Positions 1-64,000 of a stretch of 64,000 bases of DNA are shown piece by piece. A program made the translations under genes and the position numbers. Each line of letters begins with the position of its first letter. The first letter of the stretch is position 1. The stretch is from an uncultured Flavobacteriales bacterium (GTDB lineage Bacteria > Bacteroidota > Bacteroidia > Flavobacteriales_E > Vicingaceae): assembly GCA_905479915.1 (NCBI GenBank), contig CAJQOH010000025.1, positions 62,001 through 126,000 of the forward strand, written 5' to 3'. The notes under the pieces were generated by a model. That model was given only the letters and a program-made list of their open reading frames with translations. It searched no databases and was not told the DNA's origin.

Positions 1-383
1 TTGATATTGTCTCCCTGTCTGGCAGCAGATAACGCTCCTTTTTTATGAATAAATTTGGCATTAAACTCAGCAGGAATTGTATACCCTGGACCACCACTTC
101 CTAGCATTTGTCCTGCCTCTGCGGTTTTAGATTCTGGATCTCCTCCTTGTATCATAAAATCTTTAATAACCCTATGAAACAACGTTCCGTTATAAAACTC
201 TTTCTCTACTAATTTTATAAAATTATCACGATGCTGTGGTGTTTCATTGTACAAAACCATTTTCATATCTCCATAAGATGTTGATATTAAAACCATTGTT
301 TGTTTCTTATTTTTTTGAGCAAAACCATTGATATTAATGATTGTCATTAAAACCAAGATTAGTGGGAATATTTTCTTTGTCAT
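1..383 (-). CDS. Peptidyl-prolyl cis-trans isomerase, cyclophilin type (C-terminus cut by window edge)
   Basis: The gene starts at an ATG at 383 and runs off the left edge, so only about the first 127 residues are visible. The protein opens with a secretion signal (MTKKIFPLILVLMTIINING, then FAQ), so the enzyme probably acts in the periplasm. The cyclophilin core follows: residues reading FHRVIKDFMIQGGDP, then GSGGPGY and the AEFN segment, which match the conserved cyclophilin active-site region including the catalytic Arg of FHR. Such enzymes isomerise Xaa-Pro bonds and assist folding of exported proteins. The family call is firm; the exact end and any extra domain cannot be seen. Confidence 0.93.
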   Translation of the reverse strand, partial: MTKKIFPLILVLMTIININGFAQKNKKQTMVLISTSYGDMKMVLYNETPQHRDNFIKLVEKEFYNGTLFHRVIKDFMIQGGDPESKTAEAGQMLGSGGPGYTIPAEFNAKFIHKKGALSAARQGDNI

Positions 384-393
384 GATAATTTAT

Positions 394-401
394 TATATTT
401 G
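394..401 (+). promoter_or_regulatory. Candidate Bacteroidota -7 promoter box for the 465 lipoprotein gene
   Basis: TATATTTG matches the TAnnTTTG -7 consensus of Bacteroidota housekeeping promoters and lies about 64 bases before the lipoprotein start at 465. A TTTG at 376-379 could be the -33 element, but the spacing is short. The match is to motif only. Confidence 0.35.
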
Positions 402-464
402 TTAATTACAATATTAAGAATTTATGCCTTATTGAAGGCTTTGAAGGATTAAAATTAGGAAGAA

Positions 465-884
465 ATGAAACATAAATATATCTACTCAATAGCCGTTTTA
501 TTAGTTGCAGCCATTACAATTGTTGCATGTAGTAAAAAAGAAAGAAGTCCAACATTAATCGTTCATGTACAAGAGCTTGATGGAACTCCAGCGAATGGAG
601 CTACAGTTCACGTATGGCCAGGAAGTAACGCAGGAACACCAGGTAGTGTAATCGATGACAATGTTGTAGATCAAACATTGAAAACAGATGCGGCTGGAGA
701 TGCAATTTTTGAGTTTGAACATTCTGTTGTATTAGATGTTGATGTTATCTATTACAAAAATTATTTTGACACTTTATTAAACCCAGTAACAGATACGTTA
801 AGTGGACGAAAAGTTGTTAAAATAGAAGCCATTAGACAAAAAAGCGAAGAAAACAATTTTAACGAAACTGTAGAGGTAAGATAA
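465..884 (+). CDS. Hypothetical lipoprotein with Ig/carboxypeptidase-regulatory-like domain
   Basis: 139 residues. The N-terminus is a type II signal peptide ending in a lipobox I-V-A-C (Cys about residue 22) followed by SKKE, so a membrane-anchored lipoprotein is predicted. The rest (about 30-125) reads as a small beta-sandwich: LIVHVQELDGTPANGATVHVW, with a later TDAAGDAIFEFE turn. This resembles the carboxypeptidase regulatory-like or transthyretin-like folds common in Bacteroidota surface lipoproteins. No catalytic residues are evident. It stands alone between a divergent cyclophilin and a convergent small gene. Function is not recognised. Confidence 0.7.
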   Translation: MKHKYIYSIAVLLVAAITIVACSKKERSPTLIVHVQELDGTPANGATVHVWPGSNAGTPGSVIDDNVVDQTLKTDAAGDAIFEFEHSVVLDVDVIYYKNYFDTLLNPVTDTLSGRKVVKIEAIRQKSEENNFNETVEVR

Positions 885-890
885 CCTCCT

Positions 891-1223
891 TTACAAATCG
901 AAATAATCTACTATAGCTTGCTTTAAAAGAGCTTGTTGATTCTCCCCTTGAATTTCATTGGGGAGTTTTTTTATGTTCTTAAAATGAGGCCAACCATCAT
1001 CATCTTTCCCTATTAGTTGGTAATAACCATACTTACTTAAAACGGTACAAATTCCAATATGAATTATATCTACTTTTTCTTCCTTTTTATATTCTCCGGC
1101 TTCTTTTCCTAACTCCTGCAACCCAATAATAAAAAGAATGGTTTGTTCATCAAGTTTTTCTCCAAAACGCCTAAAAACCATTTTTTCAACCGCTAACCAC
1201 TTCTTTGCTAATTCTTCTTCCAT
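891..1223 (-). CDS. Small conserved-type hypothetical protein
   Basis: 110 residues from an ATG at 1223, with no signal peptide or membrane segment. The sequence is Lys/Glu-rich and soluble, with a helical first half (EELAKKWLAVEKMVFRRFGE) and a central hydrophobic stretch (DEQTILFIIGLQELG). A GWPHFKNIKKLP segment lies in the C-terminal third. It ends 6 bases from the end of the convergent lipoprotein gene. I do not recognise the family; codon use and composition look like the neighbours, so it is probably a real cytoplasmic protein. Confidence 0.6.
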   Translation of the reverse strand: MEEELAKKWLAVEKMVFRRFGEKLDEQTILFIIGLQELGKEAGEYKKEEKVDIIHIGICTVLSKYGYYQLIGKDDDGWPHFKNIKKLPNEIQGENQQALLKQAIVDYFDL

Positions 1224-1328
1224 GTTGTAAAAGTAAGGACTTATCCCTTAGCTATAAACAATTTGTTTTTAATAAAGACTTTTCTTTTTACACCTGAACA
1301 CTATCGGTTTAATGTAGCTTTGATTGCA

Positions 1329-1889
1329 ATGAACTATTTTGACATCATCATCATTATCCCATTAATTTGGGGAGCTTACAAAGGGTTTAAAAAAGGGTTT
1401 ATTATTGAAATTGCTTCTTTTATTGCCTTAGGACTTGGGGTTTGGGGTGGAATGAAGTTTTCATCTATTTCTGCCAAATACTTAAGCGATGCTTTTGATA
1501 TTTCTGAAAAAGTAATGCCTTTAATTTCTTTTGCCGTAACCTTTATTTTAATTGTTGTTGTTGTTTTTATGTTGGCTAAAATGCTTCAAAAAATAATTAC
1601 AATGGTTGCTCTTGGTTTTATTAATAGAGCGGCCGGTGCACTGTTTGGAATGTTGAAATTTGGATTAATAATGAGTGTTATTATCAACTTTACCGAAATC
1701 ATCAATAAGCAAATTGACTTTATTGAACCTGAAATGAAAAATTCTTCTGTACTTTATGAACCTGTAGGTAAAATTGCCCAAATCATTATTCCAGGACTCA
1801 AAAACATTAGCGTTGATGGAATTATAGATAACACGATACTAGAAGAGGCCTCCACAAGAATTGAAGAAGCCTCTGAAAGTATAGAGTAA
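1329..1889 (+). CDS. CvpA family integral membrane protein
   Basis: 186 residues from the ATG at 1329. A TTG at 1263 would add 22 residues with no family match, so the ATG before the first membrane segment is preferred. Four hydrophobic segments are visible (about 1-17, 22-45, 60-85, 95-120), beginning MNYFDIIIIIPLIWGAYKGF with the G-x-x-x-G pattern of the CvpA/colicin V production family. The C-terminal 40 residues are charged and helical. CvpA proteins are inner-membrane proteins of poorly defined role, linked in enterobacteria to colicin V production and envelope stress. It is transcribed alone. Confidence 0.8.
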   Translation: MNYFDIIIIIPLIWGAYKGFKKGFIIEIASFIALGLGVWGGMKFSSISAKYLSDAFDISEKVMPLISFAVTFILIVVVVFMLAKMLQKIITMVALGFINRAAGALFGMLKFGLIMSVIINFTEIINKQIDFIEPEMKNSSVLYEPVGKIAQIIIPGLKNISVDGIIDNTILEEASTRIEEASESIE

Positions 1890-2050
1890 AAGCACTCTTC
1901 TATCAAAAATCAATTCGTTAAAGCGCTTAGTCCGGTACAATAAAAACCGAATACCAAACTTCGAACCTTAAGGCAGGTTAACAGTTATAAATTTTAGATA
2001 GGTGATTAAAGCATTCTATAGGTAGAACCTAAGTTCTTTAAGAAAACAGC

Positions 2051-4177
2051 TTACTTACTTTTAAAGACATCCTTAAAGTCTTCACTAGTCGTTTTGAAGG
2101 CTGTTCTTCTATTTTTCTGATGACAGTCACACTCACCATGTCTTGTATCTCCACAATCAGGATTTTTTGAACAATCTTCTAAAGGATCTGTTTCTCCCAT
2201 TCCTCGAGATTCTAATCTGTCAGGATTAATACCATGAGCTACAAGGTATTTAACAACAGATGCTGCTCTTTTATCCGAAAGTCTTAAGTTATAATCATCA
2301 TTACCTCTAGAATCAGTATGTGATCTAATTTCAATTGTAATGTTGTTGTTCAATTCTAAGAACTCAACCAATTTGTCTAGTATCTCTCTTGATTTAGGAC
2401 GTAACGTTGCTGCATCGAAATCGTATTCAATTCCAGGAATTTCAAGTTCTCCTAAAGGGATTGGTGATAAGAAGAAATCCTGTATAATGTGCTTCGACTC
2501 TGTTAAACCAGAAGTTGATACACTAGCCGCATCACCAAAATACTTTGATTTTTGTGCTTTCAAAAATAAATCCCACCCTACTTCTAAATCTCTCTTATAG
2601 TTCCCTTGTTCATCCGTAGTAACAAATACAGGATCCATCTTTCCTTTAATATCTTTAAATGTTATTAAAGCATTCGGTATAATCTCATCTGTTTCTGCAT
2701 TAAATGCAGTTCCACTAATACTAAACTTCATATCCGGTTGTCCGAACTGAAAGATTTTATAACAATAAAGTGATCCTTCATACTCTTCTCCACAATCACA
2801 GGTAACTCTATCAGATGATAAAAACCCTTGAGATTGTTGTTTGTTTATGATAAAGTAGGCATCATCTTTACTAGAGTTGAAAGGCTTTCCTATATTCTTA
2901 GGGTTACTCCAAGAATCCTCATCTTCATTGTAAGTTGTTTTATAAATATCTAAACCACCTATACCTCCACTAGCGTTTGAAGAGAAATACAATGTTTTCG
3001 TAAAGTAGTTAAAGAATGGTGTTACGTCATCTCCAGGGCTATTAATATATGGCCCCATATTCGTTGGCTCACTTAAACCTCCATACTCATCAATATTACA
3101 ATACCAAATATCCATTCCTCCAATTCCTCCTGGACGATTTGAAGAGAAATAAAGTACATCACCTTCCATAGATAATGCCGGATGCATAGATTTATAACCT
3201 TCTACATTTACCTTCTCATCTAATTTTAATGGTTGTAACCATTGATTGTTGAAATTCTTACTTACCCAAATCGTAACTTCTTTATTGTTAAGGGCAGACT
3301 TTCTAGTAAAATAGAATGTAGTTCTATCAATAGACAAAACACCTGCACCTTCATTATTCTCAGAATTAATAGGCGGATTAAAGTTTGTAGGTTTTCCATA
3401 CCCATCACCCATAAAGCTTTGTGTAATATAGAAATCACTTAAAAAGTTACTTTCTTCTTGATGTTTTTCATCTTTTACAACTCCGTTTGGTCCAGCTGCT
3501 GAAAATATAAATGTTGTTTCATCTCCGAAATAGTTTAAACCATAACTTGATGTTCCAAAATTCATATTAGAATCACTTAATACTACCTCAACACCATTCT
3601 TTGTTGAGCTCGGGTCTTGAGCATAATAACACCCAACAATTCCCTTATCAGCACGTTTAGCCAAATCCATATTTGGAGTCTCTTTTTTAAACTCTTCAAA
3701 CTGAATAACGGCATCATCGTATTTTTCATTATTCATTAATGCTTCACCATACCATAACCTCGAACTTTGTAAATCTTCATCTACTTCAACATCATCAATT
3801 TCATAATTTACTGCAATTGCATACCATTTTTCAGCATTTAAATAATCATGGTTCTTATAGTATGAACTAGCTAGTTTATGCAATACAACTACATCATCTG
3901 TGTAAGCATTTGTATCGGGTGCTTCCAATTTTAACGAATCGCGTTCTGCCTTCGTTTTTTTAGGAGGTGCTACCCAGCTTCTTGCTTCATAAGGATGAAC
4001 TAAACCACTTGAAACTCCTTTTTTATCAATAATTTTTTGATAAAAATAGGCCGCAGAAGCAAAGTTTTCATTTTGATATGCTTTATCACCTTGTTCTTCA
4101 ATCTCACTTTTACTTTGAGCAAAAACAACCTGTCCAAGCAAGACAATTAATACTATTAAAAGACCTTTCAACCTCAT
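2051..4177 (-). CDS. OmpA family protein with TPR and PD40 (WD40-like) repeats, T9SS adhesin partner
   Basis: 708 residues. A signal peptide (cleavage after VVFAQ, about residue 21) is followed by tetratricopeptide-like helices (about 25-180), PD40 beta-propeller repeats (about 190-470, including FSSNRPGGIGGMDIWY and its near repeat FSSNASGGIGGLDIYK), a carboxypeptidase-regulatory-like domain (about 490-570) and a C-terminal OmpA peptidoglycan-binding domain (about 590-705, with HTDSRGNDDYN and the NRRT end). Near the end is a Cys-rich insertion, C-x5-C-x7-C-x-C-H. It overlaps the upstream PorP/SprF gene by ATGA, making it third of a three-gene T9SS adhesin operon. Its likely role is anchoring the outer-membrane complex to peptidoglycan. 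Confidence 0.88.
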   Translation of the reverse strand: MRLKGLLIVLIVLLGQVVFAQSKSEIEEQGDKAYQNENFASAAYFYQKIIDKKGVSSGLVHPYEARSWVAPPKKTKAERDSLKLEAPDTNAYTDDVVVLHKLASSYYKNHDYLNAEKWYAIAVNYEIDDVEVDEDLQSSRLWYGEALMNNEKYDDAVIQFEEFKKETPNMDLAKRADKGIVGCYYAQDPSSTKNGVEVVLSDSNMNFGTSSYGLNYFGDETTFIFSAAGPNGVVKDEKHQEESNFLSDFYITQSFMGDGYGKPTNFNPPINSENNEGAGVLSIDRTTFYFTRKSALNNKEVTIWVSKNFNNQWLQPLKLDEKVNVEGYKSMHPALSMEGDVLYFSSNRPGGIGGMDIWYCNIDEYGGLSEPTNMGPYINSPGDDVTPFFNYFTKTLYFSSNASGGIGGLDIYKTTYNEDEDSWSNPKNIGKPFNSSKDDAYFIINKQQSQGFLSSDRVTCDCGEEYEGSLYCYKIFQFGQPDMKFSISGTAFNAETDEIIPNALITFKDIKGKMDPVFVTTDEQGNYKRDLEVGWDLFLKAQKSKYFGDAASVSTSGLTESKHIIQDFFLSPIPLGELEIPGIEYDFDAATLRPKSREILDKLVEFLELNNNITIEIRSHTDSRGNDDYNLRLSDKRAASVVKYLVAHGINPDRLESRGMGETDPLEDCSKNPDCGDTRHGECDCHQKNRRTAFKTTSEDFKDVFKSK

Positions 4178-5169
4178 ATTCTTGGACAGTTTTGAATAGG
4201 GTTTGGTTTAAATATTTTAGGGATATATGTTAAAGAGATCTCAAAACCTCCTTTACCATCAGAAAAATCATTTAATTCTGATGTATTGAAATCGTAACCA
4301 AGTTTAGCCTCATAACTTCCAAACTTCAATCCTCCTTCTAGAATAAATGCATCTGCAGATCTATAAGTAGGTCCAAACAATACTATTGTTCCAGAAGCCC
4401 CCATATGGTAATGAAGCATTAAACCATAATTAACCTCTTGAGCATTTTCTTGTTTCATAAACAAGACCTTAGGCATTAACTGTATTTTTTCTGATAAATT
4501 TACTTTTGCTCCACCATGTCCAATATATCGCATTGGCAACTTACTTTCTTCTCCATAAAACGTTTCATTAGGTTGAGTTAAATGAAAAGCAGAAGCTCCT
4601 ACAAAAGGGTTGATTCTTTTTTGATTTGCTCCATAATAATAAACAAACCCTATATTAACATCTGGTAACCAAAAACTAGAATTTCCAAAAGTTTCTCCAT
4701 TAGGTAATGATTCATCAAAGGTTCCTCCACCAGCTGTTGTATACTGATCTTCGAAATAAAGTTTATTAAAATCAACACTCTTTTGAATTACTCCTCCTTG
4801 TATCCCTATAGAAAACTTATGAACTTTTTCTTTGTCAACAGTAAAACTATATCCCCCATTTAAAAGAATCCCTAAAGCATTATAATCTCCTGCACCTGCT
4901 CTCCTATTAATTATTTGAGCACCAAAACCTATTTTATTAAACGACTTGTCAAAAGAGATTGCAGCAGTTTTGTACGATTTAGACGATAAACTACCCCACT
5001 GTGTTCTATAGTGTCCATGAACTCTATATTTCCCTTCAAATTGACCTACCAATCCAGGGTTCAAATACAATGCTGCAGCATCATGTTGAGATAAATGGAA
5101 ATCTTGAGCGTTTAAACCAACACTTAAAGACATCAAAGCCAATAAAGCTAAAACATTATATTTCTTCAT
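4174..5169 (-). CDS. PorP/SprF family type IX secretion system outer membrane protein
   Basis: 331 residues from the ATG at 5169; an in-frame GTG at 5181 would add four residues (MNRL) directly against the upstream stop. The N-terminus is a clean signal peptide (MKKYNVLALLALMSLSVGLN, then AQ). DFHLSQHDAAALYLNPGLVG follows, the hallmark start of PorP/SprF proteins, and the rest alternates beta strands as in a 14-stranded barrel. Such proteins lie in the outer membrane and pair with one specific T9SS adhesin carrying a type B C-terminal domain. The adhesin gene lies immediately upstream and the OmpA/PD40 gene overlaps downstream. Confidence 0.92.
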   Translation of the reverse strand: MKKYNVLALLALMSLSVGLNAQDFHLSQHDAAALYLNPGLVGQFEGKYRVHGHYRTQWGSLSSKSYKTAAISFDKSFNKIGFGAQIINRRAGAGDYNALGILLNGGYSFTVDKEKVHKFSIGIQGGVIQKSVDFNKLYFEDQYTTAGGGTFDESLPNGETFGNSSFWLPDVNIGFVYYYGANQKRINPFVGASAFHLTQPNETFYGEESKLPMRYIGHGGAKVNLSEKIQLMPKVLFMKQENAQEVNYGLMLHYHMGASGTIVLFGPTYRSADAFILEGGLKFGSYEAKLGYDFNTSELNDFSDGKGGFEISLTYIPKIFKPNPIQNCPRI

Positions 5170-5180
5170 CAATCTATTCA

Positions 5181-8100
5181 CTACCTCAATAATGTTACAT
5201 CTCCTTTAATCGTGTGTTGTGTATCATCTAATGTTACTGCTTTAACAGTATAGATATATACTCCTATTGGTTGTTCTATACCATCTCGAGTACCATCCCA
5301 ACCGATGTTTTGATCAATTGATTCAAATATCAATTCTCCCCAATTGTTATAAATCTTAAAGTCTAACTCTTTATATGGCCCTCCTAAAACACTAAATACA
5401 TCATTCCCACCTTGTCCGTTAGGAGAAAATGCATTTGGTACTGCCGGAGGCATAAACACAATAACCTCTTTACAAATAGAATCTGTACAGGTAAGGTTGT
5501 CTGTTACTACTAAACATACTATATAGTTTCCTGAAGCAGTATAGCTATATGTTGGAAATTGACTTGTAGAAGTTCCTAAAGTATCACCAAAATCCCATTG
5601 CCAATCAACTATGTTTGTAACCGAAAGATCAGTAAATGTAAAGCTTTCGTTAATCTTAACAGATCCTGGATTACTAATGAAATCTGCAGTAGGTGGAGAT
5701 AATATCGAAATAGGTGTTAAAACCGTATCAATACAACCTTGAGCAGACGCTACAATTAACTGTACATTATATAAACCATTAACTGCATAAGTATGAGTAG
5801 GGTTTTGAACAGTATCTGTATTGGTATCATCAAAATCCCACTGCCATGTAGCGATTGACGATCCATTTACCGTTGACAAATCAGTAAAGAGACTACTTGA
5901 TCCTTGACAAACTCCATTAACACTAAAAGCCGCATCAGGTATCGAGTAAACCAATACCGGTTGGATTAATGTGTCAATACATCCATTTGTAGAAGTTACA
6001 ATTAAACTAACATTGTACGTTCCTGCAGTATCATAAACTGTTGACGTATTTTGAACATTATCTATATTGCTGTTGTCAAAATCCCAATCCCAAGAAACTA
6101 TCGGGTCAATAAATGTTGATGCATCAGTAAATACAACAGTATCTTTAGGACAGGCAGAAATAAAAGTAAAGTCAGCTGCTGGTGCCGGAATTAAATATAA
6201 ATCTAAGGTATCTGAATAAGCTAGACACCCGCCATTATTTGTTGACGTAAAAATTAACGTAACATTTCCATTAAAGTTATCTAATGAATCTGCAAAATAA
6301 GTTGTTGACAGTAAAGAATCATTAGGTGAAAAATATCCTGTTCCTAGTGTTTGCCAATATCCTGTTCCAGTTGAAGAACTAGCACTGATTGGAACAAATA
6401 TACTTCCTGCACATGCTGTATCTTTTGATAAAATAGCTATCTGTGGTATTCCTGTAAATGTAACTGTAATCGTATCAATATCTGGCAAACAATTTCCGTT
6501 ACCAGTTGAAGTTAAGTATATTTCAATTGAACCTGCTGCTGTATCAGAAGTACTTGGTATATAATGGGCATTCATATCAAAACGATTTGGAGAAAAAGAT
6601 CCTCCCGTTCCACTTGCTGACCATTCTCCACCAGAAGCTGTTATAACAGAACCAATCAATGGAATTGAATCTATATCTTTACATACAGCGATATCACTTC
6701 CTGCGTCAGATGTAACGCCAACTGAATAAGTAATTGTCATCGTATCAGAACTTGCCGGACAAAGTCCATTTCCTGTCGTTGATAAAATAAGTGTTGCAAA
6801 TCCTGCTGCAGTATCCGCAGTTGTTGGAGTATAGGAAGAGTTCAAATCACTAGTATTACTAAACCCTGTGGATAGACCTCCTGGGCCAACCCATAAACCT
6901 CCAGTTGCACCAATAACGCTACCGTTAAGGTTATTAACAACGGGGTTACTTTTACAGGCAAAGGTATCTATGGTGACGGCAATAGGCAGCGCCTGAACAA
7001 ACATCGTTTTAGAAATAGAATCAAAACAACCAGAAGTTGTTCCAGCTATCAATTTCACAGAATAAGTTCCTGGAGTCGTATAGGTATGAGTAGGATTAGG
7101 AATAACTGCCGTGCTGTTATCTCCAAAATCCCAAGCCCAACTATTTACCGTTGCATTTGTTGTAGGAATTGATGCATCAAAAAAGTTAACAGGATCATTC
7201 ACACAAGCAGAATCTGTGTATGTAAAATCAGGAACAAGTCCAGAAACAGTTAATGTATCATAAATAGTATCAGCACAAGGCGTTCCTGCTTGAGCAACTA
7301 ACATAACTATATACGTTCCTATAGCAGGGTAAGTATAGTTAGGGTCTGTTGCCGTTGAATTATCTGATGTTGTTGAAAGGTCTCCAAAATCCCAATAAAA
7401 AGAGTTTCCTACTAAAGGAGTACTTGTGTTTGTAAAGTTAACCGTTAACCCCGTACATCCAGTAACAGGAGCAATTCCCGGCTGTGGTATTGGAGGACAG
7501 TTCAATACATTAAATTGAAAATCTCTGTAAATAGTATTTATTAAAACTCCATTTCGATACTCTTCTGCCTTCACTCCTAAAACATACTGACCAAGTGCTG
7601 GTGGTGTTCCAGTAATTTCACCTGTAGTTGGATTTACACTTAAACTTGCCCCACCTAAAGGATCCAGTGCACTATAGGTTGCATTGTAAGGCATAGGTAC
7701 AAATGTTGGAACATTACCAGGGAATGTTGGATTAAAACCATGGTATGGATGATAAAAAGAGTATGAAAGAGAATCTCCATCCTTATCTGTAGCGCCATGA
7801 TCAAAATTTAAAGGAGTTCCTTGACAAACAAATACTGGCGGAAAATTTTTCCAAGTTGGACTAGAGTTCGTTAATAACAAACTATTATCTGGAATATACG
7901 TGTAAAAACCAGAACCTATACCTCCTGTTCCATTTGGAATATTAACTATTGACCAGTTTCTACAACAAGTTACAAAGTACAAGTGATACCCTCCTGGGTT
8001 TGGCGGCAAATTATTTACAACTTTAGAATATATAGCTTCTTCAACACATACTCCTGGGTCAAATGCACAAGTATCAATTGGTGGATTAAGAATGTTTTGT

Positions 8101-8351
8101 TCTGTTAAAGGTATTGTTATTAATTTGTCCGGAACAAAAACAGTACCGTCAGGTTGTCTAACCTCTATATCTAAACTTGCTGGAAAATTTTGATTACCAG
8201 TATCACAGTCTCTATACATCTTGAAAGTTACCTTGTAAGTAGAACCTCCTAAATGCTCATATGTTATTGATCCTCCAACAACATGCGTAGACATCGCCCA
8301 AAAAGGGGACACCAACAATACTAGCACTAAAATTAAATGTCTAAACTTCAT
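5181..8351 (-). CDS. SprB-like PKD-repeat surface adhesin with gliding motility-associated C-terminal domain
   Basis: 1056 residues with a signal peptide (cleavage near residue 20, ...SPFWAMS/THVVGG). The first 270 residues form a conserved N-terminal module with a cadherin-like DKDGDSLSYSFY segment. At least five PKD-type domains follow, recognised by WDFGD/WDFDD motifs: FYWDFGD, WAWDFGD, WDWDFDN, WQWDFDD and WQWDFGD. The last 85 residues (PNAFSPNGQGGNDVF ... KIYNNWGELIF ... VTLLR) are the gliding-motility C-terminal domain (TIGR04131/CHU_C), a type B T9SS export signal. The protein is predicted to be exported by T9SS and retained at the surface by its SprF partner. It is smaller than Flavobacterium SprB, so gliding is not implied. 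Confidence 0.92.
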   Translation of the reverse strand: MKFRHLILVLVLLVSPFWAMSTHVVGGSITYEHLGGSTYKVTFKMYRDCDTGNQNFPASLDIEVRQPDGTVFVPDKLITIPLTEQNILNPPIDTCAFDPGVCVEEAIYSKVVNNLPPNPGGYHLYFVTCCRNWSIVNIPNGTGGIGSGFYTYIPDNSLLLTNSSPTWKNFPPVFVCQGTPLNFDHGATDKDGDSLSYSFYHPYHGFNPTFPGNVPTFVPMPYNATYSALDPLGGASLSVNPTTGEITGTPPALGQYVLGVKAEEYRNGVLINTIYRDFQFNVLNCPPIPQPGIAPVTGCTGLTVNFTNTSTPLVGNSFYWDFGDLSTTSDNSTATDPNYTYPAIGTYIVMLVAQAGTPCADTIYDTLTVSGLVPDFTYTDSACVNDPVNFFDASIPTTNATVNSWAWDFGDNSTAVIPNPTHTYTTPGTYSVKLIAGTTSGCFDSISKTMFVQALPIAVTIDTFACKSNPVVNNLNGSVIGATGGLWVGPGGLSTGFSNTSDLNSSYTPTTADTAAGFATLILSTTGNGLCPASSDTMTITYSVGVTSDAGSDIAVCKDIDSIPLIGSVITASGGEWSASGTGGSFSPNRFDMNAHYIPSTSDTAAGSIEIYLTSTGNGNCLPDIDTITVTFTGIPQIAILSKDTACAGSIFVPISASSSTGTGYWQTLGTGYFSPNDSLLSTTYFADSLDNFNGNVTLIFTSTNNGGCLAYSDTLDLYLIPAPAADFTFISACPKDTVVFTDASTFIDPIVSWDWDFDNSNIDNVQNTSTVYDTAGTYNVSLIVTSTNGCIDTLIQPVLVYSIPDAAFSVNGVCQGSSSLFTDLSTVNGSSIATWQWDFDDTNTDTVQNPTHTYAVNGLYNVQLIVASAQGCIDTVLTPISILSPPTADFISNPGSVKINESFTFTDLSVTNIVDWQWDFGDTLGTSTSQFPTYSYTASGNYIVCLVVTDNLTCTDSICKEVIVFMPPAVPNAFSPNGQGGNDVFSVLGGPYKELDFKIYNNWGELIFESIDQNIGWDGTRDGIEQPIGVYIYTVKAVTLDDTQHTIKGDVTLLR

Positions 8352-8417
8352 TAGTCTGCTTTAAATTTCTCACTGTTAAATCAACATCTGTTATCTTGAT
8401 TTGTGTTAAATTTTTCA

Positions 8418-8425
8418 CAAAACTA
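8418..8425 (-). promoter_or_regulatory. Candidate -7 promoter box for the T9SS adhesin operon
   Basis: On the minus strand this reads TAGTTTTG, matching TAnnTTTG, 67 bases before the adhesin start at 8351. No convincing -33 element is seen at the expected distance, so support is from the -7 motif and position only. Confidence 0.35.
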
Positions 8426-8496
8426 TAAAAAATAGAAGACTTATGCTAATAATCGTCAATTTCTATGCTTTTATCTACAGTTATTTAAGATTCAAC

Positions 8497-8526
8497 TTGA
8501 CCCTCATGATATTTTATATATCTTTG
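8497..8526 (+). promoter_or_regulatory. Candidate promoter (-33 TTG, -7 TATCTTTG) for the SBBP-repeat protein gene
   Basis: TTG at 8497-8499 and TATCTTTG at 8519-8526 are 19 bases apart, matching the Bacteroidota -33/-7 arrangement. The box ends 28 bases before the ATG at 8555. This 202-base divergent spacer (8352-8554) otherwise shows nothing recognisable. Confidence 0.5.
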
Positions 8527-8554
8527 CGCACATTAATTTTTAACACAAAAGCTT

Positions 8555-11137
8555 ATGCAACCTGTTTTTAAAACACTTTCGCGAACTAAAATTCTTTTCT
8601 TTTTTATAGCTATAAGTGCTTTTTCTATTGCCAATGCACAAATTAACGTGTTGTGGGAATCTCGATTTACTAGTGCTAACTCTAATACAGATACAGGAAA
8701 AGAAATAGCTATTGACCAAAGCGGAAATGTTTATGTAACAGGAACATCTTATACTGATGTAACAAATGGATTTGATATTGTTACAATAAAATATGACCCT
8801 TTAGGGGTTCAATTGTGGTCTGCAACATTTAACGGTTCTGGGAGCTCTTTAGATGAAGCAAGAGATATTGCTGTAGATAAAAATGGAGATGTATTTGTTA
8901 CTGGGTTTACAGCTTCTACAGGTCCAAACTATGATTATGTTACAATTAAATACAACAATGCTGGTGCCCAACAGTGGGCAACTACATATGATGGTTCAGG
9001 AAATGGATTTGACGAAGCTTACGCAATTGCTGTAGATACATCTGGAAATTGCTACATAACAGGTTCTGCTGACGAAGGTGCTCAGGGAAGTAATTTTGTG
9101 ACCATAAAATACGATAATAGTGGGGCTCAACAATGGTTAAGATCTTATGATGGAACAGGTAGTAGTATAGATGCAGGAACTCAAATTAAACTAGACGATC
9201 AATTCGATGTATATGTTAGTGGTCATAGTACTGGTGCTGGAACTGATTTAGATATTACAACTATAAAGTACGATAATAGCGGAACTCAACAATGGCTAAG
9301 TTCTTACAACAATAGCCCCCTTAATTCTTTTGATATTCCAGAAGCTTTACACATTGATAACCTTAACAATGTATACGTTGCTGGAGCATCTTACGGAGGT
9401 TTAGCAACAGAAAATGATTACATCACTATTAAAATAGACAATTCAGGGGCTCAACAATGGGCTGTAAGGTTTGATGGAACGCTTAACGAAGAAGATAAAG
9501 CTTTTGACCTTCTAACAGATCTAAACCAAAACGTTTATGTAACAGGGAGAAGTATGAGTTCTGGAAGTTCTGCAGAAAACATGGTAACCATTAAGTATGA
9601 TGCTACTGGAAATTTAGTATGGCAAGATACGTATGATGGTCCATCTAATGGATATGATGATGCCCAACAAATGAGACTTGGAAATTCTGGAGCACTTTAT
9701 ATTACTGGTTATAGTTCTGGTACAGGTACCAACCACGATTATTTAACCCTTAAATATGATACTGGAACTGCAAACATTTTATGGGAAGCTCGATTTGACG
9801 GTCCTTCAAGCAACAGTGATCAAGCCTTTGCCATGGAAATTGATGCTACTGAAAACATCTATGTTACCGGAGGAAGTAATGGTTCAACAACAGGAAAAGA
9901 TTTTTCAACGATTAAATGGTGTCAACTGGAAACATTTGCAGGAAACGATGTTTCTATATGTATTGGAGATACTGCACAATTAAATGCAACAGCACTTGGC
10001 GCAACAAATTATTCTTGGTCACCTCCTGCTACCCTTAGTGACAACAATATCGCTAACCCAATCGCAACACCAACAACTACTACTACTTATGTTGTTTCTT
10101 CAACAAACGCTCTTGGTTGTGTTGATTATGATACCGTTACTGTATTTATAAATACACCGCCTTTAAATACAATTTTAACAAGTGATACAACTGTTTTCTG
10201 TTTAGGAGATTCTGTTACTTTAACCGCTGCCGATACTGGAACATATAGCTGGATGCCCGGAGGAGATACCACAAGATCTATTACAGTATTTGCCACTGCT
10301 AATTATACTGTACAAATAACAGATTCTAACCTTTGTACAACATCAGTATCTAAAAGTGTAACCGTAAATAATTTGCCGACTATTCTTGTAGGTAATAATA
10401 TTAATCTATGTGATGGAGACTCTGTTCAGCTAAATGCTACAGGAGGATCGATATACACCTGGAATACTCAAGCAACATTAACTGATTCTACAATTGCAAA
10501 CCCTCTAGCGTTTCCTAGTGTTCAAACTGATTATTGGGTAATGGGAGAAGACACTAATGGCTGTATAGGAAGAGATACTTTAAGCACATTTGTTAGTGTA
10601 TCTCCAATAGCAATGATAACCCATACAAGTCCTAATGACACTTTAGACATCGGTATTCCAAATGGCGGAGACATTCAATTCTTTTCCACTTCAAGTACAA
10701 ATGCACTTACTTTCTTTTGGGATTTTGGAGATAGTTCCCCAACAACTACAGATACAATACCTGTTCACACGTATTCCAGCACAGGAGTTTTTACAGTTAT
10801 GCTAATTGCTTATAATGGGGGTTGTATTGATACCGTTTATGCTACAATTACAGTGATTAACTCAACAGTGTCTATAGAAGAAAATAGTTTAGAAGATATC
10901 ATTTCTATTTATCCTAACCCGGCTAAAAGTGACCTAACAGTTAACTTTGGTAGTTTAAAAAATGAAGTTGTTAAAATGAACATTTATTCAAGTGTTGGAA
11001 GATTAATAAAATCCTCTTCTACACTTTCTAACAATCAGTTTAAAATTGATATAAGAAATCTAGCCAATGGAATCTATTTTATTCAATTAGAAACGAATAA
11101 AAACAGCATCACTAAGCCTTTTACTGTTTATCATTAA
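8555..11137 (+). CDS. SBBP-repeat beta-propeller protein with PKD domain and T9SS type A sorting domain
   Basis: 860 residues. A signal peptide (cleavage after SIANA-Q, about residue 29) precedes eight or so repeats of about 55 residues (about 30-455) with the pattern DxxGNVYVTGxS...YDYVTIKYDxxGxQQW; this is the SBBP (seven-bladed beta-propeller-like) repeat. Ig-like/PKD-like domains follow (about 460-710), then a PKD domain with FFWDFGDSSP (about 715-785). The last 75 residues (ISIYPNPAKSDLTVNFGSL ... GIYFIQLETNK) are a canonical Por secretion-system sorting domain (TIGR04183). The protein is thus exported by T9SS and probably attached to the surface. No enzymatic domain is visible; binding or structural roles are possible. 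Confidence 0.9.
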   Translation: MQPVFKTLSRTKILFFFIAISAFSIANAQINVLWESRFTSANSNTDTGKEIAIDQSGNVYVTGTSYTDVTNGFDIVTIKYDPLGVQLWSATFNGSGSSLDEARDIAVDKNGDVFVTGFTASTGPNYDYVTIKYNNAGAQQWATTYDGSGNGFDEAYAIAVDTSGNCYITGSADEGAQGSNFVTIKYDNSGAQQWLRSYDGTGSSIDAGTQIKLDDQFDVYVSGHSTGAGTDLDITTIKYDNSGTQQWLSSYNNSPLNSFDIPEALHIDNLNNVYVAGASYGGLATENDYITIKIDNSGAQQWAVRFDGTLNEEDKAFDLLTDLNQNVYVTGRSMSSGSSAENMVTIKYDATGNLVWQDTYDGPSNGYDDAQQMRLGNSGALYITGYSSGTGTNHDYLTLKYDTGTANILWEARFDGPSSNSDQAFAMEIDATENIYVTGGSNGSTTGKDFSTIKWCQLETFAGNDVSICIGDTAQLNATALGATNYSWSPPATLSDNNIANPIATPTTTTTYVVSSTNALGCVDYDTVTVFINTPPLNTILTSDTTVFCLGDSVTLTAADTGTYSWMPGGDTTRSITVFATANYTVQITDSNLCTTSVSKSVTVNNLPTILVGNNINLCDGDSVQLNATGGSIYTWNTQATLTDSTIANPLAFPSVQTDYWVMGEDTNGCIGRDTLSTFVSVSPIAMITHTSPNDTLDIGIPNGGDIQFFSTSSTNALTFFWDFGDSSPTTTDTIPVHTYSSTGVFTVMLIAYNGGCIDTVYATITVINSTVSIEENSLEDIISIYPNPAKSDLTVNFGSLKNEVVKMNIYSSVGRLIKSSSTLSNNQFKIDIRNLANGIYFIQLETNKNSITKPFTVYH

Positions 11138-11192
11138 CTCCAAGCGAATAAATATCACCGGTTTTCACCTTTCCATTTGGAAACTGTTTATC

Positions 11193-11507
11193 GTGATTTC
11201 TATTTCACTTACACTTCCCTTTTGTACTCCAAAAGGTCCAAAAACGTATGCAAGTTCATTCGTTGGAAAAACAAAAGCAGAATTAATTGCTGCCAAGGGA
11301 GCTGCTAAAACAATTAAAGTTTATGATAATGCTGAAGCCCATATATACAAGGTTAAAGAAGAGTACTTTGGAAAAAACGCCACCTTTACTGAGGGCAAAA
11401 TTCCCATCCCTAAAAAAGTAACCGTAACCGAACATATATACTACATTAATGATAAAGCTATCGTTTACAAGTATCAGGTTTGGGTCAAAAAACACAAGCT
11501 AAATTAA
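11193..11507 (+). CDS. Hypothetical small exported or lipoprotein, start uncertain
   Basis: 104 residues if begun at the GTG at 11193. The N-terminal stretch VISISLTLPFC then TPKGPK looks like the end of a lipoprotein signal. In-frame codons upstream of the GTG continue this hydrophobic run back to an ATT at 11175, reading I-W-K-L-F-I-V-I-S-I-S; no ATG or TTG exists in frame after the previous gene's stop. The mature part has a K-rich segment and a predicted beta hairpin (KVTVTEHIYYINDKAIVYKYQVWVKK). It follows the T9SS cargo gene by 55 bases. I do not recognise the family. Confidence 0.5.
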   Translation: MISISLTLPFCTPKGPKTYASSFVGKTKAELIAAKGAAKTIKVYDNAEAHIYKVKEEYFGKNATFTEGKIPIPKKVTVTEHIYYINDKAIVYKYQVWVKKHKLN

Positions 11508-11558
11508 TTACTGGCATTAAGATTGATAAAAGCAAGGTATTAAAAAATAACTCAAACA

Positions 11559-11593
11559 AATGTTTAAACATTAAATGTATATACATACATTTG
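11559..11593 (+). promoter_or_regulatory. Two tandem palindromes overlapping a -7 box upstream of the YceI gene
   Basis: A 14-base perfect palindrome (AATGTTTAAACATT, 11559-11572) is followed two bases later by a 12-base perfect palindrome (ATGTATATACAT, 11575-11586). The second abuts TACATTTG (11586-11593), a match to the TAnnTTTG -7 box, 23 bases before the ATG at 11617. The arrangement is that of operator sites covering a promoter. The binding regulator is unknown. Confidence 0.5.
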
Positions 11594-11616
11594 TAGTCTA
11601 ATTTAAAACTAAAAAG

Positions 11617-12210
11617 ATGAAAAAGAAGATTTTATTAATGAGCATCGTAGCGCTAACAGCGTTTAGCAATACTCTATCTGCCCACAATCACAGCGATTTA
11701 AAAATCAATACTAAAGTTAGTAATGTTGAATGGATAGGAAAAAAAGTAACAGGACAGCATTCTGGTACCATAACAATTAAAGAAGGAACGCTCAATTTAC
11801 ATGACGGACATCTTTCTGGTGGAAAAGTAGTCATTGACATGTCAAGCATTACTTGTACAGATTTAAAACCTGAAGAAGGGGCATCAAAATTAGTAGGACA
11901 CTTAAGTTCCCCTGACTTTTTTAATACAGAAAGTTTCGCTACTTCAACATTAGACATTACTGCTGTTAAAAAAACAGAAGGAAACAAACACTCCATTACT
12001 GGAAACCTAACAATTAAAGGAATAACAAAGCCGATTACTTTCGAAGCAACTGTTGACATGAAAGATGGCAAACTTGGTGCTTTCGCTGAAATGAAAGTTG
12101 ACAGAACATTATACGACATCAAGTATGGTTCTGGAAAATTCTTTGAAGGACTTGGAGACAAAGTAATTGACGATGAATTTATTATCAAATTTAAAATTGC
12201 TGCAGAGTAA
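11617..12210 (+). CDS. YceI family periplasmic lipid-binding protein
   Basis: 197 residues with a signal peptide (MKKKILLMSIVALTAFSNTL, cleavage near SA/HNHS). The mature domain shows the YceI lipocalin-like pattern: VEWIGKKVTGQHSGTITIKEG, then GGKVVIDMSSITCTD, LSSPDFFNTESFATSTLDIT, GNLTIKGITKPITFEA and a closing VIDDEFIIKFKI. YceI proteins bind isoprenoid or other amphiphilic molecules in an eight-stranded barrel. The length fits the family. It is monocistronic, with a promoter/palindrome region before it and a strong terminator after it, so it is probably controlled on its own. Confidence 0.92.
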   Translation: MKKKILLMSIVALTAFSNTLSAHNHSDLKINTKVSNVEWIGKKVTGQHSGTITIKEGTLNLHDGHLSGGKVVIDMSSITCTDLKPEEGASKLVGHLSSPDFFNTESFATSTLDITAVKKTEGNKHSITGNLTIKGITKPITFEATVDMKDGKLGAFAEMKVDRTLYDIKYGSGKFFEGLGDKVIDDEFIIKFKIAAE

Positions 12211-12223
12211 TTTTGTAGCAAAA

Positions 12224-12264
12224 AAAATAAAAGCCCAACACAATGTGTTGGGCTTTTATTTTTT
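12224..12264 (+). terminator. Rho-independent terminator after the YceI gene
   Basis: A long inverted repeat with arms CCCAACA/TGTTGGG extended by AAAAG/CTTTT on the outside, a five-base loop at 12241-12245 and an A-tract/T-tract on either side. It begins 14 bases past the YceI stop. The flanking tracts mean it could act in both directions. Confidence 0.9.
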
Positions 12265-12306
12265 CAGAACCCTCCTTATGTGAGCAAGCCCCCAAAGAAG
12301 CTTCAT

Positions 12307-12333
12307 AAAAAAACCAGCACTAAAAAGTGCTGG
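12307..12333 (-). terminator. Terminator downstream of tRNA-Cys
   Basis: A CCAGCAC/GTGCTGG stem (12314-12320 with 12327-12333), six-base loop, followed on the minus strand by seven T residues. It starts 15 bases after the tRNA 3' end. Confidence 0.85.
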
Positions 12334-12347
12334 CTCTCAATTTATCG

Positions 12348-12418
12348 AGGTTCCGATCAGATTCGAACTGATGTAGATGCTTTTGCAGAGCACTGCCTAG
12401 CCACTCGGCCACGGAACC
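12348..12418 (-). tRNA. tRNA-Cys (anticodon GCA)
   Basis: 71 bases on the minus strand. The acceptor arms GGTTCCG/CGGAACC pair fully; the anticodon loop is CTGCAAA, giving GCA between stem arms GTGCT/AGCAT; the T arm ATCAG-TTCGAAT-CTGAT pairs fully; the discriminator is T (U73), the usual Cys identity base. CCA is not encoded. It is a lone tRNA gene with its own terminator, read opposite to both flanking genes. Confidence 0.97.
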
Positions 12419-12476
12419 TTTTATAAGGTCTGCAAATCTAATAATAATTTTAATACTTTTATTGAAAATTTACACC

Positions 12477-13496
12477 ATGATTATTGATTTAAGAAGTGAC
12501 ACTGTTACACTGCCCTCTTCAGAAATGAAAGAAGCCATGTTTAATGCAAAAGTTGGAGATGATGTCTTTCAAGATGACGAAGCTGTAAATGAATTGGAAA
12601 GTCTTGGTGCTAAAATGTTTGGAAAAGAAGCAGCGATCTATTGCCCTTCTGGAACCATGACCAACCAAATAGGAATAAAAATACATGCCAATGCTCCTGG
12701 AGAAATCATTTGCGATGAACTTTCTCACGTCTATAAATATGAAGGGGGAGGAATTGGTTTTAATTCTGGTCTAGCAACAAAATTAATTAAAGGTACTGCC
12801 GGTCAATTAACAGCTGAACAGATTGAAGCAGCTATAAACCCTGATGATGTTCACTTTCCAGAAACCCAACTTGTAAGTTTAGAAAACACCTGCAATAAGG
12901 GAGGAGGAACAATTTACGAATTAGAGAACCTCAAAGAAATAAAAACACTTTGTGCCAATAAAGGGTTAAAGCTACACTTAGATGGAGCTCGTGTTTTCAA
13001 CGCAATTGTTGAAGCAGATTATACCGCTCAAGATATTGGAGAGCAATTCGATACCATTTCCATTTGCCTATCAAAAGGTTTAGGTGCTCCGGTAGGTTCT
13101 TTACTTTTAGGAACAACAACAGACATCAAAAAAGCCCGAAGAATTAGAAAATTATTTGGAGGAGGTATGCGACAAGCAGGATATATTGCTGCCGCAGGAA
13201 GCTATGCCCTTGAAAACAACATCAATCGATTAACAGAAGACCATCTTCGAGCAAAGGCTTTAGGCGAAGCCTTAACAGGATTATCTTATGTAAAAGAAGT
13301 CTCTCCAATAATTACCAACATTGTTATTTTTGAAATAATTGAGTCTATTGACTTTAACAGTATCATTCAAAAATTAGCCGACCAAAACATTAAGGTTGTT
13401 CCTTTCGGGCCTCAACAAATTAGGCTGGTAACACACCTTAATTTTACAGACGAAATGCTCGAACAAACAATTAAAACACTAAAGAGTTTAAGCTAA
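12477..13496 (+). CDS. ltaE: Low-specificity L-threonine aldolase
   Basis: 339 residues from the ATG at 12477; a TTG at 12462 would add five residues outside the family start, which is normally (M)IDLRSDTVT. PLP-dependent fold type I enzyme cleaving L-threonine or L-allo-threonine to glycine and acetaldehyde. Visible signatures are IDLRSDTVTLP at the N-terminus, DELSHVYKYEGGG with a ring-stacking His about residue 84, LHLDGARVFNA (Asp169 and Arg172) and the PLP-Lys about residue 200 in CLSKGLGAPVGS. Length matches the family. It appears to be transcribed with the DUF3109 gene 40 bases downstream. Confidence 0.93.
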   Translation: MIIDLRSDTVTLPSSEMKEAMFNAKVGDDVFQDDEAVNELESLGAKMFGKEAAIYCPSGTMTNQIGIKIHANAPGEIICDELSHVYKYEGGGIGFNSGLATKLIKGTAGQLTAEQIEAAINPDDVHFPETQLVSLENTCNKGGGTIYELENLKEIKTLCANKGLKLHLDGARVFNAIVEADYTAQDIGEQFDTISICLSKGLGAPVGSLLLGTTTDIKKARRIRKLFGGGMRQAGYIAAAGSYALENNINRLTEDHLRAKALGEALTGLSYVKEVSPIITNIVIFEIIESIDFNSIIQKLADQNIKVVPFGPQQIRLVTHLNFTDEMLEQTIKTLKSLS

Positions 13497-13536
13497 AATA
13501 GCGCTTAATCTAAATGGATAAAACTATTTTTGTTCT

Positions 13537-14106
13537 ATGATTCAAATTGATGATACTGTAGTTTCAGAACTCCTATTGGAAAAAAAGTTTGTTTGCAATT
13601 TAGACAAATGCATGGGAGCTTGTTGTATCGAAGGTGATGCAGGAGCACCTCTTGAAGAAGAGGAACTCGAAAAATTAGAAACCGTATTTCCTCTAGTGAA
13701 ACCATACCTCACAGACAAAAATATTGAAGCCTTAGAGCAAGATTTATATACCGTTGATAGTGATGGAGAATTTGTAACTCAATTGGTTAATGGTAAAGAA
13801 TGTGCCTTTGTATATTTTGATGATAAAGGAATTACCAAGTGCTCTATAGAGCAAGCTTACTTAGATGGCAAAACCGATTTTAAAAAGCCTATTTCTTGCC
13901 ACTTATTTCCTGTAAGGTTAACTCAATACAAAAACTTTACTGCTGTAAATTATGCACATTGGGACATTTGTGATGATGCTTGTTCTTTTGGTGAGCAATT
14001 AGGAGTTCAAACCTATCAATTTTTAAAAGAACCGCTTATCAGAAGGTTTGGGGAAAAATGGTTTGAAGAATTAGAATTAGTAGATAAACACCTCAATAAT
14101 AAATAA
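13537..14106 (+). CDS. DUF3109 family cysteine-rich protein
   Basis: 189 residues, cytoplasmic, matching the Bacteroidota DUF3109 family. Conserved cysteines occur as CNLDKCMGACC near residues 21-31, ECAFVYFDDKGITKCSIE in the middle, SCHLFPVRL, and HWDICDDAC toward the C-terminus. The arrangement resembles the YkgJ-type CxxxCxxCC metal or Fe-S binding proteins. The biochemical role of the family is not established. A 40-base gap from threonine aldolase suggests read-through, and no terminator is seen between them. Confidence 0.88.
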   Translation: MIQIDDTVVSELLLEKKFVCNLDKCMGACCIEGDAGAPLEEEELEKLETVFPLVKPYLTDKNIEALEQDLYTVDSDGEFVTQLVNGKECAFVYFDDKGITKCSIEQAYLDGKTDFKKPISCHLFPVRLTQYKNFTAVNYAHWDICDDACSFGEQLGVQTYQFLKEPLIRRFGEKWFEELELVDKHLNNK

Positions 14107-14139
14107 GTTATTTTTCGCACAGTACGTCTCAATTAAAAT

Positions 14140-14147
14140 TACTTTTG
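14140..14147 (+). promoter_or_regulatory. Candidate -7 promoter box for the riboswitch-thioesterase transcript
   Basis: TACTTTTG matches TAnnTTTG and lies 10 bases before the first riboswitch-like bases (14157), where a transcript carrying a complete aptamer would have to start. Confidence 0.45.
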
Positions 14148-14156
14148 ATTTAGAAT

Positions 14157-14292
14157 TTGGTTCTCATTCAATATTTTATTGTTGAGTATAAAAGGGAATT
14201 AGGTGAAAATCCTAAGCTGTACCCGCAACTGTAAACTCGAACATTTGTTATTTCATAACAATGCTCAGTCAGTCAGATACCGGCCACATTCA
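14157..14292 (+). promoter_or_regulatory. Cobalamin riboswitch aptamer
   Basis: The conserved B12-box core is unmistakable: GGGAATTAGGTGAAAATCC followed by GCTGTACCCGCAACTGTAA at 14194-14234, and the 3' element GTCAGATACCGGCC at 14272-14285. The 5' TTTGGTTCTC / GAG helix precedes the core. In other bacteria these RNAs bind adenosyl- or other cobalamins and usually lower expression of the downstream gene. The next gene is the acyl-CoA thioesterase at 14360, then nrdB at 15085. Confidence 0.95.
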
Positions 14293-14315
14293 CAAATACA
14301 TATTATTAACTTTCG

Positions 14316-14340
14316 GGAATAAAAGTGAACACTTTATTCC
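14316..14340 (+). promoter_or_regulatory. Hairpin in the riboswitch expression platform
   Basis: GGAATAAA(A)GT and ACTTTATTCC form a stem with one bulge and a GAAC loop, 20 bases before the ATG at 14360. It is not followed by a T-tract, so control of translation initiation is more likely than transcription termination. Confidence 0.5.
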
Positions 14341-14359
14341 TCCATTAAAACTAAAAACA

Positions 14360-14752
14360 ATGGAGAAGCAAAAACAAGCGATTAAAAAATCTGAAACACA
14401 CGTGGTAAAATGTGTGTTCCCAAACACAACCAACCATTACGATACTTTGTTTGGCGGCACCGCCCTTCAATGGATGGATGAAGTAGCATTTATAACTGCC
14501 AGTAGATTTAGCAGACAAAAAATGGTAACGGTATCTTCTGATCGAGTAGATTTCAAAAAACCAATTCCTTCGGGAACATTTGCTGAATTAATTGGTAAAG
14601 TAACAATGGTAGGTAGTTCTAGCTTAAAAGTTAAAGTAGAAATTTACATTGAACAAATGTATAGCGATGATAGAGAACTGGCTGTTGTTGGAGAATTTAC
14701 TATGGTAGCAATTAACGATTCTAAAGAGGCACAAGCTATCGTTTTAAAGTAA
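14360..14752 (+). CDS. Hotdog-fold acyl-CoA thioesterase (YciA/BACH-like)
   Basis: 130 residues from the ATG at 14360. A longer frame from 14261 would start inside the riboswitch and is rejected. The single hotdog domain carries the family pattern: VFPNTTNHYDTLFGGTALQW, MDEVAFITASRFS, then VTVSSDRVDFKKPIPSGTFAEL. The Asp of WMDEVA and the FGG turn are the usual active-site and CoA-binding elements. These enzymes hydrolyse acyl-CoA to acid and CoA; the chain-length preference cannot be read from sequence. The gene sits directly behind a cobalamin riboswitch, an unusual context discussed in the findings. Confidence 0.9.
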   Translation: MEKQKQAIKKSETHVVKCVFPNTTNHYDTLFGGTALQWMDEVAFITASRFSRQKMVTVSSDRVDFKKPIPSGTFAELIGKVTMVGSSSLKVKVEIYIEQMYSDDRELAVVGEFTMVAINDSKEAQAIVLK

Positions 14753-15084
14753 ATTTTGTTATATAATAATTAAAATATTTCAATCGACCAACTCTTTTTT
14801 TTGTCGTTAAACAAATAAATAACATTCCTCAATCAAATCTCTTTACTTTCAATAAGTTGAGTGTCACTTAAATATTTATACACAATTTTTTGTTGATTCA
14901 AGTTGTTCAAAACTTCAATTAATTGTTAATTAAATTGTGTTGTCAACCTAAACATTTTTGTGAATTTTTGTGGTCCAATTTGTTTCCAACAGGAGATTTC
15001 TGGCGATTAAAATATTACAAATTAGCTGAAAAACGCTTTCTGTACAAGGGAAGTTTGGCTTTAAACTAAAGGTAAAACTAAAAG
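14753..15084 (+). other. 332-base intergenic region upstream of nrdB
   Basis: No coding sequence is visible. The region is very AT-rich and contains a 9-base inverted repeat, ACACAATTT at 14880-14888 and AAATTGTGT at 14932-14940, loosely resembling halves of NrdR boxes. No clear terminator follows the thioesterase gene and no convincing TAnnTTTG box was found, so it is unclear whether nrdB has its own promoter or is also read from the riboswitch transcript. Confidence 0.5.
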
Positions 15085-16131
15085 ATGGAAAAGACTACAA
15101 AAACAAAAGAAGAGTTAGAAATAGAAGCAGTTTTACCTGCCAATACAGTTGTGGCTAATGAGGAGCCTATCTTAAAAGAAAACCCAAATCGTTTCGTTTT
15201 ATTTCCAATTGAGCACGATGATATTTGGCAAATGTACAAAGATCAACAAGCAAGTATTTGGACTGCAGAAGAAATTGACCTTTCTCCAGATTTACATGAT
15301 TGGGAACACAAATTAAATGATGACGAACGTTTTTTCATCAAGCACATTCTTGCATTTTTTGCTGCAAGTGATGGAATTGTAAATGAAAACTTAGCAGAGA
15401 ATTTTGTGAATGAAGTTCAATATACTGAAGCCAAGTTTTTCTACGGTTTCCAAATCATGATGGAGAATGTTCATTCAGAAACATATTCATTATTAATTGA
15501 CACTTACATTAAAGATCCTAAAGAAAAAGATTATTTATTCAATGCCATCGAAACATTCCCTCCAGTAAGAAAAAAAGCTGATTGGGCAATGCGTTGGATT
15601 GACAATGGAAGTTATGCAGAACGCTTAGTTGCATTTGCTGCTGTAGAAGGAATCTTTTTCTCAGGAAGCTTTTGTTCAATTTTCTGGTTAAAGAAAAGAG
15701 GGTTAATGCCTGGATTAACTTTCTCTAACGAATTAATCTCTAGAGATGAAGGAATGCACATGGACTTTGCTTGTTTATTATACAACAACCACTTGGTAAA
15801 TAAGCTTTCTAACGAAAAAATAACTAAAATCATTACTGATGCTGTTAGCATTGAAGAAGAATTTGTTACAGAATCATTACCAGTTAGATTAATCGGAATG
15901 AACTCTGATTTAATGAATCAATACATTCAGTTTGTTGCTGACAGATTATTAATTCAATTAGGGTGTGAGAAGGTTTACAATACAACAAACCCTTTTGACT
16001 TTATGGATATGATTTCTCTTCAAGGGAAAACAAACTTCTTTGAAAAAAGAGTTGCTGAATATCAAAAAGCAGGAGTATCTAACAGTACTCAAGACTTAAA
16101 CGAAGGATTTAGCTTAGACGAAGATTTTTAA
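15085..16131 (+). CDS. nrdB: Ribonucleoside-diphosphate reductase class I beta subunit
   Basis: 348 residues, the radical-generating small subunit of aerobic class I RNR. It is closely similar to the eukaryotic-type R2: [33 protein letters not shown] and [20 protein letters not shown] are all present. The E-x-x-H-x-x-x-Y motif gives metal ligands Glu127 and His130 and the radical Tyr134. Other ligands are the Asp in EEIDLSPDL and the EGIF and DEGMH residues. The C-terminus GFSLDEDF matches the R2 tail that docks in the large subunit. nrdA follows 65 bases downstream. A cobalamin riboswitch lies 0.8 kb upstream beyond the thioesterase gene. Confidence 0.97.
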
Positions 16132-16196
16132 ATAACAATACTTTGCTGAAAGAAAATTTTGTGACTTTCAGCTTTTAACTTTATAAACCTGAATAA

Positions 16197-18557
16197 ATGT
16201 TTGTACAAAAAAGAGACGGCAGAACAGAACCAGTTCAATTTGATAAAATTACAGCAAGAATTAAGAAGCTGTGTTACGGATTAAATGAATTAGTTGACCC
16301 TACAAAGGTTGCTATGCGTGTAATTGAAGGATTATACGATGGTGTAACTACTTCAGAATTAGATAATTTAGCTGCAGAAGTTGCTGCAACAATGACTGTT
16401 CAACACCCAGACTTTGCTTTATTAGCTTCAAGAATTGCCGTTTCTAACTTGCACAAAGCAACAGATAAAAGTTTTTCTAACACGATGGAAAAACTATACA
16501 AGTATGTTGACCCAAAAACAAACGAAGACGCTCCTCTTTTAGCTACTGATGTTCATGACATCATTCAAAAAAATGCAGACAAGTTTGATTCTGCTATTAT
16601 TTATGATAGAGATTTCAATTACGATTTTTTCGGATTTAAAACATTAGAAAGAGCTTACCTTTTAAAATTAGATGGTCAAGTTGCAGAACGTCCACAACAT
16701 ATGTTGATGAGGGTTTCTATTGGAATTCACAAGGAAGATATTGAAGGAGCAATTGAAACTTACAATTTAATGTCAGAAAAGTGGTTTACACACGCTACTC
16801 CAACCTTATTTAATGCTGGAACGCCAAAACCACAAATGTCTTCTTGTTTCTTATTGTCAATGCAAGACGACAGTATCGCTGGTATCTATGACACATTAAA
16901 ACAAACTGCTCAGATTTCACAATCTGCAGGGGGAATAGGAATAAGCATTCACAACGTTAGAGCTACAGGGTCTTATATCAAAGGAACAAATGGTCAGTCA
17001 AATGGAATTGTTCCAATGTTAAAAGTATTTAACGATACAGCGCGTTATGTTGATCAAGGAGGAGGAAAAAGAAAAGGTTCTTTCGCTGTTTATTTAGAAC
17101 CTTGGCATGCTGACGTTTTTGATTTCTTAGATTTAAAAAAGAATCACGGAAAAGAAGAACAAAGAGCAAGAGATTTATTCTACGCAATGTGGACTCCAGA
17201 TTTATTCATGAAAAGAGTAGAAGAAGACGGAGAATGGACACTGATGTGCCCACATGAATGTCCTGGTTTATACGATTCTTATGGTGCAGATTTTGAAGCA
17301 CTTTATACAAAGTACGAGACTGAAGGAAAAGGAAGAAAAACAATTAAAGCAAGAGACCTTTGGAATACAATTCTAGAATCTCAAATTGAAACAGGAACTC
17401 CTTACATGCTATACAAAGATGCTTGTAACGAGAAATCTAACCAGAAAAATTTAGGTACAATACGTTCTTCGAACTTATGTACAGAAATTATGGAATATAC
17501 CTCTAAGGACGAAGTTGCAGTATGTAACTTAGCTTCTTTAGCTCTTCCAAAATTTGTAATTGACGGTAAATTTGATCACCAAAAGTTATTTGATATCACG
17601 TATGTGGCAACAAAAAACTTAAACAAAATAATTGATAACAATTATTACCCTGTTCAAGAAGCAGAAAACTCGAACTTCCGTCACCGTCCAATTGGGTTAG
17701 GTGTTCAAGGATTAGCTGATGCATTCATTTTATTAAGAATGCCTTTCGAATCTGATGAAGCAAAACAACTGAATAAAGAGATTTTCGAAACACTTTATTA
17801 CGCTTCTATGACCGCTTCTAAAGACTTAGCAAAAGTTGATGGAGCTTATGAATCTTACGAAGGTTCTCCTGTATCTAAAGGAGAGTTCCAATACGATATG
17901 TGGGGAGTTACTCCAAGTGATAGATGGGAATGGGATATCTTAAAAGAAGAAGTTGCTAAACATGGAGTAAGAAACTCATTGTTATTGGCTCCAATGCCAA
18001 CAGCTTCTACATCTCAAATCTTAGGAAACAACGAATGTTTTGAGCCTTACACTTCTAACATTTATACAAGAAGAGTATTGTCTGGTGAGTTTATCATTGT
18101 AAACAAACACTTATTAAGGGATTTAAATAAGTTAGGATTGTGGAATGATGATTTGAAAAATCAAATCATGTTAGCGAATGGATCTATTCAAGACATTCCT
18201 GAGATTCCACAAAACTTAAAAGAATTATACAAAACTGTTTGGGAAATTAAACAACGTAACATTATTGATATGGCTGCTGATAGAGGTGCTTACATCTGTC
18301 AATCACAATCATTGAACTTGTTTGTTGAGAGTCCAAACTTTGCAAAATTGACATCAATGCATTTCCACGCTTGGAAACAAGGGTTAAAAACAGGAATGTA
18401 CTACTTAAGAACAAAAGCTGCTCGTGATGCTGTTAAGTTTACAGTTGAAACAGCTGCTAAAGAAGCACCGAAACCAACTGCTAAAGAATTGGAAGAAGCT
18501 GCTATTTTAGCTTGTTCTATAGACAACCCTGACGATTGTGAAATGTGCAGTGGATAG
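16197..18557 (+). CDS. nrdA: Ribonucleoside-diphosphate reductase class I alpha subunit
   Basis: 786 residues, the catalytic large subunit. An N-terminal ATP-cone (about 1-90: [20 protein letters not shown]) implies dATP feedback control. Catalytic residues follow the eukaryotic pattern: Cys217 and Cys443 as the redox pair, and Asn426, Cys428 and Glu430 in SSNLCTE. The C-terminus ends C-x8-C-E-M-C-S-G, the mobile thiols that re-reduce the active site. It reduces all four ribonucleoside diphosphates with NrdB. It is the last gene of the pair; a terminator lies about 165 bases downstream. Confidence 0.97.
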
Positions 18558-18670
18558 GAACTCCAATTTGGTTTCACCAAATTCTAAGTGACTATCAGCT
18601 GGATATTCAGCATAGAAAAGAGCAAAAGCTCTGTGTGGAGCTAAATGTGTTCAAGTTAAAAATATATTAA

Positions 18671-18695
18671 TGTCATCCTGAGTTTATCGAAGGAC
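18671..18695. repeat. REP-like intergenic repeat unit (TGTCATCCTGAG ... CGAAGGAC)
   Basis: The segment begins TGTCATCCTGAG, continues TTTATCGAAGGAC and ends in CAGG-type complementarity. It matches a motif I know as a dispersed intergenic repeat in several bacterial genomes, including Bacteroidota. It sits between nrdA and its terminator. Only one copy was noticed in this window, so the repeat assignment rests on memory of the motif. Confidence 0.45.
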
Positions 18696-18723
18696 AGGCA
18701 TTCATAAAGATCCTTCTTTTAAG

Positions 18724-18758
18724 AGCGTCTCTCGTTGAAAAACAGAGGCGCTTTTTTT
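18724..18758 (+). terminator. Rho-independent terminator after nrdBA
   Basis: AGCGTCTCT (18724-18732) pairs with AGAGGCGCT (18744-18752) with one G-T wobble, an 11-base loop and a seven-T tract. The 289-base gap between nrdA and the next gene holds only this, the repeat-like unit at 18671 and a short AATTTGG/CCAAATT hairpin at 18565-18583. Confidence 0.85.
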
Positions 18759-18804
18759 ATTGCTTAAAAACAAACCTCTCTCCTGAATAAACTTAATTTT
18801 TAAC

Positions 18805-18812
18805 TATATTTG
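18805..18812 (+). promoter_or_regulatory. Candidate -7 box for the Sia-like operon
   Basis: TATATTTG, matching TAnnTTTG, 35 bases before the ATG at 18848. No strong -33 element was found. Confidence 0.45.
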
Positions 18813-18847
18813 GGTAATCCCTGTTGTAATTGAACTGCCACTTTAAA

Positions 18848-21043
18848 ATGAAACAATTTATTTGTTACATACTGATCTTACTCTCTACTGGAGTATATTC
18901 ACAATCCAATTATTATATAATTGACACTACAGGACTGGATATTGCTAATCTTGATGACAATGATAAGTTCTTATTGGACTCTATCTTACCTCTGGCTAAC
19001 GAAGCAGCTCATGACTCAATTCTAATTAAACACATTGCTTTTCTTGCAGAAAGTTGTTGGGACGAAAACCTCTGGCCAAGATACAATCAAAAGCTAATTG
19101 AAATAGCAGACAGAAACTTAATCAAAGAAGAAAGCAAACTCTTTCTTTCCTACAAAGCTAGCGCAATAAGCAATATTGGGTTCTTGTTTGATAATCAAGG
19201 CAAAACAGTTCTTGCCATAGAAAATTACAAAGCTGCTTTGACTCTTTTTAATGAAATTGGTGACAAAACTGGTGCTTCATCTCCAATCAACAACCTTGGT
19301 AAAGCTTATTACAACCTTGGAGATATAGAAAAATCACTTTCATATTACTTACAAGCTCTAAAGCTTCGTGAAGAATTAGGTGAGGAAGAAAGAACAATCG
19401 TTGTAAACAATAACATTGCTACTGTATATCAGGAACAGGGAGAAGATTCTATCTCTGAATACTATTACCGGAAAGCGCTTAAAACGAGCTTAAAATATAA
19501 CAACAAGCACGTCCAAGCAATTACTCATCATCAAATCGGGAAATTGTTATATAGAAAACAAGATTTTGATTCAGCCTTGGTATATTATAACATCTCCTAT
19601 AACCTTAGAAAAGAAATAGGATTTAAACAAGGAATGGCAGAGTCTCTTCACTCCATTGGAAGTCTATTTGCAGAAAGCGACAAGGAAGAGAAAGCATTTG
19701 CTGCTTATAATTTATCCTTGCAAGTACTTGAAGGAACCAATTATTTAGAGGGGTTTATCAGCTCAAAAACAGGCCTAGCCTCTTTATACTTAAAAAAAGG
19801 CGAGAATCAAAAAGCATTAATTCTTGCAGAATCAGCTTTTGAAAATGCTGAAAAAATAGGTTTCCCAGATGTTCTTAAAAAAACTTCTGCGCTTTTATCT
19901 GAGATTTATTCCAACATGGAAATGTTCGAAAAAGCCTTAAAAATGCACAAACTAAGTGTTGAGATGAAAGACAGTTTAGTGAACATTAACAATCAAAAAT
20001 CGGTTTATAAGCAACAAGTTGATTTTAACTTCCAACAAAAAGAACAAGAGTTAATGCTTCAAGAAGAAAAAAGAAAAATGATAGCAGATCAAGAAGAAAA
20101 AAGAAAAAACCTAATCATCCTTTTTATCTCAATTGGCTTATTGCTTCTTATAACTTTTACCCTTTTTCTTTACAATCGCTTTCGCTTGATTAAAAAACAA
20201 AAAAGCTTAATAGAAAAACAAAAAGGCTTAGTAGATGAACAACGATTAGAACTAGTAAATATAAATGGTGAGTTAAGCACTAAAAATGACATGATAACGG
20301 ATAGTATTTATTACGCCAAAAAAATTCAAAAAGCAGTATTACCAGATCTTGAGCCATTCAAAAAGTATTTTCAAGACATCTTTGTTTTCTATCAACCAAA
20401 AGATATCGTATCTGGAGATTTTTACTGGGCTTACAAAACGGAAAAAGAAATATTATTTACCGTTGCCGACTGCACCGGTCATGGTGTTCCTGGAGCATTT
20501 ATGAGTTTAATAGGAAGTAATATTCTTGATAAAATTGTAGGTGAAATGAACGTTACCAGGCCTGATTTAATATTAGAGCAATTAAGTAAAGAGCTGTACA
20601 ATAGATTACAATCCGAAAATGATGATAATGTTAAAGATGGTATGGATTTGGTCATGTGTTCCATTAATTTAGAAACAAAACAACTCCAATTTGCAGGAGC
20701 ATACAACCCTATGTACATTATTAGAGAAAAGGAATTGATTCAATTTAAAACAGATCGTTATCAATTAGGAAACCCAGATCACCTTAAAAGCAAAAGCATT
20801 TCACTACAATCTTTCGACTTAAAAACAAACGACACCATCTACCTGTTTTCTGATGGTTATCCTGATCAAAAAGGTGGAGAACAAGGAAAAAAATACTACT
20901 ACCCTCCTTTTAGAGCTCTTCTTACAAAAAATTCAGAACTGAACCTAACTGAACAAAAAGATGCTCTAGTTAAAGAACTAAAGATTTGGAAAGGGAACAG
21001 AGAACAACTGGATGATATACTTGTTGCAGGGCTGAAGATATGA
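18848..21043 (+). CDS. TPR sensor with C-terminal SpoIIE/PP2C-type serine phosphatase (SiaA-like role)
   Basis: 731 residues from the ATG at 18848; a TTG at 18830 would put six residues ahead of the signal peptide MKQFICYILILLSTGVYSQ. Extracytoplasmic TPR helices (about 80-395) lead into a coiled segment, a transmembrane helix (NLIILFISIGLLLLITFTLFLY, about 417-440), a linker coil, and a cytoplasmic PP2C/SpoIIE phosphatase (about 490-730). The phosphatase metal-site motifs are SGDFYW, VADCTGHGVPGAFMS and DGMDLVMCSI. It should dephosphorylate a small partner protein in response to an envelope signal. The gene overlaps the next, a close paralogue, by ATGA. Confidence 0.9.
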   Translation: MKQFICYILILLSTGVYSQSNYYIIDTTGLDIANLDDNDKFLLDSILPLANEAAHDSILIKHIAFLAESCWDENLWPRYNQKLIEIADRNLIKEESKLFLSYKASAISNIGFLFDNQGKTVLAIENYKAALTLFNEIGDKTGASSPINNLGKAYYNLGDIEKSLSYYLQALKLREELGEEERTIVVNNNIATVYQEQGEDSISEYYYRKALKTSLKYNNKHVQAITHHQIGKLLYRKQDFDSALVYYNISYNLRKEIGFKQGMAESLHSIGSLFAESDKEEKAFAAYNLSLQVLEGTNYLEGFISSKTGLASLYLKKGENQKALILAESAFENAEKIGFPDVLKKTSALLSEIYSNMEMFEKALKMHKLSVEMKDSLVNINNQKSVYKQQVDFNFQQKEQELMLQEEKRKMIADQEEKRKNLIILFISIGLLLLITFTLFLYNRFRLIKKQKSLIEKQKGLVDEQRLELVNINGELSTKNDMITDSIYYAKKIQKAVLPDLEPFKKYFQDIFVFYQPKDIVSGDFYWAYKTEKEILFTVADCTGHGVPGAFMSLIGSNILDKIVGEMNVTRPDLILEQLSKELYNRLQSENDDNVKDGMDLVMCSINLETKQLQFAGAYNPMYIIREKELIQFKTDRYQLGNPDHLKSKSISLQSFDLKTNDTIYLFSDGYPDQKGGEQGKKYYYPPFRALLTKNSELNLTEQKDALVKELKIWKGNREQLDDILVAGLKI

Positions 21044-23199
21044 TTAACGTTATTTATATTAATTTGAAAAAAAGAAGCATTTATATTTTTCTGTTTTTAA
21101 TCTCTTTAAATGGAGTTGCTCAAACTTTTAATAAAAAACAACAGCATCAGCTTGATAGTTTAAATACTATAATCAACACCTCTACAAGCCCTGACACTTC
21201 TTTAGCAGATGCCTATGTTAGTTTGTCAGAAATACTATACGTAACCAACATAGACACCATAGAGCCTTTATGTGAAAGCGCTAAAGCCATCATAGATGAG
21301 GGACTTTCAAAAAGTCCTTCTAAGTTGATTGAAGGAAAGCTTTTAAAAGCTCTCGGTTCTTCTTTAAACAACATTGGTTATTCATATACAGTTCATGGAG
21401 ATATACCCGAAGCACTAAAATATTATCGTAAAGGATTAAAAATAAGAGAGGAGATTAAAGACAAAAAAGGCATTGCCAATTCTCTAAATAATATTGGAAT
21501 TATTTACAAAAGAATGGGAGATCTTCCCGAAGCATTAAAGTATTATCACAAATCTTTAAAAATCAAAAAAGAAATAGATGACAAATCAGGAGTAGGAACA
21601 TCTCTCAACAATATCGGAGGAATTTACGATAGTATGGGAGACGCCCCTGAAGCACTAAAATACTACCATAAATCTTTAAAAGTAAGGGAAGAAATTGACG
21701 ACAAAAAAGGGATAGCGAACTCCCTTAGTAATATTGGTGCTGCCTATAACGACCAAGGAAATATTCCGAAAGCATTAAAATATCACGAAGAAGCTCTGAA
21801 AATAAGAATGGGGACAGGAGATAAAAACGGTGTAGGAATTTCTTTATACAATATTGGAAGTATCTATACGAAAAAGCAAGAATACGATAAAGCCCTGGGG
21901 TATTACTATCAGTCTTTAGAAATTCAAGAAGCGGCAGATGATAAAAGACACTTATCTAGTTCTTTAAGCAATGTCGGGCGAATTATGTTTAAAAAAGGAA
22001 ATTTACAGGAAGCCCAAAGTTATGGTGAACGTAGTTTAAAATTAGCACAAGAGGTAGGTTATCCGGAGAACATTAGTAGCTCATCAAACTTGTTGAGTCA
22101 AATTTATGAAGAACAAAACAAGGATGCCCTGGCTTTAAAAATGTACAAGCTATATTCTACTATGAACGACAGTATGAGTAATGAGTCTAATCAAAAATCT
22201 ATAGTACAACAACAAGCAAAATATGTTTATGAAAAACAAAAAGCCATTGATGATGCAGCACACGATAAGCAGTTAGCACTAGATCAGGAAGAAAAAGAAA
22301 AGCAACAAATTATCACCGTAGCAATAGGTTCAGGGCTGGCACTAACTATTGTTTTTCTCTTATTTATATTTAACCGCTTACAAGTGGCTAAAACTCAAAA
22401 AGCGACTATTGAAAATCAAAATAAAGAGTTGTCATCTAAAAATGATATGATTACTGACAGTATTAATTATGCTAAAAAAATTCAAAAAGCGATTTTACCC
22501 GATCAGGGACCATTCAAAAAGGTTTTTCAAGATATTTTTATTTTTTACAAACCCAAAGACATCGTTTCTGGAGATTTTTACTGGGGCTATAAAACAGAAA
22601 AAGAAATTTTATTTACTGTTGCCGATTGTACTGGCCATGGTGTGCCTGGAGCATTTATGAGTTTAATAGGAAGTAACATTTTAGACAAAATTGTTGGTGA
22701 ATTAAATATCATAAGGCCCGATCAAATTCTTGAGCAATTAAGTAAAGAACTATATAAAAGACTTCGCTCTGAAGGGGAGTCTAATATAAAAGATGGGATG
22801 GATCTCGTTATGTGTTCCATTAATTTAGAGACTAAAAAACTTCAGTTTTCAGGAGCATACAACCCAATGTATATTGTTAGGAATCAAGAGCTTATTCAAT
22901 TCAAAACCGATAGGTATCAACTAGGAAACCCAGATCATTTAGCCAACAAAAACTTTACACTGCAAACTTTCGATTTACAAAAGGATGACATTATCTACTT
23001 GTTTTCTGATGGGTTTCCCGACCAAAAAGGGGGAGAAAAAGGAAAAAAATATTTTTATCCTCCTTTTAGAGATTTTCTTACAAAAAATTCAGAACTTTCT
23101 TTGGCAAAACAACATGACCTTCTCGAGAAGGAATTAATTAATTGGAAAGGAGATAAAGAACAGCTGGACGATATTTTAATAATGGGTATAAAAATATAA
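21040..23199 (+). CDS. Second TPR sensor with SpoIIE/PP2C phosphatase, tandem paralogue
   Basis: 719 residues with a signal peptide (cleavage near GVAQ, residue 28), five regular 40-residue TPR units (120-319), further TPR helices to about 390, a transmembrane helix (IITVAIGSGLALTIVFLLFIF) and a cytoplasmic SpoIIE phosphatase. The phosphatase half is nearly the same as in the preceding gene (KKIQKA, SGDFYWGYKTEKE, VADCTGHGVPGAF), including 32 identical bases (20489-20520 and 22645-22676). The TPR halves differ strongly. The pair therefore looks like a duplication in which the sensor part diverged. It is followed three bases later by the SiaB-like kinase gene. Confidence 0.9.
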   Translation: MINVIYINLKKRSIYIFLFLISLNGVAQTFNKKQQHQLDSLNTIINTSTSPDTSLADAYVSLSEILYVTNIDTIEPLCESAKAIIDEGLSKSPSKLIEGKLLKALGSSLNNIGYSYTVHGDIPEALKYYRKGLKIREEIKDKKGIANSLNNIGIIYKRMGDLPEALKYYHKSLKIKKEIDDKSGVGTSLNNIGGIYDSMGDAPEALKYYHKSLKVREEIDDKKGIANSLSNIGAAYNDQGNIPKALKYHEEALKIRMGTGDKNGVGISLYNIGSIYTKKQEYDKALGYYYQSLEIQEAADDKRHLSSSLSNVGRIMFKKGNLQEAQSYGERSLKLAQEVGYPENISSSSNLLSQIYEEQNKDALALKMYKLYSTMNDSMSNESNQKSIVQQQAKYVYEKQKAIDDAAHDKQLALDQEEKEKQQIITVAIGSGLALTIVFLLFIFNRLQVAKTQKATIENQNKELSSKNDMITDSINYAKKIQKAILPDQGPFKKVFQDIFIFYKPKDIVSGDFYWGYKTEKEILFTVADCTGHGVPGAFMSLIGSNILDKIVGELNIIRPDQILEQLSKELYKRLRSEGESNIKDGMDLVMCSINLETKKLQFSGAYNPMYIVRNQELIQFKTDRYQLGNPDHLANKNFTLQTFDLQKDDIIYLFSDGFPDQKGGEKGKKYFYPPFRDFLTKNSELSLAKQHDLLEKELINWKGDKEQLDDILIMGIKI
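21397..21996 (+). repeat. Five in-frame 120-base TPR repeats
   Basis: Residues 120-319 of the second phosphatase repeat with an exact 40-residue period: G-D-x-P-E-A-L-K-Y-Y-H-K-S-L-K-I at each start and N-N-I-G-x-I-Y near each end. The first three units are almost the same in protein and close in DNA. A unit of 40 rather than the usual 34 residues is typical of TPR_12/NPHP3-like arrays. Confidence 0.85.
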
Positions 23200-23202
23200 A
23201 TA

Positions 23203-23739
23203 ATGACAGGCAATATTTTCGACTTATACAAAACCATGAACGCAGATAAAATTATTTGTGCCTACCATGGCAACTTCAATTATGATGTTGTAAACGGGTT
23301 ATTAAAAACTGCAAAAGTTCAGCTAAACAATCCTGAAAATAACCGTACGTCAGCAAAAAAAACATACAATATTTTAGTAGAATGTTTAGAAAACATTCAC
23401 AAGCATTCCGAAAACGGAGGAGAAAAAATCAAAGAAGCTATTTTTGTTTTAACTCAACCTTCAGATGGTTTTTCAATAACTGTTGGGAATTTAATTTCTT
23501 CATCAGAAAAAGAATCACTAAAAAACAATATTGATAATTTAAATAAAATGACAAGAGATGAGCTTAAGGCTCATTATAGGGATATTATAAAAAATGGAAA
23601 AGTATCTGATAGAGGTGGTGCGGGATTGGGAATGACAGATATTGCCTTAAAATCAAGATCAAAATTAAACTATACATTTAATGAATATTATGAAGATGAA
23701 CTGTTTTTTAGTTTATGTGTTCATATCAAAAATAAATAA
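23203..23739 (+). CDS. SiaB family protein kinase (DUF6272), GHKL ATPase
   Basis: 178 residues, cytoplasmic. It has the GHKL/anti-sigma-like kinase fold: an N-box with NILVECLENIHKHSE (about residues 55-69) and a G-box with SDRGGAGLGMTDIALKS (about 136-152). In Pseudomonas aeruginosa SiaB is the kinase that phosphorylates SiaC and opposes the phosphatase SiaA. Here the gene follows two SiaA-like phosphatases by three bases and precedes a SiaC-like gene by two bases, so the same cycle is inferred. No diguanylate cyclase (SiaD) gene is adjacent. Confidence 0.88.
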   Translation: MTGNIFDLYKTMNADKIICAYHGNFNYDVVNGLLKTAKVQLNNPENNRTSAKKTYNILVECLENIHKHSENGGEKIKEAIFVLTQPSDGFSITVGNLISSSEKESLKNNIDNLNKMTRDELKAHYRDIIKNGKVSDRGGAGLGMTDIALKSRSKLNYTFNEYYEDELFFSLCVHIKNK

Positions 23740-23741
23740 TC

Positions 23742-24140
23742 ATGGAGAATTTTAAAATAGAAGCAACAGAAAACACACCTAAAATAGAGTTAAATCACAA
23801 TGATCATACACTTCTTTTTGAAGGAGATTCAAGACCAGAAAATGTACAAGATTTCTTTGGGCCTGTAATAAAGTGGATAGAGGATTACAACAAACACCTT
23901 TACTTTTTAAAAGACCTTAACAACGCTTCAATTACCATTCAGTGTAATTTTAAGTTTGAGTACTTTAACTCTTCTTCTGCGAAATACATTATGGATATCA
24001 TTAATCTTTTATCCAATTTAGATTCTTCAATTGTGCTATCAATAAACTGGCATTACGAAGAAATGGATGAAGACATGCAAGAAGCTGGAGAGGAGTTTGA
24101 AGATATGATGGGGATTAAATTCAACTTTGTTGTTGATTAA
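23742..24140 (+). CDS. SiaC family regulatory phosphoprotein (DUF1987)
   Basis: 132 residues. It has the STAS-like small-protein layout of DUF1987: KIEATENTPKIELNH at the N-terminus, GDSRPENVQDFFGPVIKWIEDY in the middle and the conserved FEYFNSSSAKYIMDI segment. SiaC in P. aeruginosa is phosphorylated on a Thr in the same NxS/T-rich segment; here the Ser cluster at 77-79 is the likely acceptor. When unphosphorylated, SiaC activates its partner diguanylate cyclase. It is the last gene of the four-gene operon and ends 13 bases from the convergent ispG. The downstream target is unknown. Confidence 0.88.
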   Translation: MENFKIEATENTPKIELNHNDHTLLFEGDSRPENVQDFFGPVIKWIEDYNKHLYFLKDLNNASITIQCNFKFEYFNSSSAKYIMDIINLLSNLDSSIVLSINWHYEEMDEDMQEAGEEFEDMMGIKFNFVVD

Positions 24141-24153
24141 CCCTTTCTTGTTT

Positions 24154-26079
24154 TTAGGCGTCAACCCAATCTCCATGCTCCTTAATCAAACCGATTAAGG
24201 ATTCAACAGCTTCGGTTTCGGGAATATTACGTTGTACAACTTCTTTTTCCTTATACAGTGTAATTTTACCCACCCCTGTTCCTACATAACCATAATCAGC
24301 ATCGGCCATTTCTCCAGGCCCATTTACTATGCAACCCATTATCCCTATCTTAAGACCTTTAAGGTGAGCCGTTACTGCTCTAATTTTAGCAGTAGTTTCT
24401 TGCAAATCAAAGAGTGTTCTTCCGCAACTTGGGCAAGAAATATATTCTGTTTTAGAAATACGTGTTCTGGTTGCTTGTAAAATTCCAAAGGCAGTATGGT
24501 TAATCATTTGGTCACCACCGCAATTCTCAGCAGCGATAAATACACCATCTCCTAAACCGTCTATTAATAGCGCCCCCATGTCTGTTGCTGCCTGAATTTG
24601 CAATTGGTTTTCGGTTAAGTTACCATAAGCTCTACCTATTACAACAGGAGTTTGGCAATCATTATTCATTAATTCAACAAATAATCTTCGTTGCTCTGCC
24701 ATTCCATGGCTGTTATACGTATCTATCATTAATACGACAGTATCGTCTGACTTTAATTTTGCAATGAGGTCATTATTTAGCTCAGGAAGAGTTACATAAA
24801 CTACGTTTAGTTTATCTGACAGTTCAACTCCTGACATATACTTTTTTATATCTAAAAAAGGGTAGCTTTTCTCTTTATGATCTAACCACGTTTTGTGATT
24901 ATAAATAATTCCTAAAGTTCCTGGCACTTCGAAATCAATTACTTTATCTCCCACAAATACATAGTCGCAAGCAGCATCAGCAATATTCCATTTATCTAAA
25001 GGTACAGAGTAATTATACCCTAAAGCAAAAAATGAAGCCGGTGTGATCTTTTCTTTCAAGCAAAAATCTGCCATAACAATAGGCACGTTTTTACCCCCAA
25101 CATTTAGTACTTCTTTTGTTGGTCTTCTATTGTATTCAAAAGGTGTAATTAATGATTTCTCTATTTCAGAAATTTCGTCATGTTTAGCTCTATCCGTATA
25201 TCTTTTAACCAACTCCTGAGCAACAGGAATCTCAAACTCTGGTTCTTCAGTTAAAGAAACTCTTACGGTATCTCCAAGACCGTCTTCTAATAATGTTCCT
25301 ATACCAACTGCAGATTTTATTCTTCCATCTTCTCCTTCTCCAGCTTCAGTAACACCAAGGTGCAAAGGGTAATCCATTCCTTCCGCTTGCATTTTATTAA
25401 CCAACAACCTGTAAGCCTGAACAACAACTTGAGTATTGCTCGATTTCATGGAAAGAACAATTTGATGGTAATCTTGTTCTCTACAAATTCGCAAAAACTC
25501 CAAAGCAGACTCTACCATACCTATTGCAGAATCTCCATATCTACTCATAATTCTATCCGACAAAGAACCATGGTTGGTTCCTATTCTCATAGCCGTTCCA
25601 TGCTCTTTACAAATTGTAATTAATGGAATTAAACGCTCCTTTATTCGCTCAAGTTCTGCTTGATAAGACTCGTCTGTATATTCTATCTCTTCAAACTTTT
25701 TCTTATCGGCATAATTTCCTGGGTTAATTCTTACCTTATCGACAATGGTAGCAGCAATTTCTGCAGCATTTGGAGTAAAGTGAATGTCTGCAACTAAAGG
25801 GGTATTATATCCTTTTTCTCTAAGTGCAGCTTTAATATTGGCCAAGTTTTCTGCTTCTTTCTTACTTGGAGCAGTAATCCTTACAATTTCGCAACCAGCC
25901 TCTATCATTCGTATAGATTGCTCAACCGTTGCTTGAGTATCCATAGTGTCGGTTGTTGTCATTGATTGTACACGAATAGGATTTCCCCCTCCGATTCCAA
26001 TGTTCCCAACCTTTACTTCTCTTGTTTGTAAACGATTATATCTCGTTAAACTGTCGCAATATGTATTTAATAAACTCAT
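24154..26079 (-). CDS. ispG: 4-hydroxy-3-methylbut-2-enyl diphosphate synthase, long form
   Basis: 641 residues from the ATG at 26079; a TTG at 26115 would extend it by 12 unconserved residues. IspG converts MEcPP to HMBPP in the MEP isoprenoid pathway. The N-terminal TIM barrel (about 10-290) begins REVKVGNIGIGGGNPIRVQSMT. A long insertion domain (about 300-520) is characteristic of the plant, Chlamydia and Bacteroidota form. The C-terminal [4Fe-4S] domain has the ligands in SCPSCGRTLFD and GCIVNGPGEM. It appears monocistronic, with the RND operon terminator just upstream. Confidence 0.96.
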   Translation of the reverse strand: MSLLNTYCDSLTRYNRLQTREVKVGNIGIGGGNPIRVQSMTTTDTMDTQATVEQSIRMIEAGCEIVRITAPSKKEAENLANIKAALREKGYNTPLVADIHFTPNAAEIAATIVDKVRINPGNYADKKKFEEIEYTDESYQAELERIKERLIPLITICKEHGTAMRIGTNHGSLSDRIMSRYGDSAIGMVESALEFLRICREQDYHQIVLSMKSSNTQVVVQAYRLLVNKMQAEGMDYPLHLGVTEAGEGEDGRIKSAVGIGTLLEDGLGDTVRVSLTEEPEFEIPVAQELVKRYTDRAKHDEISEIEKSLITPFEYNRRPTKEVLNVGGKNVPIVMADFCLKEKITPASFFALGYNYSVPLDKWNIADAACDYVFVGDKVIDFEVPGTLGIIYNHKTWLDHKEKSYPFLDIKKYMSGVELSDKLNVVYVTLPELNNDLIAKLKSDDTVVLMIDTYNSHGMAEQRRLFVELMNNDCQTPVVIGRAYGNLTENQLQIQAATDMGALLIDGLGDGVFIAAENCGGDQMINHTAFGILQATRTRISKTEYISCPSCGRTLFDLQETTAKIRAVTAHLKGLKIGIMGCIVNGPGEMADADYGYVGTGVGKITLYKEKEVVQRNIPETEAVESLIGLIKEHGDWVDA

Positions 26080-26164
26080 TAACACAAAGTTATTATTTGA
26101 ATCCCAATAACTCAATTTTTAATCAATTATTCTCTCTAACTCTTTCATTTATAATAGATCATAC

Positions 26165-26202
26165 AAAAAAGCCTTGTTTACGAAATGTAAACAAGGCTTT
26201 TT
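26165..26202 (-). terminator. Strong terminator at the end of the RND efflux operon
   Basis: A perfect 11-base stem GCCTTGTTTAC/GTAAACAAGGC (26171-26181 with 26187-26197) flanked by six A and five T residues, 19 bases past the RND stop. It insulates the efflux operon from ispG and could work in both directions. Confidence 0.92.
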
Positions 26203-26220
26203 CAATGCTCAAGATTCTAA

Positions 26221-29200
26221 TCACTTATAAATAAACCTAATCTTTATTCTTTCAATTAATAAGAACAATACAGGAACAACTATCAATGTTAAGAAGGTTG
26301 CTACAAACAATCCGTAAATAATTGTCCATGCCAATGGACCCCAAAAGATTACGTTGTCTCCACCAACATAAATGTTTGCATTGAACTCACTGAACAGTGT
26401 AAAGAAATTAATGTTTAAACCAGTAGCTAAAGGTATTAACCCTAAGATAGTTGTAATTGCTGTTAACAATACCGGTCTTAAACGTGCTTTTCCGGCAACA
26501 ACAATTGTTTCAACTAAACTTTCTTTTGCTATCATTTCTTTCTTCCCTAAACCTAAGTCATGCTTTTTTCTATCAATTAAAAGCTGGGTATAATCGAGCA
26601 ATACCACTCCGTTGTTTACTACAATTCCTGCTAAGGAAATAATTCCCATCATTGTCATCATAATAACAAATGGAGCTCCTGTAATTATTAAACCACCAAA
26701 TACACCAATTAAACTTAAGAACACTGCCAACATAATAATTGTTGGTTTTGAAATAGAATTAAATTGGAAAATCAAGATTAAAAAGATTAAACCAAGACCA
26801 GTTCCAAAAGCTCCCATTAAGAAAGCCATTTGTTTATTCTGTTCCTCTATTTGCCCGGTATAATCAATATTAACCCCTTTTGGTTTTCCAGAAAAGTTCT
26901 CCATTTCTTTTTGTACTTGAGCAACAATAGCCCCTGCATCAGTAAACCCTGGACTTAAAGCAGAATAAACGGTTACCACTCTTTTTAAATGCTTGTGTTT
27001 AATTGCACTAAATCCAGAAGTGTTTTTTTGTTTGGTTACTGCAGAAACGGGCACTTCCTTAATTTGACCAGAAGCCATATCTCTAAACGTAATTTTTTGA
27101 TCAAACAAAGCACTTGTATTGTACTTGTTTTCTTCATTAAAACGCATATAAATATCATAATCTTCACCATCCTCTTTATAGGTTCCTGCCTTAGATCCAA
27201 AAATTGAATTACGCAACTGCTGTCCAACCTGAGCAGCACTAACACCAAGTTCTCCTGCTTTTTTTCGGTCAACCTTTACCGTCATTCCTGGTTTAGATTT
27301 ATTTACATCAATCTTCAACTCATCAATTCCTTGAATGTTTTTAGTATTGATAAAATCTTTCATTTTTTCAGCCGTAGCAATTAACTCTGCATAATCTTTC
27401 CCTTCTAATTCAATGTTAATTGGATATCCCGCAGGTGGTCCTGCAGCATCCTTTTCTACAGAAATGGCTACTCCAGGATAAACATCTTTTAATGCTTCTT
27501 GCACTAATTTTTGAAGGTCTTTACTGTCGGCACCTCTTCTATATTTATACTCTCTCATAGAAGCAGTTACCTTCCCTCTATGAGGCATGTCTGCAGAAGA
27601 CCCTCCATCCGTTTGTGGGTTTCCTGCTCCTGCTCCAACTTGAGAAACTGCACTTTCTACTAAAAAGTTATGATCTCCATCCATATAAGCAGGGTCATTC
27701 AACACCTTATAAACACGAGCTTCTATTTCTTTAGTTATCGCATTGGTTTTTTCAATGTCTGTTCCTTGAGGGTATTCAATGTAAACTATAATTTGATTAG
27801 GGGTGTTGTCTGGGAAAAATTCAACTTTTGTTCTTTGACTTGCAACTGAACCACCAAATCCACCAAAAGCTACAAACAATAATAAAACCGTTCCAAAACT
27901 GATAATATATGGTCTCCATCCTTTTAACGCTCCTCTCAATAATTTTTCATAAACCCTTTCCCAACTTGTTAAAACTCTGGTTTGAAAAAAGTTGACTGCA
28001 CCTCTTAATCCTAAACGGTAAACCCACATTAGAATAGCAGTAATAACCATTATACTCCCTAAAGAACGATAAGCTCCACCTCCTATTAAAATTAATATCC
28101 CTATACCACCAACAATTGCGGTTAACATCACCATTCTTTTTAAAGGCATGTTTTTATCTTCAGTACTCATAAATTGAGACACCAATACTGAGTTAAAAAA
28201 TATAGCTACGACTAGAGATGAACTTAATACAACCGATAAAGTAACAGGGAAGTAAATCATAAACTCTCCCATAACTCCAGGCCACATTCCTAAAGGAATA
28301 AATGCTGCAACTGTTGTTGCTGTGGATATAATAATCGGAAATGCAATTTCAGCAATACCTTGCTTAGCAGCTTTAAACCTGCTCATGCCTTCCTCATCCA
28401 TCAATCGATAAACATTCTCAACAACCACAATACCATTGTCCACCAACATTCCGAGCCCCATTATCAGCCCAAATAATATCATCGTGTTTAGTGTGTATCC
28501 CAACATTTCTAATATCATTAAAGACATTAACATAGACATTGGTATTGCAAAACCAACAAACAAGGCATTTTTAAACCCTAAAAAGAACATTAAAACACCT
28601 ACCACCAGAATAATTCCGAAAATAATGTTGTTCACTAAATCATCTACCTGACCAATTGTTTTAGAAGATTGATCATTTGTCATTGTTAATTTAAGATCTG
28701 TAGGAAAAACATCTTTCTGTGCATGTTCAACGATTTCTTGAATTTGCTCAACCGCAGCAACCATATTTTTACCAGAACGCTTTTTAACATCAAGCATAAC
28801 CGAGCTTCTACCAAACTCTCTAGCAAACGTTGTTATTTCTTTTTCTTTAAACGTAACTGTTGCAATATCTCTCAAGTAAATAGGGTTTCCTCTTTCTGCT
28901 TTAACCACAAAAGCTTCCAAATCCTTAGGATCATCAATTTCTCCTAAAATACTTATGGTTCTTCTTTGTCCGCTAGCAATTAAGTTACCAGCAGAAATAT
29001 TTACATTTCCTCCGTTAACAGCATTTCTGATGTCATCAAAACTTACTTTAGAAGCCATCATTTTATAGATATCTACCGCAATTTCTACCTCTCTATCCTG
29101 AACTCCTCTAATGTCAACCTGTTTAATTTCTTTAAGGTCTTCTATTTCATCCTCTAGATATTCTCCATACTCCTTTAACTTTTCTACTGGATAGTCTCCA

Positions 29201-29682
29201 GAAAGATTAATGTTAAGTATTGGCATTTGCTCAGACATACTCAAGTCAAACACATTAGGCTCTACCTTTGCACCATTAAATGCAGGCCAATCTTCACTTG
29301 AAGTTTCGGTATCTATCTGATCTTTTACCTTTTGTTTGGCTTGTTCAACAGTAATATTCTCGTCAAATTCTACCACAACAATAGAATAATCTTCTTGTGA
29401 TGTAGAAGTGATTTTTACTACATTACTTACTGTTTTTACTTTGTCCTCTATAGGTTCAGTAATCAGCTTTTCTATGTCTTCAGCCGTATTTCCTGGGTAA
29501 ATTGAACTAATATAAATTTTAGTCTCTTTAATCTCTGGGAAATTCTCTCTTGGCATACTAAAATAGGCACCAACACCCATAAATAGTATAATAATCATTG
29601 CCACATAAATAGTGGTTTTATTGTTTATTGCCCAAGAAGACAAGCCAAATTCCTTGTCTAGTTTTTTCTGTTCTTCAGCCAT
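26221..29682 (-). CDS. Efflux RND transporter permease subunit (AcrB/MdtB type)
   Basis: 1153 residues, inner-membrane proton-driven pump of a tripartite exporter. The start (SSWAINNKTTIYVAMIIILFMGVGAYFSMPRENFPEI) and the repeated six-helix bundles are typical. TM4 carries VDNGIVVVENVYR, retaining the first proton-relay Asp but with Asn at the second position seen in AcrB. TM10 has GIVVNNGVVLLDY. It is about 100 residues longer than AcrB because two extra hydrophobic segments (VMLTAIVGGIGILILIGGGAY and GSIMVITAILMWVYRLG) lie between the two halves. Substrate cannot be read from sequence. It is the last gene of the tetR-tolC-mfp-rnd operon. Confidence 0.94.
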   Translation of the reverse strand: MAEEQKKLDKEFGLSSWAINNKTTIYVAMIIILFMGVGAYFSMPRENFPEIKETKIYISSIYPGNTAEDIEKLITEPIEDKVKTVSNVVKITSTSQEDYSIVVVEFDENITVEQAKQKVKDQIDTETSSEDWPAFNGAKVEPNVFDLSMSEQMPILNINLSGDYPVEKLKEYGEYLEDEIEDLKEIKQVDIRGVQDREVEIAVDIYKMMASKVSFDDIRNAVNGGNVNISAGNLIASGQRRTISILGEIDDPKDLEAFVVKAERGNPIYLRDIATVTFKEKEITTFAREFGRSSVMLDVKKRSGKNMVAAVEQIQEIVEHAQKDVFPTDLKLTMTNDQSSKTIGQVDDLVNNIIFGIILVVGVLMFFLGFKNALFVGFAIPMSMLMSLMILEMLGYTLNTMILFGLIMGLGMLVDNGIVVVENVYRLMDEEGMSRFKAAKQGIAEIAFPIIISTATTVAAFIPLGMWPGVMGEFMIYFPVTLSVVLSSSLVVAIFFNSVLVSQFMSTEDKNMPLKRMVMLTAIVGGIGILILIGGGAYRSLGSIMVITAILMWVYRLGLRGAVNFFQTRVLTSWERVYEKLLRGALKGWRPYIISFGTVLLLFVAFGGFGGSVASQRTKVEFFPDNTPNQIIVYIEYPQGTDIEKTNAITKEIEARVYKVLNDPAYMDGDHNFLVESAVSQVGAGAGNPQTDGGSSADMPHRGKVTASMREYKYRRGADSKDLQKLVQEALKDVYPGVAISVEKDAAGPPAGYPINIELEGKDYAELIATAEKMKDFINTKNIQGIDELKIDVNKSKPGMTVKVDRKKAGELGVSAAQVGQQLRNSIFGSKAGTYKEDGEDYDIYMRFNEENKYNTSALFDQKITFRDMASGQIKEVPVSAVTKQKNTSGFSAIKHKHLKRVVTVYSALSPGFTDAGAIVAQVQKEMENFSGKPKGVNIDYTGQIEEQNKQMAFLMGAFGTGLGLIFLILIFQFNSISKPTIIMLAVFLSLIGVFGGLIITGAPFVIMMTMMGIISLAGIVVNNGVVLLDYTQLLIDRKKHDLGLGKKEMIAKESLVETIVVAGKARLRPVLLTAITTILGLIPLATGLNINFFTLFSEFNANIYVGGDNVIFWGPLAWTIIYGLFVATFLTLIVVPVLFLLIERIKIRFIYK

Positions 29683-29689
29683 TTTAAAT

Positions 29690-30859
29690 CTATTTTTGAT
29701 TGATAATCTTAACTTCTTGACCAGCTTTTACGCTTCGTGCTCCTTCTAAAATTACTTCAGCTCCATTTTCTATTCCCTTCACTACTTCAATGTAATCTCC
29801 TTCGCTTTTACCTGTTTCAATAACAGCTTTTTCAGCAACACCTAATCCACCTTTTTTATTTTTAATAACATAAACATATTCTTCCCCATTTGCATTCTCT
29901 GAAATAATACTCTGAGGAATTAACAATGCTTTTTCATTCGTATAATCGTTGATTTTGATTTTAGCCGTTAGGTTTGGCTTAATCATTTTACTCTCGTTAG
30001 TTAAAGGTATTTCGATTTTAAATGTTCTGTTTGCTGGATTAATATAACTTCCTACCTGCCCAACTTTTGTAAGGATTGTTTCTCCCAAAACTGGTAAACC
30101 AACCTCAACAGTCTTGTCTTTTGTAACTGATGTTAAATGTCTTTCTGGAACATCTGTTTCAATGTGCATTTCTGACAAGTTTACAACCCTCATAATTTGT
30201 GAAGCTCCAGGACTAACCATAGTTCCTTGCTCCGTAATTATTTCGTCAATAACTCCATTAAATGGTGCTTTAATGATTGTCTTTTCAATTTGTTCTTGAA
30301 TTTGACTCACAACTTTAGCTTGTGATTCGTAACTCGTTTTTGCTTGTAAATACTGTATCTCACTTCCTACTTTTTGTTTCCATAGTCTTTCTTGACGCTC
30401 ATAAGTCGTTTTAGCCAAGTCTGCCTGCAGTTGCAACTGCACCAGTTGTGGAGATAAGTTTCCATCGTCTATTTTTGCTAACATTTGCCCTTCAGTAACG
30501 CGTTGCCCTTCCTTAACATAAACGGTTTTTAGAATTCCAGGATATTCTGGAGACAATACCGTCATTTTTTTAGTGCTAACATTACCTTGTAATTCTATGT
30601 AGTGATTGAAAATAGCTTCCTGAATAACAAGAGAGGTAATTAATGGTGTTTTCTTATTCGTATCAAGAAGTGCTATTTTAGCATCCAACTTTTCGATTTG
30701 CTCATTATAAACAGATTGTTCTGCAACAAGTTCTGCTCTTTTTGTTCTAATTTCTTCCAAATTAGTCCCTGCAACTATTTCCTCAATAGATTTTTCATCA
30801 TTCCCGCCACAAGCGAAAAGAACTACTGCCATTGTTAATGCTGATACTGTTTTTTTCAT
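29690..30859 (-). CDS. Efflux RND periplasmic adaptor subunit (membrane fusion protein), lipoprotein
   Basis: 389 residues. The signal peptide ends in the lipobox L-F-A-C at residue 17, so the adaptor is anchored to the inner membrane by lipid. An N-terminal coiled segment (about 25-70) precedes the lipoyl/barrel-sandwich halves (YPGILKTVYVKEGQRVTEGQML and IKAPFNGVIDEIITEQGTMVSPG), an alpha hairpin between them, and a beta-barrel domain. It bridges the RND pump and the TolC channel. Eight bases from the downstream RND gene and 22 from the upstream TolC gene indicate one transcript. Confidence 0.94.
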   Translation of the reverse strand: MKKTVSALTMAVVLFACGGNDEKSIEEIVAGTNLEEIRTKRAELVAEQSVYNEQIEKLDAKIALLDTNKKTPLITSLVIQEAIFNHYIELQGNVSTKKMTVLSPEYPGILKTVYVKEGQRVTEGQMLAKIDDGNLSPQLVQLQLQADLAKTTYERQERLWKQKVGSEIQYLQAKTSYESQAKVVSQIQEQIEKTIIKAPFNGVIDEIITEQGTMVSPGASQIMRVVNLSEMHIETDVPERHLTSVTKDKTVEVGLPVLGETILTKVGQVGSYINPANRTFKIEIPLTNESKMIKPNLTAKIKINDYTNEKALLIPQSIISENANGEEYVYVIKNKKGGLGVAEKAVIETGKSEGDYIEVVKGIENGAEVILEGARSVKAGQEVKIINQK

Positions 30860-30881
30860 TTTTTCTGTTTTTTCTGTGTAA

Positions 30882-32219
30882 TTATTTTGTTCCGTATGAT
30901 TTTTGAAGATTTGACTTCGCAGTCATAACATCCAATAACGATTTTATATATTTTCCTTCAGCAGTTAAATACTGATTTTGTGTTTGCGCTAACTCTAAAC
31001 TAGAAGCAACTCCTTCTTTATACTTCAACACTGTTTTGTCGTATATTTTTTTAGAAAGATTCATATTTGCCTTTTGATTAATGTATGCTTCATAGCTCGT
31101 GTCATAGTTTGACTTAGCCAATTGAGATTGATAGATTAATCCTTGTTCTGCTTCTTTCAATGAAATTTCAGACTTATCCAATTCTATTTTTGCCTGACTC
31201 ATTTTTGCTAAACGAGAGCCACTGGTTAAAATAGGTAGGTTTAAAGAAGCTCCTAGTACTGTTGAAGGAAACCATTTTCCTGCTCCAAAAGCATCAAAAT
31301 CATTACTCATATTTTGCTGTTGATGATTTAAAAACACATTAATTGATGGTAAAAAAGAGTACTTTTCTTTTCTCAAACTCAACTTCATTAAACGAACATT
31401 AGTCGCAACAAGGTCATAATCTATATGACTTTCAACATTAAATTCCTTTTCCTCTGAACCCGTTTTTATTTCGCTTACAAATTTCGTTAAGTCTTCTGTT
31501 AGCGTAATTTTATTCGCGATATCCACTCCCATTTGAAGCTTTAATAATTTTCTCGCAAAATCTATTTGACCATTAGCAATTCCTACAGATGTTTTTATCT
31601 CATTAGCCGTTAGTGTTAATTGATCCACACTTTGTTCATCAATCAATCCTTCAGCATACATTGCTTCAGTTTCAGCTAAAATTGCACTAACTGTTTCTAA
31701 AGATTTTAACATAACAACAGTGTTTTCTTCAGCAACCAAAACTGTAAAGTAAGCTTGGTTAACTGCTTCTTTTAGTTCCACTTCTGTTTTTATCTGATTA
31801 CTTATCGATAAGTTTTTGTAGGTCTTTGCTGCTTGCAAGCCTACAATATAAGATCCGTCAAAAATAAGTTGAGAAGCAGTTACACCAACTGAATTATTAT
31901 AGTTTAATCCAAACTGGAGCTCTACAAGTTCGTCTGCCGGAGCATTAGGGTTAAAAGAATTTGCTGGGGCAAGGCTAACAGGAATATCAAGAAATTTTTG
32001 CAATTTTCCTTCTGCATTAACTTGAGGTAAACCCATCGCTGTAGTTTCCCACACTTTCTTTTTGGAAATATCAATATCCAGCAGTGCCTTTTTATTGCCA
32101 TAGTTGTTTTCCATCGCATAATCTTGAGCCTCTTTTAAGCTAAAACTCATCTCATTTTCATCTTGAGCAAATGCAATACTCGAAACAAAAAACAATGCGA
32201 TTATTAAGTTCTTTTTCAT
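30882..32219 (-). CDS. TolC family outer membrane efflux protein
   Basis: 445 residues with a signal peptide (cleavage near SIAFA-Q, residue 19). Two repeated OEP domains of long helices and short beta strands follow; the first opens MSFSLKEAQDYAMENNYGNK, and the second includes ASLNLPILTSGSRLAKMSQAKIELDKSE and ends KYKEGVASSLELAQTQNQYL, both typical TolC features. It forms the outer-membrane exit duct of the pump. It starts five bases after the tetR stop. Confidence 0.94.
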   Translation of the reverse strand: MKKNLIIALFFVSSIAFAQDENEMSFSLKEAQDYAMENNYGNKKALLDIDISKKKVWETTAMGLPQVNAEGKLQKFLDIPVSLAPANSFNPNAPADELVELQFGLNYNNSVGVTASQLIFDGSYIVGLQAAKTYKNLSISNQIKTEVELKEAVNQAYFTVLVAEENTVVMLKSLETVSAILAETEAMYAEGLIDEQSVDQLTLTANEIKTSVGIANGQIDFARKLLKLQMGVDIANKITLTEDLTKFVSEIKTGSEEKEFNVESHIDYDLVATNVRLMKLSLRKEKYSFLPSINVFLNHQQQNMSNDFDAFGAGKWFPSTVLGASLNLPILTSGSRLAKMSQAKIELDKSEISLKEAEQGLIYQSQLAKSNYDTSYEAYINQKANMNLSKKIYDKTVLKYKEGVASSLELAQTQNQYLTAEGKYIKSLLDVMTAKSNLQKSYGTK

Positions 32220-32224
32220 CTTTA

Positions 32225-32875
32225 TTAATCTAGTTTTAAATGATTGTTTTCATCTTTATTTAGGAGGTTCTTCAATTGAAGAATTCCTTTGTCATTTGCA
32301 ATTCCCCTAACGTGGTAGCGGATCATTTCTAAATGCAAATCTTCTAAACGAATACCTTTTCCAAAGTTTTGGTCAGAATTAAACATCCCATCCATCATCA
32401 ACATATACAATGAGGTAACTATTTCTGGGTTAAGGTTTTTTCTATATAAACCTTCTTCGATACCTCTCTTTGTGTTCAGCAATATAGAGTTCCGAACAAA
32501 ATCCTTTTTATGACTTTCTATCATGCTCCAACATTCTGGGTGGTACTTCTGAATATCAAAAATTACAGATGCGTGGAGGTCTTTTAATCTTGAATTAACA
32601 AACCTTGTAAATCCGATAAGCTCATCAATGGCATTCTCACTATCAGCCGTTACTTGTCCTAAAACCTGTTGTTCTTCTTCTAAACAAAACAACATTCCCT
32701 TATTAACAAGGTCTTTTTTATCCTTAACAAACTGATACAATGTTTTCTTAGAAATTCCTAGCTTACTAGCAACATCCGCCATCGTTAAACTTTTCACCCC
32801 ATAATTCATAAATAGTTCTAGAGCCGAAGCAACTACCTGAACTAATTTTTCATTATCAACTTCTTTTTCTTTCAT
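32225..32875 (-). CDS. TetR/AcrR family regulator of the efflux operon
   Basis: 216 residues. The N-terminal TetR helix-turn-helix (about 15-60) reads ALELFMNYGVKSLTMADVASKLGISKKTLYQFVKDKKDLVNKG; the C-terminal ligand domain is helical and variable. As first gene of the efflux operon, it is probably an autorepressor induced by a pump substrate. The promoter just upstream is covered by a 15-base inverted repeat that is the obvious operator. The -7 box ends only five bases before the ATG, so the mRNA may be leaderless or nearly so. Confidence 0.92.
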   Translation of the reverse strand: MKEKEVDNEKLVQVVASALELFMNYGVKSLTMADVASKLGISKKTLYQFVKDKKDLVNKGMLFCLEEEQQVLGQVTADSENAIDELIGFTRFVNSRLKDLHASVIFDIQKYHPECWSMIESHKKDFVRNSILLNTKRGIEEGLYRKNLNPEIVTSLYMLMMDGMFNSDQNFGKGIRLEDLHLEMIRYHVRGIANDKGILQLKNLLNKDENNHLKLD

Positions 32876-32879
32876 GAAG

Positions 32880-32935
32880 CAAATGTAGGAAACATTTTTA
32901 GTTTCGGAAACGTTTTTTGTTAAAAATGTTTCCTA
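32880..32935 (-). promoter_or_regulatory. tetR-efflux operon promoter and candidate TetR operator
   Basis: TAGGAAACATTTTTA (32886-32900) and TAAAAATGTTTCCTA (32921-32935) are perfect 15-base inverted repeats. The spacer contains a second small palindrome, GTTTCGGAAAC (32901-32911), sharing the GGAAAC half-site. On the minus strand TACATTTG (32887-32880) is a -7 box that overlaps the first arm, so a bound repressor would block the promoter. Confidence 0.75.
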
Positions 32936-32943
32936 TGCTAAAC

Positions 32944-32980
32944 AAAAAAAGCCCTACTGTCAATAACAATAAGGCTTTTA
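32944..32980 (-). terminator. Terminator of the 602-residue protein gene
   Basis: AAAAAAAGCCCTA and TAAGGCTTTTA form a stem with one mismatch and a 13-base loop, followed by T residues on the minus strand. It lies 14 bases after the stop of the upstream gene and separates it from the tetR promoter. Confidence 0.6.
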
Positions 32981-32993
32981 CTATTTAATTTTT

Positions 32994-34802
32994 TTACGCT
33001 GTTTCTAGGGTAGGTAGTGAAATTTGAGCAACAACTTCTTTAAATTGTTGTAATTCTTCAACAAATTTAGTTTTAATTGTTTCGGATTCCTCTTTCATTT
33101 CTCCCACTAAATTTTCATAATATTCAATCCCAGAATTAAGATTTGCTTTAAACCCTTCAAAGTATTTTACTTTTTTAGCATTTAAAGTTTCCATAGACTC
33201 TTCTATTTCTTTATTTAAATAGTCGATATACATTCCTAACTCCTTAATAAACATGTGTGGACGGTAAGTATCGTTCAACACGTCATTTTTTGCATAAATA
33301 TGGTCAACCATTTCATGTAACGTAGACTCTTTAGAAAAATAAGCCATGTTTGGTCCTGGACATAAAGAAACACCTGTTCCGTCTGACCTTTTCAATAAGT
33401 CATTTTCGGAATAAGCAGTCATAACTAATCCAGCACAAATACATGATTTTACTGTTATTTTGTCGTAAGCTTTTTGATGCGCTTCTTTATCAAGATTTTT
33501 CGCTTCTAATTCTGCAATCTTCAATTTCTGATATTGCTTAGATGCCAAACAAATTGGTTTGTCTGTAAACTCTGTATTGTAAATCTTCAAAAATTGGCTT
33601 GGGCAAGTACTTCCTGGTTTTCCTGCAGCAATGTTTGCGTCTTTTTCAGCATCTTTTGTATTTCCTTTAACAGAATTAAAAGGAACACCAATAGGAGAAA
33701 TGTCACTTAAATAAAGCTCATCCGTTCCTGATTCAGAAAGAATTTTAAATGAATTTGCATCAATATTTATCGCTTCAGGCACCAATAAAAAAGGTGTTCC
33801 CCAACCCACAATATCAATATCATAATTGTTTAAAAACAAATTGTGCTCATTAGCAGTTCCCACACCTCCTTGGGCTGTTACCCACATTGGTAAAGGTTTG
33901 GAAAGACTTTTTCTATCCATCCCTACTAAAGCTTCATTGAGTACTTCATGTACTTGCTCAATTAGTTCTTGCTTCTTTTGTTTAAATTCTTCAAGGATAG
34001 GCCCCATTAAATAACCATCTGTTGCAAAGGCATGACCTCCACAGTTCAAACCAGATTCAATTCTATATTCTGAAACCCAAATTCCTTTTTTCGCTAAAAA
34101 CTTTCCTTGAACTAAAGCAGATCGGTAATCACTTACCTTTAGAATAATTCGCTTCTTGATTTGTTCATTCTCATCTGGAAAAAAAACATCAAAATTAGCC
34201 ACATAACTATATAATCTTGGGCTTAACCCTGCAGACAATACAACCCCTGCATCTAAATCACTATTTGCAAACCCTCTCAATGCTGCATGAGCATCATTCA
34301 TATCTTGAGGCAGTTGTTCTCCTTTTAAAAAGTTAGCTCTATCCAACTTTGTCATTATGTTAACATCAATAGAGCCCTGCTCCATGTTGTCTTTAAGCCA
34401 TTGCTGTATTTTTTCAATAACAGAAACATCACTCTCTGCCATCATTCTTTTGTATTCTTTTTTAAGCTCACTAAAATCAGGAAGCATTTCAAAATACTTC
34501 GACAAATCACTTCCTTTTTCAAAAGATGTATTCTTTAACTCCTGAAATTTATTCTTAACCATCCTGTTCATCAGGTTAAGGTAAAGCGTAATTCTATGAG
34601 CCCTCTTATCAAGGTCATCCTTTGCTACTTCTACAAATGGAATGTTTAATTTTTCACAATAAAACTTTCTCATTCTATCTACCAACAAATCGTCACCCAG
34701 TGAAATCACTGAAGATATCCCAAAGGGAGCAACCTTAAGCGGAGTGTCGATTGTAAAGCCTATTCCCATTACAGGAATTTGGAATGTATGTGTTTTTTTC
34801 AT
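32994..34802 (-). CDS. Unrecognised 602-residue protein, possible TIM-barrel (NMO/glutamate-synthase-like) with conserved-looking cysteines
   Basis: 602 residues, no signal peptide or membrane segment, starting MKKTHTFQIPVMGIGFTIDT. The middle (about 240-350) has GLNCGGHAFATDGYLMGP and LPMWVTAQGGVGTANEHNLF, then DIVGWGTPFLLVPEA. This reads like the phosphate-binding loops of FMN TIM barrels such as nitronate monooxygenases. The C-terminal third has Cys in STCPSQ, PICLASK, SCICAGL and LCPGPN, which could bind an Fe-S cluster or other metal. The last 90 residues are coiled-coil-like. It is a single gene with its own terminator. The function is not known; the TIM-barrel idea is an inference from short motifs. 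Confidence 0.7.
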   Translation of the reverse strand: MKKTHTFQIPVMGIGFTIDTPLKVAPFGISSVISLGDDLLVDRMRKFYCEKLNIPFVEVAKDDLDKRAHRITLYLNLMNRMVKNKFQELKNTSFEKGSDLSKYFEMLPDFSELKKEYKRMMAESDVSVIEKIQQWLKDNMEQGSIDVNIMTKLDRANFLKGEQLPQDMNDAHAALRGFANSDLDAGVVLSAGLSPRLYSYVANFDVFFPDENEQIKKRIILKVSDYRSALVQGKFLAKKGIWVSEYRIESGLNCGGHAFATDGYLMGPILEEFKQKKQELIEQVHEVLNEALVGMDRKSLSKPLPMWVTAQGGVGTANEHNLFLNNYDIDIVGWGTPFLLVPEAINIDANSFKILSESGTDELYLSDISPIGVPFNSVKGNTKDAEKDANIAAGKPGSTCPSQFLKIYNTEFTDKPICLASKQYQKLKIAELEAKNLDKEAHQKAYDKITVKSCICAGLVMTAYSENDLLKRSDGTGVSLCPGPNMAYFSKESTLHEMVDHIYAKNDVLNDTYRPHMFIKELGMYIDYLNKEIEESMETLNAKKVKYFEGFKANLNSGIEYYENLVGEMKEESETIKTKFVEELQQFKEVVAQISLPTLETA

Positions 34803-34963
34803 GCTCTTTTATGTCAGATAAAAAAATACTGTCGGCAAATATAAACAACTTAAATGATTCCTTATCGCAGTTTTTAACTAAATGTTAGTTATCAATCCTA
34901 ATCTTTGTGCGGTTTTTATCGCTGTTTTTTCGTATATTATCATCATATAATTTAGCTAATTAG

Positions 34964-34971
34964 TATATTTG
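34964..34971 (+). promoter_or_regulatory. Candidate -7 box for the 34994-42653 operon
   Basis: TATATTTG, matching TAnnTTTG, 22 bases before the ATG at 34994. No clear -33 element is seen. Confidence 0.45.
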
Positions 34972-34993
34972 GCAAATCTAATTTAAAGTAAAT

Positions 34994-36697
34994 ATGAAAA
35001 AAATAGTTTTAAGTTTTGTTGTAGCTTCATTGAGTTTATTAGTTGCTTGTGGTGATCAGGAACAATCAGGAACAACAAATGATCCTCAAAATACAAATAG
35101 TGCATCTAGCGCTTGTTTAGATTTTGCAATCGCAGAAAAATACAACACGCTAGACCCTCTTAAGGTTACCAGTATTACTGCTTTTCATATTACAAGTCAA
35201 GTTTATGAGCCACTTCTTCGCTTCAATGAAAAAGACTTATCACTTCAACCACTAATTGCAGATTCTTGGGTAATTAGTGATGACAACTTGGTTTATACAT
35301 TCGCCCTAAAAAGAGGAGTTTTTTTTCATGACAACCCTTGCTTTAAAGATGGTAAAGGAAGAGAGTTAAAAGCCTCTGATGTAGTTTATACCTTCAAAAG
35401 AATTTATTCTGAAAAAACGAGTTATGGATACAGCTTATTTAAAGGTATTTTAAAAGGTGCAGAAGATTATGCAGAAGGTGAAATTGTTGGATTAAAAGCA
35501 ATAGATGATTATAATGTTGAATTTACACTGAACAAACCATCTTCTTTATTTCTTAATATTTTAGCTGCTGTTAATTCTGCCATTATTCCTAAAGAAGCTG
35601 TAGACGCTGGAGCCTTTGTTGGTTCTGGGCCTTTTACCTATAGCAAAGAAGATGACACTGAGCAGGCAATCAAATTAATAAGAAATCCTAACTACCACCT
35701 TTCTGATAAGCAAGGAAACAAACTTCCATATATTGAAGCTGTTGCCTACAACTATGCTAAATCTGGACAGGCTCAATTGGATTTATTTATGGATGATAAG
35801 TTAGATATTATAACAGGTATACCTCCTGAATCAATTAAAGATATTGTTGAATCTCAAATTTCAGATTTCCAAGATAAGCCTACTAAATATGTGTTAGGAA
35901 GGTATCCAGAAATCATGACATCTTACCTATCACTAAATACTGCAACAGAACCGTTCAACAATATAAAAGTTAGACAGGCTATTGGAATGGCCATTGATAA
36001 AGCAAAAATTGTTGATAATGTTTTAAAGGGTGAAGCTTATGGAGCTGGTGAAAATGGAATCGTTCCTTCTGCAATTAAAGGCTATGATTTTTCTTCTATT
36101 GTAGGGCTAGAAAATAACCTAGACAAAGCAAAGCAATTATTAGCTGATGCAGGTTACCCTGATGGAAAAGGGTTCCCAACGATTACTTTTGCTACAGGAA
36201 AAGGGAATTCTAACCTTAGAGTGGGACTAGAAATTCAAAAACAATTGCAAAGAAACCTAAACATTAACGTAGAAATTTCATCTTTAACAAGAAAAGAATT
36301 GAAAACAATGAACGGAAAATCTGAACTTGACATGGTCTTAACAGGTTGGTTAGGAGAAATTCCGGATCCAGTTACATTCTTATCTTTATTCTATGGAGAC
36401 AATGTTCCAAGCTCGACAGAAGACCCTTCTTCCCCTAATGAGTCAAGATATCAAAACAAAAAGTTTGATGCACTCTATAATGAAGCACTAACTACCGTTG
36501 ATACACAAAAAAGATATGAATTATGTTTAAGTGCAGACCAAATAATTGCAACTGAAGTTCCTGGTGTACCTTTGTGGTATCATGAAAGTTACCAACTAAT
36601 TCAGTCTGTTGTTAAGGATTATCAACCCAACTCTATGAATATTCAGTATTTAACTTACGTTAAATTAACAGAGCCCACTTCAGAAGCAACTCATTAA
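34994..36697 (+). CDS. ABC transporter substrate-binding lipoprotein, peptide/nickel family 5
   Basis: 567 residues. A lipoprotein signal ends in L-V-A-C (Cys about 19) followed by a Thr/Ser/Asn-rich linker. The SBP_bac_5 fold is clear: YNTLDPLKVTSITAFHITSQVYEPLLRF, then ADSWVISDDNLVYTFALKRGVFFHDNP and SDVVYTFKRI, and PFNNIKVRQAIGMAIDKAKI. Family members bind oligopeptides, nickel chelates or other ligands for import. No ABC permease or ATPase gene is near, so its partner must be elsewhere or it acts differently. It leads a tight gene series, with the MMPL transporter gene 38 bases downstream. Confidence 0.9.
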   Translation: MKKIVLSFVVASLSLLVACGDQEQSGTTNDPQNTNSASSACLDFAIAEKYNTLDPLKVTSITAFHITSQVYEPLLRFNEKDLSLQPLIADSWVISDDNLVYTFALKRGVFFHDNPCFKDGKGRELKASDVVYTFKRIYSEKTSYGYSLFKGILKGAEDYAEGEIVGLKAIDDYNVEFTLNKPSSLFLNILAAVNSAIIPKEAVDAGAFVGSGPFTYSKEDDTEQAIKLIRNPNYHLSDKQGNKLPYIEAVAYNYAKSGQAQLDLFMDDKLDIITGIPPESIKDIVESQISDFQDKPTKYVLGRYPEIMTSYLSLNTATEPFNNIKVRQAIGMAIDKAKIVDNVLKGEAYGAGENGIVPSAIKGYDFSSIVGLENNLDKAKQLLADAGYPDGKGFPTITFATGKGNSNLRVGLEIQKQLQRNLNINVEISSLTRKELKTMNGKSELDMVLTGWLGEIPDPVTFLSLFYGDNVPSSTEDPSSPNESRYQNKKFDALYNEALTTVDTQKRYELCLSADQIIATEVPGVPLWYHESYQLIQSVVKDYQPNSMNIQYLTYVKLTEPTSEATH

Positions 36698-36735
36698 TCC
36701 TTTCTTGAATATAATACTAAAGAAAGTGCTGTTGT

Positions 36736-39192
36736 ATGTGGTTTAAATTCTCCAGGGTAATTCTAAGAAATCGGCTATTAATTCTAATTGTATTAGGATT
36801 AATAACTCTTTTCATGGCTTATCGTGTTCAATTTGTGAGTATGAGTTATCAGCTCGCCCAAATGCTTCCAAAATCAGATAGCACCTTTATTGAATACCAA
36901 GACTTCAGATCTACATTTGGAAAAGACGGAAGCATTGTTGTAGTTGGAGTTAATGACGACAAGCTGTTTAAATTAGAAAACTTTAACGAATGGTATAAGC
37001 TTACCCATAACATCAAAAACATACAGGTTGACTTTAATGTTAATGGAAAAGATACTGTTGTTAACGGGGTAACAGAAGCATTATCTCTTGCAAATTCTTA
37101 CACCTTAGTAAAAAACAAAGCCGAAAAACGTTTTGATTTTGAACAAATCGTAAAGCACAACCCAAAAACGCAAACCGAATTAGATAGTATAAAAAAAGTA
37201 TTGCAAAGTCAGCCATTCTATAAAGGCTATTTATATTTAGATTCTTCTGCAACCACACTAATCGCAATTACTCTCGACACTAACGTTTTAGATTCAAAAT
37301 ATAGAAATGAGCTCTTTGAGAAAATAGATGCTGAAGTCTTGGCCTTTCATGAAAAAACAGGGATAAAAGTCCACAAATCAGGATTACCTTATATTAGAGC
37401 CAACTCTACCACAAAAGTAAAAGATGAAATTTTAATCTTCTTAGCGCTTTCTGTCTTTATAACATCTCTTATTCTTTATTTGTTCTTTAGGTCTTTTAAA
37501 GCTACCATATACTGTATGCTTGTTGTTATTGTTGGCGTTATTTGGTCAGTCGGAATTCAATCCCTATTTGGCTATAAAGTGACAATTCTTACAGGCTTAA
37601 TCCCGCCTTTAATTATTGTTATAGGAATTCCCAATTGCATTTTCTTACTAAACAAATACCATTCGGAATACAAAAACCATGGCAATCAAATTAAAGCGTT
37701 AAGTAGAGTTATCCAAAAAATAGGAAATGCAATATTCTTAACAAATACAACAACCTCTCTTGGGTTTGCTACTTTTATTTTTACCAAAAGTGCCATTTTA
37801 ATAGAGTTTGGAATATTAGCTGCTATAGATATTTTTATTGTTTTCGTTTTATCAATACTTATTATCCCTATCATTTTTAGCTTTTTAAAAGCTCCAAAAG
37901 AACGACACACAAGGCATTTAGAAAATAAGCTAATGGTTAAAATTGTTGGCCTGCTAGAATACTTAGTTAAGTACCAACGAAAAGCAGTATATATAACTAC
38001 AATTATTGTTGTTGGATTAAGCATCTACGGTGTTTCATTAATTACCACTACAGGAAACATTATAGATGATTTACCAAAAAACGACCCAATAGTAGAAGAT
38101 CTTAAGTTTTTTGAAACAAACTTTAATGGTGTTATGCCTTTTGAAATTGTTATTGATACCAAAAAGAAAAATGGTGTTTTTGCGAACAACGGAAAGACAT
38201 TGTATAAAATTCAAAAATTACAAAGAGAACTTTCAGATTATAAAGAATTTTCTAAACCTCTATCTATAACTGAAGCAATAAAATTTAGCTATCAAGCATA
38301 CAAAAAAGGCAATCCGAAATTTTATATTTTACCCCCCGCATCAGAACTAAAAAAATTAAAAAAGTACGTAAAAAGCGATTCCCGTAAAAACAACTTTTCA
38401 TCCTTTATAGATAAAGAAAATCAAATTACTCGAGTAAGCTTTCAAATGGCTGATGTTGGCACAAAAGAAATGGACGTTTTACTAAGTGAAATTCGCCCAA
38501 AAATAGATGCTATTTTCCCAACGAATGAATATGATGTTAGCCTCACAGGTACAAGTGTTGTGTTTTTAAAAGGAACAAACTACCTTGTAGAAAACTTATT
38601 GACAAGCTTAACCCTTGCGATTATTTTAATAGCATCTCTAATGTCAATACTATTCTCTTCGGTTAGAATGGTATTGGTTTCTCTAGTCCCTAACTTGCTT
38701 CCACTGTTAATTACTGCGGGACTAATGGGGTTTTTCGGCATTCCTATTAAACCCTCTACTATTTTAATTTTTAGCATTGCTTTTGGAATTTCTGTAGATG
38801 ACACCATTCACTTTTTGGCTAAATATAGACAAGAGCTGAAGCACCAGCAATGGAATATTAAAGAAGCTGTTTATCTAGCGTTACAAGAAACAGGAGTAAG
38901 TATGATTTACACTTCCATTATTTTATTTTTTGGTTTTGGAGTATTCACTGTTTCTAGTTTTGGAGGAACTATTGCTCTCGGGTTATTGGTTTCTGTTACG
39001 TTAATATTTGCTATGCTAGCAGATTTAGTATTACTCCCGTCATTATTATTATCTTTAGACAAAGCATTAACAACAAAAGCGTTTAAAAAAGAACCTCTAA
39101 TTGAAATACTAGACGAAGAAGAAGACATTAATTTAGACCAATTAGAAGTAAAACCAATTGCCCACAAAGAATTAAATGAAACTATAAAATAG
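36736..39192 (+). CDS. MMPL/HAE3-type RND transporter
   Basis: 818 residues with two repeated halves, each one TM helix, a periplasmic loop and five further TM helices. The N-terminus LRNRLLILIVLGLITLFMAYRVQF and TM4-6 regions (GLIPPLIIVIGIPNCIFLLNKYHSE; SIAFGISVDDTIHFLAKYRQE) match the MMPL/SSD family that exports lipids and other hydrophobic molecules. The second half keeps the SVDDTIHF acidic pair, while the first half has IGIPNCIFLL instead, so the two halves are not equal. It abuts rmlA with no spacer (39192/39193). A lipid or glycolipid cargo is suggested by the polyprenyl and sugar genes after it, but is not shown. Confidence 0.88.
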   Translation: MWFKFSRVILRNRLLILIVLGLITLFMAYRVQFVSMSYQLAQMLPKSDSTFIEYQDFRSTFGKDGSIVVVGVNDDKLFKLENFNEWYKLTHNIKNIQVDFNVNGKDTVVNGVTEALSLANSYTLVKNKAEKRFDFEQIVKHNPKTQTELDSIKKVLQSQPFYKGYLYLDSSATTLIAITLDTNVLDSKYRNELFEKIDAEVLAFHEKTGIKVHKSGLPYIRANSTTKVKDEILIFLALSVFITSLILYLFFRSFKATIYCMLVVIVGVIWSVGIQSLFGYKVTILTGLIPPLIIVIGIPNCIFLLNKYHSEYKNHGNQIKALSRVIQKIGNAIFLTNTTTSLGFATFIFTKSAILIEFGILAAIDIFIVFVLSILIIPIIFSFLKAPKERHTRHLENKLMVKIVGLLEYLVKYQRKAVYITTIIVVGLSIYGVSLITTTGNIIDDLPKNDPIVEDLKFFETNFNGVMPFEIVIDTKKKNGVFANNGKTLYKIQKLQRELSDYKEFSKPLSITEAIKFSYQAYKKGNPKFYILPPASELKKLKKYVKSDSRKNNFSSFIDKENQITRVSFQMADVGTKEMDVLLSEIRPKIDAIFPTNEYDVSLTGTSVVFLKGTNYLVENLLTSLTLAIILIASLMSILFSSVRMVLVSLVPNLLPLLITAGLMGFFGIPIKPSTILIFSIAFGISVDDTIHFLAKYRQELKHQQWNIKEAVYLALQETGVSMIYTSIILFFGFGVFTVSSFGGTIALGLLVSVTLIFAMLADLVLLPSLLLSLDKALTTKAFKKEPLIEILDEEEDINLDQLEVKPIAHKELNETIK

Positions 39193-40056
39193 ATGAAAGG
39201 AATTGTATTGGCCGGAGGTTCTGGCACACGTTTACACCCACTAACATTAGCTGTAAGTAAGCAATTAATGCCTATTTATGATAAGCCTATGATTTATTAT
39301 CCCATTTCTATTTTAATGAGCGCAGGGATAAAAGAAATTTTAATTATTACTACACCCGAAGATAGTTCTAGCTTTAAAAAGTTATTAAAAGACGGTTCAC
39401 AATTTGGTTGTAAATTTACTTATGCAATTCAAGAAGTTCCCAATGGCTTAGCACAAGCATTTGTTATAGGAGAAGAATTTATAGGAGATGATAGTGTTGC
39501 CTTAATTTTGGGTGATAACATTTTTTATGGAACAGGTTTAGATTCATTATTAATGGAAAACACAAACTCTGCTGGAGGTGTGGTATTTGCTTACCATGTT
39601 TCAGACCCAGAAAGATATGGCGTTGTTGAATTTGATGAAAATCAAAAAGCAATCTCTATTGAGGAAAAACCAGACAATCCAAAATCAAATTACGCAGTAC
39701 CTGGTTTATATTTTTATGACAACAGTGTTATAGAAATTGCTAAAAGTTTGGAGCCAAGTCCAAGGGGAGAGTATGAGATTACTGATATTAACAGTATTTA
39801 TTTAGAAAGAGGGCAATTAAAAGTTGGTGTTTTAGATAGAGGAACTGCCTGGTTAGATACTGGAACCCACGAATCTTTAATGCAAGCATCGCAATATGTT
39901 CAAGTTATTGAAGAAAGACAAGGGTTAAAAATTGGTTGTTTAGAAGAAATTGCCTTTAAAAAAGGTTTTATAAATAAAGATGAATTACTTGCTTTAGCAA
40001 AACCATTAGTTAAAAGTGGTTATGGAAATTATTTAATAGAGATTATAAATGAGTGA
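39193..40056 (+). CDS. rfbA: Glucose-1-phosphate thymidylyltransferase
   Basis: 287 residues. The nucleotidyltransferase signature [18 protein letters not shown] starts the protein, followed by [22 protein letters not shown], and [21 protein letters not shown]; the length equals that of typical RmlA enzymes. It makes dTDP-glucose from dTTP and glucose-1-phosphate, the first step toward dTDP-rhamnose and other dTDP-sugars. The other rml genes are not adjacent. It starts on the base after the MMPL stop and overlaps the next gene by eight bases. Confidence 0.94.
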
Positions 40057-40993
40057 TAAAACAAACATATTAGTAACAGGTGGTGCTGGAAATGTTGGAA
40101 GTGCTTTAGTTGAAACTTTAATTAATGATGCCAATAATTTTGTTGTAGTTGTCGATAATTTACAAACAGGATCTAGAGAAAAAATCCCTCAAGCAAAACA
40201 CAACAATCTAAAGTTTATACAGTGCGATGTGAATATCGAAGATGAAATAACAAGTGTATTTCATACATTTTCTTTTGATTATGTTTTCCATTATGCAGCT
40301 TTAGTAGGTGTTAAAAGAACTTTAGAAAATCCAGTAAGTGTTTTGGATGATATTGACGGTATCAAAAACGTTTTAAACCTATCTAAAAACACTGGTGTTA
40401 AAAGAATTATTTATTCATCATCTTCAGAAGTATACGGAGAGCCTGTTGAATACCCTCAACACGAAGAAACAACTCCCTTGAATTCTCGTTTGCCTTATGC
40501 TATTGTTAAAAACATTGGGGAAGCTTTTTTAAAATCTTACCAACAAGAATTTGGTTTAGACTATACTATTTTTAGATTTTTTAATACCTACGGGCCTAAA
40601 CAAGCTAAAGATTTTGTGATCTCGAAATTTATTAATGCTGCATTAAAAAATGAAGACATTACCATTTATGGAGATGGTTCTCAAACAAGAACATTCTGTT
40701 ATGTCGAGAATAATATTAATGCTAGTATTGCAGCTGCATTTAATGAGGTTGGTAAAAACAGAACCATCAACATTGGAAATAATGTTGAAACTGCTGTTTT
40801 AGATTTAGCAAAATTAATCATCAAGTTAACAGATTCAAAGTCTGAAATTAAACACTTGCCCGCTCTTAAAGAAGGAGACATGACGAGAAGACAGCCTGAT
40901 ATTACTGTTATGAAAAGCCTATTAAATCAAGAGATATATTCTTTAGAAGAAGGATTAAAAAAAGTACTTGAAGACACCTCTTTTATTGTTTAA
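40049..40993 (+). CDS. NAD-dependent epimerase/dehydratase (extended SDR)
   Basis: 314 residues. The Rossmann NAD-binding motif is [12 protein letters not shown] near the N-terminus; the catalytic set is the SSSEVYGEP segment plus [10 protein letters not shown] with the Tyr-x-x-x-Lys pair. NTYGPKQ and [11 protein letters not shown] match UDP/dTDP-sugar epimerases and UDP-glucuronate decarboxylases. It acts on a nucleotide sugar, most likely a 4-epimerase or decarboxylase, but the substrate is not fixed by sequence. It overlaps rfbA and precedes the prenyl synthase by six bases. Confidence 0.88.
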
Positions 40994-40999
40994 ATCAAA

Positions 41000-41974
41000 A
41001 TGCAAAAAATCATCGGTTATATCTCTGTTATTGAGGATGCTTTAAAAGCAACTACTCAAAAAACAGAACCATCAACATTATATGAGCCTATAACCTACAC
41101 CTTAAACTTAGGAGGAAAAAGAATCAGGCCCGCACTATTGTTGCTCGCAAATAATTTATTTGGCGGACAAGATGAGGATGCCTTAAACGCTGCTTTAGCA
41201 ATAGAAGTTTTTCACAATTTCACCTTAGTTCATGACGACATTATGGATGACGCTCCTTTAAGAAGAGGAAAGGATTCTGTTTATAAAAAATGGGGAAGCA
41301 ATGTTGCAATCTTATCTGGAGATGTAATGCTCATGCATGCCATGCAGCTACTTAACAAAAAAGATCACCCTCATTTACACAACGTGTTAACGCTATTTAA
41401 CACTACAGCCATAGAGGTTTGTGAAGGTCAACAAATGGATATGGACTTTGAAACATCATCAACAGTGTGTATTGATGATTACTTAAAAATGATTGAATTA
41501 AAAACAGCTGTTCTATTGGCTGCTAGCCTAAAAATAGGTGCTGTTTTAGCAGAGGCTTCTGAAGAAAATGCCAAACACATTTACGAGTTTGGTAGAAACT
41601 TAGGTATCGCCTTTCAATTAATGGACGATGTACTAGATTTATATGGTGACCCTGATAAGGTTGGTAAACGTGTTGGTGGAGATGTTATTTCAAACAAGAA
41701 AACATACTTGCTACTTAAAGCACAAGAATTAGCAACAGGAAAAACTGCCAAGGACTTGGAATTCTGTTTAAGCTCTAAAGTAATTGATGACAACACCAAG
41801 GTTGAAAGAGTAACAACTATCTTCAACTCCCTAAACATAAAAAAAATAGCAGTTGATGAGATGAACTTGTTTTACAATACTGCCATTTCACATTTAGACA
41901 GTATTGATGCTCCTGCAGACAAAAAACAAGTGTTTGAAAACTTTGCAAAAAGTTTAATGAAAAGAGAGAATTAG
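41000..41974 (+). CDS. Polyprenyl (E)-prenyl diphosphate synthase family
   Basis: 324 residues. Both aspartate-rich motifs are present: DDIMD (residues 79-83, in HDDIMDDAPLRRG) and QLMDDVLDLYGD (about 210-220). GGKRIRPALLLLA provides the IPP-binding Lys/Arg. It condenses IPP onto allylic diphosphates, giving farnesyl, geranylgeranyl or longer chains for quinones or carotenoids; chain length depends on residues before DDxxD (here F-H-N-F-T-L-V), which I do not assign. It lies in the series 34994-42653. Confidence 0.93.
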   Translation: MQKIIGYISVIEDALKATTQKTEPSTLYEPITYTLNLGGKRIRPALLLLANNLFGGQDEDALNAALAIEVFHNFTLVHDDIMDDAPLRRGKDSVYKKWGSNVAILSGDVMLMHAMQLLNKKDHPHLHNVLTLFNTTAIEVCEGQQMDMDFETSSTVCIDDYLKMIELKTAVLLAASLKIGAVLAEASEENAKHIYEFGRNLGIAFQLMDDVLDLYGDPDKVGKRVGGDVISNKKTYLLLKAQELATGKTAKDLEFCLSSKVIDDNTKVERVTTIFNSLNIKKIAVDEMNLFYNTAISHLDSIDAPADKKQVFENFAKSLMKREN

Positions 41975-41976
41975 CA

Positions 41977-42297
41977 TTGAAATTCGAAAAACACATATTC
42001 GTTTGTATTAATGAACGTGCTCCTGGTGCTCCAAGACAAAGCTGCGGAGAAGAAACAGGAGCTGCTATTGCAAAACGATTCAAAGAACTTATTCTAGAAC
42101 ATAAATTAAGAATGAAAGTTCGTGCTCAACGAACAAGTTGTTTTGATATTTGTGAACAAGGCCCAATAGCTGTAGTTTATCCTGAAGGTATTTTTTATAA
42201 GGGGATTAGTGTAAGTGATGTTGATGAAATATTTGAACAGCACATTTTAAACAACGCTCCTGTAGAGCGTTTACAGCTAACTTTTCCTAAAAAATGA
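41977..42297 (+). CDS. Thioredoxin-like [2Fe-2S] ferredoxin
   Basis: 106 residues from a TTG at 41977, the only reasonable start because it is three bases after the prenyl synthase stop and no in-frame ATG precedes it. The four cluster cysteines are Cys10, Cys23, Cys55 and Cys59, spacing C-x12-C-x31-C-x3-C, as in thioredoxin-fold 2Fe-2S ferredoxins (NuoE-like). KHIFVCINERAPGAPRQSCG is the typical start. Its electron partner is unknown. It overlaps the next gene by ATGA. Confidence 0.9.
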   Translation: MKFEKHIFVCINERAPGAPRQSCGEETGAAIAKRFKELILEHKLRMKVRAQRTSCFDICEQGPIAVVYPEGIFYKGISVSDVDEIFEQHILNNAPVERLQLTFPKK

Positions 42298-42653
42298 ATA
42301 TTCCTGCATTAAGCGAATTATCTGCCTATTACAGCCGAACTGATTTACTCGAAAAAGTGGTTGAGCAACTTAAAAAGGATTTCAATTGGTTTAACTTCAC
42401 AATCACTTTTACAGGGAAAAATGAAACCCCTTACCAAGAACTATATGAGCAAATTTTACCGCTAGTTGATGAATTATTAAACGATGACTATCCCAAACTA
42501 ATGGCGATGCTTTACCGCATAGATCTAGACGATGAGCTTTTAAACAGAAAACTCAAAGAGTCTGCACAAGCAGATACTGACGAAGTAATAACGGATCTGA
42601 TTCTTAAAAGAGAATTACAAAAAGTAATTATTCGAGAAATGTATAGTGCTTAA
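42294..42653 (+). CDS. Conserved-type hypothetical protein
   Basis: 119 residues, acidic, cytoplasmic, beginning MNIPALSELSAYYSRTDLLE. It is helical with a conserved-looking YPKLMAMLYRIDLDDELL and a C-terminal LKRELQKVIIREMYSA. I do not name the family. Overlaps at both ends (ATGA with the ferredoxin gene, four bases with the convergent EamA gene) argue that it is a real gene and the last of the operon. Confidence 0.75.
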   Translation: MNIPALSELSAYYSRTDLLEKVVEQLKKDFNWFNFTITFTGKNETPYQELYEQILPLVDELLNDDYPKLMAMLYRIDLDDELLNRKLKESAQADTDEVITDLILKRELQKVIIREMYSA

Positions 42654-43528
42654 CTAGTGCTACCTCTTTTTTTCAAAACTGCATTCAAAAATATTGTAGC
42701 AATTATAATAATTGTCCCCATATAAAACCCAAAGGACATTGTTTCACTTTCTGGCCAAATTAATAATGCTAAAACAATAGAATAAATCGGCTCTAAGTTA
42801 ATCGAAATAGAAACCGTATAAGGCGATATTTTTTTCATCACCTCAACGCTCATAATAAATGCAAAAGCTGTGCATACGGTTCCTAAAATAATCAGCCACT
42901 TTAAATCTTCAACAGGAACCGTAAGCTGAGTAACATCTCCTTTATTTACAATCATTAGATAAACAGATAATAATATAAAGGCACCTAAAAGTTCATAAAA
43001 TGAAATAAGCTTTGCTTTATTTTTTTTAACTAATACACCATTCAATACCGTAAACCAAGAAGCTAAAGCAGCAGAAACAACACTTAAAATCATTCCAACT
43101 AAAAACTTAAACTCAAAGCTGAAAATAAAATACAACCCAACAATAATTAAAACACCAAACAATAATTCATATGCCTTAATTTTTCGCTTAAAATATAAAG
43201 GTTCAAGCAATGCTGTAAATAAAGTACTGCTAGAAAAACAAACTAGTGCTACCGAAACATTTGACTGCTTTATTGCTTCAAAAAAAGTAACCCAGTGAAC
43301 AGCAATAACAACACCAACAAGCATTATTCTGATCAATTCTTTCTTGTCAACTTTTAACGAAAACTTAGTAATTCCAAAATACACTAACACACTAATCAAT
43401 GCTATACCTAATCTATACCAAACCAATAAATATGAGTCCGTTGTAATCAACTTTCCCAACACACCTGTTAACCCAAAGATTAATACAGTAATGTGCAACC
43501 AGATATGATATTTGTACTTTGATAACAT
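42650..43528 (-). CDS. EamA/DMT family transporter
   Basis: 292 residues from the ATG at 43528; an ATG at 43567 would add 13 residues. The inner start is preferred because TM1 follows directly (HIWLHITVLIFGLTGVLGKL) and a -7 box sits at 43535-43542. Ten TM segments form two EamA repeats. Inner-membrane exporters of this superfamily move amino acids or other small metabolites; the substrate is unknown. The C-terminus is convergent with and overlaps the small gene at 42294. Confidence 0.87.
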   Translation of the reverse strand: MLSKYKYHIWLHITVLIFGLTGVLGKLITTDSYLLVWYRLGIALISVLVYFGITKFSLKVDKKELIRIMLVGVVIAVHWVTFFEAIKQSNVSVALVCFSSSTLFTALLEPLYFKRKIKAYELLFGVLIIVGLYFIFSFEFKFLVGMILSVVSAALASWFTVLNGVLVKKNKAKLISFYELLGAFILLSVYLMIVNKGDVTQLTVPVEDLKWLIILGTVCTAFAFIMSVEVMKKISPYTVSISINLEPIYSIVLALLIWPESETMSFGFYMGTIIIIATIFLNAVLKKRGSTS

Positions 43529-43534
43529 TTCGGG

Positions 43535-43542
43535 CAAATGTA
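43535..43542 (-). promoter_or_regulatory. Candidate -7 box for the EamA gene
   Basis: TACATTTG on the minus strand, matching TAnnTTTG, seven bases from the ATG at 43528. If active, the transcript would be leaderless or nearly so, and the longer start at 43567 would be excluded. Confidence 0.4.
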
Positions 43543-43583
43543 AATCAAAAAGTAATACTAAATCCATTAATTTTTCGTTTAGC

Positions 43584-43610
43584 TTGGAATCTGTAAAAAA
43601 TGTACCTTTG
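43584..43610 (+). promoter_or_regulatory. Candidate promoter (TTG / TACCTTTG) for the 43631 lipoprotein gene
   Basis: TTG at 43584-43586 and TACCTTTG at 43603-43610 are 16 bases apart; the ATG is 20 bases further. It fits the Bacteroidota promoter form. Confidence 0.5.
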
Positions 43611-43630
43611 AAACAAGAAAAGATTCTTTT

Positions 43631-44116
43631 ATGAAAAAAATTATAGCCTCCACATCCTTTCTATTGTTACTCTCTATTATTATCTCTTGCGGAGGAAAGG
43701 GCGCTTACTTTGAACAGTTTTCTAATCAAAAATCATTTGTTTCTAGAACAGATGATTTAAATAAAACAATCGGTGAAATCCGAACTCAAGAAAAAGGAAA
43801 ATTAATTGATGAAGATCTTACATTGCTTAAATATGTTTATGAAATAGGCCATAACGATACCTATACTGTTGTATATCTGTTTGATGAAAAAGGGTGTTAC
43901 GAAATAGGTATAGATGCTTATTTTGGCAAGGAAGAAGATGCCAATAGTGTTGTAAACGGAATAAAGGAGGAAATGAATTCTTCTTCTTACAAGGCAGAAC
44001 AAGAAAGCAATAAATTATGCAGGTGGAAAAATACTGACGAATCTATATCTATTGAGTTAGATTATGAAAATACCGCAAGAGGCTTATTCTTAGCAACTAT
44101 TTTTGCCAATGAATAG
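43631..44116 (+). CDS. Hypothetical lipoprotein
   Basis: 161 residues. A type II signal peptide ends in lipobox I-I-S-C (Cys 20) followed by GGKGAYF. The mature part has beta-rich KYVYEIGHNDTYTVVYLFDEKGCYEIGIDAYF followed by a helical KEEDANSVVNGIKEEM segment and a final beta strand. No known domain is recognised. It stands alone between the divergent EamA gene and the convergent DUF502 gene. Confidence 0.7.
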   Translation: MKKIIASTSFLLLLSIIISCGGKGAYFEQFSNQKSFVSRTDDLNKTIGEIRTQEKGKLIDEDLTLLKYVYEIGHNDTYTVVYLFDEKGCYEIGIDAYFGKEEDANSVVNGIKEEMNSSSYKAEQESNKLCRWKNTDESISIELDYENTARGLFLATIFANE

Positions 44117-44124
44117 TTGAAAAG

Positions 44125-44667
44125 TTAACCTTCAATTTCTGTTACTCCTCCCGAAATAATAAATTTCATTATATCTGCAGAAGATCCATCTATAGGTGTA
44201 ACGTTTTCTTTGGGAACAATAATCAAATTACCAGTAACTGCGTAAGAGAACGGAATGTAAACCCCTATTTTTTCTGCTGATATTCCAATATGTGTCAAGT
44301 CTTTTTGAGTAACAAACCCTATTCGCTCAACCTCTCCTTCCATCTTTACTAAAACAGGCTCTGTAAACCTTTTTTTCTTACCAACAAAAGCAGATAACAA
44401 ATCTTTAACTGAAGAATATACAATTTTTAATAGCGGTACTTTTTCTAAAAACTTATTGAAATTAAATACACTTTTCACCAATAACGTTCCCCCTAAATAA
44501 CCTGAAACGGTAACAACCACCAAAATAATTAAAAGACCTAGCCCCGGGATTCTAACAGGAACAAGACCATCAACAAAAACAACAGCTTTAACTACTACAT
44601 ATATAGTTGCTGCAAGAGGAACCAAATACAATATCCCTTGTAAAAAATAACCTACAAACTTTTTCAT
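44125..44667 (-). CDS. DUF502 family membrane protein
   Basis: 180 residues. Two TM helices (about 8-30 and 43-65) enclose a short loop with VPVRIPGLG, followed by the DUF502 signature KVPLLKIVYSSVKDLLSAFVGKKKRF and a cytoplasmic beta-rich tail with VFIPFSYAVTGNL-like GVYIPFSYAVTGNLIIVPKENV. The family is broadly conserved in bacteria, with unknown function, and relates to plant LCV (like-COV) proteins. It follows the MmcQ gene by 11 bases. Confidence 0.9.
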   Translation of the reverse strand: MKKFVGYFLQGILYLVPLAATIYVVVKAVVFVDGLVPVRIPGLGLLIILVVVTVSGYLGGTLLVKSVFNFNKFLEKVPLLKIVYSSVKDLLSAFVGKKKRFTEPVLVKMEGEVERIGFVTQKDLTHIGISAEKIGVYIPFSYAVTGNLIIVPKENVTPIDGSSADIMKFIISGGVTEIEG

Positions 44668-44678
44668 TTTCTCTTTAA

Positions 44679-45032
44679 TTAAAGTTCTTGTAACTCTTTT
44701 TGTAATTTCTTAGTTAGCGAAGATACTATCAAATCATAAGAATCATCAATCATCTGGTAAATTAACTTATCCGGAACATCTTTGCTTAAATAAACGCTAT
44801 TCCAAAGTTGTTTATTCATGTGGTAACCTGGCTTAATACCTTCATACGTTTCTCGAAATTCAATGGCTTTTTCTGGATTACATTTTAGATTAATAAATTC
44901 AAAATTTTCAACCCCTGTTAAAGAAAACATTTTATTCATCACCTTAAAAACTAAAGTAGATTCACCAAAAGGAAAACTTTCTGTAACTCCCTTTTTAGCG
45001 ATACAGTAATCCCGAAACTCTTCTATGTTCAT
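44679..45032 (-). CDS. MmcQ/YjbR family protein
   Basis: 117 residues. Starts MNIEEFRDYCIAKKGVTESFPFGESTLVFKVMNKMF and contains NLKCNPEKAIEFRE and GYHMNKQLWNSVYL, the usual YjbR signature of a CyaY-like fold. Family members are often called DNA-binding, but the function is not settled. The start overlaps the Lrp gene stop by ATGA, so the two are translated from one message. Confidence 0.9.
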   Translation of the reverse strand: MNIEEFRDYCIAKKGVTESFPFGESTLVFKVMNKMFSLTGVENFEFINLKCNPEKAIEFRETYEGIKPGYHMNKQLWNSVYLSKDVPDKLIYQMIDDSYDLIVSSLTKKLQKELQEL

Positions 45033-45496
45033 TTATACTTGTAAGGAAGTATTTTTGAGTACTTGTCTTTAGAAATAACAATCATAGAATGCATGTTTCT
45101 TATTTCTTCAATCGGAGAAAGTTTTTCTTTAACTAATGTATCAAAGGCCGTTATATCTTTTACCATAATTTTTAGCAAATAATCTGCTTGCCCGGTAACA
45201 TTATAACACTCCATTACCTCATCGATCATGTTGATCTGCTCTATGAAATTAGTGATAGCGTTATCTCTTTGTCTGATTAATGAAATTTGCATAAATGCAG
45301 CTATTCCTAAATCCAATTTAGACTCATCTACTAAAGCATGATAGCTTTCTATAAAACCATTTTGCTCCAACTTTTTTACACGTTCTAATGTTGGCGCTGG
45401 AGATAACCCAATGTCTTTGGAAAGTTGCAAGTTCGTAATCTTTCCATTTTCTTGAAGCCTTTTTAAAATGCTTAAATCTAACTCATCTAATTTCAT
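45029..45496 (-). CDS. Lrp/AsnC family transcriptional regulator
   Basis: 155 residues. The N-terminal winged HTH (about 3-60: LDELDLSILKRLQENGKITN ... LSPAPTLERVKKLEQNGFIES) leads to the C-terminal RAM ligand domain (about 65-150: AAFMQISLI, YNVTGQADYLLKIMVKDITAF). Members sense amino acids and often autoregulate. A TGAAA/TTTCA inverted repeat lies 19 bases upstream of the ATG at the expected transcription start. It is the first gene of the lrp-mmcQ-DUF502 operon. Confidence 0.93.
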   Translation of the reverse strand: MKLDELDLSILKRLQENGKITNLQLSKDIGLSPAPTLERVKKLEQNGFIESYHALVDESKLDLGIAAFMQISLIRQRDNAITNFIEQINMIDEVMECYNVTGQADYLLKIMVKDITAFDTLVKEKLSPIEEIRNMHSMIVISKDKYSKILPYKYK

Positions 45497-45514
45497 ATGT
45501 TTTTTTTCTTAGAG

Positions 45515-45543
45515 TGAAATATTCTTTCAACAAATCAAAAATA
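45515..45543 (-). promoter_or_regulatory. Candidate -7 box and autoregulatory site for the Lrp gene
   Basis: TATTTTTG on the minus strand (45543-45536) fits TAnnTTTG. Just downstream, TGAAA (45515-45519) and TTTCA (45525-45529) form an inverted repeat with a five-base spacer, which matches Lrp-type operator geometry only loosely. Confidence 0.35.
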
Positions 45544-45583
45544 ACAAAATAAAAGTTGGAAAACTTGTTTTTTTTAACACTAA

Positions 45584-46333
45584 CTAAGTCAATATTTCGT
45601 ACAATATTGGCTTGCTAGGTGAGGCATCGTTTTCAAAACTAGCAATCTGAATATTTAAAAAGTAGGTTCCATCAACAACATTATCAGGAACAAAAATCAA
45701 TTCAGATATTGTTCTATGGATCTGTGTATTATCAGGGTAATTCCAAAAAGTATGATGAGATATAAGCGCTCCACCATCCTCTTCTTTATCTACAGATGGA
45801 GTATCTATTAACAAATGATCAATACCTTTATCAATTAAATATTGAACTGCCTTATCATCTATAAAAGTTGGGTTTGTACTAGAGTATTGCATTCTCAACT
45901 TTTGATCTGTATTTGGTAGCGTTCTTATAACAATCGCTGTTGCTTCATTGTTTTTAAACACCCCTTCTATTTGCTCTAGGGTAATAACGCTATCCTCACC
46001 TTTTTTTTCTGGTATAACGCTTACAACATTTGCCAAAAAGAAAAACTGCTTTAGGCATTCATTAATCGTATAGGGCTCTTTACTAATATGCCCTACACAC
46101 TCCGTATGTGTTCCGTGTCCGTGTGGATTAAAAAAAATATTTCTAAAGTTTACTGCACCTCCTAAATTAACATCTCCAACAAATCCATTTTCCATTACTG
46201 GTGTAAATTTAGGAGCATCAACATACCATGCCGTGGGGTTCTCTTTATCTGCCTTTAAGCCCATAGAAATGTCTAGAGGTTTAGAAAGGTCTATTGGGTA
46301 GGTTTTGTTTTTATAGTCTATTGTTGTTTTCAT
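45584..46333 (-). CDS. Cyclase family protein (kynurenine formamidase-like metal hydrolase)
   Basis: 249 residues. The PF04199 cyclase fold is shown by YPIDLSKPLDISMGL, the metal-binding FNPHGHGTHTECVGHIS and the later HHTFWNYPDNTQIHRTISEL. The usual motif is HxGTHxDxPxH; here Asp is replaced by Glu (GTHTECVGH), an alternative seen in part of the family. Reaction not assigned: related proteins hydrolyse N-formylkynurenine or form isatin hydrolases. It overlaps hemW by one base. Upstream 45497-45583 separates it from the lrp operon. Confidence 0.85.
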   Translation of the reverse strand: MKTTIDYKNKTYPIDLSKPLDISMGLKADKENPTAWYVDAPKFTPVMENGFVGDVNLGGAVNFRNIFFNPHGHGTHTECVGHISKEPYTINECLKQFFFLANVVSVIPEKKGEDSVITLEQIEGVFKNNEATAIVIRTLPNTDQKLRMQYSSTNPTFIDDKAVQYLIDKGIDHLLIDTPSVDKEEDGGALISHHTFWNYPDNTQIHRTISELIFVPDNVVDGTYFLNIQIASFENDASPSKPILYEILT

Positions 46334-47457
46334 TAAACATAAAATATATCTGAAGTAATTTTATCCGCAATAAATATTCCTTCTTGGGTTAATGTTATTT
46401 TATTTCCTTGGGTTTGAAGATAAGAAGAATTCAAATATGGTTGAACTTCTTTCTTAAAATGACCATTTAATTCTTCGCTAAAGTTATTAGAAAGATAATC
46501 TGTATCAACCCCCCAAATAGTTCTTAACCGAGTTAAAACGTATTCATTGAATGCTGTTTTTTCATCAATTAGCTCTTCCTCAAAATACGTTTCGTTTTTT
46601 GATAAAGCATTAATGTATTTAATGTTATTAGAAACATTCCAGATCCGTTTATTTGTTACAAAAGAATGAGCTGAAGGCCCAATTCCTAGATACTCTTCCC
46701 CTTTCCAATAATTACTATTGTGTTGAGAGTAAAACCCTTTTTTTCCAAAATTAGAAACCTCATACTGCGTTAAACCAAATTGCTTTGTTTGTTCAATTAA
46801 CATTTTAAATTGAGCAATCATTTTATCATCATCCAAATTCGGAAACTGACCAGTTTTTATTTGTTGTTCTAACTTCGTTTGTGGTTCTACTGTAAGGCCA
46901 TAAGCTGATAAATGTGGCACTCTAAAATCATTAACCTTTTGCAAATTCTCTAACCAGACCCTATCTGTTAAAAGGGGTGATCCATAAATTAAATCAATAG
47001 TAATATTTTCAAAACCTAGGTCCTGACTTCTTTTAATACTCGATTCTGCCTCACTAGAATTGTGTGCTCGATTAAAAAACTTTAACTCTTCATTGTCAAA
47101 AGACTGTACCCCAATACTCAACCGGTTTACACCTGAGTCTTTTAACTCTTGTAGTTTTTGTTGGGTTAAATCATCAGGGTTGCACTCTAGAGTTAATTCT
47201 ATGTTATTCGCAACATTATAGTTTTTGTAAATAGCACCTATTACCAACTTCAGTTCATCTCCATCTAATAAGGAAGGTGTTCCTCCACCTAAGTAAATCG
47301 TATTGACTTCTTGAGTTAAGGCACTTTTTCTTAATTCAATTTCTTTAACAAGAGACTGAACAAGATCATTTTTATGCTTTAAAGAAGTTGAAAAATGAAA
47401 ATCACAATAATTACAACTTTGTTTGCAGAAAGGAATATGGATATAAATTCCAGCCAA
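46333..47457 (-). CDS. hemW: Radical SAM family heme chaperone HemW
   Basis: 374 residues from a TTG at 47457; in-frame stop codon taa lies two codons upstream, so no other start is possible and the conserved MAGIYIHIPFC start is exact. The radical-SAM CxxxCxxC motif is in FCKQSCNYCDFHF. HemW binds heme and delivers it to respiratory enzymes; older annotations call it oxygen-independent coproporphyrinogen III oxidase. IYLGGGTPSLL and SIGVQSFDNEELKFFNRAH are further hallmarks. The gene follows the histidine kinase gene by three bases. Confidence 0.94.
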   Translation of the reverse strand: MAGIYIHIPFCKQSCNYCDFHFSTSLKHKNDLVQSLVKEIELRKSALTQEVNTIYLGGGTPSLLDGDELKLVIGAIYKNYNVANNIELTLECNPDDLTQQKLQELKDSGVNRLSIGVQSFDNEELKFFNRAHNSSEAESSIKRSQDLGFENITIDLIYGSPLLTDRVWLENLQKVNDFRVPHLSAYGLTVEPQTKLEQQIKTGQFPNLDDDKMIAQFKMLIEQTKQFGLTQYEVSNFGKKGFYSQHNSNYWKGEEYLGIGPSAHSFVTNKRIWNVSNNIKYINALSKNETYFEEELIDEKTAFNEYVLTRLRTIWGVDTDYLSNNFSEELNGHFKKEVQPYLNSSYLQTQGNKITLTQEGIFIADKITSDIFYV

Positions 47458-47460
47458 AAA

Positions 47461-48987
47461 TTATTTGTTTAACACAATTCTAAAAGTAGTTCCAGTGTCA
47501 TCAGATTGCTTTACAAATATTTTTCCTTCGTGGTAATTTTCTATAATACGTTTTACCAAAGAAAGCCCTAGTCCCCACCCTCTTTGTTTTGTTGTAAAAC
47601 CTGGTTCAAAAACAGTCTTTTGTTGTGCTCTAGGAATTCCTGTCCCACTATCTGTAATGTCGATATAAACAAACTGACTTTGGTCTGTAATATTAATGTC
47701 AATGTCACCCTCGCCTTTCATAGAATCTACTGCATTCTTTATTAAGTTTTCTAATACCCAACTAAATAGTGACGGGTTCAGCTTTGCAAATATTTCAGCA
47801 TTGTTCTGTGTTGTAAATGTTATGTTCACTTTTTTAGAAATCCTTACTTTAAGGTAAGCCAAAGAATCATTGATAACGCTATTTAGGTTTTCAGGCTCTA
47901 ATTTAGGAACCGATCCTATTTTAGAAAATCTTTCTGTTATTGTTTCTAATCGTGAAATATCTTTTGTTAACTCATTGATTGTGTTCTCTTCTACTGATCC
48001 TTTTAATTTCAAATATTCTACCCAGGCCATTAATGAGGATAGTGGCGTTCCCAATTGGTGGGCAGTTTCTTTAGCCATTCCAACCCATACTTGATTCTGT
48101 TCTACTTTACGGGATGTACTAAACAAATAGTAAGAAATTAATAAAAACAAGGCTATGATGACGATCTGAAAATATGGGTAAATCTTTAGCTGTTTAAGCA
48201 GTTCAGAGTCTGAATAAAAAATATAATTAACAGCATCTTGGTTTATTGTAATTGCTATAGGTTCATTTTCTTCTTTCATTTCAGCAATAGTTGCTTTTAA
48301 AAAGTCTTGTCCTATGCCTGTTTTCCCCCCTTCTAAATTCCCATATTCTATAATGTTTTCTTGTGTTTCATCTGTATAAATAACTGGAACAGAAGCTGAA
48401 TTAATTACGATCTCAGAAATGAACGACTGTATCAAATCATCTAACACCGTTTTAAGTTCAGAAAAAATCTTTGAATCTTTATAATATAACCTATGGGTCC
48501 AGGTTAAGTTCCTTGTAACATGAATGGTTAACTCTATTGGCTCATCTTTGTTTTTCATTAAAGACAGCTGATCCATTAAAAACGCTGTTGTATCAACTCC
48601 CTCCTCCAAATCAAAATTTCTATAATTCATAATTTGGTCATTCTCGTCCAGTACTAAAACTGGAATTGTTTCATTTTCACCAATTATTTGAAGGTAGAAT
48701 GTAGTAGCGTCTTGGTTTTCTGATGTAACAATTCGTTTTGTTGCCTCTGCCCAAATTTCTATTTTATTCCGCTCTTCTGTAGAAATTTTTTCAAATAACT
48801 CCCCAGTATAATTAACTAATGTTGCTTTGTTTTGGATTGCTTCTGCCCACAACTGAACCTTGTTTCGCTCTTCTTTTGCAATCTTTTGAACTAGTACATT
48901 CGTATACCACAATGAAGCAATTATTATCACAATTGCTGTACCTGCTAAAAGCAGTTTCCATCGTTGTTTTTGAGAGTAAATATTCAC
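47461..48987 (-). CDS. Membrane sensor histidine kinase
   Basis: 508 residues from a GTG at 48987. TM1 is KLLLAGTAIVIIIASLWYTNVL (about 11-32); TM2 (YPYFQIVIIALFLLISYYLF) is at about 270-290. Between them is an extracytoplasmic sensor region. The phosphoacceptor motif is KETAHQLGTPLSSLMAW (His about 312), followed by the HATPase domain with N-box LIKNAVDSMKGEG, DSGTGIP and GWGLGLSLVKRI. Residues 35-50 and 67-82 are a near repeat (KI-x-EERNK-x-x-x-WAEA). No response regulator gene is adjacent, so its partner is elsewhere. Confidence 0.92.
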   Translation of the reverse strand: MNIYSQKQRWKLLLAGTAIVIIIASLWYTNVLVQKIAKEERNKVQLWAEAIQNKATLVNYTGELFEKISTEERNKIEIWAEATKRIVTSENQDATTFYLQIIGENETIPVLVLDENDQIMNYRNFDLEEGVDTTAFLMDQLSLMKNKDEPIELTIHVTRNLTWTHRLYYKDSKIFSELKTVLDDLIQSFISEIVINSASVPVIYTDETQENIIEYGNLEGGKTGIGQDFLKATIAEMKEENEPIAITINQDAVNYIFYSDSELLKQLKIYPYFQIVIIALFLLISYYLFSTSRKVEQNQVWVGMAKETAHQLGTPLSSLMAWVEYLKLKGSVEENTINELTKDISRLETITERFSKIGSVPKLEPENLNSVINDSLAYLKVRISKKVNITFTTQNNAEIFAKLNPSLFSWVLENLIKNAVDSMKGEGDIDINITDQSQFVYIDITDSGTGIPRAQQKTVFEPGFTTKQRGWGLGLSLVKRIIENYHEGKIFVKQSDDTGTTFRIVLNK

Positions 48988-49186
48988 TTAAAAAGATTCT
49001 TTTTTATTTGTGCTATTAAAAGACGCCCGAAAGTAGGAAATAGTTGTAAATAAGTAAAAGCAAACACTGCTTTATTTCATGTTTTACCTCTATCTTTTTT
49101 CTAAATAGATCAACTTTCACAAATATCGAATGAAAAATAACTCTTTTCAAAAAATGACTTATTTTTAAGACTCTTTAAAATAGCTT

Positions 49187-51079
<1,893 letters not shown>

Positions 51080-51092
51080 AACTTTGCTTCAA

Positions 51093-51121
51093 GACATTAA
51101 AATATCTAGTGCACTAATGTC
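51093..51121. terminator. Weak hairpin between convergent acs and M48 genes
   Basis: GACATTA (51093-51099) and TAATGTC (51115-51121) pair around a 15-base loop that itself holds the palindrome TAGTGCACTA. T-rich sequence follows on the plus strand. It overlaps the M48 stop codon. Terminator function is tentative. Confidence 0.35.
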
Positions 51122-52286
51122 CTTTTAATTTTTTAAAATAAAATACAAGAGAATCTGATTTAGAATACTTAACTGATTCGTTAACTCCGGCAAGTCTCTT
51201 TTCTAAGTATTGAATTCTATTTTTAGGTGCAGGATGTGTTGATAGTATTTCTGCAGCTTTCTCCCAAGCGATGCCACTGTGGAAGCTTGTTGAATCCAAA
51301 GAAAACTCTGTTGACGATGAGTCGAGTGTTAATTTTTTGACAATTTTATTTTCAAGAGAATCTGTAACATTCCCAAGTTTTTCAAACAGCCCTACCATCC
51401 CTTCTGGATTTAAACTTGATTCCACCATTAAGTCAAATCCTTCTAAATCTGCTTCCTTCTCAAACTCTCTAGAAAAAGATAACGATGAAACCATGTTACT
51501 GTTTTCAATTAATACTGATGAAAAACCTCCTACATCTCCTGTTAATGAGGCCAATAGTAAATACGTTGCCAATTCTCTACTTATTAACCTTAAAGAGTGC
51601 CTTCCGTTTATGTGTGAAACCTCATGCGCTAATAGTCCTGCTAGCTCTTCTTCGTTAGATATAACCTCTAATATTCCAGAATATACAACAATAAATCCTC
51701 CGGGCAAGGCAAAAGCATTTACCACATCAGATTCAACCACAACTACAGAGACATCATACTCAGACTCATATCTCAAATTATTATAAAACTTTTGGATTTG
51801 AACACTTTTAGTGCTATCCACAGTTAAGTATTGTAGGTACGTTTCTCGAAAATTTTCACCTATATATGATTCGTATTCTTTGGGAACACTTCTTGCAAAG
51901 CCTTCTGCTAAAAGTGGTGCTCCATAAAAGAAAAATAACAAGCTTACCAATACAACACTAACTAGTGCACCAGCAATGCCTTTCCATCCAAAAGCAGTAA
52001 ATTTATTATAAGAAGATTGATGAAATAGTGCTTCCGGGTAGCGTTCAATAACGGCATTAAACCCTTCATCTGTTGGAAATTCTAAGGCCTCATGCGGAAA
52101 ATCACCATACTTTAAAGATCGGCTAGTTGTTCTTACGTCTAATTTAAGAATTTCTTCCGTTCTCCATATTGATAGCTGCTTCTTAAAGGCATCATCAAGA
52201 TATCTAATCGAGATATTCCCTTCAAGAAAGGTTAACTCACACTCTCTTCTTTTAGAGGTTTTGCCATCAATAAAATATGCTTTCAC
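51114..52286 (-). CDS. M48 family metallopeptidase with N-terminal membrane segment
   Basis: 390 residues from a GTG at 52286. An N-terminal domain (about 1-85) with no named family precedes a TM helix (GIAGALVSVVLVSLLFFFYGAP, about 100-122) and the M48 protease domain. The zinc motif is HEVSHINGRH (HExxH, about residue 212), with the third ligand Glu likely in EKEADLEGFD. Such enzymes (Oma1/BepA/HtpX relatives) degrade envelope proteins. It pairs with the DUF898 gene five bases upstream, a pairing that recurs in bacteria. Confidence 0.9.
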   Translation of the reverse strand: MKAYFIDGKTSKRRECELTFLEGNISIRYLDDAFKKQLSIWRTEEILKLDVRTTSRSLKYGDFPHEALEFPTDEGFNAVIERYPEALFHQSSYNKFTAFGWKGIAGALVSVVLVSLLFFFYGAPLLAEGFARSVPKEYESYIGENFRETYLQYLTVDSTKSVQIQKFYNNLRYESEYDVSVVVVESDVVNAFALPGGFIVVYSGILEVISNEEELAGLLAHEVSHINGRHSLRLISRELATYLLLASLTGDVGGFSSVLIENSNMVSSLSFSREFEKEADLEGFDLMVESSLNPEGMVGLFEKLGNVTDSLENKIVKKLTLDSSSTEFSLDSTSFHSGIAWEKAAEILSTHPAPKNRIQYLEKRLAGVNESVKYSKSDSLVFYFKKLKGH

Positions 52287-52291
52287 GGTTA

Positions 52292-53335
52292 TTAAAAGTC
52301 TAGATCCAAAATATCAGCCATATCATCTCCAGTAGCGTCATTATAAGCAGATTCTGTTTGTTCAATATTGTCAAAATTAAACCCTCCAGACAAACTAATA
52401 GATTGCGTCATGTATTTATGAACCATGAGACTTGCAATTGGTCCAGCAATTCCTAAAGTTACAATTGTTAAAAAAGAACCTTTTATTAAAACCCAAAGAT
52501 ATCCTCCGCCTGTAGCATTGGTTTTTAAATTGTATTCTTTTCCATCTTGTATAATTACAGTGTTCTCTACATAAAACTTAAAGAACCTTATTATAGCCCA
52601 TGGGATATATATATAAAATGTTATCATTATTAAAATAGACTGAACTATTGTCAAACCAAATAAATCACCTCCGCCTGCAGCAAATCTTGCAGAAACATTC
52701 CCATACTTAGAATGCTTCAAAACATATTTTCTCATATTTATCTGGAGCCACGAACCATATATTCCAAAGGTTATGATCGTTAAAAGAAAATCAAAAGCCG
52801 TCTTTTTATACAGTTCTTTCAAAACACCTCGGTACCCAAAGTGAATACCTCTTAAACTGGTTCTTGAAAGACGATATCGCATCATGCCATGAATAGCCAA
52901 CGGAATAAACGCAAGAATAAGTAGATAGGCACCTAAGATAACCCACACCACTATACTTGGTGGAAGAAACATTGGTCCAAAATTTATTAATAGGATTAAC
53001 GTTCCAAAAACTAAATACGCTTTTATAAACCCTCTAAACATCTCTTTCCCAGTTCCGTGCCATTCAAATCGAGAACCGTCTACTTCTGTTTCCTGCCACA
53101 AAAATTTCCTAATTGCACATTTAGCCCAAGGATAATATAGACCCAATGTGATTACAGTGAGTAGCAAATTATATAAAGACAATCCTAAATATTGCTTATA
53201 ACTTCCATGAAATGTGAATTTATGATCTCCTCGAGGGGGAGGAGAATCAACACTCTTATTTATTGAATTTGAAACAGGAGGGTTCTCATCGTTTGAATTC
53301 ATCGACTCCAAAGGGTTACTGTGTTTTTCTTCCAT
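52292..53335 (-). CDS. DUF898 (YjgN) family membrane protein
   Basis: 347 residues. A Ser/Asn/Pro-rich cytoplasmic N-terminus (1-35) precedes DUF898 repeats with FTFHGSYKQYLGLSLYNLLLTVITLGLYYPWAKC and again KTAFDFLLTIITFGIYGSWLQINMRKYV; GTGKEMFRGFIKAYLVFG and WAIIRFFKFYVENT are further family segments. About six TM helices. The function is unknown; co-occurrence with the M48 protease suggests that the two act together in the envelope. A duplicated acs fragment lies just upstream on the opposite strand. Confidence 0.9.
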   Translation of the reverse strand: MEEKHSNPLESMNSNDENPPVSNSINKSVDSPPPRGDHKFTFHGSYKQYLGLSLYNLLLTVITLGLYYPWAKCAIRKFLWQETEVDGSRFEWHGTGKEMFRGFIKAYLVFGTLILLINFGPMFLPPSIVVWVILGAYLLILAFIPLAIHGMMRYRLSRTSLRGIHFGYRGVLKELYKKTAFDFLLTIITFGIYGSWLQINMRKYVLKHSKYGNVSARFAAGGGDLFGLTIVQSILIMITFYIYIPWAIIRFFKFYVENTVIIQDGKEYNLKTNATGGGYLWVLIKGSFLTIVTLGIAGPIASLMVHKYMTQSISLSGGFNFDNIEQTESAYNDATGDDMADILDLDF

Positions 53336-53419
53336 AAAATATATTGTGTTTAAGCTTACTAAAATAAGTAATAGATATTTAAGTAGGCTTATCCAAACAA
53401 ATAATTCTGAAAAGCTCTT

Positions 53420-53503
53420 GAAGAAAACACTTCTAACCTAGGGGGTACAAGCACTCTTTTAGCCCCAGCTATAGTTGAAAAAATTAAACAAGGCGCCCTA
53501 TAA
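53420..53503 (+). pseudogene. Remnant of a second acs gene 3' end
   Basis: The reading frame EENTSNLGGTSTLLAPAIVE followed by KIKQGAL and a stop matches the last 27 residues of the intact Acs (50996-51079) at 20 of 27 positions, in the same orientation and with the same stop. Weaker similarity continues a few codons upstream to about 53405, where the frame meets a stop. The rest of the gene is absent. It is a decayed partial duplicate 2.4 kb from the intact acs. Confidence 0.8.
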
Positions 53504-53551
53504 AATTCTTTTTGTGTAATTTAACTTTCTCAAAACCATATACTTTAAGTT

Positions 53552-54196
53552 ATGAAAAATTTTATCCTAATCTTTGCACTGGCATTCATTTACAACAGCT
53601 CTTTTTCTCAAGATATCAATACCATTACAAAACGAGATACCTCAAAACCTTTTACTATTGGTGGGTACGGTGAGCCTTTTGTAGGAATAACACAGTTAAA
53701 TAACGATTGGGGTATAACGGCAGGAATTAAAGGGGGAATGGTTTTTAATCGCTCTTTTGGATTTGGTCCAGTTGCGAAAATTAATGTTGGGCTATGGGAG
53801 TTCCAAGGAAACAATCTAAACTTTAACGATTCAGCAAACCTAGAGCTTTACATGGCTTCTGCCGGAATTTTTATTGAATATATCTTTAAAATGGAAAATA
53901 AAATTCATTTCTCTATTCCCGTAAACATTATGGTGGGAGGAGTTTCTATACAAGAAGATGTAGGTTTTCAAGACCCTACTTTTTATGATGATAAGATCGA
54001 AAAAAATGATGTTGAGTCTGGAGGAGTTTTTATTGTTGAACCAGAATTAAATGTCGATTTTAATATCGCCAAATTCTTTATTCCGTCATTAAAAATTGGT
54101 TATCGTGCTGTTTTTGGAAGTCAGCTGGTTAATGTTACAAATCAAAACCTGTCTGGAGCTTACTTAGCGGCTGGTCTAAGGTTTGGAAAGTTTTAA
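53552..54196 (+). CDS. Outer membrane beta-barrel-like protein, hypothetical
   Basis: 214 residues with signal peptide MKNFILIFALAFIYNSSFSQ. The mature part is a run of amphipathic strands (GGYGEPFVGITQLNNDWGIT, GGMVFNRSFGFGPVAKINVG, GIFIEYIFKMENKIHFSIPV) ending in YLAAGLRFGKF with a terminal aromatic, as expected of a small outer-membrane barrel. No specific family is assigned; the partner genes on each side are unrelated. Confidence 0.75.
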   Translation: MKNFILIFALAFIYNSSFSQDINTITKRDTSKPFTIGGYGEPFVGITQLNNDWGITAGIKGGMVFNRSFGFGPVAKINVGLWEFQGNNLNFNDSANLELYMASAGIFIEYIFKMENKIHFSIPVNIMVGGVSIQEDVGFQDPTFYDDKIEKNDVESGGVFIVEPELNVDFNIAKFFIPSLKIGYRAVFGSQLVNVTNQNLSGAYLAAGLRFGKF

Positions 54197-54208
54197 TCTC
54201 ATTATTTC

Positions 54209-55312
54209 TTAAACCAAACTATAAACTTTACCTGGTAAAGTTTTAACCACACCACTAAACTCCATATCGAGCAATTCAGTAGTAACTTTACTCATGGGTA
54301 ATTTTGCTTGTAATGATAGTTCATCTACGCCAATTTTTCCTTGCTTCGAGATAATACTAGCAATGGTTTTTTGTTCTTGGGTTAGCTCAACAAACAGTTG
54401 CTGTTGAGTTACTTTAGCTTTCTTTTTTGTTTCCCAGCCCATAATGTATTCAATATCTTTTGCTGATTGAATTAAAGCTGCCTTATTCGTTTTAATTAAA
54501 TTATTACATCCTTCAGATTGACTATCTCCTAACCTTCCTGGTAGCGCAAAAACATCTCTATTGTAATCGTTAGCGATATGCGCAGTAATTAAAGACCCTC
54601 CTTTTTTGCTTGATTCTATTACGATAGTTAAATCAGACATTCCCGCTACTATTCTATTTCTTTTTGGAAAATTTTCTCGGTCAGGGTTTGTTCTACTCTT
54701 ATAATCAGATAGCAACGCTCCTTTTTCTACCATTTGATTCGCAACACTTTTATGTTGAGCAGGGTAAAGTCGATCTAATCCATGTGCCAAAACCCCAACC
54801 GTTGGCAGGTTGTTTTTAATTGCAGCTTTATGTGAACAAATGTCTATTCCATAAGCTAAACCACTTACAATTAATGGTTGATGAGGAACAAGGTCTTCTA
54901 CAACTTTATTGCAGAAATCTTTTCCGTACGCTGTTGCTTTTCGCGTTCCAACAATACTAATAACTTTACCGACATTATAATCAACATTTCCCTTAGAGTA
55001 TAACAATATCGGACCGTCCTCACAATGTTTTAAGCGTTGAGGATAGTTGTCATTCAGATAAAATAAAGGAACAATATTGTTTTGTTGAATAAAGTCTAAT
55101 TCTTGTTCTGCAATACCTAAGGCTTCAGATTTGTGAGTCAATATCTTTTGTGCATTAACAGCACCTATACCCGGTATTTTTTCTAAAACACTCTTCTTTT
55201 CATTAAAGACTTGCTCAGAGCTTCCACAATAAGCGATTAACTTTTTTGCTGTAATATCTCCAACATTGGGGATAGCTGTCATTGCAATATGATAAAGTAA
55301 TTGTTCGTTCAT
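54209..55312 (-). CDS. dprA: DNA-processing protein DprA
   Basis: 367 residues. A short N-terminal SAM-like domain with helix-hairpin-helix motif (LEKIPGIGAVNAQKIL) is followed by the Rossmann-like DprA core: ISIVGTRKATAYGKDF, VSGLAYGIDICSHKAA, PTVGVLAHGLDRLYP, GGSLITAHIAND and ALPGRLGDSQSEGCNNLI, and a C-terminal winged domain. DprA loads RecA onto incoming single-stranded DNA in natural transformation. It is alone here, convergent with the small porin-like gene. Confidence 0.95.
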   Translation of the reverse strand: MNEQLLYHIAMTAIPNVGDITAKKLIAYCGSSEQVFNEKKSVLEKIPGIGAVNAQKILTHKSEALGIAEQELDFIQQNNIVPLFYLNDNYPQRLKHCEDGPILLYSKGNVDYNVGKVISIVGTRKATAYGKDFCNKVVEDLVPHQPLIVSGLAYGIDICSHKAAIKNNLPTVGVLAHGLDRLYPAQHKSVANQMVEKGALLSDYKSRTNPDRENFPKRNRIVAGMSDLTIVIESSKKGGSLITAHIANDYNRDVFALPGRLGDSQSEGCNNLIKTNKAALIQSAKDIEYIMGWETKKKAKVTQQQLFVELTQEQKTIASIISKQGKIGVDELSLQAKLPMSKVTTELLDMEFSGVVKTLPGKVYSLV

Positions 55313-55359
55313 ACACGAGTAAAATTAACTATTTTTATGCTTGAAATATTTGTAAAAAA

Positions 55360-56091
55360 ATGAAGATTCTCGGAATTATTCCTTCTCGATATGCATCATC
55401 TCGGTTTCCGGGAAAACCATTAATTGATATTGATGGAAAGTCTATGATTCAGCGTGTATATGAACAAGCAAAAAAAGCAAATTCATTAACTGATGTTATT
55501 GTGGCCACAGATGATGATAAAATATTTAAGCATGTTCAATCTTTTGGAGGAAATGTTGTAATGACCTCAACATCACACGAAAGTGGAACAGATAGATGTG
55601 CTGAAGTGCTAGAAAAATCTGAAGGCTTTGATGTTGTTTTAAATATTCAAGGTGATGAACCTTTTATAAATCCAGAACAGATTAACCAATTGTCTGCCTG
55701 TTTCAACGATGAAAAAACGGATATAGCAACACTTATTAAAGAAATAAAAACTGAAGAAGAGCTCTTTAACCCCAACCGTCCAAAAGTTGATTTTGATAAA
55801 AATAATTTCGCAAAAATGTTTAGCAGAAATGTTATTCCAGAACTTCCAAACATTAAAAAAGAGGATTGGATCAAAGAGCATACATTCTACAAACACATTG
55901 GTATATATGGTTATCGCTCTGATGTTTTGTCTAAAATTAGTAAGCTCCCACAATCTCCTTTAGAAATTAAAGAACGTTTAGAACAGTTGCGCTGGTTAGA
56001 AAACGATTTTGCGATAAAAATTGCAACTACTGAGTATGAGGCTGTTGCTATAGACACTCCTCAAGATTTAGAAAAAATCACTTTTAAATAA
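55360..56091 (+). CDS. kdsB: 3-deoxy-manno-octulosonate cytidylyltransferase
   Basis: 243 residues. Matches the CMP-Kdo synthetase pattern from the first residues: IIPSRYASSRFPGKPLIDI, then IVATDDDKIF, NIQGDEPFI and KHIGIYGYRSDVL. It activates Kdo with CTP for the LPS inner core. The length is the usual one. It is followed 50 bases later by the HU/SPOR gene, and a small ATAAG/CTTAT hairpin in between may attenuate transcription. Confidence 0.95.
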   Translation: MKILGIIPSRYASSRFPGKPLIDIDGKSMIQRVYEQAKKANSLTDVIVATDDDKIFKHVQSFGGNVVMTSTSHESGTDRCAEVLEKSEGFDVVLNIQGDEPFINPEQINQLSACFNDEKTDIATLIKEIKTEEELFNPNRPKVDFDKNNFAKMFSRNVIPELPNIKKEDWIKEHTFYKHIGIYGYRSDVLSKISKLPQSPLEIKERLEQLRWLENDFAIKIATTEYEAVAIDTPQDLEKITFK

Positions 56092-56141
56092 GCGTACTTA
56101 TCAGTATTTTTATACATTCGCAGGCCCTAAATTAATTTTAG

Positions 56142-57191
56142 TTGAAATTAGAAACTTACATATCTGAATTACTTTATCAATACGATTGTGTTGTAGTTCC
56201 TGGTTTAGGAGGGTTTGTTGCAAATTATAAATCAGCAACAATTCAGTCTGTTCAAAATACATTTGCTCCGCCTTCAAAAAGCATTTCTTTTAACAAGAAC
56301 TTAAATGCCAATGATGGTTTATTGGCAAATTTAATTGCTCAAAAAGAAGGCTTTAGTTTTGATGTTGCCATCAAAAAAATTGAAGAAGCTGTTGCAAATA
56401 TAAACCGTGAACTAAAATTAAAAAGTCGCGTTTTATTGAATGATGTTGGTACTCTTTTTTTAGACACAGAAAACAGAATACAATTTGAACCACAAAACTC
56501 TATTAATTACCTTTTGGGTTCTTATGGGCTAGCTGTTTTCCAAAAACAACCAATACAAAGAGCTACAATGGAAGAAAAAATAACCAAAGAGCTTATTGAT
56601 AGAACGGCTCCTTTAGTTGTTGTAAAAGAGAGTAATGCAAAGAAATGGGCATATGCAGCGGCAGTTACTGTTTTAGCTTTTGGTGCTGGATGGATGACCA
56701 ATAATGCAGACTTATCTGCAGACTTAAACTATGCCAACTTAAATCCTTTTACCCCAGATTCAAAAAGTGTTTATACTCCTTCTAAATCTAACTTTATTGT
56801 TGATGATGAAGCAAAAGAAAAAACGATTAAAGAGTTGGTTGCCGAAGCAGATGAAAGCACTTATTTTTTAAATGTAACCTTTGGCAACACCATAGACCCT
56901 GTTGCTGTTCAAATAAAAGAAAAACCTATTGCTGAGGCCGTTTCAACCTATGTTGCTACAGCTAAACAAGAGCTTCGCTACCACATTATTGCTGGGTGTT
57001 TTTCTGAAAAAAGAAACGCAAAAAAGATGGTTAGAAAACTTAAGAAGAAAGGCTTCAGTTCTTTTATCGTTGGAAAAAGAAAAGGTTTGTGGGCTGTTAG
57101 TTACAACAGTTTTGTTACAAGGAAAGAGGCTGTAAATGCACTTGAGTTTGCTCAAGACCACAACAGTAAAGCTTGGATATTAAACCAATAA
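56142..57191 (+). CDS. HU-CCDC81-like and SPOR domain membrane protein
   Basis: 349 residues from a TTG at 56142; no nearer in-frame ATG keeps the conserved MKLETYISELLYQYDCVVVPGLG start. Two CCDC81-like HU domains (about 1-75 and 75-145) precede one TM helix (WAYAAAVTVLAFGAGWM, about 168-185), a linker, and a C-terminal SPOR domain (about 278-349: RYHIIAGCFSEKRNAKKMVRKL). SPOR binds denuded septal peptidoglycan, so this is a candidate cell-division or envelope protein specific to Bacteroidota. Its stop abuts the convergent dehydrogenase stop. Confidence 0.9.
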   Translation: MKLETYISELLYQYDCVVVPGLGGFVANYKSATIQSVQNTFAPPSKSISFNKNLNANDGLLANLIAQKEGFSFDVAIKKIEEAVANINRELKLKSRVLLNDVGTLFLDTENRIQFEPQNSINYLLGSYGLAVFQKQPIQRATMEEKITKELIDRTAPLVVVKESNAKKWAYAAAVTVLAFGAGWMTNNADLSADLNYANLNPFTPDSKSVYTPSKSNFIVDDEAKEKTIKELVAEADESTYFLNVTFGNTIDPVAVQIKEKPIAEAVSTYVATAKQELRYHIIAGCFSEKRNAKKMVRKLKKKGFSSFIVGKRKGLWAVSYNSFVTRKEAVNALEFAQDHNSKAWILNQ

Positions 57192-58145
57192 TCAACTAAA
57201 CTTCTTCTCAATTTTATCGGCTAAAAAGCTAGAAAGCTTTACGTAAGATTCTTGCGTCCAACCGGCAACATGTGGACTTAAAATCACTTGGTCTGATTGC
57301 GTCAAATATTTAAAATCTTCTGGCAATTCTTCTGAATTAATTGTTTCGAAAGATTTCGTTTCATATTCCAACACATCTAAACACGCTCCTAGAACTAACT
57401 CATTTTTTAATCCTGAAACCAAATCAGCAATACAAACATTATTGCCTCTTGCTGTGTTGATAAGATAAATTGGCTTTTTAAACTTTGTCAAAAACCCTGC
57501 ATTCACATAATGGTGTGTTTCTTCTGAGAGGGGTAAATGAATGCTTATAACATCTGTTTCTTCAAATATCGTTTCTAAACTTACCTCTTCTACAATGCCT
57601 GAACCAAACCCTGATTTATATTTATCATGCGCTATAACACGACAGCCAAAACCGCTTAGTTTTTCTGCAAGCGCATTCCCCATATTTCCATAACCAATTA
57701 TTCCAACGGTTTTTTTAGAAAGCTCTAACCCTCTATTTCCTTCTCTATCCCAAACACCTCTTCTAACTTCACTATCTCCTTTTTTGAGTTGGTTAAACAA
57801 CATCAACAACATGCCTATTGCCTGTTCTCCAACAGCGTCCATATTCCCTTCAGGAGAATTAAAAACAGTTATTCCTTTTTCTTCAGCATAAGCAACATCT
57901 ATGTTTTCTAGTCCTGCGCCAGAGCGAGCAATAAACTTTAATGAAGCTGCTTTATTTAAAAATGAATGATCGATAGGAAAGCGGCCTCTAATTACCAAAC
58001 CAAAATATTGATCAATTCTAGACTCAACCTCTTGTTTGTTCGCTTTTAAATCATGTTCACAGTGATAGCCTAACTCCACAAGCCTTTCTTCTAAAGCAGG
58101 ATGAACGGTATCTACAAAAAGTATTTTCTTTGAATTATCCGGCAT
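57192..58145 (-). CDS. D-2-hydroxyacid dehydrogenase (SerA-like)
   Basis: 317 residues. NAD-binding motif GIIGYGNMGNALAEKLSG; catalytic Arg in LINTARGNNV, Glu in the following SGLKNELVLGACLDVLEYE segment, and His in SPHVAGWTQESYVK. This is the phosphoglycerate dehydrogenase superfamily without an ACT domain, so serine synthesis is possible, but glyoxylate or 2-hydroxyacid use is equally open. It overlaps mgtE by 11 bases and is the second gene of that pair. Confidence 0.85.
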   Translation of the reverse strand: MPDNSKKILFVDTVHPALEERLVELGYHCEHDLKANKQEVESRIDQYFGLVIRGRFPIDHSFLNKAASLKFIARSGAGLENIDVAYAEEKGITVFNSPEGNMDAVGEQAIGMLLMLFNQLKKGDSEVRRGVWDREGNRGLELSKKTVGIIGYGNMGNALAEKLSGFGCRVIAHDKYKSGFGSGIVEEVSLETIFEETDVISIHLPLSEETHHYVNAGFLTKFKKPIYLINTARGNNVCIADLVSGLKNELVLGACLDVLEYETKSFETINSEELPEDFKYLTQSDQVILSPHVAGWTQESYVKLSSFLADKIEKKFS

Positions 58146-59502
58146 ACATTAAATATCCGATATACAAATAAAGAAACAACCCAAAAACATCATTTACTGT
58201 GGTTATAAAAGGCCCTGTTGCTAAGGCAGGATCTATTTTATATTTATCCAACATTAAAGGAACCAAAGTTCCAAATATCGCAGCAAAAACAATTACTGCT
58301 AGTAATGAAATACTTACAATAAGTCCCAAAGTTAAATTATCACTAAAAAAGAAATTGTACGTAAAAATTAATGCTCCCAAAACAACTCCATTAATCAATC
58401 CAACCAACAACTCTTTAAATAACCTTTTCCATAAACTGTCTAAACCCAAGGTGTTATTTGCCAACCCTTGAACAACTATTGCAGAAGATTGAACCCCAAC
58501 ATTACCAGCCATTGCAGCAATTAACGGAATAAAAAACGCCATTTCTGGATGAATTTTTATTTGACCTTCGTAGGCCTCAATAACTTGAGCACCAAGAATC
58601 CCTCCGAACAACCCTATTAATAACCATGGAAGTCTCGCCCGTGTTAAAACCCATGCGCTATCAGACGATTCTACATTTTCAGAAATACCCGATGCCATTT
58701 GATAATCCTTATCCGCCTCCTCCTTTATTACATCTACAACATCATCAATGGTAATTCTTCCTAACAACCTGCCTATTTCATCTATAACAGGAATTACTAC
58801 CAAATCATACTTGTCCATAACTTGGGCAACATCTTCACGTTCAGCATCCACTTTAACCAAAATTACCTCATCGTTATAGAGGTCCTTTATTTTTGTTTTA
58901 TCAGGGGCAAGCAATAATTTTTTCAATGAAATTCTACCTTGCAAAACATCATTCTCATCCACCACATAAACGGTGTACATTTTTTCCACCTCTTCTGCTT
59001 GTGATCGGATTTCTTTGATACAAGTCGCAACATCCCAATCAACCTTCACCTTCACCAATTCCTTGGCCATTAAACCCCCAGCAGTGTCCTCATCATAGTT
59101 TAAAAGATCTATAATATCTCCTGCCTGCTCAATGTCTTCAAGGTGAGATATAACCTCGTCTTGTTTTTCTTCAGAAAGCTCACCAATTACATCGGCAGCA
59201 TCATCTGAATCAAGGTTGTCAATAATTTTTTCAGCAATCTCTTCTGGAGAAATCTCTTTTAAGAATTTCTCTCTCGTATCCTCATCCAACTCAACCAACG
59301 CATCAGCTGCCAACTCTTCTGGCAAAACAGCATAAAAAGCCTTTGCTTCTTTTGTTGATTGTTCATCTAAAATTTCAGCAATATCAACCGCATGAAGCCC
59401 ATCAATAAGCTCCAGAACTTTAGCTTCAGAACTGCTTTCAACTGCGTTCTTCAGCTCCTCTAAATAGTCTTTGGTTAATTCAAATTGCATTTTGTCTTGC
59501 AT
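58135..59502 (-). CDS. mgtE: Magnesium transporter MgtE
   Basis: 455 residues from an ATG at 59502 (an ATG at 59490 is also possible). The order is MgtE N-domain (about 15-130), tandem CBS domains (about 135-265, GGLMAKELVKVK and RLLGRITIDDVVDVI) that sense cytoplasmic magnesium, and a five-helix channel domain (about 285-455) with PLIAAMAGNVGVQSSAIVVQG and PALATGPFITTVNDVFGL. The length and order match the well-studied homodimeric Mg channel. The upstream 109 bases to 59611 hold nothing recognised. Confidence 0.95.
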   Translation of the reverse strand: MQDKMQFELTKDYLEELKNAVESSSEAKVLELIDGLHAVDIAEILDEQSTKEAKAFYAVLPEELAADALVELDEDTREKFLKEISPEEIAEKIIDNLDSDDAADVIGELSEEKQDEVISHLEDIEQAGDIIDLLNYDEDTAGGLMAKELVKVKVDWDVATCIKEIRSQAEEVEKMYTVYVVDENDVLQGRISLKKLLLAPDKTKIKDLYNDEVILVKVDAEREDVAQVMDKYDLVVIPVIDEIGRLLGRITIDDVVDVIKEEADKDYQMASGISENVESSDSAWVLTRARLPWLLIGLFGGILGAQVIEAYEGQIKIHPEMAFFIPLIAAMAGNVGVQSSAIVVQGLANNTLGLDSLWKRLFKELLVGLINGVVLGALIFTYNFFFSDNLTLGLIVSISLLAVIVFAAIFGTLVPLMLDKYKIDPALATGPFITTVNDVFGLFLYLYIGYLMYAG

Positions 59503-59611
59503 TTTTTGCGATGCAAAGGTATAAAATTAAAGTAAGGCGATAAAAAGCGCAAAACAATTGCAATACCCAAAGTCTGTTCTCGTTTAAATTTAAACAACAA
59601 TCCAAAAAACA

Positions 59612-60103
59612 ATGGAAAAACAAAATGGCAACCAACTCCTTTTTAGAATCAGAGTATTAATCACGGTCTTCATCGTATTTCTAGTGCTAAGCGGGCTAAC
59701 AGCATTCCCTATTGAAACACAACTTTCCTTTTTTGTAAAGCACATTTCACTTCTCCCTGAGTTGTTAAGGCCGTGGATAAAAGAAGTCAGCTTAGCAGTT
59801 TCTAACACCAACGAAAGCTATCCGTTTTTAAGTTACGGAACAGATTGGTTAGCTTTTGCTCATTTAGTTATCGCTGTTGCCTTTATTGGTCCATTAAAAG
59901 ACCCTGTTAGGAATGTTTGGGTTATACAGTTCGGAATAATCGCATGTATAATGGTTTTGCCCTTAGCACTAATTGCCGGAACAATTCGTGAAATTCCAAC
60001 GTTTTGGATTCTTATTGATTGCTCATTTGGGGTCTTTGGAATATTTCCTCTTTATCTGTGTTATAAAGGAATTAAAAAACTTGAGCGATTAAGTGTTTTT
60101 TAA
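59612..60103 (+). CDS. Hypothetical four-helix membrane protein
   Basis: 163 residues with about four TM segments (about 14-34, 75-95, 105-128, 132-150). Conserved-looking motifs are GLTAFPIETQLSF, SYGTDWLAFAHLVIAVAFIGPLKDPVRNVWVIQFG and IPTFWILIDCSFGVFG. I do not recognise the family. It overlaps the convergent rsmA gene by four bases. Confidence 0.75.
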   Translation: MEKQNGNQLLFRIRVLITVFIVFLVLSGLTAFPIETQLSFFVKHISLLPELLRPWIKEVSLAVSNTNESYPFLSYGTDWLAFAHLVIAVAFIGPLKDPVRNVWVIQFGIIACIMVLPLALIAGTIREIPTFWILIDCSFGVFGIFPLYLCYKGIKKLERLSVF

Positions 60104-60876
60104 TTATTGTCAATAAGGTTCGTCAACTCCACAAACTCTTGAACACTCAATTGTTCTGGTCGTTTCGTTAATATTTCTTGATCTTTATTCGATTCATTTA
60201 ATAGTGGCTTTAATGACTTTCTCAACATTTTTCTTCGCTGATTAAACGCCATTTTAACAATTGCTTTAAATCGTTTTTCATCACAATCAAGCGTTGCTTT
60301 ATCATTTCTAACAAAACGAATAACAGCAGATTCTACTTTTGGTGGCGGATCAAAAACATCTCTACCAACAGTAAAAAGATATTCTACATCATAAAATGCC
60401 TGTAATAAAACACTCGTTATTCCATAAGTTTTAGACCCTGGGTTTGCGGCAAAACGCTCTGCGACTTCTTTTTGAAACATTCCAACACATTCAGGTATTT
60501 GGTCTTTATGGTCCAATACTTTGAATAAAATTTGCGTAGAAATGTTGTACGGAAAGTTTCCTATTACGGCAAACTTCTCTCTCTTTACGATGTCATCTAA
60601 ATCCATTTTTAAGAAATCACCATAAATAATGTTTCCTTTAAGTTCTGGATATTTTTCTGCCAAATAACCGATTGATTCTCTATCAATATCTATTGGAAAA
60701 GTTTCGTACGCTTTATGTGTTATCAAGAACTGTGTTAGTACACCCATTCCGGGACCCACCTCAACCACTTTTTTATAATCTGCTGTTTGAGAAAGAGCTT
60801 CAACAATATTTTTTGCGATACTTAAGTCCGTTAAAAAATGCTGTCCGAGGTGTTTTTTTGCTTTTACTTTTTGCAA
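60100..60876 (-). CDS. rsmA: 16S rRNA (adenine1518/1519-N6)-dimethyltransferase
   Basis: 258 residues from a TTG at 60876, chosen because the conserved KVKAKKHLGQHFLTD start follows. SAM-binding motifs: VVEVGPGMGVLTQFL (I) and the catalytic NFPYNIST (IV). Dimethylates two adjacent adenosines of the 16S helix 45. It is a housekeeping gene with no other family member expected to compensate. It lies between a convergent membrane protein gene and a divergent VWA-like gene. Confidence 0.95.
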   Translation of the reverse strand: MQKVKAKKHLGQHFLTDLSIAKNIVEALSQTADYKKVVEVGPGMGVLTQFLITHKAYETFPIDIDRESIGYLAEKYPELKGNIIYGDFLKMDLDDIVKREKFAVIGNFPYNISTQILFKVLDHKDQIPECVGMFQKEVAERFAANPGSKTYGITSVLLQAFYDVEYLFTVGRDVFDPPPKVESAVIRFVRNDKATLDCDEKRFKAIVKMAFNQRRKMLRKSLKPLLNESNKDQEILTKRPEQLSVQEFVELTNLIDNN

Positions 60877-60931
60877 TATATAAGGTTCTTTAAAGTTCTA
60901 GTATATTGCAAAGCTAAACATAACACCGTTA

Positions 60932-62221
60932 ATGCGCTTACTTTATTTTATTCTTACTGTTTTCTTTACACAAGTGTTGTGTGCTCAAAACTTCAACCCA
61001 CTTGTAAACGCTACACCTGTTTCTATTTCTGAAGTAGATGTTTCAGTGCTAAAAGAAAATCAACTTTACATTTCTATGCCTTTTGCAAAGAAATTAGTGC
61101 TCAACCCTGAACAAAAAAAACAACTAAAAGAAAGGGTAGTTATTAAGTTAGAATTGGTTTACACAAAATATAGAACAGCAGAATCGTTCAACCAAAAAAC
61201 GCTTAACAGAAACAGAATAAAAGAGCTCAACAAACTGGTTCCTCACTTATTTGAAAATAGGTTTTGGGAGTTTGAATTGATTAGCCAAACAAATGGAAAC
61301 TCCCGAAAAGAATGCAATAACATGTTCCATGGTTTCATTGTTACTTTTCGCCCTAACTCCTCAAAAGAAATGCTCAACTCTGAGGCAAATTACCTTTCTG
61401 GTTTAGTAACAACAATGCTTAAAAATGATAGTATCGAAAACGATACCACCCCAAAAAATTTCAACATTAAAACACATTATGATCAACAAATAGGATATGT
61501 TCATGATACAGTTTGGTATATCGACACCATAAAGCCTCCTTCCCCTCCAGACTTTTTCTACCTACAATCCTTATATAAAGACACCTCTGTGTTGAGCGCG
61601 TTTAATAGAAACAAAAACTGGAACAATTTTATCGTAGCAACAGATGTTACCGGAAGCATGTCGCCATACAGTGCTCAAGTTTTTGTTTGGTTAAAAAAAC
61701 AAGCGGAGAATAAAGCCGCAAAGTTTTTTATTTTTTTTAATGATGGTGATGAAAAACCGTCTAACAAAAAAAAGCCCTTAGAAACTAAAGGAGTTTATTC
61801 AACAAAAAACAAAACTCTACAAACGGTAATTAACACAGCAACAAAGTGCATGCGCAATGGCTCTGGGGGTGGCGAAGGTTTAGAAAATGATATTGAAGCA
61901 ATAATTGATGGAATAAAACAATATCCCGCAGCTAAAGAGGTGGTCTTGGTTGCAGACAATATGGAAGGAATGAGAGATTACAAATACATCGAAAAAGTGA
62001 ACAGGCCTGTTAGGGTAATTGTTTGTGGAGGGAAGCACCGAATTAATGTTCAATATTTAGATTTGGCCAGGCAAACCAAAGGGAGTGTTCACACTCCGTT
62101 GTCAGATGTTCTTAACCTTCAAACAATTAAAGAAAATGAACATTTTTTTATTGACGAGAAAGAATATACTTTCCACAAAGGCAGGTTCCATTCGCTGTAC
62201 TCTTGTCCAAAAGACCATTAA
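60932..62221 (+). CDS. Secreted protein with VWA-like domain
   Basis: 429 residues with signal peptide MRLLYFILTVFFTQVLCAQ. The N-terminal half (about 20-215) has no recognised domain. The C-terminal half (about 225-415) reads as a von Willebrand factor A-like fold: FIVATDVTGSMSPYSAQVFVW carries the MIDAS D-x-T-x-S form, FFIFFNDGDEKP follows, and EVVLVADNMEGMRDY and RVIVCGG lie downstream. The expected ligand residues Asp and Ser/Thr are seen in the first motif. Probably periplasmic or surface-located; the role is unknown. Confidence 0.78.
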   Translation: MRLLYFILTVFFTQVLCAQNFNPLVNATPVSISEVDVSVLKENQLYISMPFAKKLVLNPEQKKQLKERVVIKLELVYTKYRTAESFNQKTLNRNRIKELNKLVPHLFENRFWEFELISQTNGNSRKECNNMFHGFIVTFRPNSSKEMLNSEANYLSGLVTTMLKNDSIENDTTPKNFNIKTHYDQQIGYVHDTVWYIDTIKPPSPPDFFYLQSLYKDTSVLSAFNRNKNWNNFIVATDVTGSMSPYSAQVFVWLKKQAENKAAKFFIFFNDGDEKPSNKKKPLETKGVYSTKNKTLQTVINTATKCMRNGSGGGEGLENDIEAIIDGIKQYPAAKEVVLVADNMEGMRDYKYIEKVNRPVRVIVCGGKHRINVQYLDLARQTKGSVHTPLSDVLNLQTIKENEHFFIDEKEYTFHKGRFHSLYSCPKDH

Positions 62222-62239
62222 ATCAATAGGGAAACAGAC

Positions 62240-62653
62240 TTATTTCAAAGGGGTTATTTCGTAAATTGTAATGTGTCCTTTAAGGTCTTTAGCAACCACA
62301 CCTCCAATCAAAAGATCCTTTCCCTTTGCGTCTAATATTTCTCCTCTAACCTTAAGTTCTTTACCCATTTGGGCTTCCATTTCTTCCCTACTTAATCCTT
62401 CTTTAGAAATTGTTATTCGGTAGTAGTCTTGTTCTGACTTAAAAAACAAGTTGGGCGAGCTATTTCCTGCAATCCCCTCAGGTGTTGAAATAGACTCTCC
62501 AAAATCAGGAGTATACAATGTTATTTCTCCAAATAGCTTTCTTCCCTTTTTTACTTTCTTAACCTCTTTTTGTATTGGGCCGCTGGTTGACTCCTTGGTT
62601 GTTGTGCATGAAAAAAGAAGCAAAACGAATAGTACTGTTATATATTTATGCAT
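62240..62653 (-). CDS. Hypothetical lipoprotein
   Basis: 137 residues from the ATG at 62653, which starts a type II signal peptide (MHKYITVLFVLLLFSC, Cys 16, then TTTKES). An in-frame longer start at 62701 would lie inside the DUF2064 gene. The mature part is Lys-rich then beta-rich, with LFGEITLYTPDFGESISTPE and EQDYYRITISKEGLS; a final GKDLLIGGVVAKDL resembles an OB-fold-like strand set. No family is recognised. It overlaps the previous gene by eight bases. Confidence 0.75.
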   Translation of the reverse strand: MHKYITVLFVLLLFSCTTTKESTSGPIQKEVKKVKKGRKLFGEITLYTPDFGESISTPEGIAGNSSPNLFFKSEQDYYRITISKEGLSREEMEAQMGKELKVRGEILDAKGKDLLIGGVVAKDLKGHITIYEITPLK

Positions 62654-63239
62654 CAATATAAAGTTTACTTGACTGTAAGTCTTCAAAGGTATCAATATCA
62701 TTTAATGTTTTCAGCAAAGAAACTTTTACATTTTTTTTATCCAGTTCTTGCAGCGTAGTTTCCAATAAAGAAGCTTCGCTCCAGGGCTTATTTTCGAATA
62801 TGTGTTTTTGGGGCTTTGTCATCCCAATCAAATAATAGCCCCCATCTTCTGCGGGGCCAAACACAACTTCAGAATCATTCAATGTACTAAAACCTTGCGT
62901 TATTATTTCTGAAGAAATATCGGGCAAATCAGAACCTATTAAAATGACTTTTTCATACCCTTGCTCAAAACCATATTCAAAAGCGTTTAACATTCTTTCC
63001 CCTAAGTCTTCCCCTTTTTGAACAAACTTCAACTCGTTTGCCCACTTGCTATTTATCACAACATCAGAAAAATAAATGTGCTTATCTGCTTTTACCTCCT
63101 TTGAACATTCCTCTGTAATATCAACCAACTGCTTATAAACTTCAAAAGCTTTATTGTCTCCAACAGTTTTAGCCAAACGAGTTTTAACCTTACCTAAAAT
63201 AATATTTTTTACAAAAACAATTAATAATGTTCTACTCAT
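62646..63239 (-). CDS. DUF2064 glycosyltransferase-like protein (TIGR04282, arsenosugar-associated)
   Basis: 197 residues. The GT-A-like start SRTLLIVFVKNIILGKVKTRLAKTVGDNKAFEVYKQL and GSDLPDISSEII (DxD-like site) followed by VVFGPAEDGGYYLIGM are the DUF2064/TIGR04282 signature. The family is annotated as a glycosyltransferase linked to arsenosugar synthesis genes. It lies between a lipoprotein and a rhodanese gene, with overlaps of eight bases on each side, and next to the ArsS-like gene. Confidence 0.9.
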   Translation of the reverse strand: MSRTLLIVFVKNIILGKVKTRLAKTVGDNKAFEVYKQLVDITEECSKEVKADKHIYFSDVVINSKWANELKFVQKGEDLGERMLNAFEYGFEQGYEKVILIGSDLPDISSEIITQGFSTLNDSEVVFGPAEDGGYYLIGMTKPQKHIFENKPWSEASLLETTLQELDKKNVKVSLLKTLNDIDTFEDLQSSKLYIDA

Positions 63240-63729
63240 AAGCTTTCTCTCCTTTTATTAACCACTTTCCCCAAGCCTCATCATATGGATGAATCTTCTT
63301 TGTTTCACCATCATCATAAACAGGAAAACCACTATTTACCCAATCAAAGATTCCCCCTTTTAGGTTCAGCACCTTTTTATAACCTGCTTTTTTAAGCTTC
63401 TCCCCTACTTTTTCACTTCTATAACCAACAGAACAATAAACAATAATTGTTGTTTCTTTTTTTATCCCCTCTAATGACGCAATACCAAAGTTATCGTACC
63501 CAACATGTTTTGCGTTTTTAAGATGGCTCACATCAAACTCCTTCTTTTCTCGTGCATCTAATAAAAAAAATGGAGTTGTTGTATTTTCTGCTTTTTTTAA
63601 CTCTTGGGCGCTAATTAGCGGAATTGTTTTAGAAATAATGTTCTCCTTCATCTCCTCAAAAGAGGAATAGTTTTGAGAAAAACATACGTTTCCAACAATT
63701 AAAAAAAATAGTATTAACCCTCTCTTCAT
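63232..63729 (-). CDS. Exported rhodanese-like domain protein
   Basis: 165 residues with signal peptide MKRGLILFFLIVGNVCFSQ. The rhodanese domain (about 45-150) shows LLDAREKKEFDVSHLKNAKH, the active-site loop IVYCSVGYRSEKVGEKLKKAG with the catalytic Cys, and LKGGIFDWVNSGFPVYD. It would transfer or bind sulfur, or arsenate-like thiols, outside the cytoplasm. It starts five bases after the ArsS-like gene and overlaps the DUF2064 gene by eight bases, so the group is one transcript. Confidence 0.9.
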   Translation of the reverse strand: MKRGLILFFLIVGNVCFSQNYSSFEEMKENIISKTIPLISAQELKKAENTTTPFFLLDAREKKEFDVSHLKNAKHVGYDNFGIASLEGIKKETTIIVYCSVGYRSEKVGEKLKKAGYKKVLNLKGGIFDWVNSGFPVYDDGETKKIHPYDEAWGKWLIKGEKAYE

Positions 63730-63734
63730 TTTAT

Positions 63735-64000
63735 TTACGCTAAAGACCCCTGACAGCTAGACCCTGCTCCTGCGGTGCAGCCATAACAATGTTGCCCCAA
63801 AATAATGTTTCTTTTACTTAATTCCAATGCATTAAAGTCCTTTATGTTTTTTGATTGAGAAGCAACGCCAAGCTCTAACATTTGGTTAAAATCACAGTCA
63901 AAAAGCTTGCCATCCCAACCAACAGAAACAGTATTTCTACACATCACTTCCTCTGCAGCCACCGGATTAAAAGAGTCGATTAGTTTATTCATATAATCTT
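63735..64000 (-). CDS. Arsenosugar biosynthesis radical SAM protein ArsS-like, C-terminus only
   Basis: The gene continues beyond the right edge; about 88 C-terminal residues are visible. DYMNKLIDSFNPVAAEEVMC and the following CRNTVSVGWDGKLFDCDFNQML, together with GQHCYGCTAGAGSSCQG, match the DUF3641/TIGR04167 C-terminal region. This region carries auxiliary cysteine-cluster ligands in the SPASM-like part of ArsS, which adds a ribosyl-type group to methylated arsenic. The radical SAM domain itself is not visible. The identity of the pathway rests on the C-terminal motifs and the neighbouring DUF2064 and rhodanese genes. Confidence 0.85.
   Translation of the reverse strand, partial: DYMNKLIDSFNPVAAEEVMCRNTVSVGWDGKLFDCDFNQMLELGVASQSKNIKDFNALELSKRNIILGQHCYGCTAGAGSSCQGSLA

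Follow-up and report, generated by a model that had tools for sequence, protein, structure and literature searches.

The four-gene operon at positions 18848–24140 of the window, the whole stretch of 64,000 nucleotides that was analysed, would form one input module of a Sia-type partner-switching network that works without c-di-GMP, and the comparative sequence evidence leans towards a TerB-like/ABC-2 exporter as the partner of its SiaC protein. Judged from domain searches, a c-di-GMP output of this switch is effectively excluded.

Gene calls placed all four genes of the operon, which comes from a marine Flavobacteriales genome, on the + strand. The first gene (18848–21043) encodes a phosphatase of 731 aa, A1, with a signal peptide, predicted periplasmic TPRs, one TM segment, a coiled linker and a cytoplasmic SpoIIE/PP2C domain. 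It starts with the ATG at 18848, and a TTG lies in frame at 18830. Its TM segment spans about residues 419–445 (20102–20182, hydropathy peak 2.56) and its SpoIIE/PP2C domain, located by a Pfam match, residues 533–727 (20444–21028). The second gene (21040–23199) encodes a phosphatase of 719 aa, A2, with a signal peptide, TPRs, one TM segment marked by a hydropathy peak (about residues 422–450, 22303–22389) and a SpoIIE/PP2C domain found by both Pfam and structure matches (residues 521–718, 22600–23193). These are followed by the genes for a 178-aa GHKL kinase of the SiaB family (DUF6272; 23203–23739) and a 132-aa phosphoprotein of the SiaC family (23742–24140). The A1 and A2 genes overlap by 4 bases (−4), and gaps of 3 and 2 bases separate A2 from siaB and siaB from siaC, as the sequence-only reading had stated. 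A convergent gene on the − strand (24154–26115), which from our reading of its sequence we take to be ispG-like, bounds the operon downstream, and the relative G013 has this neighbour too (L161). Scanning the operon for promoters and terminators yielded no useful signal beyond that of shuffled sequences.

The earlier naming of the products as a TPR-TM-SpoIIE phosphatase, its paralogue, a SiaB-like kinase and a SiaC-like DUF1987 protein was confirmed by Pfam, NCBIfam and structure matches. A1 and A2 matched TPR and SpoIIE models (PF07228, 71 and 75 bits, cut-off 25), the kinase matched NF038262 (132.7 bits, cut-off 85) and PF19788 (112 bits), and the phosphoprotein matched PF09345 (108.7 bits, cut-off 24.5). 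The nearest solved structures were the Sia proteins of Pseudomonas aeruginosa: SiaC 6kko_C (E 1.3e-14), the SiaA PP2C domain 6k4e (E 9e-32) and SiaB 6kko_A (E 8e-11). The equivalog models NF038263, NF038264 and NF038265 were not passed by the focal proteins, which scored far below all three cut-offs (SiaA 176–179 against 700, SiaB 67.7 against 225 and SiaC 75.2 against 150). These matches place the operon within the SiaB and SiaC families and, more generally, among the partner switches.

In P. aeruginosa, the phosphorylation state of SiaC T68 is determined by SiaA and SiaB (PMC7647112, PMC8457831), and SiaC without the phosphate binds the stalk of SiaD with residues at and near this site, namely Y65, N67 and T68 (PMC8457831). 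The equivalent phosphosite in the focal SiaC is Ser77 (23970–23972), where YFN-S-SS aligns with YLN-T-SS. Among 95 SiaC proteins the SiaD-binding face was kept, with the Tyr present in 89/95, the Asn in 93/95 and Thr or Ser in 91/95. The alignment of SiaB domains revealed the catalytic Glu in 98/98 and the N-box Asn in 96/98, and the focal SiaB has both (Glu60, equivalent to SiaB E61, and Asn64; 23380–23394). The focal system and SiaABCD (PMC7647112, PMC8457831) are thus alike in A-B-C order, protein families, catalytic residues, phosphosite position and the Y/N/T(S) motif, whereas the focal operon has two TPR-sensor phosphatases, Ser instead of Thr at the phosphosite, no SiaD and no GGDEF. 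Variants of the kinase were seen at other loci. Proteins of ~380 aa with two tandem SiaB domains occur at L239, L273, L274, L275 and L280; elsewhere two siaB genes lie side by side, and in some cases the ATP-lid glycines are missing from the second copy (L276 8742, L209 8621). Such adjacent genes with a degraded second copy suggest a kinase/pseudokinase pair.

The claim that the two sensors differ while the phosphatase stays the same held up well. Identity between A1 and A2 is 79% for the PP2C domain, 48% for the TM segment and linker and 28% for the sensor (405 aligned residues), and the catalytic D457, D474, G477, D600, G601 and D653 of SiaA are all kept in both proteins, which read DDGDGDD at the SiaA positions. 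When A1 was compared with the phosphatase adjoining siaB in G013, the sensors were 74% and the PP2C domains 81% identical; for A2 the corresponding values were 29% and 80%. By these identities A1 is the orthologue of the G013 protein, and the phosphatase part has been held while the sensor changes. In both A1 and A2 the signal peptide is followed by a single TM segment near residue 420 and then by a stretch rich in K/R, so the TPRs should be periplasmic by predicted topology and not extracellular, as had been proposed.

A search for related loci with the focal SiaB returned three loci only, from Flavobacteriales metagenome assemblies. Gene order in these relatives, a comparison that the sequence-only reading had suggested, showed that the equivalent operon is present; the duplicated phosphatase is no general feature of it, since G001 and G002 have a single phosphatase (L160, L164). 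In G013 the contig stops shortly after one phosphatase gene, and a second one may exist there. A2 could also be a recent or partly redundant copy of A1 without a separate signal, as might be argued from the sufficiency of one phosphatase in G001 and G002 and from the closeness of the two PP2C domains. We consider this improbable, because divergence in A2 is much greater in the sensor than in the phosphatase part, to a degree not seen between A1 and its G013 orthologue, and because neither protein has lost a catalytic residue.

The absence of an adjacent cyclase, noted earlier from the sequence, proved to be an understatement. A domain search of the whole source genome (3.57 Mb, 97.5% complete) found no GGDEF domain, whereas the same search found GGDEF in 8/14 control genomes. 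Since the genome lacks GGDEF, the switch must act on something other than a diguanylate cyclase, which had been allowed before as a possibility. The situation is similar throughout the class: among 247 genomes GGDEF was detected in 4, SiaC in 137–138 and SiaB in 139, and SiaC and GGDEF occurred together in 2. A Pseudomonas-like arrangement, with SiaC acting on a diguanylate cyclase whose gene lies elsewhere, is hardly conceivable. The homology of the focal proteins to SiaABC of SiaABCD would speak for such an arrangement, but with no GGDEF match in the genome nor in 243/247 genomes of the class it is refuted, barring a gene in the missing 2.5% of the assembly. The proposed genome-wide check for a cyclase or another SiaC partner therefore returned no cyclase; what it did provide was an ABC exporter as a candidate partner, where the target of SiaC had been left blank.

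This candidate emerged when 60 siaBC neighbourhoods from many families were read for recurring genes. The gene that recurred beside siaBC encodes a protein of about 1000–1050 aa (~1020), with the N-terminus MSERILKALMQLFA in many cases, carrying ABC_tran and ABC2_membrane domains and, in some proteins, a TerB domain above the cut-off. One half of the exporter N-terminus is, by profile, TerB-like. A search of NCBIfam revealed no dedicated model for the protein, the best matches, to ABCG-type permeases, scoring well below the cut-off. The N-terminus was also considered as a possible FHA domain, and this was rejected, as the profile search gave one non-significant match (E 0.12).

Among the 247 genomes, SiaC and the exporter were both present in 127 and both lacking in 106, with SiaC alone in 11 and the exporter alone in 3; two weak ABC matches were left out of this table, and a p-value calculated from related genomes is not a probability. 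The two proteins also varied together within families f3, f15 and f19 and mostly so in f5 and f22. In f3 both were found in G015, G060 and G095 and neither in G124, G152 and G176; in f15 both were found in G027, G158 and G204 and neither in G102, G131 and G246. SiaB and SiaC themselves are almost inseparable (both in 136 of the 247 genomes, alone in 2 and 3). In at least 46 genomes from 22 families, siaC or siaB has the exporter gene no more than 5 kb away, against about 2.7 expected by chance; 20 control regions of 20 kb contained no copy. Of these pairs, at least 33 have their genes on opposite strands and at least 15 have them on one strand, and the families showing the two arrangements overlap only partly.

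The order SpoIIE-siaB-siaC-ABC on one strand was observed in f15, f16 and f67, with gaps of 13–93 bases (L277, L278, L279, L275, L239, L228); in L277 (2557–10113), for example, the gaps are 91, 39 and 83 bases. The same-strand order is also present in f26 and f35, there with two siaB genes (L241, L276). These operons have the layout of SiaABCD with the exporter replacing SiaD. They share the three switch genes, their order and the single strand with the focal operon, but an ABC-2 exporter gene follows siaC in them, whereas the focal operon ends at siaC. In two genomes of one genus the exporter N-terminal domain is also found fused to SiaC, in the product of a further gene that sits between those for SiaC and the exporter (374 aa, L240 13025–14149, domain scores 64 and 98 bits; 377 aa, L272). 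Taken together, the fusion, the gene order and the co-occurrence make direct contact between SiaC and the exporter the most likely reading, and linkage and fusion weigh more than co-occurrence because the genomes are related. From these comparisons we regard a link between the SiaC switch and the exporter across the class as probable.

The numbers of SpoIIE genes follow SiaC as well. The median is 15 copies per genome with SiaC and the maximum without SiaC is 3; at least 4 copies are present in 120/138 SiaC-positive genomes, with 29 in the source genome and up to about 89 candidates elsewhere in the class. In the class-wide count, figures above 12 are first-look candidates and not scored matches. 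This distribution suggests that most SpoIIE phosphatases act on SiaC.

The source genome contains a single exporter copy (C28:10566–13628, 59% identical to the query over 1023 of its residues), and no SiaC gene is linked to it. In four other members of the family, the exporter gene is convergent with the core siaBC pair. The exporter operon of the source genome (L267:7190–15918, on C28) comprises genes for an SSF symporter, a 315-aa putative lipoprotein, a 141-aa protein, the ABC protein and a patatin-domain protein; the first four recur in L268–L271, and searches of Pfam and NCBIfam with the accessory proteins of about 300 and 140 aa gave no match. In the best trees the focal SiaC and SiaB fall together with those of the SpoIIE-siaB-siaC-ABC type (SH 0.53 for SiaC and 0.81 for SiaB), while the exact clades were recovered weakly, in 5/40 FastTree bootstraps for SiaB and 1/40 for SiaC. 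Because the exporter is unlinked in this genome and the bootstraps are weak, the tie between the focal operon and the exporter is one that we infer, with roughly even odds that the operon acts on the exporter of its own genome. We likewise infer the phosphorylation chemistry, the direction of control and an action of the focal SiaC, and not just of the core siaBC pair on C14, on the transporter.

The focal operon is embedded in a larger Sia network. The genome search found 5 SiaC, 2 SiaB and 29 SpoIIE proteins, all 29 of the latter with their catalytic residues kept (loci L008–L036), so the idea of two signals feeding one SiaC switch was too simple and cross-talk is expected. Most of the 29 SpoIIE genes lie far from any siaC. 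The other siaC genes include a siaB-siaC pair of the core type on C14 and a siaC-SpoIIE pair on C38; siaC genes without siaB are found at C14:140612 and C23:70512. In the C23 protein (L039:9498–9893, C23:70498–70893) and in orthologues from three other species (L173:6843, L174:6230, L175:6175) the phosphosite is Ile in all four species found, and this SiaC paralogue could not be phosphorylated there. Its gene always directly follows those for a LytS-type histidine kinase and a LytTR response regulator. Two SiaB kinases must consequently serve four phosphorylatable SiaC proteins. A gene that we take, by our own reading, to be ATP-grasp-like (MRYDITILTQSDYV / MHTYDVTLLTDSRYV) adjoins or is near siaC in two different families (L038:8578–9978 and L184).

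Five SiaC proteins beside one transporter in the source genome suggest other targets for some of them. The focal SiaC might accordingly have a private target, such as an envelope function of the T9SS cargo module kind or a two-component system, with the core siaBC pair serving the ABC exporter. The divergence of the focal SiaC from the core type would be consistent with this, as would the fixed position of the Ile-site SiaC beside the LytS/LytTR pair and an operon of Reg_prop-SpoIIE, SiaB and SiaC that lies beside PorP/SprF, type B sorting-domain or giant LamG proteins (L162–L169). Nevertheless, neither the focal operon nor its orthologues (L160, L161, L164) include a conserved extra gene, and by hand count PorP was near siaC in about 7/75 among the matches listed, compared with up to about 7.5 expected. 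A private target is therefore possible but rather unlikely, and a T9SS/PorP output was rejected, as siaC was no nearer to PorP than chance across 14 genomes despite L162–L169. These loci belong to other species of the genus; their phosphatases are Reg_prop/Y_Y_Y-SpoIIE proteins of about 1050 aa, and their neighbours include LamG/ice-binding-like giants.

An anti-sigma logic, in which SiaB would hold a sigma factor that unphosphorylated SiaC sets free, would also agree with the GHKL fold of SiaB and the STAS-like fold of SiaC (PMC7647112) and with PP2C, kinase and antagonist as the standard partner-switch set. We judge it very improbable, since in the siaB loci inspected by eye no sigma gene recurs while the ABC gene does, and since the output in P. 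aeruginosa is bound by SiaC and not by SiaB (PMC8457831). Other switches with a PP2C phosphatase, a kinase, a STAS-like antagonist and a non-sigma output, as here, are HptB-HptR-HsbA and BgrSTUWV, as far as they are cited in PMC8457831; there they have STAS-domain antagonists and diguanylate cyclase outputs, unlike the focal system. For the exporter, Rv1747/PknF of Mycobacterium tuberculosis (PMC3908365, PMC5549992) offers an analogy only: it is an ABC exporter with cytoplasmic regulatory domains controlled by Ser/Thr phosphorylation, but it has two FHA domains and the Ser/Thr kinase PknF, whereas the exporter described here has a TerB-like N-terminus and a GHKL/PP2C/SiaC switch.

According to the reading that we favour, with the exporter as the output, A1 and A2 would sense two different periplasmic signals via their divergent TPR domains and pass them to an almost shared PP2C domain. 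SiaB would phosphorylate SiaC on Ser77, and A1 and/or A2 would remove the phosphate. As in Pseudomonas, unphosphorylated SiaC would then use the surface surrounding its phosphosite, here to act on a partner other than a diguanylate cyclase, across the class most likely the TerB-like/ABC-2 exporter, contacted at its N-terminal regulatory domain. In the source genome this partner would be the single exporter on C28. More tentatively, dozens of different periplasmic sensor phosphatases in bacteria of this class may all feed into a small set of SiaC proteins, which would gate a single conserved exporter directly, with the Ile-site SiaC as a fixed competitor.

In the open papers that we found, a diguanylate cyclase is the sole characterised output of a SiaC/DUF1987 protein, and no link between SiaC and an ABC exporter was encountered. 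The one paper found to name DUF1987 goes no further than the suggestion that 'adjacent proteins' are modulated by SiaC proteins (PMC8457831). Over half of the class genomes in the sample carry SiaC, almost always without GGDEF. A conserved transporter tied to SiaC by co-occurrence, gene order and fusion would make the SiaC output in this class directly testable, and the exporter link may offer a reason for the many SpoIIE sensor phosphatases in genomes that have SiaC.
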